Source: Glomus cerebriforme
Taxonomy: Eukaryota > Glomeromycota > Glomeromycetes > Glomerales > Glomeraceae
Assembly (NCBI GenBank): GCA_003550305.1
Contig: QKYT01000384.1
Span: forward strand, 30,903-89,547
Direction of reading: 5' to 3'
DNA length: 58,645 bases
This document shows positions 1 through 58,645 of the stretch, one piece after another. The notes below the pieces were generated by a model. That model was not told the DNA's origin, did no database searches, and was given only the letters and a program-made list of their open reading frames with translations. Positions within the stretch are counted from its first letter, which is position 1. Each line of letters begins with the position of its first letter. Made by a program: the position numbers and the translations under genes.

Positions 1-19
1 CATTTGGAATTAGGAAATG

Positions 20-1780
20 GTAAGTTTCGTAATGAAACTTACCGTTCTTTTTTTTTATTTTTTTTAAATAGAAACATTTCTAATGTTTCTTCTTTTTTCT
101 TCTTGTAAGTTTTTAGATTTTATTTCAGGTATGGAAGTTTCTTCACGAAATTCCCATCTGATTCATTTACTTAAAGAATCGTTAGTAGAAATGGTATTAA
201 CGTTTCTTTTTTTTTTGTAGGATCAGGTTTTTTCAGAAATCTGGTAAGTTTTGAAGTTAAAGACTTCGAAACTTTCTTTTCAGAACATAAGTTTCATAAT
301 GAAACTTCATTTTTTTTTATTTTTTTTTAAGAAACATTCTAACTGAACGTTTCTTCTTTTTTTGTAAGTTTACTCCTGGACTTGGAAAACTGAAATGTAA
401 GTTTTGTAACATTTATTTCGTTATGAAACTTCATTTTTTTTGATTTTTTTCTTTAAGAAACGTTCTAACTGAACATTCTTTTTTTTGTAGATTCAGCTCT
501 GGAAACGTAAACAGAAACGTAAGTTTTATAATGAATGTTTCGTTACGAAACTTCATTTTTTCATTTTTTCTTTTTTTATTAGAAATGCTCTAATCGACCG
601 TTTCTTCTTTTTTGTAGTTTGCTTCTGTGAATTGGGATTGGAAATGTAAGTTTCGTAACATTCATTTCATTATGAAACTTCATTTTTTTTTGGCTTTTTT
701 TCTTTAAAAAATGTTCTAACTGAACATTTCTTATTTTTTTTGTAGATTCAGCTTTGGAAATTTAGAATCAGAAAAGAAACGTAAGTTTCGTAGTGAATTA
801 CTTCGTTACAGACTTCATTTTTTATTTTTTTTTTCTTTGTATAGAAACGTTCTAACTGAACNTTTCTTCTTTTTTTTGTAGATTCAGCTCTGAAAATTCA
901 GGATTAGAAACATAAGTTTTATAACATTTGTTTCATTACGAAACTTCATTTTTTTTATTTTTTTTCTTTAAGAAATGTTATAACCAAACGTTTCTTTTCT
1001 TTTGTAGATTCAGCTCTGAAAATGAAAATGGAAACGTAAGTTTCATAACGTTCATTTCGTTACAAGTTTTATTTTTCATTTTTTTTCTTTATATAGAAAT
1101 GTTCTAACTGAATATTTTTTTTTTATAGGGTTGTTCCTGAACTTGAAAAACTGAAACGTAAGTTTTATAACGTTCGTTTTGTTACAAATTTTATTTTTAA
1201 TTTTTTTGGAAACGGAAATGGAAACGTAAGTTTCATAATATTCATTTCTACAAACTTTCATTTTTTTTTCTTTGTATAGAAACGTTCTAACTAAATGTTT
1301 TTCTTTTTTTGTAGATTTGCTCCTGGACTTGAAAAACTGAAACGTAAGGTTTGTAACAAATGTTTCATTATGAAACTTCATTTTTCATTTTTTTTCTTTA
1401 TTAAAAATGCTCTAACTGAATGTTTCTTTTCTTTTGTAGATTTACTAGCTCTGAAAACAGAAATAGAAATGTAAGTTTCATAACATTCATTTTGTTACAA
1501 ACTTTCATTTTTTTTTCTTTGTATAGAAACGTTCTAACCAAATATTTCTTCTTTTTTTATAGGTTTGCTCCTGGACTTGGAATACCAAAACATAAGTTTT
1601 ATAATGAATGTTTTGTTATGAACCTTTATTTTTTCATTTTTTTCTTTGTTAGAAACGTTCTAATCAAATGTTTTTCTTTTTTTTTGTANATTCAGTTTAT
1701 TCTTTGAAATTTGGGTTTTTGGTAATCAGAAATATAAGTTTCACAACTTAGCTGTGAAACTTAGTTACTTTTTTGTAGGT
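20..1780 (+). repeat. Tandem array of about 13 intron-like units (118-142 bp each)
   Basis: Units begin with GTAAGTTT or a variant at about 20, 244, 397, 519, 646, 781, 912, 1036, 1158, 1226, 1344, 1471, 1592 and 1734. Most contain a branch-site-like CTAAC and end in a long T tract plus TAG or GTAG, so each has every signal of a short intron. Between them are exon-like cores of 28-35 nt of two types: A, starting ATTCAGCTCTG, and B, starting TTTGCTCCTGGACTTG. The 1158 unit is truncated (68 bp). Units at 912, 1592 and 1734 start ATAAG, without the GT. There are single N bases at 862 and 1687. No long reading frame runs through. It could be the intron-rich end of a gene beginning left of the window, or a satellite that captured an intron. 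Confidence 0.85.
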
Positions 1781-2177
1781 TTTGGGTTTGGATATTAGAA
1801 TTGAATAGTTAGTTAGTATAGCATAGTTAGTATCTAGGAAGAATTTGTAATTTAATATATTTTTAATAAATGAATATAGTTTAAACATAATAAAATCAAT
1901 TTGACAAGTTTAACAATGCTTTTATTTATTAAATGTANTTAATATATGCTAAAATTTGTATTGTTATACACATTTTTTAACATTTTTATATGCGTTTTTC
2001 AACTAATCTAATGTTGTTATACGCATTTTTAAAGTTTAAACTGCTGTTATTTTACTGTATGTTGTTATACATCTAAAAAAGTGTTGTGTGTTTTTAATCA
2101 TGTTAGTTGACAAAGGGTTCATTGCGCAACACTTTTTTGGTATTGAGCAACACATAGCGTATGTTTACACTTTATAC

Positions 2178-2614
2178 ATTGGCCGAATGAACAAAAACCA
2201 CCTGTATATGAAATATGTAATAATTGTATTAATCGAATCTCTGATAAGCCAAAACTACTTGATGGCAAGGAAGAAATCATAAAGTTGTTAGAAGTAGTAG
2301 AATATTTTACATAGGAAATGGGTGAGCAAATTAGTCCAGATGATGTAATAGATGTGTTTAGAGATGGGAAAACTGCAAAGATAAAACAAAAAAATTGGAA
2401 TACATTACCAGTATATCCAACTGAAAAAAGAAAGGTACTGAAAACTAAAGATTTAGTTCAATTTGCCTTGACTGATGATTTAGTTGTTCGTGGTTTAGTT
2501 CAAAAAGAAATTATATTGCAAAAATCATTTGAAAGTAGTAAAAGCTTATCTAGCAGTATTATTGTAATTGGTGTAGTACTAGACACACAAGCAAATGCTA
2601 ATGTGCAGACTTGA
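2178..2614 (+). pseudogene. RecQ-like helicase C-terminal fragment (decayed)
   Basis: Reading from about 2178, one frame gives a zinc-site-like C-N-N-C, then a helical and winged-helix-like stretch containing ISPDDVIDVFR and VYPTEKRKVLKTKDLVQFAL, ending at a TGA at 2612-2614. One in-frame TAG near 2311 interrupts it. From memory this matches the C-terminal region of the RecQ-like helicase proteins abundant in Glomeromycotina genomes. No helicase motifs are present upstream, so only the 3' end remains. It is probably mobile-element debris, not a working gene. The family call rests on remembered similarity. Confidence 0.5.
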
Positions 2615-2798
2615 CATTATTTTGTTAAATAAATTATATAAAATGTGTTCATAATTTTGGCTAAAATTATAGAAATTTATGGTTGTTATTATTATTATTA
2701 CACAAGAAAAAATTTGCCACATGGTTTATATTGAAAATGATTTTTATACACTCTTTCCTTAATCAAAATCCTAAATATTATCTTAATAAAATAATATA

Positions 2799-2983
2799 CA
2801 GTCATCCCTCTTTATAAGCACCTTCTATTTAGTCACACCCTCCTTATAAGCACATTTATGCTTGGCCTAAGTTACTAATAATATTATTAAAAAAACCTCC
2901 TCTATAGTTACATTACATAGGTTTTTTATAATCATACCTTTTTTTTCAGTCCTGAGGGATGTGATTATATAGGGGAATGACTG
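2799..2983. mobile_element. Mariner/pogo-like MITE with TA target duplication
   Basis: The left end CAGTCATCCCTCTTTATAA and the reverse complement of the right end (CAGTCATTCCCCTATATAA) match at 16 of 19 positions. A TA dinucleotide flanks each side (2797-2798 and 2984-2985), as expected for Tc1/mariner or pogo-type insertion. The 185-bp element has no coding capacity, so it is non-autonomous. Confidence 0.75.
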
Positions 2984-3000
2984 TATTATCCTGTTATAAT

Positions 3001-4669
3001 ATATATAACTTTTCAGTCTAATTTACACAAATTGCACATAGATATTATTCTGATAATTTTTGACAAATATGAGACATCCAAAAGTCTATATCTGGAACTA
3101 TATCTGTAGAATAATTAGGACATAGATCAATATTAGATATTTTTTAACCAGAATTAATAAGTAATATGACCAGTATTAATATAGACAAAAAGTACTGAAT
3201 ATAAAAAATATTAGATATAAATATAAGTTTAGTTTTGTTTATGTCTGTATTCATATTTTATGATAACATTGCAAATTATTTGCAATCTGTCTATTCTAAA
3301 TTAGTTCTTAAGATGATTATACTAAAATAGTATTATGCCAATTTGTAATACTTATATTATAATAGAACTCAAATATATACATTTTTTTGTTAAATTATTT
3401 TAACATGTCCTCTTTATTTACCTTAATTTTATAATCACAAAAGTATAAAAAAATGTAAATTTAATTTTTTATGCTATATACTATGCTAAAAATTCTATAA
3501 ACATTTTTTAATATATTTTACTAATATGTTTAATATTACTTTTTTTACCCAAAAATTATAAAAAACATTTCATATGGAAATATTTTGAGTTTTTTTTTTA
3601 TGATACTTGGATTCTTTTTCAATACATATCTTTAGTGATTAATAACTATAAGTTTATCAAGAAAAAAAAAATGTATTATATCTTTTTCAATACCTTAAGT
3701 AATATCAAAAATAATTATTATATATTACAAGAAGTTTGAAATATTATCTAAAATCTAATAAAAAATAAAAAAGTAAGTATAGTTAGAATAATTAATTTAA
3801 TTTGATAGGACTTATAGCTAAAGATAGGTCTGCAAATAGGTAATTGAGAAATAATTGCAATTTGCAATATTGTAAACAATTGTAAAAATCAAGATCTGAT
3901 TCTGTAATTTTGGTTAAAATTATATATTATAAACTTTATTAAAATATAATTCTACCAATATCAATACTAAAATAATAATTTTACTACCATTTGAATTCTC
4001 TTATTGAGACAAATAAAATGGTATAAATTTTATTGAAATCCAATTACTGAATAATGTTTTATCACTAATAATTTTTAAATGTTTATCTAGTTTTATCTTT
4101 ATTAATATTAATGATAGAAAGACCATTTAAATCCTCTTATAGAGATGAATTGATTAATATAATATTTATTAAAATCTAATTATTGGATTATGATTTACTT
4201 CCAAAAATTGTTAAATATTTATGTAGTTGTATTTCTATCAATATTAATGTTAAAAAGACAAATATTTATACTATTCGATTCATCTCAATGAGAGAATTCA
4301 AATGGTATAAATTTAATGAAATCTAATCACTAGATCTCAAATAATTTGTAATTTTGTATTTTATATAAATTATATGATTGAAATTGCAAAATTGTGGTTT
4401 ACTATGCATAATTTGATTCAAAATTCTGCAATATTGCAAATTTGTAAAAATAATTGTAATGTATCTTTACTTATAGCCAGATGCTTATATTTATTATCTT
4501 TATCATAGTAGGAGTCCTATAAGTATTAAAATAGATATGTTTATTATCTATACTATAGTAAATATTATGAAATATATTATTATAATTTTTAATAAAGATC
4601 TACTAATTTTAAATAAAAATTTGGCTATATATTTTTCTTTATATTAATTGCTGATATTAAAATTGATAC
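3001..4669. other. AT-rich non-coding stretch
   Basis: No gene is seen here. It is extremely AT-rich, with many short A and T runs. The only structure I find is the inverted and direct repeat set at 3987-4305, listed separately. Confidence 0.6.
3987..4305. repeat. Inverted repeat with a third, direct internal copy
   Basis: The 28-bp segment at 3987-4014 (starting CCATTTGAATTCTC) is repeated inverted at 4278-4305 with about 25 of 28 matches. A diverged direct copy (CCATTTAAATCCTC) lies at 4123-4150, and similarity continues into the following A/T-rich bases. The arrangement resembles an old MITE or a rearranged repeat. I found no clear target-site duplication. Confidence 0.5.
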
Positions 4670-4677
4670 TGCATTAC

Positions 4678-5084
4678 TAGGGTTGGTAAAGTAACCGTTA
4701 CTTATAAATTTGATTAATTAACTGGTTAATTAACCTATAAGTAACGTATATAATTTAAAATACAGTACATAAATAATATATTATAATTTATTGAAAATTT
4801 AAAATAAACTTTATTTTATTTATTCTTTATTTAAATTAATTACATTTGATTTAAATCCAATTATACTATCATTATCAGAATTATTATCTTCATTATAAAT
4901 ATTAATGATTATTAAATTATAAACTATAATTTATAAATTATAATTATCAATTTATAGAATTTAATAAATTAAATCACATGACTTATTCTTACATTTTTAT
5001 TGGTTAATTAAAAGTAACGGTTAATTAACCATTTTAGACTAATTATAAGTAACATAATTAACGGCTAATTAATGCCCATCCCTA
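4678..5084. mobile_element. hAT-type MITE, 407 bp, with 8-bp target duplication
   Basis: The left end reads TAGGGTTGG and the right end, reverse complemented, reads TAGGGATGGGCA, a typical hAT terminal sequence. Internal parts such as GTTACTTATAA are also inverted between the ends. The flanks are TGCATTAC (4670-4677) and TGTATTAC (5085-5092), an 8-bp duplication with one mismatch, as hAT transposases produce. There is no transposase reading frame, so the element is non-autonomous. Confidence 0.85.
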
Positions 5085-5092
5085 TGTATTAC

Positions 5093-6721
5093 TAATAAAA
5101 TTTAAGATTAAATTTGCCAATTTTATACTAGAACATAAACGATGATATATTAACTATATATATAATTATATGATATATTAAAAAAATACTTGAAAAAAAG
5201 AATTTGCAAAAAAAATTAGAGTTTACTATATATGTGTATCAGATTTATATCTTAAAATATAGGAAATCTTAATATTTTATTTCGTTATATTATGTTATTT
5301 ATATTAAAAACATATAATTTTTAGCTTTTAAAGTTATTTTTAAAAACTTTTTTAAAATATTTTTTATTATTAGAACTAGTTAAAAGTTGAAGAAAACTAG
5401 TAATAAAAATATAATTATAATCAGTCATATTTGTTAAAAAACTTCATAAAATAAAAGAAATATTATATTTGTAGTATTTTTGTTTGTAAAATATGTATTA
5501 CTTTACAAAAATATAATAAAGATTTTATTTTAAATTTTTTTAAATATATATGCGTGTTTTATGTGTATATATAGTATATTCTCAAATATAAATTTTGTGT
5601 TCACTTATCAATGAAAAATAATTTGACTTTATAATAAAAAATTAAGCATCAAACTTCTTAAAAATGAGAGAACAAAGAAATAATATGATATTGTGATTCA
5701 AATTAAATGGTCTAGGATCTATGTACTCTCTCTCTTTTTGATAGCATTAGATATTTTGCTTGCTACTCTGATTAATTATAAATCAATAAAATTTTGTCCA
5801 TTTCAATTTAAACATATATATTCAAAATAATTTGTAAAAATCTCATCAATCTTATCAGAACCAAATAATATTACTCTTTTTTTTTTTATATTCTTTTATA
5901 TAAGATTAAAATATATAAAATGACTTTTGGTTATTTTAGTAATATATTTATTCAGATGATCATTTATTCATTTGTATATTCAATAATATTTTTATATAAT
6001 TACTAAAGAATCATATACAATATAATAAATATAAAATAAGTGACTTCTAGCTTTAAATTTCCTATCTTTATATGATTTTTCAATTATATAAATAAATTTA
6101 TTTTTGAAAAAGTATTTTGGTGCAGATTAATTAATACCTGCACTACTTCAGAATTTAAATTAAAATAGTAGTTAGTTTAAAAGTGTAAATGAATTATAGC
6201 AATCATAATGATTTCAGTAATTTATAGTGTTTTTAGCAAATTATAATGATTCTTTATTAACTTATACTATAATAATATAGAATTCATTTTTATTTGATTA
6301 TGCTCTTCATTTAAAGAATTTTAGGATGAAAACAGATTCATAACTCTGAATAATTTTTTTTACTCATATATTTTGCTTTTTCACTTCAAGCTATTTCAAA
6401 CAGTGAGGAAAAGGGTTTTATATTTATATTTATTTGCAATTTATATTATAAAAAAATGCTTAAAAATGCTTAAGAATTATCTGGATGTGATTTTAAGATA
6501 TTAATATTCTTCTTACAATTAGGAAATAGACACTTATTTATTATATTATATTATAATCCTATAAGAATCACAACTAGTAAAAATTTTTTCTACATATTAT
6601 AAAAAAAAAACAAAAATCATATGATCGCATGAAAAAAATTCACGCTAAGAAAATAAAAAATCATGTGATTGGATTTCTGTCATAGAAATCAAGCTTGATC
6701 ATCTACATTATCATAATTGAT
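5093..6721. other. AT-rich non-coding stretch
   Basis: I see no gene, RNA or clear repeat here. It is poly(A)/poly(T)-rich with many TATA-like strings that have no nearby gene to serve. Confidence 0.5.
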
Positions 6722-6847
6722 GAATGTAATATTTATGATATTAATGCTTTGGATAAATATCAAAAGAATACTATAGGTATTATAGATTTTGAAAGTATAA
6801 ATGATATTACAAGTCTTAAAATGCAAGCAATTCCTCAGATAATATGA
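6722..6847 (+). pseudogene. Short open segment, likely gene relic
   Basis: An open stretch of 41 codons ends at TGA. Its composition is protein-like (ECNIYDINALDKYQ, then DFESINDITSLKMQAIPQI) and unlike the low-complexity AT sequence around it. No start codon or neighbouring exon could be joined. I do not recognise the family. It is probably a fragment of a decayed mobile-element or host gene. Confidence 0.3.
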
Positions 6848-7159
6848 TAGGTTTTGATACCAAAAGTATTTCCTTATTAAAGTGCGTAGATGTTACATAC
6901 ATGTCAAGTATAAACTATAATGACAGTCCAATATGAATTGTTGCACTACTTACATATAAAATTCATATGAAAAAAATACAAGTCTAATGTAGTAAATAAT
7001 AAACACAATTAAAATATATAATCTGAAATAAGAAATTCTAATTATTTTGCATTGGTAAAAGCTTTATTATATAATATGCTAAACTAAAATTAACCAATAA
7101 AAAATTTCTGATTATTCTAATTATTTTATATTTTTTGCAATCTTGAAATTTATTTATTT

Positions 7160-7279
7160 TTATCTTTGTTTTTTTGGTGAGATTATTACTGGATCAGTAT
7201 CATTATTACCATCATTGTCTAATTCTCTCATGTTTTTGATACATGAAGTGATGCTTTTAGCATTTGAAAAAATAATATC
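7160..7279 (-). pseudogene. Orphan last exon of an unrecognised gene
   Basis: On the minus strand an acceptor-like TTAG (7280-7283) is followed by 39 codons and a TAA (7160-7162). The peptide has the segment MRELDNDGNNDTDPV and ends ISPKKQR, an acidic then basic tail. No upstream exon was found. A tail of similar style occurs at 38382-38473. Function unknown. Confidence 0.35.
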
Positions 7280-7924
7280 CTAATAAATTCAAATTATTAG
7301 TTGCATTATATATGTTGTGCCTCAGATCACATCTTGTGTGAGATTAATACTAGATCACGTGAAATTACCATATATAGTAACATTACTATGTAGATTGTCA
7401 CGTGTGAATAATAAATTGTCACACCCAATTGGTCAGCATTAATTTGCAGCAAGAATCAATCTGACATAACATATACACCAACATACTTTACAAAAATGTC
7501 AAATACCTACTCATATTCTTCACAAGTTGTTTAAGAATTTTGGTAATGCTTTAGAAGCAATAAGATAATTATTGGACATTTGAACATAAATTCTTGCTTA
7601 AAATAATAAACTCTGGAGAAAGATAAGGGTCATGACATTTATTAGGTAATATTTTAGAAGGTGGGGGATAAAGCAACATCTTACGTAATATAAAATCAAG
7701 CATTTTTATTGGTCAAAATTAATAATATATTTAAATATTATTGGTTGAAAAAATCTTACCTGGGATAGGACTTCATATGAAACTAATATTAGGTAATATA
7801 TGTCACTGTCCTAATGATAAGCTGTATATATAATAATTAATAATATATGATCAATGTACAACCTGTCCAGTTCATAATACTTACTATAAATTTGTACTCC
7901 GTACACTTTAATCTTGCGAAATTG
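7280..7924. other. Non-coding, one E-box and CCAAT-like sites
   Basis: No gene is seen. The stretch holds a palindromic TCACGTGA near 7357, a second CACGTG near 7400, and ATTGGT motifs near 7420 and 7710. Nothing links them to a gene. Confidence 0.35.
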
Positions 7925-8199
7925 TTAGAAATCAAAATATTTCGTTCTAATATAATTTAAAACAATTATTAGGTTTTTCGCTATCTTATTGTAGTCTTGA
8001 GAATGATCTGGATTTGAAGATCTAGAGATCTCCATAACAGAAAATTCAAGATTCAATTCTATCAACTTAATTATAGTATTGATCTTGCTTTCAGAAAATA
8101 CTAGAGAAGCAAGTGAAATGTATGATGCTATCAAAGAAGGAGGGAGTACGCGGATCCTAGGCCATTTAATGCGAGTCCCAGCATCAAGTTACTGTACTA
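7925..8199 (-). CDS. Unrecognised open frame of about 91 codons
   Basis: On the minus strand the frame is open from just after a TAA near 8200 to a stop at 7925-7927. It is richer in G+C than its surroundings and reads like protein: DAGTRIKWPRIRVLPPSLIA, then ASLVFSESKINTIIKLIEL. There is no ATG at its beginning, but a CAG acceptor-like site sits next to it, so it could be a terminal exon. I do not recognise the family and cannot tell a live exon from a relic. Confidence 0.3.
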
Positions 8200-8446
8200 T
8201 ACAACCATTACAATGCTAAAAAGGTATTGGCTATTAATAAATTTGCACTCAGAGAATTATTAGATAGTTATTTATTGTACTATTAACAAAATACATAAAT
8301 GAAGTTCTTCTATTCATTTCGATTATATTAATTAAGAACTTCAAAATCCCATTTTTAGCAGATTATTTAAATAATTAAATAATTTAACATAATAATACAT
8401 GAATAACACGATAACGAATAAATAACTTATAATAATAAATAAATAA

Positions 8447-11400
8447 CTAGTATCCAGCTGCAATTCCATGTTTTCTATAATCACTTGCAGCTGTAAATAA
8501 TTCATCAATTAATAAATATAAATATTCATTAAATAAAGTTTAAAATCTGTTACTAACCATTAATTAGTCCATTGGGTAATTTCATTACAGCTTGAATCGT
8601 TGATATTCCTAAACCATATTCAACCATTGATATCTAAAAAGATTAACGTAAACGTAATTTAAATATTAGTAACAAAGATTAAAACTTTTAAAGAGTAAGT
8701 GATGATATGCATACACTGTGATTTTTTTCTTTAAGTTCATTGATTAGCTGTTCTGAATATCCTGTTTCAATTAACACCTAAATATAAGAATAAAAATAAT
8801 TAATATAAATAATTAAAAACTAACAAATTTAACGAATTATTTACTTCATTTGGAATCAATTGATGATGTACTCTCGGTGCATCTATAGAAGTTAAAAGAT
8901 CTTTTTCGAAATCGTACACATTCAACAATACCTAAAAAATATTTATACAATTTAGCTTAAATAAATAAATAAATAAAAAAGATTCTTAATATTCAAAATC
9001 TAATACGCACCTGAAGCATTGAAGAAAGAATTCTAGAACCACCACTACCACCTAAAGCCATCTCAAATTCTCCATTATACTCAACTATAATCGGAGTACA
9101 AGATGATAAAGGTTTTTTTCTAGGTTCTAAATTATTTAATTCATATATTAATTATATTTCAAATATAATTAAAAGAAATTAATTACAAGCAACTTACCAA
9201 TGAAATTATATGGAGAAGGAAATAAACCAAAGGAATTTGGAACACCAGGTATAGAAAAATCATCCATTTGATCATTAAGTATAATACCGGTTTCCGAATC
9301 CATAACTCGTGACCCCCAAATCAAATTAATCTTTAAGGAGATTAATATATGGATTTATTTTTTGAGACAAAAAAAAAATGAAAATGAAAAAGTGAAAAAA
9401 AAATTATTTCATCGGGATAAGCTACCGTTGAAGTCAAAGCTACTGCTTGATTATCTTTATCAACAGTTGAAATATGCGTTGTTCCATGATCTTCCGGCAT
9501 ATCATATTTTGGATTATAATACAATGGTTCAAAAGTAATTGACTTAAAAAACAAAGAAATATGTTATTTAAAATTTTTATTAACATTATCAAAATAATAC
9601 TATAACTTACATCCGATATATTATTTCGTATTATAGATGCATAATCCTTGGTCAATATCTGTTCGATACGTTCTGAATTATCAATCTAAAAATTTATAAA
9701 TTATAATAAATAGTTGTAATTATGATTTATCCATTTTTAACTTATCATACTTACAAAAGGTGGATCACCCATCTCAGTACGCAATGCAAATCCATCTATA
9801 TTTTAGCAAAAACGGTTAAAAAAATTACATCAAAATAAAAAATTTAATTTTAAGTTTAATAACATAAAATTCATACATTTAAGAGCCTCGATTATCCTAA
9901 AATATTTAATTAAAAAGACATTAATTAAATATTACACTAAATTAAAAATACTTTTTTTTTAAAAAAAAAAAATCCGCTTGCCTATGTGAATTCAATCCAT
10001 TAAGTCCTTCCCTCGACAATTGAAAACCTTCCAATATATTTAACATACTTAACAAAACAGGCCCACCAGATGGAGCATTTAATGTCATAATCTATATTGT
10101 AATTAAATTTAAATTGAGAAAAGATTTACAATAAAAAAAAAATTTTTAATTCATTCCTATCAACCTTTCGTCCATGATAATATCCATAAATAGGTTCCGA
10201 TACGACCGGTTCAAATGACGATAAATCTTCAAGGGTCATAAACCCACCAGTAGCTTGAATAGTTTTTATGATGGACTTAGCAATTGATCCCTAAGAAACA
10301 GATAATATTGTTTTTAAGATAGAATATTTCTTTAAAGACAATTTAAGAAAATTCTATAGTCATAATTACTTTATAAAATACTTCAGAACCTTTTTCAGAT
10401 AATAATTCCAAAGTTTTAGAAAAGTTTGTGCGTTTCAAAAGATCTCCTTCACCTAACAATTTTCCATCCGGTGCATAAATAGAGGCGAGATTCGGAGTTT
10501 CTAAAATTCGGTTTTTATACCTCTAATAATTAACAAAACACATTAATATTGAATATATAAAATGTAGCAGCGTATATATTTTTTTCTCCTTACATTAAGT
10601 CTTTTAGATAACTCCACCGGTATTTTGAATCCATCACGACTTAATTTGATTGAAGGTTCAAAAAGACGTTTCCATGGTAATCTCCCATACCTAAAATTAT
10701 TCCAAATATTCTTAATTTCTCCAGTTATAAAGCAGCAAACGTAAGTAAATAAACTCACTTTTGATGTGCGATTTCCATTCCACGAATCTCACCGCTAAAC
10801 ATATGATTAATAAATTATTATTTTTTAATAAAAAAAAATATAAAAAATAATATAATTACTTACGGAACAGCAATAGCAAGTCCACCAACCCTAGCTAGTT
10901 CTGGATTATCTTTAAACATGGTTTTATTAGCAGCAGCAGGAGCAGTTTCTCGAAAGTCAATGACTTCAGCTGTCCCATTAGAATCACGAATTATCATGAA
11001 TCCTCCTCTATAAGACAAAAATATCGTGGTTGATTAATTATAGAGAAAATTTATCTGAGTTGGTATCAATATTAATTCTTACCCTCCAATACCAGCTGAA
11101 AATGCATTTATCGTGCCAATACATAGTTCGGTTGCTATAGCAGCATCAACTGCTGAACCACCTTCTTTGAGAACTATTATAAATTCAAAAGATAGCAATT
11201 GATTAATTATTTACATAAATTTATATTAAATAAATTTAACTTACATTCAACACCAATTTTAGAACAATCCTCCTGCTCTGCTGAAACCGCTCCATTACGT
11301 GCAATCACAAGCCTGGGGCTTACAGGATCTGATTATATCACGTGATTATAAATGTTAGTCTTAGATCATTTTATATTATAAATAATAATCATAATACCTT

Positions 11401-11581
11401 TGATATCAGCAATGATAACGCCTAATATAAATCCAAACCAAATAATTATGATAATTACAATTATTCCAATTTTTACACAATGTGACTTCAGCCATCCTTT
11501 CCATGATCCAGTTTGATGATGTAGTAAGCTTTGGGTTTCATTAGAAGGTATCCCTTCTTCTAAAGATAATCTATCGGCCAT
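8447..11581 (-). CDS. Gamma-glutamyltransferase (GGT), type II membrane protein
   Basis: GGT cleaves the gamma-glutamyl bond of glutathione and its conjugates; it works on the cell surface or vacuole side of a membrane. My 19-exon model closes in frame at 598 residues, normal for the family. Residues 37-58 form one hydrophobic anchor with an LHHQTGSWKGW segment before it. The autoprocessing site is G-Thr408 in DHGTTHISTVD, so Thr408 would be the nucleophile and new N-terminus of the small subunit. The lid motif PLSSCTP, the oxyanion motif GGSGGSR (near 496) and the terminal HGIAAGY are all present, so the enzyme looks intact. The start is MADRLSLEE: an in-frame upstream M at 11644 would add non-typical residues. 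The intron after residue 341 begins with GC instead of GT. The next gene upstream is ZNFX1-like, on the same strand, about 1 kb away, with no sign of functional linkage. Confidence 0.93.
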
Positions 11582-12593
11582 TACTTTTATTTTTATTATT
11601 AAGTTCAATATTACTGCTTTATATATAATATCAAAGTTACGCAAATGTATGAATCTTGACCCATCACATACTTTCTCCCAATATGCAGATCATATATATT
11701 TTACAATAGAACAATAGTAGGATCGACAATGCGCATGCAGATGGTCATAATATTTGCCCACCTATTAATAAGCAAGTCCTGTTGTAAAATGGCGTCAGAA
11801 TAAACATAAATTTGGTAGTTACAATTACAATTGATATATTATGGCCTTTATGGGTGTCGCCATTTTCATTTACACAAATGGGTCTGAAGGATAGATTTCG
11901 TTGTGAAACGTAAATATGTATTTTTCTTGATAGATTTGAGCGTAACACACAATTTTTCATATATATTTTTTTGATTTTTTTAATAGAACTGATATTATTA
12001 ATGGTCTATTTGTATATTAACACTAACATTTAGGTAAGCTGTTTTTTTTTTACAATTACGTTATTATTAATTTCGCCTTTTTAACTTTAACTAATATTAT
12101 TTATAGGTATAAAAGTATTATGAAATTAGTTAGTAATTAGTAAACTTAATAAGATTTTGAATATTTGTATTATAAAGTGAAGGAGGGAGTGCAGAATTTG
12201 TAGAATTATAAAATGGAGCTGTAATTGTATTATTATAAGATTAAGGAGAATGTATAGTAGAGGTTGTCAAATAAAAATATGTATTTTCATCATGCATTAA
12301 AGAAAAATATGTAAAAATCACACAAAAACTATGGGAAAAGTTGTGTTAAAAAATGTTTTCAATAAAAAAAACGCGAAAAATTTATAGGAAAAATTATATC
12401 GGTGAAAACATTAAGATGAGAGAAGAAAAATCGACGGCCAAAATACGCTTAAATCTATCAATTTACCCTTTACCAAAATAGTGTAACGCATTATGTCACA
12501 AAAGCAAAGTTTTCATAATATATATATATTTGATAATAGTCATGTGAATCCAAAATCCGTGACATAATAATGATCACGTTTAAATAAAATATT
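11582..12593. promoter_or_regulatory. Intergenic: GGT upstream region and ZNFX1-like 3' flank
   Basis: Nothing conserved can be named. It contains purine-rich GGAGGGAG and AAGGAGAATG runs near 12180-12250. Short open frames here (for example at 11745-11960) show no coding character. Confidence 0.4.
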
Positions 12594-15500
12594 TTAAAAA
12601 TGTTGACCATATGAATTATATTGATATAAATTTTCATATTCATTACTTGTAGAATTTCCAGCAGACAAATTATAATTGACTCCTCCAACACTAGCTCCAC
12701 ATTCTGGACAAGAGCTTGCTTGATTCGCTAGCCCGCAGTTTGCAATAGTATACTAACAGTAAATAATTATTAAAATTAATAGAAATTTGTGCAAAATCAT
12801 TGAATGATTTTTTTTATTTTTACTTACCGTATGACCATTTGGACACTGATACCAATGACCTAAAACATAATATGAGGTGAATTTATAGATAATTAATAAT
12901 AATAATAATAAATCAAAAAAATAGAAGGGATTTTTTAATTACCTGAACCTTGAAGTTCCACGTTCATAGCTCTAAATATTTCTAATTTCTCACTTCTCAA
13001 AATAGTCTTATCTTTATAATTTTCCAATTCTCTCACGTCATTTGATACTTGTTCCATTCGCTCAAAAAATTGTTGTTGGATAAAATCTCCATCGACTAGT
13101 CTAATTGAACTTTGCAAATTTGTAAATCTTTGTCGAATATCTTTACAAATGGTCAAAACTGATTTCTTTATCCTTGTTGCTTGCTCTGAAGCAGATTCCC
13201 TATCATTTACAATTTCATAACTTAAAATGAACCTTCCGTATGTACATTGTACTTCGATTAATTCCAATGATGCAAAAGCATGATCTCGATAATATTTAGT
13301 TTCTTTTGCAACTTCACAAATGATTTTGAGATGTTCGATTGTTGTTTCTAAAATAAAACTTGCAAATTTGATCCAAGAATTACGAGAATTTATAGATTGT
13401 TGTGAAGCAACATCAATACTTTGTCGTAAATATAATATGTTAATCTTTTCAAGCAATGCCGAATCTAATGCATGAACAACATGTTTAGCTTCCATAAACA
13501 TTGTCTTTTGAACATTTATGATCTCCAAAAATGCTTTAATATACATTCCATGACTAATAACAGGCAAAGGAATACCAACTTGTTGGAGACATTCTCTTTG
13601 TAAAGCTAATTTACGCATATAACTCGGTCCAGATAAATTAAGTGTGTCCATTTGTTCAATGAGGTTCAAAATATTGTCAATATCGGTTTCAGTAGCTGAC
13701 TTTACGCGATATAAATTTACAACAGCTGCATCAAATGCTAGTTTATATGGGGGATCTTTAGTGCCACTCATTATTAAGAATATGTCTCGATAACAAGTAA
13801 TTAAGCGAACAACATGTTTCGCCCAAAGCTTCTCATGGGTTTGAGAAATATTATGATACTCAATCTCTGCGAATTGTTGTACCGGCGTAAGTTCAGGAAT
13901 TTTTGTAGTCAATGCTTGGGATCTATGATTTTCTTTTCCTATTGATTTTTCAGATGCACTTTTTACAATTTTATCAACGAATTGGTTTCTCATAATATCC
14001 AAATTATTGACTATTTTTTCTAATCCATCTTGTACACCTTTCAATGTTCTTGTATACTTTTGTAAAAATTTCATTTTTGATGCATCAAGTGATATTTTCT
14101 TACTAACACGTCCATAACGATGAATATTGTTAATAGGACATCTGCAGTTTGGACAGCATTTAACCTTTGAAATTTCTTCTGGCGGGGCTTTTAATCCGAT
14201 CCATGTCATTTCATGTGTTTCCGGATCGGCCTTTCCAACGTAATATTTTTCAAGTTCCATATGTGAATCCATTGATTCCATAGTAAAACAATGACCACAT
14301 TCTAATACAATCAATCTATGTACATTCCAATCCGTATCTCCAAAAGTTTCTTGCATAATAATATCGACAACTTGTGATTTTAATTCATCGTTTGCACATT
14401 CTGCACAATATTCTTGTGGACCTACACGAATAAATCTAACAAATTTAGGACATGACATTTTAAAAAATTAAATGTAATATATATTATACATACATTCTTC
14501 GCCACAGAGACTAATACAACGATGTCCTAAAATTATTTCAAAATAGTAATTCTCATTTAGTTAATAATCACGAGAAAAAATTGCGACTATAAACAGCTAT
14601 CCGTTTGCTTATCGAACATCCGGTATCCGTCGGCGCTAAAACGGATTTGAATAGGATAAACGGATAATAGATATCATCACATAAATACATACCACATGAT
14701 AACAACTATATTTGTAAATTGGTTAATGAAGAATTAATAATGGTTTAATAAATAGGATAATAACAATTAAGAAAATAATAATAGCCACCTTTTGACACTG
14801 TAAATTACAAGGTAAGCGACTACAAGGGGCACCACAAGAGAGTGCACAACCACCTAACGCAGGATTATTTTTTAAAAATATTAATTGCCATAAATCGATT
14901 ATCAAAATAATTTAAACGCAGCTAACCTTGATGTTGACAAGACCAATTACATTGTTCGGCACATGCACTACCTATAATATAATTATATATTTAACAAATT
15001 ATTTATATAATTTTTGTAGAGACTACTTACATGGTTCGCCGCAATTCAACATGCATTTTGAATGAAGACACGCGTTCGAACATTGTTTTTCACAAGGTGG
15101 ACATCCTCCTTCATGACACTTAAAATAACAGCAAATTCAATTATTTCTTATGTCCAAGTTAATTTTGATTATAATAATGATACATACCATAGCTGAACAA
15201 GAATGGCCACAATAAAGAATTCGTCCACATTTTTGTGCACATTTGAGATGATGAGTCCTCTTGACATAACCTTGTTCATCAAGTATCGGTACATTACTGT
15301 TTGCTTTGATTGATTTCTTTTGACATTCATAGCATTTATTTTTACCTACAAATTATAAAAAAAAAAATATGAATTTCTCCCCGGGGATTATTTTAACACA
15401 ATAAAAAATTATAATTTACATGGATGTTCACAGCCTTCCAATATAATTCCACAATTATTTTCACAACGTAAATCTTCAATAGAAGAACCACAACGTGCCC

Positions 15501-18500
15501 TATTGAATTCGAATTTTGTTTGTTTTTTAAAAAAAAAAATAATAATAATTAATCTAATTTCGTATTAAAGAAATTTCGTATTAAATGAAAATTACTTTTG
15601 CTCATGCCCACATGTTGGCAAAGTACGAGTTATCATAACAGTACATCTGATTGAATTGGGATCCTGAGCCTGATAACATTTCGGTGACGGATAATAATGA
15701 CCTAAATTTATTAAGAATACTCAATATATAATTAAACATAATATGAACAAACTATAAAATTTTTTTTTCTTTTTACCGCAAGATAATAATATATCTTCTA
15801 AAACGATTTCACATTCGCCACATGGAACTCCACACTATATGATAATAAAAAAGATCAAAAAAGTTTCCATTTATAATAAAATGAAAATTATAGTAAAATT
15901 ACCGGTAATGGGCAAACGTGATTACAATGACTGTGTAATTTTAAACAAGGACGTATACAAGCTTTCGCCGCTCCAATATGATCTGGATCATCGGGATGAC
16001 ATTTATAGGCTAAACAGTAAAGTTTGAATTAAATGATCTTTCATATAAGTGATTATAAATATTATATTAAGTTATGAAAACATACAACAAATATGTCCGC
16101 TAAGATACATATGTATATAAATAATAATATTTAAATTAGTAAAAGTTCATTCGTAATAATATTATTAAAATAATTATAAAAAAATACCAGGGCATACGGT
16201 AACGGCAAGGTAACTAATCAAAAGAAATTTTGTGTAAAAAATAAGTTCAAAATTTTCATCAAATACTTTTAAAACTTGGATTATAACTTAAATGAACAAT
16301 TACACTGCAACCACCGTCAGGTGACAATTCTTGGAATTGATTTGGATTTTTGATATAATTTATAACATCTGGGTGTGATTCACATTGGATTGGGAAAGAT
16401 TCTCCAATTTGATCTCTATAATAACCATAAATCATTTAATTTTTCAACATTGAGGAATAAGATATCAGTAGTTAAACATTACCTTTCACGCATTAAATTA
16501 ATTACGGACTTCCACATGTCTGAACGATCTGATAATAACTCCGCATTACCTATATTGGATATAAAGTGATGTAGGTTAAATTTTGAAGATATCGTTCCAA
16601 TATTGTAGACATACCTAACATAAACAATCCATGTTTCGCACGAGAAAGGAGGACATTAGTTCTGTTAGGTGATTTTAGAAATCCAATTGTTCCATGACTA
16701 CCACTCGATGCATTTCGAACTAAGGAAACGATCACGATTGTCGCCTCTTCTCCTTGGAAGTTATCCACAGTCCTCAATGTAACTAATGTAACATTATTAT
16801 TGTAAATATAAAAAAATTACAGTATTTAGAATATTTCTTTCATACTTTCCGTACCTTGACGCTGCAATGAACGTTTTTCTGCAATTGATATTGTTCCAGC
16901 ATTAGGATTATCAAATTCATTATTAAGTTCTGTATCTACTTCATCAAGAAGTTCAGCAATGTCTTGGCTATCTCTTTCATCGATTACTATCAATAAAAAA
17001 TTTAAATTTAATATTATAAAACAAAATATTATGTTCGCAGAATATTACATGAACGTACCAACAACAAATGATTCACGTAAAGCATCTCTTATCTTAATTA
17101 ACTGTCCAAGATAAGGAGTTAAAACAGCAATATCATTTGGTTTATCGTAACCCTGAACGAAATAAAAGAAAGAAGATGTTATAATTTTGAAGTTATAAAT
17201 ATCAAAGAACAGAAAATTTCCAATCTTACATTGCGAACGAAGTATCGAATAAGTTCAACAATAAATGCCACTTCAAACTTATTTGAGTGTGATTGAAGCG
17301 CAAATTGGTTAGATCCAGCAGCATCTTCTGGATGCTCATGATTAATGAAGAATAGATTATGTGGAGTTCCTCGAACTTTAGGATAACCCTTTACATTCAT
17401 ACCTATAAATAATAGATATATAAACTAATTTAACCTTTAAATAATACCCCATATTAATAAATATAATGATTCTGATTATTTACCATCGATAAGTTTTGGA
17501 TACAAAGGTTTCCTAATTAAATCTGCAATTTCTGTTCTCATTCTTCTCTGAGTGGTTAATTGTGACATAGTAATGCCTTCGTTCACTAAAGTAATTAAAG
17601 GGATAAGTAACATCAAAACAATAAAATTCAAACAAATATAAAAAAATTTAAAAATCTACCCAAACGTTCGAACAAAGATCTATCTAACTTAAAATATTCG
17701 CCAGGTTGGCTATCAATGGATAATGTATACGTAGCAATATGTGGTCTAAGTTGCAAATGATCTCCAATCAGGATTAAATGTTGTGTAGAAGGTGTTAAAG
17801 AACTTAATATATGTGCTTCCAAAACTTCTCCGGCTTCTTCTACTATAATTATCTATATAATTTATATAGATATACCAATAAATAAATTATTTAAGAATCA
17901 AAACACTTAATATTCATAAATAACTTACACGTGGAGCAACGGAACGAATTAAAGATTGATATTTTGCGGCTCCACTCGTGGTTAAGCCAATAACTTGACA
18001 ATTTTCTAATATTTCGCGACGACCCTCGTCATTAATATCTTCGATTTCTTTTCTTTTTGCGGTGTGCTAATATATGATGATATATGTTAAAACATAAATT
18101 ATTTAATATAAAAAGTCCTTCAATTGACTGAATACCCTTCTTTCAAGATCTGCAAGTTCATTGATGATATTTTTACGTATTGCTTCACGAAAATGATCAT
18201 GTAAACGTTGGCGCTCGATTCTAGACATGTTCCATACATCTATATCTTCGAGTAATATTTCTAAATCTCGATCCTAAGCGTATCATATATCGACGAATTT
18301 TAAATTAAATCAAGAATGATACATACGAAAGTCAAATTAATAACTTACCCCATCTGGAATCACCAATTTTTGTAACCAATATTCAGTCTCATCGTCTTCT
18401 ATATTATTATTTATATTATTTGTATCATAATTTTGAGCAATTTTCTGTGGATTGTCATTATTAATATTATCTTCAGAATAATCATCTTCACTTTCATCTT

Positions 18501-21500
18501 CACCGTCCTCATTATCATCATTATCATCATTTTCACCATCCCGAGGTACATTCTTAAGAAAATCAAACATGTTATTGGATGTTGATATAGAATCATCCTG
18601 ATTGCCTTTTCCCTTTTTGGAAATATTTTTTTCAATTGCATTTTGATTGCGATAAATTGCTTGAATTAATTGTTCACGTCGTCTAAAATAAAAATATGAT
18701 ATTAAATAAATGGAGGAATATCGAAACATTCATTATTAATGTGCACACATATAAATTACCGAATATCAACACCATTAATCCATTGATCCCATATTGGCAG
18801 ATTTTTTTTTATCTTCTCTTCACCAACAACTGTCCATTCATTTTTATTTTCAGTCATACCCGTTTCATCTTGGGGTGGGTCAAACTCTTCACTGTCAATA
18901 TTTAATAAAAGTGCTGGAACATCCGGTCCATGGTTATCAGAAAATTGTAAATAATGACCAGTATATTCAACTATTAAATAATTCTTAACATCATCCCATG
19001 TCATCCACCTCCTAGAAAGCTTATCTTGCAATATTCCTGCTTCTTTTTTAATTTCTTCGAGTTTATCATAAGCTTCATATAACATAAACCCTTGATGTGA
19101 AATCTTAGGGCGGCTACGGGAAATAGTATCCAGATAAAATTCCTTTATTCTTTCAGATTTACTTCTAGCTCCTAAACGAACGATTTTTTTAATATTATTA
19201 TCGAGTAGACACTCAAGAAATTGATCCAACGCATGATTCGTATAACAAATGGTAAGAATTGGCCCAATTGAAGTGGCTTTTCGATTTTTTTCAGAAAGTA
19301 AAACTTTCATAAGTTCTACACCGACATAAGTTTTTCCAGTTCCCGGTGGACCTTGAATTGAAAGCATTTTGGAAATTAAATTGATATAAGGAACATTCAT
19401 TTAACTATAATGAACTAATGATAATTACCTTCGATCAAAGCAATTTCTCTAGACAAAGCATCAACTAATGCTCTAGCTTGTGTTTCGTCAAGAGTACTAA
19501 CATCTGGAATTGTTAATTTTTTGATCGCATTTTCTCTTGAAGTGTCATCTTGTACATTCAAAAATAAGGAATCATAAGGATTTTTTAATAATATTGATAA
19601 ATCAAAATGAAATCTGGGAGCTCTCGTATATAACGGAGTTGCTACTCGAGTAATTTGTCTACTTCTCTCGAGCGATGATATCAAATATTGCCGAAATGGA
19701 ACATCAGAAGGATTAGTAGCCTGCAATGTTTTTAATATATGATTGTAAGATTCAAAGTATACGCCCGTCGATTCAACCATAAATCTCTTAATACGAGCAG
19801 GATGATTTCTTCCCATAGAAATATCTTCTAAAACAATAGGATAAATTGAAGATTCTATGAAATGAACATCGATCATAGCTTCAGTTTCATACCGAGACAG
19901 AAGTTTCTCATTTTTTTCAACGACAACACCAAAATAAAGAGAATGAGTTGGCATTGGATTTGTTTCATTATTATTGAGTGAATTTTCATTTTGCCAAAGG
20001 ACACAAATTAAACTACCACTCATTAATTTCTTTGATCGTTCCCAATAATGAAGACGATTTTTTTCATCTTTGGCCGATTTTATCTTTGGTGGACTAAATT
20101 AATTTAAAATTAATATTTATATATTTTTTTAATAATAAAAACAACTTTTTACATACGTGAACGCAACACGTGAAATAAATCCACGATATTTATGTACATT
20201 AATGGAAACAAATCTAATGTTTGCGTAGACATTAAGGTCTCCACTAATATCACCCTTATCATATCGAAATCTACCACCCTCTTCACGTAATTTTTTAACT
20301 TGAGATTTGTTTTTATCCAAATCCATCAAGAAGCGTGAAATACCTAATCTAATCGGATTAAGCATATCTTCTCTCAATAATCTGAATTGCATATCAAGAA
20401 GGCGTGCAATCCCATCAGGTAAAGAATCTGGATGATCTAACATAAACGAAGGCAAAGACGGTTCACGTGATGCCAAAATTTCATCCTTTGTAGGAATTAT
20501 AGATATTTTGCTTATTTCTAGGAAGTCATTATCATGTCTTGGACCGTCTTTTGACAATTCGCCTTTTGATTCAAATAATATGATCAATTAAAGAGAATTA
20601 ATAATAAAAACAAAATAATTTTGCGAAGCATTAATAGATTTGAAACTAACCCGGTGGATCATACAATCTTTCAAGTTCATTCATTTTTGCCATTTTACGA
20701 CTTTCGAGAACAATTTCAGAAGTTACATCATTTTTAGCTTCTCTTTTCGCTGCAGCAAGAGATCTACGCCCGTCCGATAAAACATAATTTAATCTTGTCA
20801 TTTCATGGTCTAAGATATCAAAATAATATTGCCTTTTTTCGGGATCTGAGACCAACGCATCTTCGGATCCAGAACTTGATTGATGTTCAGCAAGCAAAGA
20901 ATTCTTCCAGGCATTCGATGCATTTTGTAGTCGTTGCACAATTTTGTGAACAGTTTCATTAACGGAGGCTTCTTTGATTCGACAAAGTAATTCATTTAAA
21001 AAACGTGCAAGAATTAAGAATGGTTGGCCAAATGTTGAAGGAATAAAAATATCAGGATCATTTTTTAATAATTTGTCTTTGTTAACTCTTCTATCTTGAA
21101 GTGAATTTCTTCTAACTAATTCATCCAAACATCTCATGATATTATCATGAAAGAATGTTTCAATATAGGAATATACAACTGAATATATGGTATTAAGTTG
21201 TTTTTCCAAAGTTGAACCGCGTACCTTCAAAAGATATAAGTGAAGTTTGATTAAATATATATGTATAAAAAAAAGACATAAAATTTAACTAGCATTACGA
21301 TACCCCATGGCGAATCAATAGTGCAAGAAAAGGAAGAATAACGCTTTGAAACGAAGCAAATTTTTTTTCGAGCCCAGCATCAACAGACATGTTGTACTAT
21401 AACAAAATAATAAGACAAGTCAATTTTATAGAAATTTTTTTTTTTTTTGATACATTTCAGTTCGAAATTATTTATTTGATTAAATAAAAAAATACCTGAC

Positions 21501-21957
21501 ATATTTCTCGAATGCGGGAAATTCCCATTTCAGGATTTCCCAATTGCTCTACAAGGGTTTCTACTGCCACACCAGTTTGTTTATCAGCAGCCAACAAACA
21601 TGATGTGATAAACCATCTTATTTGTTGTTGGTCACGAAATTCTTTCCGGATCAAGCCACGCCACGCACCTTCCAATCTATCACCAGAAACAAAAACAAGC
21701 TTGTCACTTCCATCATATGAAAGTGCTGAGGATTGTAAATTTTCCAATAGCACATTATATTGTTTAGCTTTAACTTGCTCTAATTCTTCATTAGATATTC
21801 CTTCGCGATTAAGTCCACGTCCACGACCTACACCACGTCCTCTACTACCACGAGGAATGGAGAACGGATTACCCCCGCGGTTACCACGTTGAGAAGTGCT
21901 TTGAGACCCCTCGCCCGGACCAGTCCCTCCTATCGAATTCCTTATATTATGTGACAT
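12594..21957 (-). CDS. ZNFX1/Hrr1-like SF1 RNA helicase with NFX1 and RZ zinc fingers
   Basis: A UPF1-like superfamily 1 helicase; relatives ZNFX-1 (worm) and Hrr1 (fission yeast) act in small-RNA silencing. From residue 1: an RGG/Gly-Arg-rich tail ([11 protein letters not shown]), helical armadillo-like region, then helicase motifs: I GPPGTGKT (near 19340), II VEEAGE (17835), [11 protein letters not shown] (17750), [10 protein letters not shown] (16760), [11 protein letters not shown] (16640). An Asp/Glu/Asn-rich stretch (about 18365-18560) lies between motifs I and II. A Cys/His-rich NFX1 finger array spans about 14480-16230 (for example CHEGGCPPC near 15100). Then come a CGHCF-type cluster, a long helical region (12950-14400) and a C-terminal RZ finger ([10 protein letters not shown], then [10 protein letters not shown]). 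Many short introns; total roughly 2,300 residues, not summed exactly. The exon junction near 14450-14500 is uncertain, so a separate 3' gene starting MSCPKFVRF cannot be fully excluded, but finger order and the RZ end fit one ZNFX1 protein. Argonaute lies divergently upstream. Confidence 0.88.
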
Positions 21958-23113
21958 TAAAATATAAACTGGGTATATTTATATAATTTATTAACTTACA
22001 AATATAATGAAACCGTTTTTTTAAAAAAAAAGAGTTCGTAACTTGTCAAGTAAATAACGATTTACGTAACTTTTTCAAATAGAATTATGAAAAGATAACC
22101 GGTCCAAAATGTCAAAAAATTCCGGTTGTATTAAAATTTATTTGTATCACAAGATGGATTGCGCACGATCATTTCTATTATCGTTATCAATTCACATTTT
22201 ACATTTTATCATAATTAAAAAATACTGAACTGTTATATTCAACTGACAAAAATCAATACTTTTTAATATTAAAATAAAAAACAACTTATTTCCAATTTGA
22301 TTGGACAATTTGAATACTGTACCACAACTTTAATACTATTATTTAAAAACCTATTTATCATAACTATTTATTATTATTATGTTACTAAGATAGAATTTTA
22401 TGGGAAATTGAATCATAATAATAAATTGTTGTTCAAATTCATTAAGTAAAGAGTAAGTAGTATTAATATAAAGCATAGAAATCATTGGTCGATATTAAGA
22501 CATCATAATTTTTTTGAACTTAAGCAGCGAAAGAAGTATTACGACACATATATACTAAAAAAAAAAAGATTTTCATCTCCGCGTCCAAGCACGAGCTCAA
22601 AGTTTATACAGGATTTATTGAATTCTTGTCTCGCTAAACAATTGAATATTCAATATGTAATTCTTTTTTTATACATAAATGAATTTCAGCGAAAGTTTTG
22701 AACAAAACCAAAGTCAAGTGTAAAAAAAAAAAATTAATACAGAATAAAGTCAAGAAGCAAAATTAACATTATTTTAAATGTCAAATTCGTTATGTCTTTG
22801 TCAATATTTCTTTTACGAAATATAAATTTGCTATTTTGAAGCGTTGCGGAAAATTTCGAAATATACCGTTTTTATTAAATCAACACTTTCTATGCAAGTC
22901 CATTTATACACAAACCTAACGGAATTAATTACACAATATTTACCCTCAGTAGTTACGCGTAAAGAATTTCCATTTTGAAATGTATATAAAAGAACAACCT
23001 TTTCTTTTCTCTGTGCTTCAACGTTCCTCGCCAGTTTCTTTATAAAAAAAATTTTCCTACTTTAACATTTGTATCGTACTTCTCTCTTTACACAAAAAAT
23101 ATCAATTTTAAAC
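21958..23113. promoter_or_regulatory. Shared upstream region of ZNFX1-like helicase and Argonaute
   Basis: About 1.15 kb separates the two divergent start codons. The Argonaute side has a strong TATA box (22983-22992). The helicase side has a weaker TATATAAATATA string close to its ATG. No gene is seen inside. Whether one element drives both genes cannot be told from sequence. Confidence 0.55.
22983..22992 (+). promoter_or_regulatory. TATA box of the Argonaute gene
   Basis: TATATAAAAG is followed by a pyrimidine-rich tract (CCTTTTCTTTTCTCTG). A transcript starting some 30 nt downstream would have a leader of about 95 nt before the ATG at 23114. An in-frame earlier ATG lies at 23069. Confidence 0.55.
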
Positions 23114-26100
23114 ATGACTGACATGCCAATTCTCGTTGGTACTTTCTGCAAAAGGCCAACATTAGGAAATTTGGGAAGACAAATTCGTGTTCGTTCTAAC
23201 TTCTTTGAAGTTCTCGCTCTACCAACACAAAATATTATTCATTATGACGTCACCATTACTCCCGATGTACCTCCTGCGCTCAATAGAAAGATATTTGGAG
23301 AGTTTGAAAAGATTAGTCGTGAAGGACCATTGGATGGAATTAAGCCCGTCTTTGATGGTTTGTTTTATCTTATTTTAGAAAAATAACGCGAAAATTTCGT
23401 AATTTTTATTATTCTTTTATTAGGACGAAAGAATATTTTCGCCCCACGAAGCTTTCCGTTTGGAGAAGCGGCTACATTTAATGTGAGCTAAAATTAAACG
23501 AAATTATCTTATCATGTTATCGTTACTTATAAATATATATATATATTTAGGTTACTCTTCCCGAAGATGAAGCAATTTCTAGTAAGCGTACTCCAAGAAC
23601 TTTCAAGATCAAAATTAAGAAAGCTGGAGAAATTTACATGGAAGAACTTCATCGATTTCTTCAAGGAAAAAATCCTATGACATCGAATTGCTTAACAGGT
23701 AAATTAAAATACTTCTTGATCGTATTTTAAAGTGCTATAGCAGAAATTAAATACATATATTAAAATGTACAAAAATTTAGCGACTATGGCACTTGATGTG
23801 CTAATTCGTCATCTTCCCTCAATGCAACATGTTACGGTTGGGCGGTCCTTTTTTACTAATGTTGGAGCCGAACCTCTCTTTGGTGGTGCTGAAGTCTGGC
23901 AAGGATATTATCAATCGGCACGTCCTGCTCAAGGTTCGTAATATTGAAGTACCCTTAAATTTTTTAAAATTTATTTTCTTAACAATATTCTTTATTATAA
24001 TTAGAAAAAATGTTAATCAATGTTGATCTAAGCGCAACTGCGTTTTATGAATCGGGGCCTCTTATACAAATGATTACTAAAATTTTAGGGCGTAGAACTC
24101 CCGATGACCTTCGTCGAGGATTTAGTGAAAAAGATCGTATTAAAGTCGAAAAAACATTAAAAAACCTTAAAATACGTGTTACTCATCGTGGAGAGGCAAC
24201 TTCAAAACGTAATTTTAAAATCACTAAACTTACTCCAACATCTGCGTCTCAAACAAGATTCGATGCTGGTAACGGTGTTACTACAGATGTTGCGGATTAT
24301 TTTGCAAGACAATATGGTAGACGTTTATCCTATTCACACCTTCCTTGCGTAACAGTTCAAAAAAATATTTATCTTCCACTCGAAGTTTGTGAAGTCGTCG
24401 AAGTAATTATCACAATTATTCATTGAAATATATTAGATAAATTATGTAATTTTTTGTTAACTTAATAATATATAAATAGGGACAACGTCACATTCGTAAA
24501 CTTAATGAAAAACAAACGGCTGACATGATTAAATTTACGTGTCAATCGCCTCATTTACGTGCAAATAAAATTAAACAAGGTATTGATATTCTGAGTTATC
24601 GTAAAAATGAATATCTTAAACAATTTGGTCTAGAAGTTGCGAGTGATATGGTAGTGGTGAGTAATCTACTTGATAACTTTATATCACAAATTATTGTTTA
24701 CAAACAAAATCAATATAAACGTTTTTTTTTTAATAGATTCAAGCACGTGTTCTCCCTGTACCAACTTTACAATATCATCCTTCTTCGCGTGAACATAGTT
24801 TTCAACCACGTGAAGGATCTTGGAATTTAAGAGATAAAAAAGTAGCTCAAGGTGCTGTCCTTGGTTCATGGTCAATTGTTGCATTTGGATCAGAGCGCGA
24901 TTTTCCGACACAATCTATTCAAGCATTTATTCGTGAACTAGTAATCACTTGTCAAGATAATGGAATGGTATTAAATTATTTAAATTATTTAAATTATTTA
25001 CTAAAATTTGATTATAATTTGCAGATCGCTGATCGATTCAAATTTTTTTCTTATCGTTAGAGTATCCCAAATAGAACACCTCCCATTATGCATACAAATC
25101 CTCAAGGTGATATCGAGAGTACGCTAAAGACGGCATGGCTTCATGCAGGAAATGCTGCTAAAGCTCAACCACAATTAATTGTTTGCGTTCTTCCTAATAC
25201 TGGCGTTCCTCTTTATGCTGAAATTAAACGCGTTACTGATACTGTTATTGGGGTCGCAAGTCAGTGCGTACAAAGCCGACATATGATGCAAGCAAAAAAA
25301 CAGTATTGTGCGAATTTGTGTCTTAAAATAAACGTAAAACTTGGTGGAATGAATTCATTTATAAGTCCTAGTCAAATTCCTTTCATCTCTGATAAGCCTA
25401 CTATTCTTATGGGTGCTGATATTTCACATCCATCTCCTGGTAAATAACAAAATTTCTTACTTTAGTACGAAAATCACTCCAGTATTTTTATTCAAACATA
25501 ATCATTTTTGCTAACGCATTTCAAAAATGAATAGGTGAGCCTTCTCGACCTTCAATAGCAGCTCTTTGTGCTTCTATGGATGCTAAAGCATCAAGATATT
25601 CAGCATCTATTAGAGTTCAAACGGGTCGTACAGAAATTATTGCAGATTTGGCTAATATGGTTAAGGAACTTTTAAAAACGTTCTACCAGACTTGCGGAAG
25701 GAAACCAGAAAGAATTCTCTTTTATCGCGATGGTGTTTCTGAAGGGCAATTTGATCAAGTGCTCAATGGAGAAATTAAAGCAGTCAGAGGTACTGTATAT
25801 GATCTTTATTTTTAAAGAAAAAAAAATTTGATTTTCACATACTAATTTAAAATAGCTGCATGTATGTCCCTTGAGCAATCATACAAACCGTCTATCACTT
25901 TTGTGGTTGTTCAGAAACGACATCATACCCGCTTTTTTCCTCTAGATAAACGCGATTCTGATAGAACTGGAAATTGCCTTCCCGGAACTGTAATTGAATC
26001 CGGAATCACTCATCCCTATGAATTTGATTTTTGTATGTATTATCATCGATTTAAATATGTTCATGAAATTCATTTATCACCTTAATTTCTTTTTAGATCT

Positions 26101-26651
26101 TCAAAGTCATGCTGGATTGCAGGGTACATCTAGACCAACTCATTATCATGTCTTGTTCGATGAAAATACTTTCACATCTGATGGGTAATATATATACAGT
26201 ATATATAAAAAGCGTAAATTTGGTTTAAATTTAAATCCAGGGTTTAACATAATGCAAACTTTACTTTAGGCTCCAAGCACTTTCATATAATTTGTGTTAT
26301 GTCTATGCACGCTGTACACGCGCTGTTTCTTTGGTATTTTTTTTTCTTTGCGTTTATTTATTTCATTTTTTCTAGCATACATTCCTTATAATTTTAATAC
26401 GTTTAATAGGTTCCTCCTGTATATTATGCTCATATTGTATGTCGACGAGCACGATTCCACGCAAGGGACCAACATTGGAGTGATACAGAGTCTGGCAGTG
26501 AAGGAGATCAAGGAACTGCTTCAATTTTTGGCGTAGTCAAACCTGAATTACAAAGAGTAATTATTTTTATTTACTAACATTCTTTTTCGTGTGTAAGTTA
26601 TATCTAAACGCATTTATAAAAATTGGTTTATAGGTCATGTACTTTATGTAA
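23114..26651 (+). CDS. Argonaute, slicer-type DEDH catalytic tetrad
   Basis: Argonautes bind small guide RNAs and silence matching transcripts. My 14-exon model closes in frame at 845 residues with the usual ending QRVMYFM. Order: ArgoN, linker, PAZ (roughly residues 200-390), MID, PIWI. MID guide-phosphate residues are visible in [15 protein letters not shown] and INVKLGG. PIWI residues are Asp590 (GADISHP), Glu630 (GRTEI), Asp662 (RDGVSEGQF) and His799 (VYYAH), so slicing looks possible; spacing matches human AGO2. KRHHTR and GTSRPTHYH are also intact. I chose ATG 23114 (MTDMPILVG); the in-frame ATG at 23069 would add 15 unremarkable residues. The last coding exon is only 18 nt. Its divergent neighbour is the ZNFX1-like helicase. 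Confidence 0.95.
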
Positions 26652-27335
26652 CGTTTTTCTAATTAAAGAACGCGATCGATGAATTGATATGGAAGTATAT
26701 TTCATATAGATTTGTTTTTATTAAATTATTTTTAAACATTATTTTATTATTACACGTTTATTTTTGGTCATTTGATACCTTTTTTTTTTTTTTACATATA
26801 TACATACAATATACATANNNNNNNNNNNNTATTATGAATTCAATTAAAAAGAGGAAATTTTTTTTTTAGAATAAAATGAAATAATGTACTGTAATTTTAT
26901 AACCTAAATTTATAAATATTCTATAATATGAAAAACAGGGTATTATTTAGCTTTTAACATATAAATTATAAAATATTTGAATTATTCATCTTACATTTAA
27001 TTTTTTGCCACAATTTTAAAAGGTTTCTACTTGGAATATTATGTTTTTTAACTTTCTTGTTAATGTACCGCACGCCAGAAAATGTTGCAAAAAAGTTCAT
27101 TTTGTTAACTGTTAATGTCTTTTTTCAAAGGTTAAATATTATAAAATCAAAATTCTTAATAAGAAAATAAAGTCTTTAAAAAAATAATTTTTGGAACTCT
27201 TTTTAATAAATAAAAGATAATATAAATTTTAAGAACAAAATTTTTTTATTTAATCCGGTTTTTAAAGAGAAAATAAATAAATTTAATCTACATTTTTTTT
27301 TTTTTTTATTCGCAAAAAAATCTAAAATTCTAAGA
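26652..27335. other. Argonaute 3' flank with a 12-base assembly gap
   Basis: AT-rich, no gene seen. The N run at 26818-26829 follows a poly(T) and TA-rich microsatellite, so the local length is uncertain. Confidence 0.7.
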
Positions 27336-28266
27336 TTAATCATCAGGAATTTCTATAATTTCCACGTTTCTTGATTGTTCCCAAATATTACTTTGAGATT
27401 CTTCATTATCATTATATCGTAATTGTTCATTATTTTGAAATTGACCCAAAGGTTCTTCTCCGAATACATAAGTATTATTTCTTGCTTCTAATTTTATAAT
27501 TTGAGAAGATGAATTAATTTCTTCTTTAATGTTAAAATCCTCATTCTCAATATAATTTAAATCATCATTTCCTTCAAAGTATTCAATATTTAAAACTTTA
27601 TCTTGAATTAATTTCATATACATATCTTTAGATCTATAATGTAAATGTAAAACAGCAAGAGGTATTTCAGATTTCTTTTGTAAAAGAGTTTCAGCTTTAT
27701 AAAAAAATACTGAAATAGCACCAATTAATTGTTGTTCATGATTTTCTAATTTATTCAACATACAAATTTGTGGTTTCTTTCCTGAATCAGTTAAAGATAA
27801 TCCTTTTGGGTCTGAAGAAGAAGGAAAGAAAGAAGTAGTTTGTTCATGTATAGGAATTCCATTAATTCTTATTTCTGCGACAATAGGTTTAAAATATGAA
27901 GCTTCTAATGATGATACTTGAACGGTAAATTGAGTTGAAGAAGGAGATATTAAAATATAATGTAGGAATTCGCTAAAATAATAAAAAATTTTTAAAAAGA
28001 TTATTATTACGTAACAAATTAATATAAAAAACAATGCAATTATTATTTACCTTTCCATCCTTATTCCAGTTTGACTATTATCGACCCAATCAGGACTTGA
28101 ATACCGGTACTAAGGTAGTGTGTTTAATGATATTTTAGCAAATTTGAAATTCTCATTAAAAAAAAAAAAAAAATCAATTTACCGGTAAATTTTTTCTTGG
28201 ACCGCGATATTCCTCTAGTACGATATTGTTTATTAGAACACGTAATTCATATCCTTGAAAAATCAT
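27336..28266 (-). CDS. Small DUF7918-like fungal protein
   Basis: Three exons (28183-28266, 28051-28109, 27336-27972) join in frame to 259 residues. The N-terminus (GYELRVLINNIVLEEYRG) has the pattern of the fungal DUF7918 domain: a short hydrophobic strand, then a conserved EY. A beta-rich core with FTVQVSSLEASYFKPIVAEI and GAISVFFYKAE follows. The last 90 residues are acidic, low-complexity and end VEIIEIPDD. No signal peptide, membrane segment or catalytic motif is visible. The family has no established biochemical role that I know. The family call is from remembered pattern and moderately sure; the gene itself is well supported by clean splicing. Confidence 0.65.
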
Positions 28267-31200
28267 TTTTTTTTCTTTTGATATATATAAAAAAATTAAA
28301 AAAAAAAAAAATATAAAAATATAAAAATGAANAAAAAAAAACAAACTTTTTTAAAAAAGAAAATTTCTTTTATATATAGTAATAATAAGCTATAATCGTA
28401 TATTTCCGGAAATTTATCATACCCGCATAAATGTTTTTGCTTTTTTTAATGATCATAATTTAGTTAAATTAAAGTTACGGTAAATTCCATAAAAGGAGTA
28501 CGTATTATCGGAATTTAAAATCCTCAGAGCTCTAAATGAGGATTCATTTGAAATCTGATACGCCATTTTTTTTTAATTTTCAATATAATTTTTTTTTTTT
28601 TTTTTCACAATGTGAATTAATTAATAAAAGTTTTTGCGCAATTATAAGTAAAAAATAAAGTATCAAACAATTAATACAATCACAATTAAATATTATGTAT
28701 ACATTTTCTGGATTAGGTAGCAGTTAAAATATTTTCATTTATGCTGATGTTTATAAATATTAACTGTTATTTTATGTTTAATTCCTAGAAATTCTAACGT
28801 TACAAAACTTGTAAAATTGGGAATATGGAAATAATGGCAGGATTACGAAATAGGAATTATAATATTTAGACTTTCATTATTTTAATATATTATCCTTCTT
28901 TATAGTGACGCCATCAACTTGGTAATACTGGTAAACATTTGCTGACACTTATAAATAGAAAGAATTTAAAACAATATCAATTTTGCATTCGTAAATTAGA
29001 AAATTAACTTATACTGCGGATGTTGTATATAAACTATAAAGATTACTGATTGCATTATAAAAATCCCTTCCCGATTAAATTCTCTAAATTTCTAGTTTTC
29101 TTTAACTAAATGAAATCAAATTAACAGATAAAATAGACAAAAATGTTAATAATAGTCCAATATTAAACCGAGTTTGTTATTATTTATATATTTGCTTCAC
29201 TATTTAAATTTTACACAATGTATAAATAAATATAAGCACCAAATGCAATCGCGTAATTAATCATAAATATACTCTATTACAGTCAATGATATAAATTTTC
29301 CTACCATCCATGAAAATGACGTTATTTTGAAATGATATTACGGAGCTTGTAGTTATTTTTTTCTGTGATTTCAGTAAGAGAGTGCAAATGAATATATTAA
29401 ATTATTAAGTATATTGAAAAAAATAGCATATTACAAATAACCTTTTAACTACGCTGTAACAATTAAAGAAATTATTCATATCTTAAAAGAATACACCGCG
29501 TATTGTCCCATGATGCTTCATCAGATCTTTTTTATCATCATCATTGAATTTTTATAATTATTGAAGAAATTGGAATTAATTGTTTGGAAAAAAAAATCAA
29601 TTAAAATCTTTTAATTTAACATATGCGAATGTAAATTTTGTAATTTTTATGTATCTAAACATGGGTTCTGCCAGTGTTCTGCCGTTGCCAGACCATAGTC
29701 TTATTATTCTATACGCGCCTACATCCTGCGCCACATTCGAGTTGTATGATTTTGCCGATCATGTATCAGATTCACACAGAAAACTGTGAAATATTATGAA
29801 AAAAAAAAAATTTTTATATTGGTAATTTAAATCAATCTGGTTCGAATAAAACAAACTATGAATTCTTGATAGTAAAGATAGAATTAGAACAAAATTATTT
29901 AACAAAAATATTTTATATTTCGTAAATGTACACAATTAATGAAAATAAACCTAAAATTTTAGATAGCTCCAATTTATGTCCAATACGTATCGCGTCTTTA
30001 ATTAAGAATTCTATTAGTTCATTTGATGTGGAATTCCATTTTTATCGTTTTTTTTTTTATCCAGTTCTTCTAAATATTTTCATATCCCTTTGCTTTTATT
30101 TTTTTTAATTGAATCTTCTACTCTATTCCTCTGCTTTCATATGATGCTCCACTAAAATGAGATACTAACCTGCTAATGATCAACAATCACATATAATTCA
30201 AACATTTAAGGTATATTAGGACCAAAAAAGTTAACAATTTATGTTTATTATTAAATGACAAATTTGTTTAAAAAACAAATTTGGACGAAATTCACTATTT
30301 AAATAGTCGATCCTATTCTTCAAAACATTTAGAGAATAAAAAATAAAAATAAATTTGAATATTCCGTCATAATATGATTGGATTGATAATTATCAATCAG
30401 TCATAGATAGTATAATTAAATTTTTTATCCCCCATTCATTATAAATAAATCGCAATTATGTAATAAAGATGTAATACATTTATTATAATTATAAATAAGT
30501 CACTTTAGCCCATTTTTTCTTTCAACAGTTTTACTCTCAAAATCTCAAAATAATTTTAACTGTTAATATTAAATAACATTGTTTATAATGAACAAGAACT
30601 TAAAAGACTTTAACTTTAATACTTGGATTTTTACCAGAACCATATAAAATTTACTAGCAGTCCATAAAACTATTCTCCAGGAATAGAAATTTCAAACTAC
30701 TTATTTATGAATAACTATAAGAAACCATCTTCAATAATTGAGCTGGATATTAAATATCCAATATTTAATCACCTCAATTAGGTATGCTTTGCAGCAAATC
30801 TAGCTATTAACTCTATATTGAATGTTATATGGTGGTCTCATTTTTTCAGAAAAAGTTACATATGCTTTTACTAAAGAGATCAATTCCAATTTTTGGAATA
30901 TAAAAATACTTTTAAGGGTATTGATAATGCATAATAAGATGATTGCATAAGTCTTTATCATTTTGAAAAAAATGATAGTAAGTAAATAAAAAGATTTGCA
31001 TCTTGAGTCTTAATCTAAATATTTATGTATATAAAAATTTTCTAATAATTGGTTTACAAAGTATGCATTTTTATTAAAACTAATTATATAGATAAACCTT
31101 TAAGATAATACTTTTAATAATTGGACTGGATATTAAATGATTAATATTTAGGTACATTAATTAATCTTTCATTTTAACAAGTTTTGAATCAAATAAAATA

Positions 31201-33066
31201 ATTACAAATACATTAATCTCTATATTAAATAATATATAGAATTAAAAGATTATATGTATTTAAAATTACTTAGATTCTATATATGATAGTATTCATAAAA
31301 TTAATCTCATTAAAATGGTTAATACCAAAAATACTAAGAATGTAATCAAAATATTCTTAGCTTTAAAAAATGAACAATTTTGCTTTTAAAATTATATAAC
31401 ATCTTTCCTATCTGTTATAATAAGTTAATTCAAGTTTTTATTATTTTATTTTATAATATTTTTTTTATATAATAAACAATTAAATAAATATTGAGTTTAG
31501 TATGAGAATCATCTTTTTAATTATATATATAAAAATACCCCTAAAAAAATTAGCAAAAAATATTTCTTTAGATTTTTAAAAAAGCAAATTTATATTTTAT
31601 AAGAGCAAATATGCATCTTGCATATATATATAATTATATTAGAAATTAAATAATCATCACAGTTTCCTTTTTTTGAATGTATTCTAATAAAAATTACTTA
31701 TATGAAAAATGTAAAAAAATGCATTAATATATACTTTCTTCAAATCTTATATGAATTCTTTTTTTAAACATGTTATTTGCAAATATCCGCATTTCTACTA
31801 AAGGGCTGTAACTACTTCATGGATGGTATATCTATCATCTTCCTTATAAAATATTATTAAAAGATTTTTTTATAAAAGTTGTCTCCTAAATGTAATATTT
31901 CTATGACAAGTTCTAAAAAAATAAAATATATTGAGTTAAATGAAATATTAATTTCTGTTGCAATCCAAGTCAGTCTTAATTGTAATATTATAGAACTTAC
32001 AAAGAGTGTAGGAATACATATATACTATCAGCTTAAAAATAATGATATAATAACTACTATGATATTACAAAATGGCTTCATAATTTTAATGCAAAATGTA
32101 CATAGATTCCAGTTACACTTGTTAACATTCTCAAAGCTAGGAAATTGTAAGCAAATATTATGCAATGATCTTATTGATTAGATTTGCAGTTATAGTAAAG
32201 GATAGTTTACTTACTCATATACTGATACATAAGGGAAGAAATTTGTTATTAACTTAACAGAAATAATTTGATATATTAATATATATAATCATAAAAAATT
32301 TGAAGAACATAGTTATCATATACCTGACCTTTTTCTTAAGATTTTTGATTATATAAGTCCAGAATCATATAAACATTTATGAAAATCCTTTAATGCAATT
32401 AAATTAAACTTATATTACCAATTTCTTGCTCTATATACTATATCTTCATAGATGTTAATAATAAAATGTAGTTAGTTCTATAATGCATTTGACAATTTTA
32501 TTGTTATTATTTTGAATTATATTAAATACCTATAATGCCATCATAATATTACTACTACAAATCATATATCAAAATCTCCTATATTACAAGCAGAATATTT
32601 AGATTATACCTATTGATAAGATAAAATATTATTATTTTAAACAGTTTTTTAATGATTTACTATTATGAAAACTAATTAATATTAAAGAACACTTAGTACT
32701 TGTCAAATGATCCTGTATAAATGTACAGAAAAAAATAGATTAAAGATTACTTATTATATAAAATTCTAATATAATAACCATTTTACAGATAAAGAATGCA
32801 TTACATTTAAAATTTACTTTATGCATTTTTTTCAAATTGGAAAATATTAATTTAACTCCAAAAATAATACTTTTAATATAATTTTTATCTGAAAAATTGA
32901 TAAGCTTATTAATAAAGATATAATAACATAGATTATAACTGAATTGCAAGCTGATATGTCTCATTATCACATATGAGTAATGCAGATAAACTATCTATAT
33001 ATATGTGATCTTCTTCTTCTAAAAGCAAAATTATCAGTACTTTAAACAATATACTGAATGTTAACA
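28267..33066. other. Gene-poor AT-rich stretch
   Basis: No convincing gene. A 69-codon frame at 29580-29789 lacks an ATG; its second half (29660-29780) is less AT-rich than the surroundings and might be an old gene fragment. Diverged copies of a segment containing CTGGATATTAAAT occur near 30750 and 31125, suggesting an old duplication. The frame at 31879-32181 lies upstream of the DDE-like relic and could be its far 5' end, but I could not align it. One N lies near 28332. Confidence 0.45.
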
Positions 33067-35767
33067 GATAATATTTCTGTAGCTGAAATTGCAAATAAAG
33101 CAAAAATTGATGAATGCATTAGACTTGTTTTGAAACTTAGTAATCCAAAAATTACTATTGACTTATGTGAATGTAACAATGGATGGTTTGGCAAATATGA
33201 TAATTTTCAAAAAATCATAGTTTAGTTTTTTGCAGGAAAAGTAGCAGATATTGTGACTGCTGTGAATGAATACAGATATGATACAATCATATATCTTATA
33301 ATTACGATTTTCAGTGAATGGCTTTTTGCTTCAAATTGAATGTGAATATCCAAATGAAATAGTATTTCCTAATTAGTATTCTGCAGATGATTTGGCTGAA
33401 TCAAATTTGATTCAGATTTGATTTGGATTCAATTCAATTCAATTCAAAATTTTTAAATCACAAATCAAATTCAAATCTCAAATTTAGATTTGGTATCAAA
33501 TCTGAATTTGATTTAATTAAATTTGATTTATTTAAATTGAATCTGAATTGAATCCAAATTGGTCAAATCTGAATTGAATCTGAATCAAATTTAAATCAAA
33601 TTCAATTTGGCCAAATTGATTTGAATTTTGATTTATCGATCATAATTTTTTTTATATTGGTATAATAATATACAGATACAACTTGCTAATTATCTTTACC
33701 CTTTCTATTGTTTTTTTAAAGAAAAGCTGTTAATTTATTAAATAAATTTATTAAAAACTTCTAATTTCTTAATATTTTATTATATTCCTTTTTAATTTCT
33801 GTTTTTTATTAGTCTTTACTATAATTTATAGGTATGGATATAATGGCATATTATATCGAATTCAAATCAGATCAGATCAAATCAAATTCAAATCAAATTC
33901 AAATTGAATTAAATTAAATCAAATCAAATTCGAATTGAATCTGAATTAAATCTGAATCAAATCTGATTTGATTTAATTTAATTTGATCAAATTTGAATCA
34001 AATTTGAACGATTTGTGATTTGATCAAATTGAATTCAAATTTAATTCAATTTGATTCAATTCGATTCATGTGAAACACTATTCTTAGTGTATAATAATTA
34101 TGATTACTATTTTGGTTTAAAAATCTAGCATGACTTAGTAGTTTGCAATTTACTGGCTATTTACCTTTAAAATTTATAGTTCAAATGTGATAATTACAAG
34201 CTAATCATTCAGATGTTTATTATGTATCTGCATTATTTTAATATAAGAAGAAATTTGTTATGAAGTTTCATAATATTACAAATCTAATTTTTTTTGATAA
34301 TAAGTATCATTGCAAGGTTAGTGAATTTAAATTTCCTGTTGTTGCAGTAGAGAAAGTAAAGAAAGTAATAGTTAGTAAGAACATTACATTTGCAGTTGCT
34401 AATCATGATTTTATTAAAACAGAAATTATACCAAGTGTAATAATAATATGTAACATATCAGAATCAATTAATGATAATTTCTATATAGGCAAAATATGTA
34501 TTAGTTTAAAGGATCTAATATTTCAGTCCTTTTCACCTTTCCGATATGTAATAGAACTATATAATATATTATTTGATAAAAATTTTATTAATAAGCTTAT
34601 ATTGTGTCTCTATATAGATGGCGGACTAGATCATTATTGTACATATATTGTACCTATGTTCAACTTTTATATATTTGTCTTTTCCTTATATTAGATTTTA
34701 ATTATCTTGTTACTGTTCAAACTCTATCACAATATTCACGAAAAAATCCTGTCAAACATATTATGTTAATTCTAAATTTAGGACTATAGCATAGAGTATT
34801 AGATTGATATGAACTAAAATGAATGATCAGTTTGAAAAATTAATGAATAAATACAGTACAATGAATAAAATCTGCAAAATTGTAAAAGAGAATTCTAACC
34901 TAAAGGAGAATTTAATTGTAAACCTTTAAACTTCAATTAATTTGGTATATGATGTATTTATCCACCAGTATTTCAAAAATAAATCTTTTGAAACATTCAC
35001 AGTAGCATCAAAAATGAAAATAGAAAGAATTTAAAAAATGATTTAGCTTATAGATGATAGTATTACTCATAAAGATCAAATTGTAGAATATATAAAAAGA
35101 AGAGTAAATAAAGTTTTGATTATATCCTCACAAAAATTTTATTAATGTATCTTGTTATAAATATATATACAAGAATTCTTGGAGCATTATTATAAGGAAA
35201 AACACTATTTTTTTCTATCAAAAAATGCGGTAAATCAATTTGTACCATTTGCCATTCTTTTTGTTATTCACTAAAAACTTTTGAATAACTGTATTATCTT
35301 TCAGATCTAATACTTAGTGAAAATTTGCATTATAAGTCATTTGATAAATTATATAATATACAAACAACAGAAAATCATAGATTTTTATTTAAAAATGCTA
35401 AAATAACAAAAAAAGACATAATTATAAAAGTGAAATATAATATACTATTTTATCTTTTTGCTATATATGCAAAGAATATAAGTGTTATTATCAACTGTAT
35501 TAAGTGTAAAAAGTTGTGTCTTTTATTTAGTATAAAAAATTCTTTAAAAAAAATAAGACAATGTTACAAAATTTTTTAGATATGATCTTTTATACCTGTA
35601 ATATAGCATTTCACAATACATATAATTTAGCAATAATTATATCTATATGACCAAAGTAACAAAATTTATGTAATGATCTAAAAGAAAATTTGGATAAAAG
35701 GGATGACTGTAATGAAGATGAATCTGAAAATTCAGATGATAAGAATGGAGAGTCTGATAAAATATAG
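33067..35767 (+). pseudogene. Decayed DDE-like transposase-type gene
   Basis: Pieces of one protein family appear in order: IDECIRLVLKLSNPKI with CECNNGWFGKYDNF (33067-33225), an AVNEYRYDTIIYL piece (33260-33300), a long frame with EFKFPVVAVEKVKKV, ICISLKDLIFQ and CLYIDGGLDHYCTY (34200-34640), then in another frame YVQLLYICLFLILDFNYLV and NPVKHIMLILNLGL (34640-34789), then a Cys-containing part (YAKNISVIINCIKCKKL, 35400-35580) and an acidic tail. From memory this order fits a large uncharacterised family, shared by cnidarians, sponges and glomeromycetes, whose DGGPDH motif may be an acidic catalytic centre. Stops and at least one frameshift near 34640 break it, and a repeat occupies 33392-34070. 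The gene is dead. Confidence 0.6.
33392..34070. repeat. Palindromic repeat made of degenerate GAATTCAAATTTGATT-type motifs
   Basis: Two arms (about 33392-33630 and 33850-34070) consist almost wholly of variants of GAATTTGATT, AATTGAATC and AAATCAAATTC. The motif set is self-complementary, and the arms can pair with each other around a loop of about 210 bp of ordinary AT-rich sequence. Outer ends share AATAGTATTTC (33358 region) and AATAGTGTTTC (reverse of 34070-34085), which may be terminal inverted repeats. It sits inside the DDE-like relic, so it probably inserted there. I saw no certain target duplication. Confidence 0.6.
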
Positions 35768-38210
35768 AGAATTCTATTTATAAACTTTTTATAAAAATTT
35801 TTGTTGGTCTTGTGCATTATAAGTTAAAAAATCATATTATTTAGCTGGAATCTATCTGAACATTTGCATTAAATATGAAAGTTTAGAATAATAATACTAT
35901 TATTTTAAAAAAGTATTTTAAATAGAAATAAAATAGTAAAAATAAGAAAAAAATATACAAAGATTTAATTATTTTATTGTAGTTTTTTTATTTAGTAGCA
36001 ATATTTAATAAAATAAATAACAGTTTATAAACTTTAATTTAAAGTTTTAATTTTATACATAATTTATTAATGGAACATAACAAACATTTTAATACATTCA
36101 CATAATTTAAAATAAAATAAAGCATTTTTATTAGTTATCATAAAAAAAAAATTAAAATTTAGGATTTGCATTTTACTGATTTAGATGGAATATAAAACTA
36201 ATTTTTTAAGTTTGTTTTACCTAACTAAATATAATAAATATAATTTATTTAATTATTATAACTAATTAACTTATTTTAATATATAATTTTATATGATTTT
36301 AAATCACATAATTTTTATTTTCTAATAATATAAATATAAAATATAAGTATATTTTTATTATTATTATTTTTTTTTTTACAAGAAGTTTTGGAAATATTTA
36401 TTAAATATTTTATTTATAATTTAATACAAATTATATACTTCTATTTATTTTTTATGAATTCTTCCTATCTTTCTAATTTAATTTAAACTAAATAAAATAT
36501 AACTTATTAGTATTTCTATTATTTATAAATATAATTTATCATATAACATATTTAATTTATAAAGGTAATACTTTTAATAAAATATATCTTTATTTATTAA
36601 TTTTTCCTTTTATAATTTTTAATTAATCTTATCTACATCTTTTTTAATTACCTATTTCTTTTATTTTAATTTATTATTATATTATTCAATATATCATAAT
36701 TTTATCTTTTTATTTTGCTATTAAATAAGTATATATAATGTTTTGATTATCTGCTAAATGAAACTAAAATACTTTTGATATTGATTTAATGTTACATATT
36801 GCCATTATTTTCATTCACTATTGTAGGTCTACAATTATTTGAAATTTTTGTTAACAATTGTTTATTGTTAGATGAAAATGTACTATTATCCATTTTTTTT
36901 GAAAAAAAAATACAAAGATATGGAATTACTTTAATAATTTTTTTAAACAAAAATAAGATGTGAAGGTAAATCTCAATGAATTAACTCTTTATTATGAAAT
37001 TTTCTAGAAAAGATTAAATTTAAAACAATTCAACAAACTTGAATCATATTAATATATGTATAACTGATATATTTAATGGATCAACATCTTAATGATTATT
37101 TATCTAAATTGCCTAAAATGCTTTGAGATGTATCCAGATGAAAAATTTGGAAACAAGGCAGATTTTTCCTATAGTTCTTTTTTAGTCTTGTTAAATACTG
37201 TATCTTATTATATACAGACTAGTAATAATTTATTATATCCTTTTTTTTACTTTAGGTTATTCTTTTTCTTACATTTGAGAAGTATTGTAAAGAATTTTTT
37301 TCTCATTTTGTTTTTTTGTTGAATCCTTTAATTGTTTATTAATTGCTTTAATCAAAGCTAATTTAATTTTAGCAGATAATCGAGTCTTTTGAATACTCTT
37401 GATTGGTTTGATTTGTTTTTGGCATTTTTTTTTTCTTGTAATAAAGATAAAACTAAAAATAGGGTTGTTCAAGATTGTAAAAGAATGCTTATATTTAAAG
37501 ATTTTTTTTAAAGAATATGCATCTGCATTTTGTAATAACATTCAATCTTCTGTAATTTAATTTACAATTGTTTTTTATTTATTTATAGAAAAAAGAAAAT
37601 AATTTTTGTGAAAATATGTTTAGCAATATTTAATCCTATCAACGAAATATTGAAATTAATTATAGAGGAATTACCAAAGTATCTCTTAAGGATGTGTATA
37701 AAAACCAGCCTAATAGGGACCTCCTTTTACCCCATTTATTCTGAGTAAAGGTAGAAAGGTATACATTTTTTAGAAAAAAAAAGTTCAAGAAAAAAAATTT
37801 TGATAAAAAAAAAAAATTTCACGCCACATTTTTTTTTTGGGATATATTTATTACTAATAAAGTAAGTGATCGATTTTACCGTATAGGCTGCCGTACCCGG
37901 GTATATAAATACACGGTTAAGTATAATTCAATTTTTCAATCGGGTATTTAAGGCGGTACAATAATATAAGGTAAAAATATAAGCCCTAATGAACATTATA
38001 CTGCGCCAACCAGACGCGTCGACGATTCAACAACGAAGTATAAATGTCTGAATAAACAATTATAAGTAAATATTTGATTATAGTAACGATTAATAAATAT
38101 TTTTATTTACAATTTTAGAATATAAGCGGAAAGATATATTATTTGATTTTTATTTTACTTACACGAAGTGGATAAAAAGATTAACTAGTAAAATTTGCAT
38201 CCTTTTGTAG
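35768..38210. other. Gene-poor AT-rich stretch
   Basis: Nothing recognisable as a gene. The frames at 37092-37541 are low-complexity and lie on both strands at once. A less AT-rich patch with CCGTACCCGGGTATATAA and GCGCCAACCAGACGCGTCGACG lies at 37880-38040 and may be the upstream part of the relic that follows. Confidence 0.45.
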
Positions 38211-38473
38211 CGGTTCAAGGATGGAGTTTTTCATCCAATTCACGTTCATCATTCTGATAATCACGCTCTATTCAATTTTGCTTTATACCGAATATATGTA
38301 ATATATGGCAAGAGTCGATATAGTGAAAAATTCTTTTTGTACGAAATAATAAGCTGAATTGTAAAATATTTTTAAAAATAGGCTGTGATGATGACGAAAG
38401 TAATAATGACAAAGAAAATCAAGAATCTGTACTGCAAAGTCCTAAGAAAAGACGTGAAAATGTCGACCATTGA
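38211..38473 (+). pseudogene. Two orphan exons of an unrecognised gene
   Basis: After an acceptor-like TTTTTGTAG, a frame reads RFKDGVFHPIHVHHSDNHAL, then FNFALYRIYVIYGKSRYSEK, and stops at a TGA. After a second acceptor at 38381 comes CDDDESNNDKENQE and a tail QSPKKRRENVDH with TGA at 38471-38473. The two exons could not be joined with a clean GT-AG intron, so the gene is probably broken. The last part resembles a nuclear-localising basic tail. Family not recognised. Confidence 0.35.
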
Positions 38474-39424
38474 ATACCGCTTCAATCATCATGTGAAATA
38501 AGATTAAAAAGCAAAGTAACAGTAACATTGCAAAAATAAAGAAATTTTGGAACATAGATAAGATAGGGTCAAAACTGACTTTTTTTTAACTTTTTTCCTC
38601 AAATTTATTATTTACTATAAAAAATCACCAGTTCATCATAAAGAGTATGTTTATATAAACACGAAATAACTCAAACTCATTTGTTATAAAAAATCGGTTC
38701 GATTATAATGTTGTTCTTTAACCGTCCTGAATGTATCACGCAAATCGCAAATTTCTCTAGAACTATTTATAGTTACTGTTGGAACTTGGCAGTTGGCACT
38801 GACTAAATGTCAATCTCGAGAGATAGACCGATTCACTAATAAAACAACCCCATTTCTGCACATAAATAGATAAGTAGATGATGATCTTGTTATAATAAAA
38901 TTAGAAAGAATTCCTTATTTCTAATTTTGAATAATTCCTAGTTGCCAATTGGTCTGTAATTAAACAAACTTTTGTTTAGGAGTACAGTGTTTGTCAAACT
39001 TACCGCTTTCTCCTATATTTAATATAAAAAAAAGCGGAGATTATGCTGAACTGCCATTAGTCGAAATAATTAAAAACGGATGTTCGGGAATAAATTAATA
39101 TTGCAATTACGGAATTTATAAAGAATAAAAATGGAAATTAATAGTTAATTAGCAAAACAAAGCATCACGTGAGAATTTAAATTTTGCACAAATTTTCTCT
39201 CGTTATTTATTATTGGTTATATTGGTTATATAATGTTTTAAAGTATATTTGTTTCACACAAAATTTAGTATCACGGGATACGTAATAGATAGACGTGCTG
39301 TTGTGAGTTAGGTTTAAAACATTAAACCACAGTTAATCAAAATATGAAATATAACTTTAACAATTTGTCAATTTGTTTATAATCGGAGGTTTTTTTTTTT
39401 TTTAAAAAAAAGATAAAAGCAATC
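38474..39424. promoter_or_regulatory. Upstream region of the peroxidase fusion gene
   Basis: No gene is seen. A CACGTG E-box lies at 39166-39171, about 255 bp before the start codon, and a T tract followed by A tract (about 39390-39415) lies just before the ATG. Confidence 0.4.
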
Positions 39425-42400
39425 ATGCGTTATAAATTATTTATCTATCTGTTATCACCTTTGATAATAATATTACAATCATATGTTGTAGCGGAATATC
39501 GTTCGCTTGATGGTTCCAACAATAATGCTGCAATACCAAATGCTGGAACTCCTAACACTCCTTATCTTCGTCTAAAACCAAACTATACAAACTATGCTGG
39601 AAATAATGATGAAATGCTTCCTTCACCAGGGAATTACATTCTTCTTAATGAAGTATCTCCAAAATGTAAAGACTTATTACCAAAAGGAATGTTTCCTTTA
39701 CCAAGATGTATAAGTGATGTATTAGATGGTTATCAGACAACAGCAAAAGATGCATTTTCTTGGATTTTGCTTGACTCATTTAAATCAAAAAGAAAATCTT
39801 CTCACATGGTATGCACTACCTATACAATTTTACTGATGAATCTATTAATAAAAAATTTTGGTTTATTAGATAACTTTTTGGGGACAGTTTATAGCCTTTG
39901 ACATTTCATCATCCCAATCAACAGGAGAAATTTTACCTACTGGAATTATCATTCCAAGCGACGATGCTGAATATCTTTCCTCCATAACGGGAACGACAAC
40001 TCCTCTTAATGAGGTAAAATGTTCACGTGTTTAAATGCTGCGCCATTTCGTTGATACGTATCTGTTTTATATCTTATTTTCTTTAGAATGCCTTGTCATT
40101 TAATCGATCGAATCCAGAATCTCGTCAAGGTTCTAATGGAGTAACCTCGTTTGTTGACGCAAGCACTATTTATGGAATCGATCAAACTAAACTTGACCAA
40201 GAATTACGCGACTTTGGAAACAGGGGCAAATTGAAGTTACGCTACACGGATACTCCAGATGGTCAATTTGGGTATCCACCAATAGGTAACATAAAATGTT
40301 ATGCGGCTAATTTTTCGAAACCAACGAATAATACGTAATTCTTCTATAAATTGTAGATGCAAATGGATATTATATTTTAGGATTCGCACCAAAACGAAGT
40401 GCAAATATGTTTACACATATGATTTATATTGTATTTCTTAGAGAGCATAATCGTCGATGTGATGAATTGTACGTAATACATCAAGATGAATGGGATGATG
40501 AAAGGTATTTCCAAGAAGCAAGAAGATGGGTTATTGCTCTTATTCAAAAGATAACATACAGAGAATATCGTAAGTGAAAGTATTCAACTAATTCTAATTA
40601 TAACGTAATATTTCAAATTAATTTATTTTTCTATAGTTAGTATTGTTTTAGGCACTCCTCTTTTACCATATACCAATTATAATCCGAATCTCGTACCAGG
40701 TACAAATTTAAAAAGTTTTTAATATATATAATATAATTGATTTACTATTCTAACGAATATTCATAACCTATATTAAAAAGGGTTAGACACCTTTTTTACA
40801 ACTGTAACAATGAAATACGGCCATTCTGAAGTCAGGTACATTGTATCTTTTATTAGGTTAATATTAATACTTATTTTCCTAAAATTTCAATTTTTTTTTT
40901 TTTTTTTTTTTTATTAGTGATTCTTATACAATTGTTGATAATGATGGGCAAGTATTGACCACGCTACCATTGAACGCAATTCAAACACAAGGCCTATTGG
41001 AGAACTTTAATATTCCTGTTTTAGCTTTGTCCCTTTCTTTACAAAGGTAAATATATTATCCATTCTTCGCTTCAAAATTTATAACTTATCACGTGATTTG
41101 TTTATAATAAAGACAAGAGGAAGTAGACATATTTTATTCTGAAATGATGAGAGGTTTCAGATTTTCCTCCACTGGTGATTTTAATGATATCGCTAGTGTT
41201 GATCATCTTCGAGTTCGTGATCGAGGAATTCCTTTGTATAATGATGTTAGAAATGCTTATGGGTTATCACGAGCCGAAAAATTTTCGGATATTACGAGCA
41301 ATACGGTAGTTCAAGCGCGTTTACAAGAAATTTACTCAACTGTGGATTCTGTTGAAGCATTAGCTGGAGCTCTCGCCGAAGATCATCTTGTGGGTTCAAA
41401 TTTTGGACCTTTAATACATACAAGCATGAAAGAACAAGTAAATTAATTGTCAATTTTTTTTAAAAAATTATATTTGTTTTTTTTTATTTACATTCTTATT
41501 TTATTTTAGTGGGGATTAATTCGCGATTCTGATAGATTTTGGTACGAATCTCCGGGAAGTGGATTTACTTTAGATGAAATTAATCAGATTAATAATATCA
41601 CATGGCGTGATGTTATTACAAAGAACATTCCTGCTAGTTTCTCAATCCCTGGAAATCTTTGGTTTGTTCAACCCACTTCAACATTTGGAACCACAAACAT
41701 TATTGAAGATCCTGCTCCAAATTATCCAAGATTAAATTTCTTAAGATTAAGCAATGTTTATGAAATTCGATGGAAAATTGACGGAAATAATATTCAATTT
41801 CTTCTTACCATGCTAAGTAATAATGCATGGTTTGGTCTGGGATTTAATTCCGATGGTATTATCTATCATTATAAATTTTTTTTTTTAGAAAGTCTTTTTT
41901 AATGTTAGATCTTATTCTAAATAATTTAATTAATTTTTTTCAATTTAATTAAGATAATGGTATGATAGATGCCGATATAGTGTTGGCACGAACGATTGAC
42001 TTCGCAAATATTGAAATAGCTAATTATAAATCTGCTGGATATCAACCGCCAGTTAAAGATGAAGAAAACCAATTCATTAAGTTATTAAAATTCAATGTCT
42101 CGAGTGTTTCTACACAAGTTGAATTCAGTCGTCCATTAGCTGCACCAAACAGAAGACCTATTACAAACAATCCTACAACTTGTAAGTAAATTTTAAATTA
42201 ATCTTTCTAATTTATAAATTTTATTTCCAATATTCTGATATTCATGATATTTAATATAGTGATTTATGCTTGGAATCCGGATAGCAATGGACTTTCATAT
42301 CATGGAGGAAATCGTGGAAGTTTGAAAATAAATTTCTTTTCTGCAACAATTGCACAATCCGCTGAAACTAAAAACAGGTTAACAAGATTGTTACATGGTG

Positions 42401-45079
42401 TGGCAATGTTCATAACTTGGAGGTTTGTTTTTATTAACTTCTCTTTTTGTTTAATCTTTATTTAATCTTTATATTAAACTACTTTTATTTTTATAAATGT
42501 AGTGTTCTATTTCCATGTAAAAATAATTAAAATGATTATTATTCATGTTCTTAAAAATATAATTTTTGATTATTCAACTTGATAATCTATTCTACCGAAT
42601 TTTATAGTATCAGTTTTTATCGTTCGTTATTGGAAACACGTGGATACCTATTTATTTCAACATCGAAATATGCAAATTGTTGGTGGAGTTTCCGTGTCAA
42701 CCTTCGGAGCTGCAGCAATGGCAACTGCAGATTATCAGCAAAGATCAATTCATGGACTGTATGATCATCATCAATTATTATAAGAATCCATTCCAAGACG
42801 TGACTTTTAATTAAATATATTATATTTAGGGTTGGCATATCAATTTATTCAATCGTATTCGCTCAAATTGGATTAGGTTTTATAGCTATTTGGGGTCTCG
42901 CTCACCTTGAATCAGCAAATCGTGGTATAATGCGCGGAATCAGAATGGCGCACTTTATATTAGGAACTTCGTTGATTGTTTGTAAATAAATTTTAGTTAT
43001 GTACAGTATATATGATTTATTCTATAAAAAAACATTGGTCATCTTTTTTTATTTTTAGGATTAATATTTATCTTGGAATTGTTCAATTTGGTGGAGATAT
43101 GATGTGGAAAATCACATATCTAATATGGATAGGTTGTTCTGTTTATAATATTCTTATTAAATAAGATACATTATTTACATCTATTTTTTATAGGTCTTAC
43201 GTTTATAGCATTTGTTGGAGGAGAATATTGGTATAATTATAGAAATGGAAATTTCTTCTATCGTAAAAATGATCTTGAAATCAAAAAAGGGCGCATTCAT
43301 GAGAAAATTCCCGCCGAGGTTTATGAAAGATTGCCGGTCATCACTTGGAATGTAAGTCTAATACTTAAGATTAAATTTTTAAATTTCTTATTAGATAAGG
43401 TAAAAAAAAAATTTTTTCTTAGGATGTTAATATGAGAATTGCAAGTGGTGCTCAATTGGTTGTTGCTGAAGGATTATTGTTTGATATTCGAAAATGGGTA
43501 AAATAAATTATTTAATATGTTATGCACAAAAAATTTTTTTCTTTTCAGAAATTTTAATTTATTATTTTTATTTTTAGATAAAAATTCATCCTGGGGGTGC
43601 AAAAATTTTACAACGCGTTATTGGAACTGATATTACAAACGATTTTTTCCTAGATACTTCAAACCAACCAAAATTTACATTTGGTGAAATTGATCAAAAA
43701 GATAGAGACAAAAATAATTCAACAAGTCAATATAGTAGTACACTTAAAAAATATGATGATGCACCCAATTTTGATGATTCTAAACAAAAGAGAACAATAT
43801 TAAGAACAGGCTCTATAGCAAATGTTTTCGATGTAATTAATAGTTCATCATTTAAAAATTCGAGAGTAGCAACACATCATCACTCAATATTTGCAACAAC
43901 AAAATTGGCATCTATGGTTATAGCTAGAGTAGATGAATATACTGACAGTCCACAAAAAATCCAACAATCTAAAGTTGAAAATGAACATGTTCCACATATT
44001 TTTAGGAGATATATTTTAGTTAATAAGGAAATTGTATCAAGAAACGATGCCCAGAGGCCTGTAGTCAAACTTACATTTCAAGTTATTAATGTTAATGAAC
44101 AATTACCAGAATTCTTGCCAGGAGATTATATTGAAATATTTAGTCATATTAAAGGACAAGTGTTATTACGATCTTATACACCACTTCAATCTGACAAAGA
44201 TAAATGTTTCTCAATTATAATTAGGATTTATGAAGAAGGTCTAATGTCTAGGCATTTGGTAAATAATTTATATTTATATATTTAATACATCTTTATTATG
44301 TTATATTGAACAAAAATTTAATGCTTTTTATTTATATTTTCAAGATGAAACAATTAGTTGGATTTGAAATTAAAGTTCGTGGTCCATTTGATATTAGCAA
44401 ACGCATAACAGCAAATCTTAATTCTCCAAATTCAAGTAAATATTACGAACCATCTCCAAAACATATATTATTAAATCCCTTATCAAATGATGGATGTTGG
44501 GATGTATTATTTATGATTGCAGGAGGAACTGGATTAACCCCTATGTTACAATTAGTAAGTTTAATAACATGAAAATTTGTTTTTATCACGTAAAAATTCT
44601 AATTTATTATCTATTAATTATTTTAATAGATAAAATATCATTTAAGTTATGCAAACCAATTCCCTAATAGAAACTTCAAATTATTTTTATTATTTGCAAA
44701 TGAAACAATATCAGACATATTTTATTTTAAGTATTTAGATCATTCAGTAGCAACAAGTAATGGAAAATTAAAGATAGCATATTTACTTACAAGACCACCA
44801 CCAGATTGGGAAGAATTAAGTGGACATATAAATGAAGATATATTATGTCAATGGTTTTCAAAAAATCATATACCAGATATTTCTTCACTAATATCCGAAA
44901 ATGAAAGTCCTATTCTTGAAAATAGCGATTATGTTAAAAGATATATGCAAGCTTTAATACAAGATTCTAGACATATTAAATTGGTTACATGTGGACCTCC
45001 TTTAATGATTGATTCTGTTGAAGAATCTTTAAATAATATTGGATTCCCTGTTAATGATAAAGCTATTTTTATTAGATAA
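39425..45079 (+). CDS. Fusion of haem peroxidase, DOMON, cytochrome b561, cytochrome b5 and b5 reductase
   Basis: Twenty exons join in frame to 1,400 residues. Order: signal peptide (1-23); animal-type haem peroxidase (about 25-560) with WGQF at 132-135, calcium-loop TSFVDAS (196-202), catalytic Arg256 and proximal His349 (KYGHS); DOMON (about 580-730, WFGLGFNSD, IDADIV); b561 helices with four candidate haem His (RLLHG, LFQHR, SIHGL, RMAHF); cytochrome b5 with HPGG (His958) and a distant HHHS (about 1055); FAD domain RSYTPL (about 1152); NAD(P)H domain GGTGLTP (about 1241) and CGPP (about 1372). Inferred role: NAD(P)H electrons cross the membrane through b5 and b561 to DOMON and the outward peroxidase head. 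Odd points: distal His and both haem-linking acids of the peroxidase are replaced, exon 12 is 14 nt, and the intron after 42970 needs a weak GTTGAT donor. The individual domains are certain; one continuous protein is strongly supported by frame closure. Confidence 0.9.
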
Positions 45080-46623
45080 TCAAGTTTATTAAAAAATTAT
45101 TATTTATTTCTTTAATCTTTATGACTTAATTTATTCTTGTTATTATCTATTATTTTGTATTTGTATTAAAGTTAGTTATTTAATATATTGTATTTGATAG
45201 TTATTTTTAAAGATTCAGCGATAAAACAAAACCTTTTAAACGACAGTAACGACATTAGTTACGTCAAAATATAAATTAAATAAAATTAAATCATTTATCT
45301 TTTAATTTTGCCGAACAATAATTTTAACAACAAATAACGAATCGAATTAATAAAGAGGGGTTCTTTCTCTTATCAGTATAGCTTTATTATAATTTAATCA
45401 CGTCCTTTGTGCTAATGTAGAAATGTTTATAATTCAAACTTTTCAAATTGTACAGTAATATTAATTAGTTCGGATCCAAATAATGGGATGGAATTTTCAT
45501 TCCGCTATTATTTTGGATTTTTGGTTTTTAGTAACGCCAGAAATTTAAAAAATCTACTAAGTATTGATGTTCCATCAACCTGTTTTTTTTTTTTTTTTTT
45601 TTTTACCCCTACCAATTACGCAGGTTAATTTTGTTGCCATTACTTACGCAAGTTAACATTATAATATCATCATTAAAAGGTACCAATTTCAAAGCTAGCA
45701 GCTATGTTTTCCAAATTTGAATGCTTTTAATTGATTCAATTAAAATTTTTAAAGATGTCGTGACGGTTGTGACACGTGCTGACAAGTGAAAAATCTGCAA
45801 CATATATAGTCCTCCGCTTCGCTCCAGATAAAAATATCAAAAATCCCTTATGAATGCTTCTCACCTTAATTTTTTTTTCTTTAACTAAAGGGCACCTCTT
45901 TGATGGACTGATAAGTGATCTGATTGACCGAAAAAAATACAGTCAGAAAGTTTCATTTTCCTATTTCGATGAAGTGATGAACAACCAGTAAGTAACAAAC
46001 CACCTTTTTTCTTCAATTGATAACATCATTTAATTCATTTTTACTATTTTCCTAAATAACTAGAGGGTGCACAATGTCATCACTATCCAATCACATTAAA
46101 AGAGGTGATTGAGAATACCCTAAATAATAATTGTTACCTATATTAACCCAATAATTATTATCAAAAATCTTTTCAAAGCAATAAGTTCGGTAATAACAAA
46201 AATTCAAAAATTGAAATATATCGGAAAGGAAATTTTTTTGAGATGAGATTCGAGGATAACGATTTTTTTTTAATATTTATTTAAATCTTTATAAATAAAT
46301 AAAATGATTCGAATAACTAACTAAATTCGTAATTACTGTAGTATATATTTTTGTAAAATATTTTGTTTTTTTTTTGAACATCAAATTTCTCAACCTTGTT
46401 CTATTTACAATATTCTTAATCATATTGATGTTGTTATAACGTGTAAGTTATTTGATATTAAATGTATATGATAATGCAAACCTATGTAGAAATATTTTCG
46501 TAAAAATTAAAAAAAGTCTTAGAATGTGTTGGTTGAATTCATAATAATAAAATTACATATTTTATGTTTCACTCAATCTCAAATTATGTTAAAAAATCGT
46601 GTATATTTTTACTGTTAACATAG
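45080..46623. other. Convergent 3' intergenic region
   Basis: Lies between two genes that converge. It holds a hairpin near 45472-45522 (ATCCAAATAATGGG against CTATTATTTTGGAT), a short palindrome TTGATGTTCCATCAA near 45565, a long T tract, and the weak inverted-repeat element listed next. A CACGTG occurs at 45773-45778. Confidence 0.5.
45893..46107. repeat. Possible MITE with diverged inverted ends
   Basis: CACCTCTTTGATGG with GATAAGTGATCTGATTG at the left pairs inverted with CACCTCTTTTAATG and GATAGTGATGACATTG at the right, roughly 27 of 37 matches. No coding sequence is present and I found no clear target duplication, so this is only a candidate. Confidence 0.3.
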
Positions 46624-48697
46624 TTAACATTCATCGGAAGAAGTCATCTGCTGTTCATCTTTCGATTTCGTCTCTGTATCTATTTCATTATCAGTATTTT
46701 CCTTCTCTGTTTCTTCTATTTTTCGTCTTTTTACTCCTTTAAGATCATCTAATTCATCATTTAGCTTTTGTATAAGTACATCTTTTTCTTTGGACTTTTG
46801 TTCAAGTTCCACAATATAATCATGTGCTATTCAATAAATGAACATATAAACATATTGAAACTTAAATAAAAAGAAATAACAAAAAATAATATTATATTTT
46901 TTTCTCACCTCTCTTTAATAGGAACAATTTGCTAACGTTCTTCATAGTTCCATCAGATTTTCCATTACTATTACTATTACTTTTACCATTGTTATTAGTA
47001 TTTCCATCACTACCGTTACTTTTACTTGACGTTGACTGATAAGGTATAACTTTTTTCAATTCATCAAAACTCTGTTTCAATGAATCTCTACGTTTTTGTT
47101 CGGCCGCTTTATGTGTTGTGCGTCGAGATTCTAAACTCGAATGCACATCTGATGAATATGAAATTCCGAGGGACCTTTATAAATAAATAAATAAATAAAT
47201 TAATTAATTAATAAATAAATTAAAATTTCATTAACTCGATTGGTTTTTAAAAGAAGATAAATTATCATCATCCTTACTTAGCTGTTCCTTCTAGAATGCT
47301 TCTATAATTTGATTTGTTTGCTAATTGTTCAGCAACTTCATCTGCTAATACACCTGGTAGCTTAGGTTTAAGATTTGGACTTATAGTTGGTTTTAATGAG
47401 TGAGGGCTTTTTGAAGGACCAAGAGCTAATGGAGATGAAGCATTTGGATTTGAACGAATTGATTTTTTACCCGATGGAGAAGCTAAATAATTGTAGGACA
47501 TTGTTATGGTGAGTTATAATATATATATTTGCAAAATAATATGTGTGATGAAAAAACCCACCTGCTCCCGTAGTTACGACAACATTAGTACGAATTTGAT
47601 TTAATTGCGTTGGGGGTGTTGGTGCAATGAAAGTAGAACGATCGTTTGAAGTAAGTTGTAATTGTTGAGATTGATCTTGCTTCTTTTGAAGGGTTTGTTG
47701 TAGCAGCTGTTGTTGTTGCAGCTGTTGTTGTGATTCATCCTGACCCGATTTTGGCGAATTCGGTTTCTTTTTCATTTTCATTAAAGAAGAGGGCGTGATT
47801 GGGGCTATCTTATCAGATGAAAGATCACTAATACTCGTTGAGGAATGCGTATTCGTTACATCTGATACCAAATTACTTCCAAGGCTTAAATTCGGCATGG
47901 TCTCTTGTAATGAAGGTGCTATTGAAGTTGCAACCATGTTATTCATCAAAGGCGATGTTAACTCTAACAATGAAAACATTGCGATTGAGTTACTAGGCGA
48001 ACCTGTCATTATACTTGGTAAATCTGTGTTCGCATTATACTGTCCATTTGAACTGTTGTTATTTTTGTTGTCGTTATTACTGTTATTACCATTAATGTTA
48101 ATTGATCTTTTTCTAGATTGTGACATGGAAATCTTTTGATGGTTTGTAGAAATTTTCGGTTTTTTATTACGTCTAGTCGGAGAAGTGATATTAGTGATAT
48201 TCATGGATGCATCGGGAGGTAATGTAGGTGAAGTTTGAGGGGACATTAGGCTGCTAGAAATATAGAATGAAACACCTTCTGGGGATTCCAAATAGAACTG
48301 TAAAAATAGAAAAATTCCCGTTATTCTTGGTTGAAAAAAAATACAGCGAAATAAATAAATAAATAAACAATAAAAATAAACTAACGTCATCGTCTTTGTA
48401 AGCGTCTTCTATAGTCAAGTGTTCAGAACCAGGTAACATATTAAATGGAGACATTATCAATGAGTCTGAACCTTCAGGAGTTGGTAACATATTACTATAG
48501 TAATTATGAGGAGCTTGAGAGGTCATAGTTGAAGACACTAATGGATTAGCGGAACCATTATTTCTGTTATTATTTGTTGTTTGTCTTTGTTGAGATTCAA
48601 AAAAGTTGAAATTTAGGTCATTTATGTCAAAATTAAGATCAACTTCATTAGGATTTGAGTTGAGACCTGAGTTATCAAAATTTGGAAAAGTAGCCAT
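46624..48697 (-). CDS. bHLH transcription factor with expanded loop
   Basis: Five exons join in frame to 573 residues. A Ser/Asn/Pro/Gln-rich N-terminal half holds a poly-Q segment (QQQLQQQQLLQQ). The DNA-binding part is near residue 430: THKAAEQKRRDSLKQSFDEL is basic region plus helix 1, with His, Glu and Arg at the positions that read CACGTG E-boxes. Helix 2 is NVSKLFLLKRAHDYIVELEQ, running into a charged coiled coil and an acidic tail ending SSDEC. A Ser/Gly/Asn-rich loop of over 30 residues separates the helices, far longer than in MAX-type proteins. Similar long-loop bHLH proteins are common in fungi; I cannot name the exact orthologue. I chose ATG 48697 (MATFPNF) over the in-frame ATG at 48718. 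The divergent neighbour is aconitase. Confidence 0.88.
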
Positions 48698-50605
48698 ATT
48701 TTTCCTTAAAAAGATCAATCGGAATTTAACATGAATAAAGACTAGGGAAAGGACATTAAAATTCGAAAAGCGAATACTGCTGAAAAAAAAAAATTTTTTT
48801 TCGCAAATTTAAATTTAAAATAAAATTGAATATTTATTTATATTGGTTGAGAATGAATAAGTAAAGCCATCTAAATCGTATTAGGAAATTTCAATATGTG
48901 ATACCAGGCTAAATTGATTGACATTTGCCAATTCAATCATTAACATCCGCCAAATTTTTGTGAACTTTAAAATATATTTGGTTAGATATTTAATGCAACT
49001 GCGCCGCAGAGTCATATAACTTATTTTGGGTTTATTATTACTTAAAAAATTCTTTTGAGAAATTATGAAATTATTTGGTTTAATATGTGTAATTACACCT
49101 TGTATAAAAAAAAAATTAAATAAAAAAAAAAGTGTAATTACACCTTGTAAATTCTTTATATAGTTAAAATTTTGAAAAAAATATTAAATAATATTTTATT
49201 ATATTTATTATTTTAACAGAACTGAAAGATGCACGATGCGATTACGTATATAATGCAGTCGATTATCTTACTGTAAAATTTACCCGAAATTAAAATAAAT
49301 CTGGTCAGAAATTTCCAATTTACCACATTTATGAAATTATAAAGCTGCAGAGTTTATCGAATGACTTCATTGCGCATTTTTTCATTGTGAGATATTCAGA
49401 TGCAGGATCAGATGTAAAACAAATTTGACTAGTGTCATGCGAAGATATTAGGATGGATTAATGGGTTCAAAAAAATTTAAATCCGGAAATCCGGATAGCA
49501 GCCAGTTGTATTGTGTAACAATACTTCAAAACATGAGGGTATCCGATAGGTTCATGAGGTATAACGGTGTATTACTCCTGAAATTTTAAAAGGAATTTAT
49601 TTTAAAGTATCGATCTTTTGCATATGAAATTTCCAAGAGTGAAAAATACGGAAGAAATCCAATTACTTACACATCACGTGCTGATATATATGATCGTGTA
49701 ACGTTGTTTGTTTGCGGGTATATTTTACATTCCAGTGGTCATCTTGTAAGGTAATTCTTTATTAAAATCGATAATCTTTTCCATGTTATATATATTTCTT
49801 TTAATAATGAAGCACAATCTGTATCCGTCATCCGTCGGAGATATTCCCTTTTTGGATAATTAAACTACCCGTGATTATCTATTAAAATGTCCCAATTTTC
49901 TCGATTACCACAATCGGTAAATTTCATTAGCATCTATCCGTCATCCGATTTCTCTCGGATATCACGAATTGGGTGACGACAGTAAATTCCCGCAATAGTT
50001 ACGGTAGCCGCGGAGAAATCCCCGATAATTGGAAGAATATTGACATTTACGTAAGAATTCAAGTTTTTTTATGCAGGAGTACTCACTTGGTTAATGATTT
50101 ATATGTTAATTGTTGATGTTTGTTTGTTTAAAGAGTAGAATATAATTTGTTCTAAAATTCAAATATGGTTATAAACTTCTCTCTTTCATTTTACTCGCTT
50201 ATCGAAAAAAAGAATACTGTTCGAAATTGTGCCACATAAATAATAGATGTGGCTTTAATGCAATGACAATCGAACAAATCAATCAAATATGAGATAAACC
50301 AAATTTAGATGTTATAAATCTATGTAATGTATACTGTACTCTTCATTTCTCAAGTTGATAATGACTAATCGACAATTAAAAAAAAAAAAAATATTTAATA
50401 TGAAATGTAACATATGAAATGTAAAATAATTAAATGTGACGAATCGGGTTGAAACGGGTAATCATATAAATGGTGGTACTGCATATTTTAAAGGAACCCG
50501 AAAAATTTTTTGATACCCAAAATAAATATTTTTCGTTTCTTTTTTTTTTCATTTATTAAATTTCAAGGATGTTCAATAAGACGTTATTTTTACCCAAGAG
50601 ATACC
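48698..50605. promoter_or_regulatory. Divergent upstream region of bHLH factor and aconitase
   Basis: 1.9 kb without a gene. It includes a CACGTG E-box at 49675-49680, the kind of site the neighbouring bHLH protein should bind. A local direct repeat (GTGTAATTACACCTTGTA) occurs near 49087 and 49131. An ATCCG-rich cluster lies at 49480-49990. Confidence 0.45.
49480..49990. repeat. Cluster of ATCCG motifs
   Basis: ATCCGGAAATCCGGAT, TATCCGTCATCCGTCGGAG and TATCCGTCATCCGATTTC occur within 500 bp, in a region otherwise AT-rich. A related string (TATCCGTTTG, CATCCGGTATCCGTCGGCG) lies near 14600 beside the ZNFX1-like zinc-finger exons. Perhaps relics of one dispersed repeat family. Confidence 0.4.
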
Positions 50606-53600
50606 ATGAGGTTTGTACAATAAATTTTTTATTATTATTTGTATAATAATAATCATGTGACGATCATCATAAAATTAATTTCGAAAATTTAAATAATACG
50701 AAAAATCAAAGTTGGCATGTATTAGGCCAACATTATTATCAAAAAGATCAACATCAATTAATTATAGGAATATGGCATTAATGGTTAATCGTCCTCCTGA
50801 AAAAAATTGTATAAACATTACTCCTCCTTATACAAAATTAACTCAAAATTTGGCTTTTGTTCAACAAAAAGTTCTTAAATGTAGACCATTAAGTTTAGCG
50901 GAAAAAATTTTATATGCTCATTTATGTAATCCTCATGAATATGACGGTGGAATTGTTAAAGGTGAAACTTATTTAAAATTGAAACCTGGTAAGATATTTA
51001 TTTTATTTATTCTTTTCTGTTGATGACTCGAACTCACGTGACTTTTTGATCGATTAGATCGTGTTGCTATGCAAGATGCTTCAGCACAAATGGCAATTCT
51101 ACAATTTATGCTTGCTGAGATGCCTACAACTGCCGTTCCAACATCAATTCATTGTGATCATTTAATTGAGGCTTTCCAAGGGGCCATTAAAGATGTTAAG
51201 GTATTGATTAATTTAAAGCTTAAAATTTATTTATCTTGTCTTACATGTTTTATTTTATCATTAGGCTGCGGAAATTTCCAATAAAGAGATCTTTGATTTC
51301 TTACAAAGTGCAGCTGAAAAATATGGTATAGAATTTTGGAAACCAGGAAGTGGTATTATTCATCAAATTGTATTAGAGAACTATGCTGCACCTGGTGGAC
51401 TTATGCTTGGAACAGGTTGATTGATCAATATTTCATCTTTTATTCTTCCCATTAAGTTTTTCTATATTTTATTCCATAAAATTCCTAAATGATTTCGCGT
51501 TCTTATTAGATAGTCACACGCCGAATGCTGGAGGCTTAGGTATGGTTGCAATAGGAGTTGGTGGTGCTGATGCTGTTGATGCAATGGCAGGTATTCCATG
51601 GGAACTTAAAGCTCCAAATGTCATTGGTATTAAATTAAGTGGAAGTTTATCTAAATGGGCAAGTCCAAAAGATGTTATTTTAAATCTGACCGGAAAGTTG
51701 ACTGTTCGAGTAAGTAAAGTTAATATGAAAATGTGAGATTTTAGGCAAAAATTATTTTAAATTTTGATTTTATCAAGTTAATTTGATTATAGGGAGGAAC
51801 AGGACATATTCTTGAATATTTTGGATCAGGTGTTGATACATTATCATGCACCGGAATGGCCACAATATCTAATATGGGAGCTGAAGTAAATATTTATAAT
51901 TTCATCTATTTTTTTTTACTCCTATAACTGAATTTATATTATTTATTTGTAGGTTGGCGCAACGACTTCCGTATTTCCGTTTAACAATAGCATGTACTCA
52001 TATTTAACAGAAACACGAAGACATCCAGTTGCTAAGGAAGCATTAGAACATGCTTCATATCTTAAAGCGGATAACAATGTACATTATGATCAATATATAG
52101 AATTAAATTTATCAGAACTTGAACCTCATATTAATGGGCCTTTCACTCCAGATTTATCAACTCCACTAAGCAAATTTGCTGAGGTTGTTGCAAAGAATGG
52201 ATGGAAAGATGAAGTTAAAGCTGGTTTAATTGGAAGCTGTACTAATAGTAGTTATCAGGTAAGGTACTTGATTTAGCTTATTTATTTGATTTTAAGCTTT
52301 TTTTTTTTTAAAATATATATTGTTTAATATTATATAGGATATGAGTCGTGTTGTTAGTTTAGCAAATCAGGCATTAGATAAAGGAATACAGCCAAAAGGA
52401 GAATTTTTTATAACCCCTGGAAGTGAACAAATAAGAGCTACGATGGAAAGAGATGGACAAACTAGAATATTAGAACAAGTTGGCGGTAAAATTTTAGCTA
52501 ATGCTTGTGGTCCTTGTATCGGTCAGGTAAATTATAACTTAATTATAGATTTTTTTCTTTCTTTTACAAGAAACCAATTTTTTTTTTAAGATAAAGGACT
52601 TTATTTTGTTTTTTTAGTGGAAAAGAACCGATACTAAAGAAAATGAAGAAAATTCTATTCTTACTTCATATAATCGTAATTTTAGAAATAGAAATGATAA
52701 TAATCCTAAAACGATGAATTTCTTGGCATCTCCTGAAGTAATTATTACTTAAAAAATCAAAAAAAAATTTTTAACATATTATTGATTAACTTTTATCATG
52801 TAGATTGTCACAGCTATGATATTTGCTGGAAAATTATCATTTAACCCCATGATCGATACTCTAATAGATAAAGATGGCAAACCATTTAAATTCCAAAGTC
52901 CGCATGGCGATGAATTGCCGCATCAAGGATTTGAATCTGGTTAGTATTTAAGATCATAATATTTATTGAAATCAGTTGAACTTTAAACTAAATTACACAA
53001 ATTCACAGGCAACAAAGATTTAGAACCAATAATTACACCTGGAAATTCATCGATAGAAATTACTATACCGGAAAATTCTAGTAGACTTCAAAAATTGAAA
53101 CCATTTTCTTCATGGGACGGAAATGAATTTAAAGGAATGATAGTATTAATTAAAGTTAAAGGAAAATGTACAACGGATCATATATCAGCAGCTGGACCTT
53201 GGTTGAAATATAAAGGACATTTAGAAAATATATCAAATAACACTTTAATTGGAGCATTAAATGCTGATAATGAAAAAGTTAATGTCGTAAGAAATATTTT
53301 AACCGGAAAGGTAAATTTTCGTGAATTTATTTTAGTATTTGTGCTGTGTCAAGAATCGGTTTAATTTTTATTTTTTTCTAATTATAATTTGATTGGGTAT
53401 AGGACGGAAATATACCGGAAGTTGCACGTTATTATAAAGAAAACAATGTTCCGTGGATAATTATAGCCGATGTAAGTTGTATATTGATATATTTTTTTTA
53501 AACAAAATACATATATATAAAAACAATTATTATATATATTTTTTTCTTATAGCATAATTACGGGGAAGGATCCGCAAGAGAACATGCCGCATTACAAGTT

Positions 53601-53909
53601 AGATACTTAGGTTGTCCATTAATAATTTCCAGATCATTTGCACGTATTCATGAAACTAATTTAAAGAAACAAGGAGTATTACCTTTAATATTTAAAAATG
53701 AAAAGGACTATGAATTATTTTCTGGAGGTGATATAATTGAAACTGTTGGAGTTGTTGGATTGGAACCCGGTAAAGATGTTATTGTTAAAGTTAAAAAATA
53801 TGGAATTGATAAGGAATTTGAAGTGGTAACTAAACATACAATGTCAAAAGATCAAATTGAATGGTTTAAAATGGGTAGTGCTTTAAATCTTATTGCTAAT
53901 AAACAATAA
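50606..53909 (+). CDS. Mitochondrial aconitate hydratase (aconitase)
   Basis: Aconitase interconverts citrate and isocitrate in the TCA cycle using a 4Fe-4S cluster. Thirteen exons join in frame to 777 residues, the length of mitochondrial aconitases. Cluster ligands are Cys381 (GSCTNSSY) and Cys444/Cys447 ([10 protein letters not shown]). [48 protein letters not shown] and SFARIHETN are all present. The N-terminus [19 protein letters not shown] is basic, Ser/Thr-rich and free of acids, as expected for mitochondrial import. This start uses a first coding exon of only 5 nt (ATG AG). An upstream ATG at 50569 is in another frame. If transcription starts later, ATG near 50773 (MALMVN) is a fallback. 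Fungal Aco2-type paralogues act in lysine synthesis; sequence alone does not decide between them. Confidence 0.94.
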
Positions 53910-54860
53910 ATGTTAGTTAACAGGTAGTAAGTAATAAAATTTAATGTGTTACTAGTTATCCCATATATATATATTACTTGTAATATTTACCATCTTTTAA
54001 TTACTATTCTCTACTTTGACTAGTTTGAATTTTTGAATTATTTAACATCAGTTAACCTATTTCCTTTTATAATAGGATAGAATCTATAATGATGTTTTTT
54101 TTTATTTTCTCCATCAAAATCATCTTTAACTTTATCATTATTATCATTATTTCAGATTTATATAACTATCTACTAATAAAGATTTAATATAAATAGTTTC
54201 AAACCAATTTATATTTTAAGAATTTTATTGTTTTCAACCTATTTTATGAAGGTCGGTAAATTTAATATTACATCATATTGAATTTTAATATGCAAATTCT
54301 TTCAGTATGAAGTATTAATAAAGATTTTTAATAATTATCTTAATATATTTTAGTAATATAAATATAATTAATACTTAATAAATCAATAAAAATATATTCT
54401 ATATATATTATAAATATAAAATGTAGTTTTGGATAAGAAAAGTATTAGTAAGAATAAATAAAATAGTGTTAAAAAAAAATAAAACTTTTTTGTTAATAAG
54501 AATAATTATTTTAACCATAAAATAAAATTAATCCTTATATTAGTTCTATTTTTAATGATTAAAATAAAACTTTTCAAACTTAATATATATAGGATTGTAT
54601 CATATAAGTTTAGTAATAGTAGTCTTTTTCCTATTTTAATTTACTAGTAACTTTATTTAGTAAAAAGTTCTTTAAAATTATAGTAGATATATATAGATAT
54701 CTAAAAAAAACTTCATAAAAAAGTTTATTTATAATAGAGAATATCTATTTATTGATTACTATAATGTAATTTTATTTAAATAATCAAAAATCATATATTT
54801 AAATTATATTATTAGTAGTTAAATTTAAATATAATAAATTAAGCATTATAGTAATAATAA
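53910..54860. other. AT-rich non-coding stretch
   Basis: Aconitase 3' flank and intergenic DNA. No gene or clear repeat is seen; A+T is extreme. Confidence 0.55.
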
Positions 54861-54876
54861 TAGTAGTAGAAATATT
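54861..54876. repeat. Target-site duplication, left copy
   Basis: TAGTAGTAGAAATATT, identical to 56065-56080 immediately after the poly(A) of the LINE insertion. Confidence 0.85.
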
Positions 54877-56064
54877 GGTCCACGACGCATTACAATTTCG
54901 ATCTATATGACAATATGTACTCCTTCGCTCATTGGGATTCTTTGTGGACTACTTTCTTCACACAGAATAATTCATATTGTTTCCACTCTACTATCCACAA
55001 CAGTTTCTCCCAAAGGCTTAAACTCCTTACACTGGCTTTACCCACTATGAATATCATAAAAGAAAAATACCCTTCGAAATTTGTAGATGATAAATGCTTC
55101 TTCTATGGTTCTGAACAGAAGACTTTATTTCACCTTATCTGGTACTCTAATTTATCATCTAAATGAGAAGATGTTAAACTCAAAGCCATAGATAACCTTA
55201 CATAATTCATCATCAACTGGAATTTCTTTAAAGATGCAGAAGATCCCATGATTCAATAAGATACTCTTTCCTTCTTCTTCCGCACTTTCTTTATTACTGA
55301 AGCCCGAATTGACAATGATGACAGGGATTAGTTGTTATTCTATTCCCTGCACTCCATTCACGCCTCCACCACCTTTAAGAAAATACATGACATTGTCCGT
55401 TCCAATCAAATTGCCCTACAAGTATTGGACAAATTGACCACATTCCTTATACAAGCTTTTCATAGATACATTTGGCTGCCTAGAAACAAGATCTTTAAAG
55501 ATTGGGAAGCAACACTTACTGCCGCTAGAGATCCTTCTCCTTCCTCTTCTACCTTTCCAATCTACCTATCACGACACTACACAATACATCATTACATAGG
55601 CGATACACCCATGGACGAATTCAACCATCCAATTGAGAGTTCTGCTTCACGTGACCTTTGCACTTTTACTAGATGGAAAGATAGTGTGCATAGGGTTATT
55701 AAGGCGGATTCTAGAGTAGTGAATATTATAGTCAAAAAGGTTTTTAAATTGTCAAAATTAATAGAGGATATGTACAATAGTGCTTTGTATGAACAATTAG
55801 ATTTAACTTTAGATTTACATAATGGTTTATTAGATAGAATAGTTAGTCACTTTGATATGTCATAGGTACAGGATCGGGAAGTGTTAAATAATGATTGAAG
55901 TCAGTCTTTAGTTACAAGGCTTTCCTCTTGAAACTACTCTTTACGTGACAAATTATGCTTTTCTTATATAGAGGGTATATTCATGATTTATCTTTTTATA
56001 ATTATGTATTTTTGTTAAAATTTTGATAATTATAATAAATGCGATTAACTTGTTAAAAAAAAAA
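54877..56064 (+). mobile_element. 5'-truncated LINE insertion (copy 1) with poly(A)
   Basis: A 1,188-bp insert lies between two perfect 16-bp copies of TAGTAGTAGAAATATT and ends in AAAAAAAAAA, the hallmarks of target-primed reverse transcription. It carries only the 3' end of a long reading frame and a 3' UTR of about 190 bp. No reverse-transcriptase core is present. Confidence 0.82.
54915..55865 (+). pseudogene. C-terminal part of LINE protein, four in-frame stops
   Basis: One frame runs from 54915 to the stop at 55863-55865, broken by TGA (55164), then TAA, TAA and TAG before 55332. The first part has LKLLTLALPTMNIIKEKYPS and a CFFYGSEQKTLFHLIW segment, like the degenerate Cys-His finger that follows reverse transcriptase in glomeromycete LINEs. 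The second part (HRYIWLPRNKIFKDWEATL, then SKLIEDMYNSALYEQLDL) is the element's C-terminus. It is homologous to the frame at 56585-56848. Not functional. Confidence 0.65.
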
Positions 56065-56080
56065 TAGTAGTAGAAATATT
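56065..56080. repeat. Target-site duplication, right copy
   Basis: Perfect copy of 54861-54876. Confidence 0.85.
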
Positions 56081-56217
56081 TTTTAACTTAATTTAATTTA
56101 TATTAAATAGCCTTTACTATTATTTAATATTATAATTTACAATTCTTTAATTATTTAATACTAAAATTATCAAAAGTTTTAAAGTTTATTATATTGTTAA
56201 TATATTTTAAATTTTAA

Positions 56218-57037
56218 AATCTTCAAGAACTGGAAAATGACATTATCATTCTCTTCTCCTTCCTTTTCTACATCTTTTACCTCATCTTCTGCTAAGGTTG
56301 CCTGCTTAAACCTCTTTAAAATCCTACAATTAGTTTCGTCAAAATTTTACTATAGATTTATTATAGTTTTGGCAGAGTTTTGGCAGTTTTGGCAATTATA
56401 ATAGGTTTCAGCAGTTTTGTTTTTCTCCAGAGTTTCGCCAGTTTTTTAATATAACTTTAATATAGTTTCAGCAGAATTTTGCTTTTCGGCAAAATGACAT
56501 CTTGCCTAAACCCCTAGGTTTTGGTAAGCAATCTTACCTTCTGCCAGCATTACATACAATAAGAAAATTTACCATTATATTAGTATGACTACTATGGATA
56601 AGTTCAATCAATCCATAGAAGATCTAGTCTCGTGTAATCTTTATGCTTTGAAGAAATGGCAAAAAAGTGTAAGAGATACTATTCTTAAAGAAAAACATAT
56701 GCGAAATATTGTTATAAAAAAGATTTCTAAATTAGTCAATAGGATGTATAATAGTACATTATTTGAAAACTTGGATTTAGATTTAGATATAATCAAAAAT
56801 GATATAGATTTATATAATAAACTAGTTAATTATTTTGATACAACATAAATATAAAGTTAGGAAGTATTGAATCAAATGTAAAGATCTTCTGCTAAGAATA
56901 GTTGGTAACAACTACTTTCTTTATAAATTCTTATTTTATATGATAAGTTATGTTTTTTTGTAAAGCGAATATATTCATGTTTTATCATACTATAATTATA
57001 TATTTATATAGATTAATTATAATTACAAAAATAAAGA
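56218..57037 (+). mobile_element. Second LINE 3' end (copy 2), interrupted
   Basis: The segment before 56293 translates IFKNWKMTLSFSSPSFSTS, matching IFKDWEATLTAARDPSPSSS of copy 1. After an inserted MITE, the frame resumes through 56585-56848 (MDKFNQSIEDLVSCNLYALK, then VIKKISKLVNRMYNSTLFEN) with the same ending and a similar 3' UTR. The two copies are clearly diverged at nucleotide level, so this is an older or separate insertion. It has no poly(A) beyond ACAAAAATAAA and no visible duplication. Confidence 0.65.
56293..56536. mobile_element. hAT-type MITE, 244 bp, nested in LINE copy 2
   Basis: Terminal inverted repeats TAAGGTTGCCTGCTTAAACC and TAAGATTGCTTACCAAAACC (right end reversed) match at 15 of 20. 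The flanks are TCTTCTGC (56285-56292) and CCTTCTGC (56537-56544), an 8-bp duplication with one mismatch. The inside has repeated GTTTTGGCAG-type motifs (56373-56465) and no coding frame. It splits the LINE reading frame, proving the order of the insertions. Confidence 0.75.
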
Positions 57038-58645
57038 GGCAACTCTCTCTACTAATCCTTACGCCTATTTCTTTGAAGAAGTTTTAAAAAAAAAAGTTGC
57101 TCTTTTTGTTATTTTGTACTAAGTAAATGGTCTTTTAGTTTTAGGAAAAGTTGCTCTATACCGTTGAAGTTAACTAAAAAAATTTAAAAATTTTGGAATA
57201 TAGTCTCTGGCTTATCAAGTTTTATCACAAGTCAGGTTCTTGATAATTTTTAATCATCTATGTCTTTCTTTAAGTTAATATCAGGAGATCATTTGATATT
57301 TTAAGATACCTCTTATGAACATAAGATGGATAAGTTAGACTTGTGGCTGCTCCTGATAGATTTAAAAATGAGCCTAGTATAATAATATTTTGGAAGTAAA
57401 TAACTTTTTGTAAAACTAACATATAGGTTTAGCATAGTAGGAAAAGTCTTAAGTTTGGTGAAAATTTTCTCTTATTATAACTTATAATTTCATTTTTATT
57501 AATAAAAAAGTGAAAGAACATTAAAATTTTCAGACTTGTGAAGACAAATATCGAATCGGCTTTAGATTTTCCATATATTGAAACAAAAAGTCCTCTTTTC
57601 CTTGATAACTTGAACTTTTTCTTTCATGCAAAATGGTATCTCTAGCAGGAAATGGGGGAATACTAGAAATTTTGATTGACAGCTGATCACGCACTTGTTA
57701 ATGATTGGTTCTCTTGTTGTAACACATTTTCTTGGTTTTTGTTTCATTGTAATGATCCCTATTTTTATCCCTTAAGGTGATGTCATATTTAGTGATAGTA
57801 TATTTTTTAGAAATAAAAAAAGTTTATAAAGGTACAGAAGACATTAGGTATAGTATCAGGTATGTCATGTGGGTAGAATTAGTTTGGATGTATGAAAGCA
57901 AGACCATTTTCTTTTCACAATAGGTATATCAAAGATGAAGATTTTTGGATAAGATCAGAAGTAATTTTGTAGATTCTGAATAAGAAGTCAATTCGATTTA
58001 CTGGTTAATGAATGTCTGAGCTGTCAGGAATTGGCTTATTTTGGAAAAAAATCTACTGGGGTAAAGTGAACTAGGTTCATGAGTTAGTAGGATTGGAAAG
58101 ATTTTTGGTAATAGCTTTTAGATGAAATAGTATAAGCAGTCATCTCAATTCTTCTGAAGTATCTGTTAGGATGATCAGAAACTAGTTTTAATAGGGAAGT
58201 TGTAAAGGTAGTAGTAAATTTAATTTCTTTTTTGTATTTTTAGTTTTAGTATTTTAGATAATTTTTTCCTTTCTAAAAGTTGATACTAGTAGCCAACTTC
58301 TATAATTCCTTTTACAATATTTATCTGGAAAGGCGTTATAATAAATTATACTAGTTTGAAGACCTATTGAGTTGAAAGTAGATTTGAAAGGACTGGTTGG
58401 AAAATTTATTTTTAATGCTAATACTGAAGTATGGGAGAGAATTAGAGCATATTAATTATCTAAGAAAAGCCTTACCTTCAGTTTCTACTTTAAGGACTTA
58501 TATTATGTAAGTGTGATAAGTGATGATTTTTCATGTAATAGTGGAGGTTATTTTCATGAACTATAATTCAATATTGTAAACTAGTTATATCTATAGATTT
58601 ACATTAATAAAGAGTTTATAATTCGTCTTATTTTCAAAAAAAAAA
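57038..58645. other. Probable further retroelement remnant ending in poly(A)
   Basis: No intact gene. The region is less AT-rich than typical intergenic DNA here, as expected of decayed coding sequence, but every frame is full of stops. It ends with AATAAAG at about 58607 followed, some 20 bases later, by ten A's at the window edge, the form of a polyadenylated retrocopy or a sequence end. Confidence 0.4.

Follow-up and report, generated by a model that had tools for sequence, protein, structure and literature searches.

A peroxidase-fold head lacking the distal histidine on a predicted outward electron wire in Glomus cerebriforme

A gene in the window analyzed here, a stretch of 58,645 nucleotides of Glomus cerebriforme contig QKYT01000384.1, is predicted to encode five modules behind a signal peptide in one reading frame: An_peroxidase, DOMON, b561, cytochrome b5 and b5-reductase. 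It belongs to a conserved family in which the peroxidase-fold head has lost its distal catalytic His. The reading that we favor, with a probability of roughly one in two, is that an NADH-fed wire would carry electrons outward to this head, which would serve as a terminal redox or docking site and not as an ordinary peroxidase. To our knowledge, the exchange of electrons, iron and reactive oxygen between arbuscular mycorrhizal fungi and soil or root cells is poorly understood. Conserved, present in multiple copies and predicted to span the membrane with a complete wire, the family is a candidate for such exchange in these fungi, and the source fungus is likely a plant-root symbiont. A peroxidase fold without its catalytic His is also a natural experiment, complementing dual oxidase, which lost the opposite residue.

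Gene model and splice junction

The ATG start (39425) and the stop (45079) are those of the first-pass annotation, whose claimed order of modules within a single chain was reproduced by the Pfam matches along the spliced window protein (Table 1). Hydrophobic N-termini were observed in most of the 12 relatives compared. The Rhizophagus irregularis orthologue, P0001, has 1427 residues and is 83% identical over its full length. Analyses using the window protein employed a 1405-residue model containing a 4-nt micro-exon (42997-43000), which alters only residues ~851-857.

Table 1. Features of the predicted gene. Residue numbers are those of the 1405-residue model, which differs from the 1400-residue version after residue 850; fractions are fungal rows of the alignment.
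Feature	Position	Strand	Basis
Whole predicted gene	39425..45079	+	20 exons; donor 42971 gives 1400 residues
Predicted signal peptide, residues 1-23	39425..39493	+	One hydrophobic stretch, hydropathy scan
Peroxidase-fold head, residues 25-548, intron-split	39497..41641	+	Pfam An_peroxidase (PF03098), E 6e-91
Distal motif GQFIAFD	39882..39902	+	Sequence; GQxxDHD position of peroxidases
Putative proximal haem-ligand His349 (YGHSE)	40822..40824	+	68/68 rows with a residue
Asp426, position of usual Asn partner of proximal His	41201..41203	+	73/73
DOMON, residues 586-700, intron-split	41753..42273	+	Pfam, E 1.4e-17
Candidate DOMON haem ligand Met623	41962-41964	+	Met in 76/78
Candidate DOMON haem ligand His710	42301..42303	+	69/71
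b561 core, five predicted helices	42394..43254	+	Ligand His; helices in models of two relatives
b561 His741	42394-42396	+	64/64
b561 His773	42661-42663	+	68/69
b561 His803	42751-42753	+	70/70
b561 His846	42951-42953	+	61/62
Splice junction in fourth b561 helix	42971..43058	+	Alternative donors 42982, 42971
Cytochrome b5 module, intron-split	43346..43883	+	Pfam Cyt-b5 933-982, E 1.2e-6
Putative b5 ligand His963 (HPGG)	43587-43589	+	88/88
Putative b5 ligand His1061	43881-43883	+	95/95
FAD-binding part, 1110-1201	44028..44389	+	Pfam FAD_binding_6; intron 44259-44344
NAD-binding part, 1243-1389	44513..45028	+	GGTG motif; intron 44555-44629
NADH-type Asp1285	44714-44716	+	89/89

The five modules might instead stem from neighboring genes for a secreted peroxidase and a b5-reductase misread as one, as some related records are tail-only or comprise only the head and DOMON. 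Some gene models are thus split, since the annotation of several relatives gives a shorter protein with the tail alone (e.g., P0024, P0037 and P0046). Single exons, however, cross the peroxidase/DOMON (exon 9), DOMON/b561 (exon 11) and b5/reductase (exon 19) borders, and exon 17 links the final b561 helix to the start of b5; such exons argue against two genes. All five modules are present in 46 of the 105 aligned rows (37 from Glomeromycotina, including the window, 8 from Mortierellomycotina and 1 from an alga), and seven other copies in the genome match full-length relatives from head to tail. The split was rejected on the border-crossing exons and the full-length relatives, and we regard it as very improbable. 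A second reading, that the window copy was recently broken by truncation in the fourth b561 helix and that its relatives are intact, is unlikely. The strongest-looking donor, at 42982, lies out of frame, leading to a stop at residue 856; the frame-restoring micro-exon was dropped, as the intron before it would measure 15 nt; and at the junction the helix is longer in the orthologue and in several paralogues. Against a break, the donor at 42971 is canonical and in frame (88-nt intron), although the resulting helix is six residues shorter than that of R. irregularis, and the exons 3′ of the junction are free of stops in a protein still closely matching its orthologue. An assembly error at this junction is a possible alternative cause. 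The junction could mean that the window copy is truncated, an observation counting against the reading that we favor.

The peroxidase-fold head

The closest solved chain to the head, by sequence and by structure, was Dictyostelium peroxinectin A (6erc), with an E value of 1.5e-52 versus 3.1e-24 for DUOX1, and most calcium-site residues were retained. In PMC4420034, the distal peroxidase motif is defined as GQxxDHD. In the window protein, Phe138 replaces the catalytic His and Ala137 the ester Asp of this motif, while the calcium-ligand Asp139 is kept. Neither the distal His nor the ester Asp occurred in any of the 57 fungal rows, window included, with a residue at the respective column, the distal column being empty in 45 of the 102 fungal rows. 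The RxxE motif, which supplies the catalytic Arg and an ester Glu, was absent from 64 of the 68 rows with the downstream REHN-type motif, the 64 including the window and Tribonema; the four matches all come from Podila or Mortierella and probably lie in the wrong register. Two further genes of the peroxidase family in this genome have a His at the distal position, as does the Tribonema relative. The proposal of a catalytic "extracellular peroxidase domain" is, therefore, not upheld for this head.

The proximal column was empty in 34 fungal rows, and its His remained invariant (67 of 67) when P0083, whose match there looks spurious, was set aside. The partner site occupied here by Asp holds Asn in the three solved relatives aligned with the head. 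Because the proximal His and its Asp partner are invariant, haem binding has most likely been retained by the head, whose distal side would be mostly apolar. The head is unlikely to act as an ordinary peroxidase. A predicted model containing the head was of modest confidence (mean pLDDT of 70.2, pTM of 0.53) and was therefore not used to judge how the domains pack.

Membrane wire and possible roles of the head

Near-invariance extends along the whole wire, from the DOMON Met/His through the four b561 His and the b5 His pair to the flavin motif and the Asp of NADH type (Table 1). His710 was paired with Met623 by analogy with M90/H174 of HYP1. The b561 module of the window protein fell below the Pfam cut-off, which was exceeded in two of the six relatives scanned (P0031 and P0080), and structure models of two relatives place five long predicted helices there. 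His1061 lies outside the Pfam Cyt-b5 match, and its conservation marks it as the probable second ligand. In the tail, the FAD RxYT, GGTG and NADH-type Asp of NADH-cytochrome b5 reductase were all found (RSYT at 1157, with Arg and Tyr in 91 of 91 fungal rows), and the Pfam NAD_binding_1 match spans 1243-1337. An Asp at the reductase position corresponding to Asp1285 favors NADH, and the fused b5-reductase suggests NADH rather than ascorbate as the cytosolic donor. NCBIfam gave matches to the reductase alone, far under their cut-offs. A sequence search of solved structures with DOMON and b561 alone gave no match at E values up to 1, and the VIA-align structure matches listed were to the reductase, a comparison that barely tested the DOMON and b561 folds.

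From these motifs, we infer that electrons would pass from cytosolic NADH to the FAD of the tail, to cytochrome b5 (His963/His1061), to an inner b561 haem (His773/His846), to an outer b561 haem (His741/His803) and to a DOMON haem (Met623/His710), and then outward. The head, predicted to be extracellular, would most likely form the terminal redox or docking site and pass electrons to O2 or metal ions; peroxide cleavage is not the role proposed for it. The presence of haem in the head is deduced from two residues, and the human DUOX1 head, which has the same fold, is haem-free; both observations count against a terminal haem in the head.

Other roles for the head are conceivable. The wire might use NADH to reduce ferric or cupric ions on the outside, with the head as a haem-free module for scaffolding, dimer formation or adhesion that has no electron role, as in the DUOX1 peroxidase-homology domain. 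The loss of the distal His and RxxE is compatible with such a scaffold, as are the haem-free state of the DUOX1 head, the reduction of ferric chelates by the headless CYBDOM HYP1, and the closeness to peroxinectin A, peroxinectins being described as cell-adhesive. A fixed proximal His and Asp would, however, be superfluous to it, and the proximal His kept here is exactly the residue that DUOX lost; we consider this role possible but doubtful. Much less credible is a working peroxidase fed electrons by the wire, as the first-pass annotation had it: the full An_peroxidase match, the proximal His, most of the calcium-site residues and the distal His of Tribonema are in its favor, but the distal His, ester Asp and RxxE losses set out above speak strongly against it. 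A more speculative version of the terminal-site reading, which we think rather unlikely, makes the protein a dual oxidase of the early fungi's own, multiplied in arbuscular mycorrhizal fungi for the root interface. The head would then hold a terminal oxidase haem making superoxide or H2O2 outside the hypha; by discarding the distal His and giving the proximal His an Asp partner, it would have become a producer rather than a consumer of these species.

Known systems and relatives

Like DUOX1/2, the protein combines in one chain an N-terminal, presumably extracellular peroxidase-fold head (the peroxidase-homology domain, PF03098), a membrane haem core and a cytosolic flavin/NAD(P)H tail, and in neither is the head a classic peroxidase. 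In contrast to DUOX, no NOX/ferric-reductase transmembrane core was found in the window protein by Pfam (E up to 0.1), b561-type ligands being present instead, and the Pfam scan detected no EF-hands between head and core, where DOMON takes their place. DUOX membership was rejected on the core type and the missing EF-hands; the head is nearer peroxinectin. The losses are also opposite: PMC4420034 describes the DUOX head as lacking the proximal His and its role as obscure, while the present family lacks the distal His and retains the proximal one. The dual-oxidase-like interpretation offered initially was supported in its order of modules, in the outward direction that it predicts and in the analogy itself, but not in its catalytic peroxidase head.

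The DOMON-b561 fusion, Met/His pair and two His pairs resemble those of CYBDOM proteins (plant HYP1/CRR), and outward electron transfer has been shown for HYP1. HYP1, however, is headless and uses cytosolic ascorbate, whereas the present chain carries its own b5 and NADH-type reductase. The head shares its fold and most calcium-site residues with peroxinectin and other animal-type haem peroxidases of the peroxidase-cyclooxygenase superfamily, but lacks the distal His, ester Asp and RxxE, has Asp in place of the proximal Asn and is fused to a membrane wire. The tail resembles NADH-cytochrome b5 reductases (CYB5R3 and Physarum 2eix) in fold and motifs, but here it is joined to a membrane chain as the final module. 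FRD-superfamily ferric reductases of Naegleria and oomycetes have an extracellular DOMON, with a different membrane haem domain and no peroxidase head mentioned in the portion of PMC3591440 available. Animal-type haem peroxidases of Mucoromycota are described with a P450 domain in PMC10629195. Among the matches listed from open-licence PMC papers, none concerned a peroxidase-DOMON-b561-b5-reductase architecture.

The protein is not the lone oddity that it had first seemed, since relatives were found in Glomeromycotina, Mortierellomycotina and Endogonales and in the alga Tribonema. Eight copies, window included, were counted in the G. cerebriforme genome; a Cyt-b5 search of the genome (23 matches) hit the contig sequence that follows each of the other seven. 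As it did not pick up the intron-split b5 of the window itself, that search is not a complete census. The Tribonema branch was very long in both the head and wire trees, so that the algal protein may share a common origin with the others or may stem from a separate fusion in the alga. In the head tree, the Mortierellomycotina grouped with one of two mycorrhizal clades (support of 99), while in the wire tree they fell outside both, with the mycorrhizal rows held together at 90.

Gene model and distribution of the five-module chain

The window has a G+C content of 26.6% and lies within a genome assembly of 112.5 Mb in 1117 contigs. Joining the predicted exons of the gene under study gave a single frame from the ATG at 39425 to the stop at 45079 (+ strand), with a G+C content of 33% in exons versus 17% in introns. 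Pfam matches in the spliced protein occurred, after a predicted signal peptide, in the order An_peroxidase (E = 6e-91), DOMON, Cyt-b5, FAD_binding_6 and NAD_binding_1. The b561 module was below the Pfam cut-off in this protein and above it in two of six relatives scanned (P0031 and P0080); the four histidines expected of a b561 sit in hydrophobic segments separating DOMON from b5. The best orthologue, P0001 of Rhizophagus irregularis (1427 aa), was 83% identical end to end; on this basis, the source fungus is presumably related to Rhizophagus and would accordingly be a root symbiont.

The genome was searched with the An_peroxidase profile and nine fetched stretches were compared by tblastn. 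Seven further matches to the whole arrangement were detected, each followed, ∼1.6 to 2.0 kb beyond its final peroxidase match, by a Cyt-b5 match. Two contigs, C301 (L033/L034) and C255 (L035/L036), each carry two copies ∼9 to 10 kb apart, which suggests local duplication. In five of the seven copies, an intron lies between ..AW or ..SL in the fourth b561 helix and the NI that comes next. At this junction in the window, donor 42982 is strong-looking yet out of frame, leading to a stop at residue 856; donor 42971, the sole canonical in-frame option found, yields 1400 residues and a fourth helix six residues shorter than that of R. irregularis. A 4-nt micro-exon was rejected, as a 15-nt intron would be required. 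For the window copy, this may reflect an intact gene encoding a shortened helix, an assembly error or recent breakage of the gene.

Three protein searches with overlapping results yielded 21, 77 and 31 matches (111 proteins combined), of which seven were dropped, leaving an alignment of 104 relatives plus the window protein. By source name, these 105 rows comprised 83 Glomeromycotina (including the window), 17 Mortierellomycotina, 2 Endogonales (Jimgerdemannia) and 3 others, namely, two from Tribonema minus and P0080. All five modules were at least 60% filled in 46 rows (37 Glomeromycotina, 8 Mortierellomycotina and 1 Tribonema), the remainder being incomplete records, gene models that are split or shortened, or headless wires such as P0080 and P0082. 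P0080 (976 aa) has b561, b5 and reductase modules, with an SH3-like insert close to the NAD-binding region; its DOMON was recognized solely in the alignment. The yellow-green alga T. minus has a headless and a headed chain (P0082 and P0084), both very divergent from the fungal ones.

Constraint on wire and head

The wire is conserved and the head is rebuilt. Ligand positions of the wire were nearly invariant among fungal rows.

Wire positions of the window protein (1405-residue numbering); counts are out of fungal rows with a letter at that column
Module	Residue	Fungal rows
DOMON	Met623	76/78
DOMON	His710	69/71
b561	His741	64/64
b561	His773	68/69
b561	His803	70/70
b561	His846	61/62
b5	His963	88/88
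b5	His1061	95/95
FAD	Arg1157 + Tyr1159	91/91
Reductase	Asp1285	89/89

Head residues were compared with peroxidase motifs described in the available text of PMC4420034. The distal histidine column held Phe (29), Met (10), Leu (8), Tyr (8) or Ser (2) and no His in 57 fungal rows (44 Glomeromycotina, 11 Mortierellomycotina and 2 Endogonales), and the histidine was absent from all seven other five-module copies of the genome. The functional name "heme peroxidase," applied to members in some public records, is therefore doubtful. The proximal histidine was present in 68 of 68 fungal rows (67/67 without P0083, in which the frame is apparently broken at this site), and Asp replaced Asn in all 73. Calcium-site residues were largely retained (D139, 51/57; T196, 69/71; D200, 71/71; S202, 52/71). 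The Tribonema head has His at both the distal and proximal columns and Pro, perhaps misaligned, at the Asp column; a motif test did not find RxxE in it.

Separate head and wire trees were built from 38 of the 46 five-module rows. At SH-aLRT values of at least 95, the head tree had 24 branches and the wire tree 27, with 21 common to both and one pair in conflict; head and wire have, therefore, mostly travelled together in fungi. Placement of Mortierellomycotina differed between the trees below this threshold.

AlphaFold2 models were obtained for Podila P0105 from head to b5 (mean pLDDT, 70.2; pTM, 0.53) and Dentiscutata P0023 from DOMON to reductase (74.5; 0.61). In both, five long helices separate the DOMON strands from b5. 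Foldseek matched P0105 best to Dictyostelium peroxinectin A (6erc; E = 1.8e-29; TMt, 0.84), with human DUOX1 ranked third (1.6e-25); the P0023 tail matched b5 reductases.

Proposed electron path and role of the head

In the plant CYBDOM protein HYP1, DOMON M90/H174 and b561 pairs H211/H278 and H245/H314 move electrons outward from ascorbate, according to the available text of PMC10784544. By analogy, the path in the window protein would run through Met623/His710, His741/His803 and His773/His846, with a b5 and NADH-type reductase in place of the ascorbate used by HYP1. The head would probably bind haem on the fixed proximal side and would lack the acid-base histidine required for peroxide cleavage. 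The reading favored here makes the head a terminal site from which O2 or metals would receive electrons. The acceptor, like the topology, haem loading and direction of flow, is inferred. The main rival is a haem-free scaffold. The human DUOX1 head is described as being without haem in the portion of PMC7794343 available. Dual oxidases have lost the proximal histidine, which is invariant here, according to the available text of PMC4420034.

The component parts are already known. No paper describing this module combination with this split constraint pattern was found among those listed in searches of the open-licence PMC literature. The available text of PMC3591440 assigns DOMON to ferric reductases and a peroxidase-like head to DUOX and does not mention both on one chain.

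Peroxidase-family genes apparently lacking wire modules, and other ORFs of the window

Two peroxidase-family genes of the genome had no wire modules in readable sequence. L029 (C306:146000-154500; frames between 1102 and 3522) has a hydrophobic N terminus, an intact distal motif with its histidine (FFGQLINHDLED), RxxE as GDYRASEN and a proximal YGHS; it is partly masked, its downstream stretch reading N. This apparently stand-alone gene is perhaps the true extracellular peroxidase of the fungus. L030 (C282:22000-30500; ∼2750 to 4620) resembles fungal fatty-acid dioxygenases, retains the distal histidine (IITHDLF; THD) and is presumably of the Ppo type.

Elsewhere in the window, an uninterrupted 507-residue ORF (12935-14458, − strand) has Cys/His pairs near its N terminus and no Pfam match. 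A series of minus-strand ORFs spans 18756-21957; no Pfam match was found for 19415-20023, 20646-21230 or 21472-21957, the scan having omitted 20129-20587, and 18756-19400 has a helicase-type AAA_11 match. Together, these ORFs may derive from a single helicase gene with introns.
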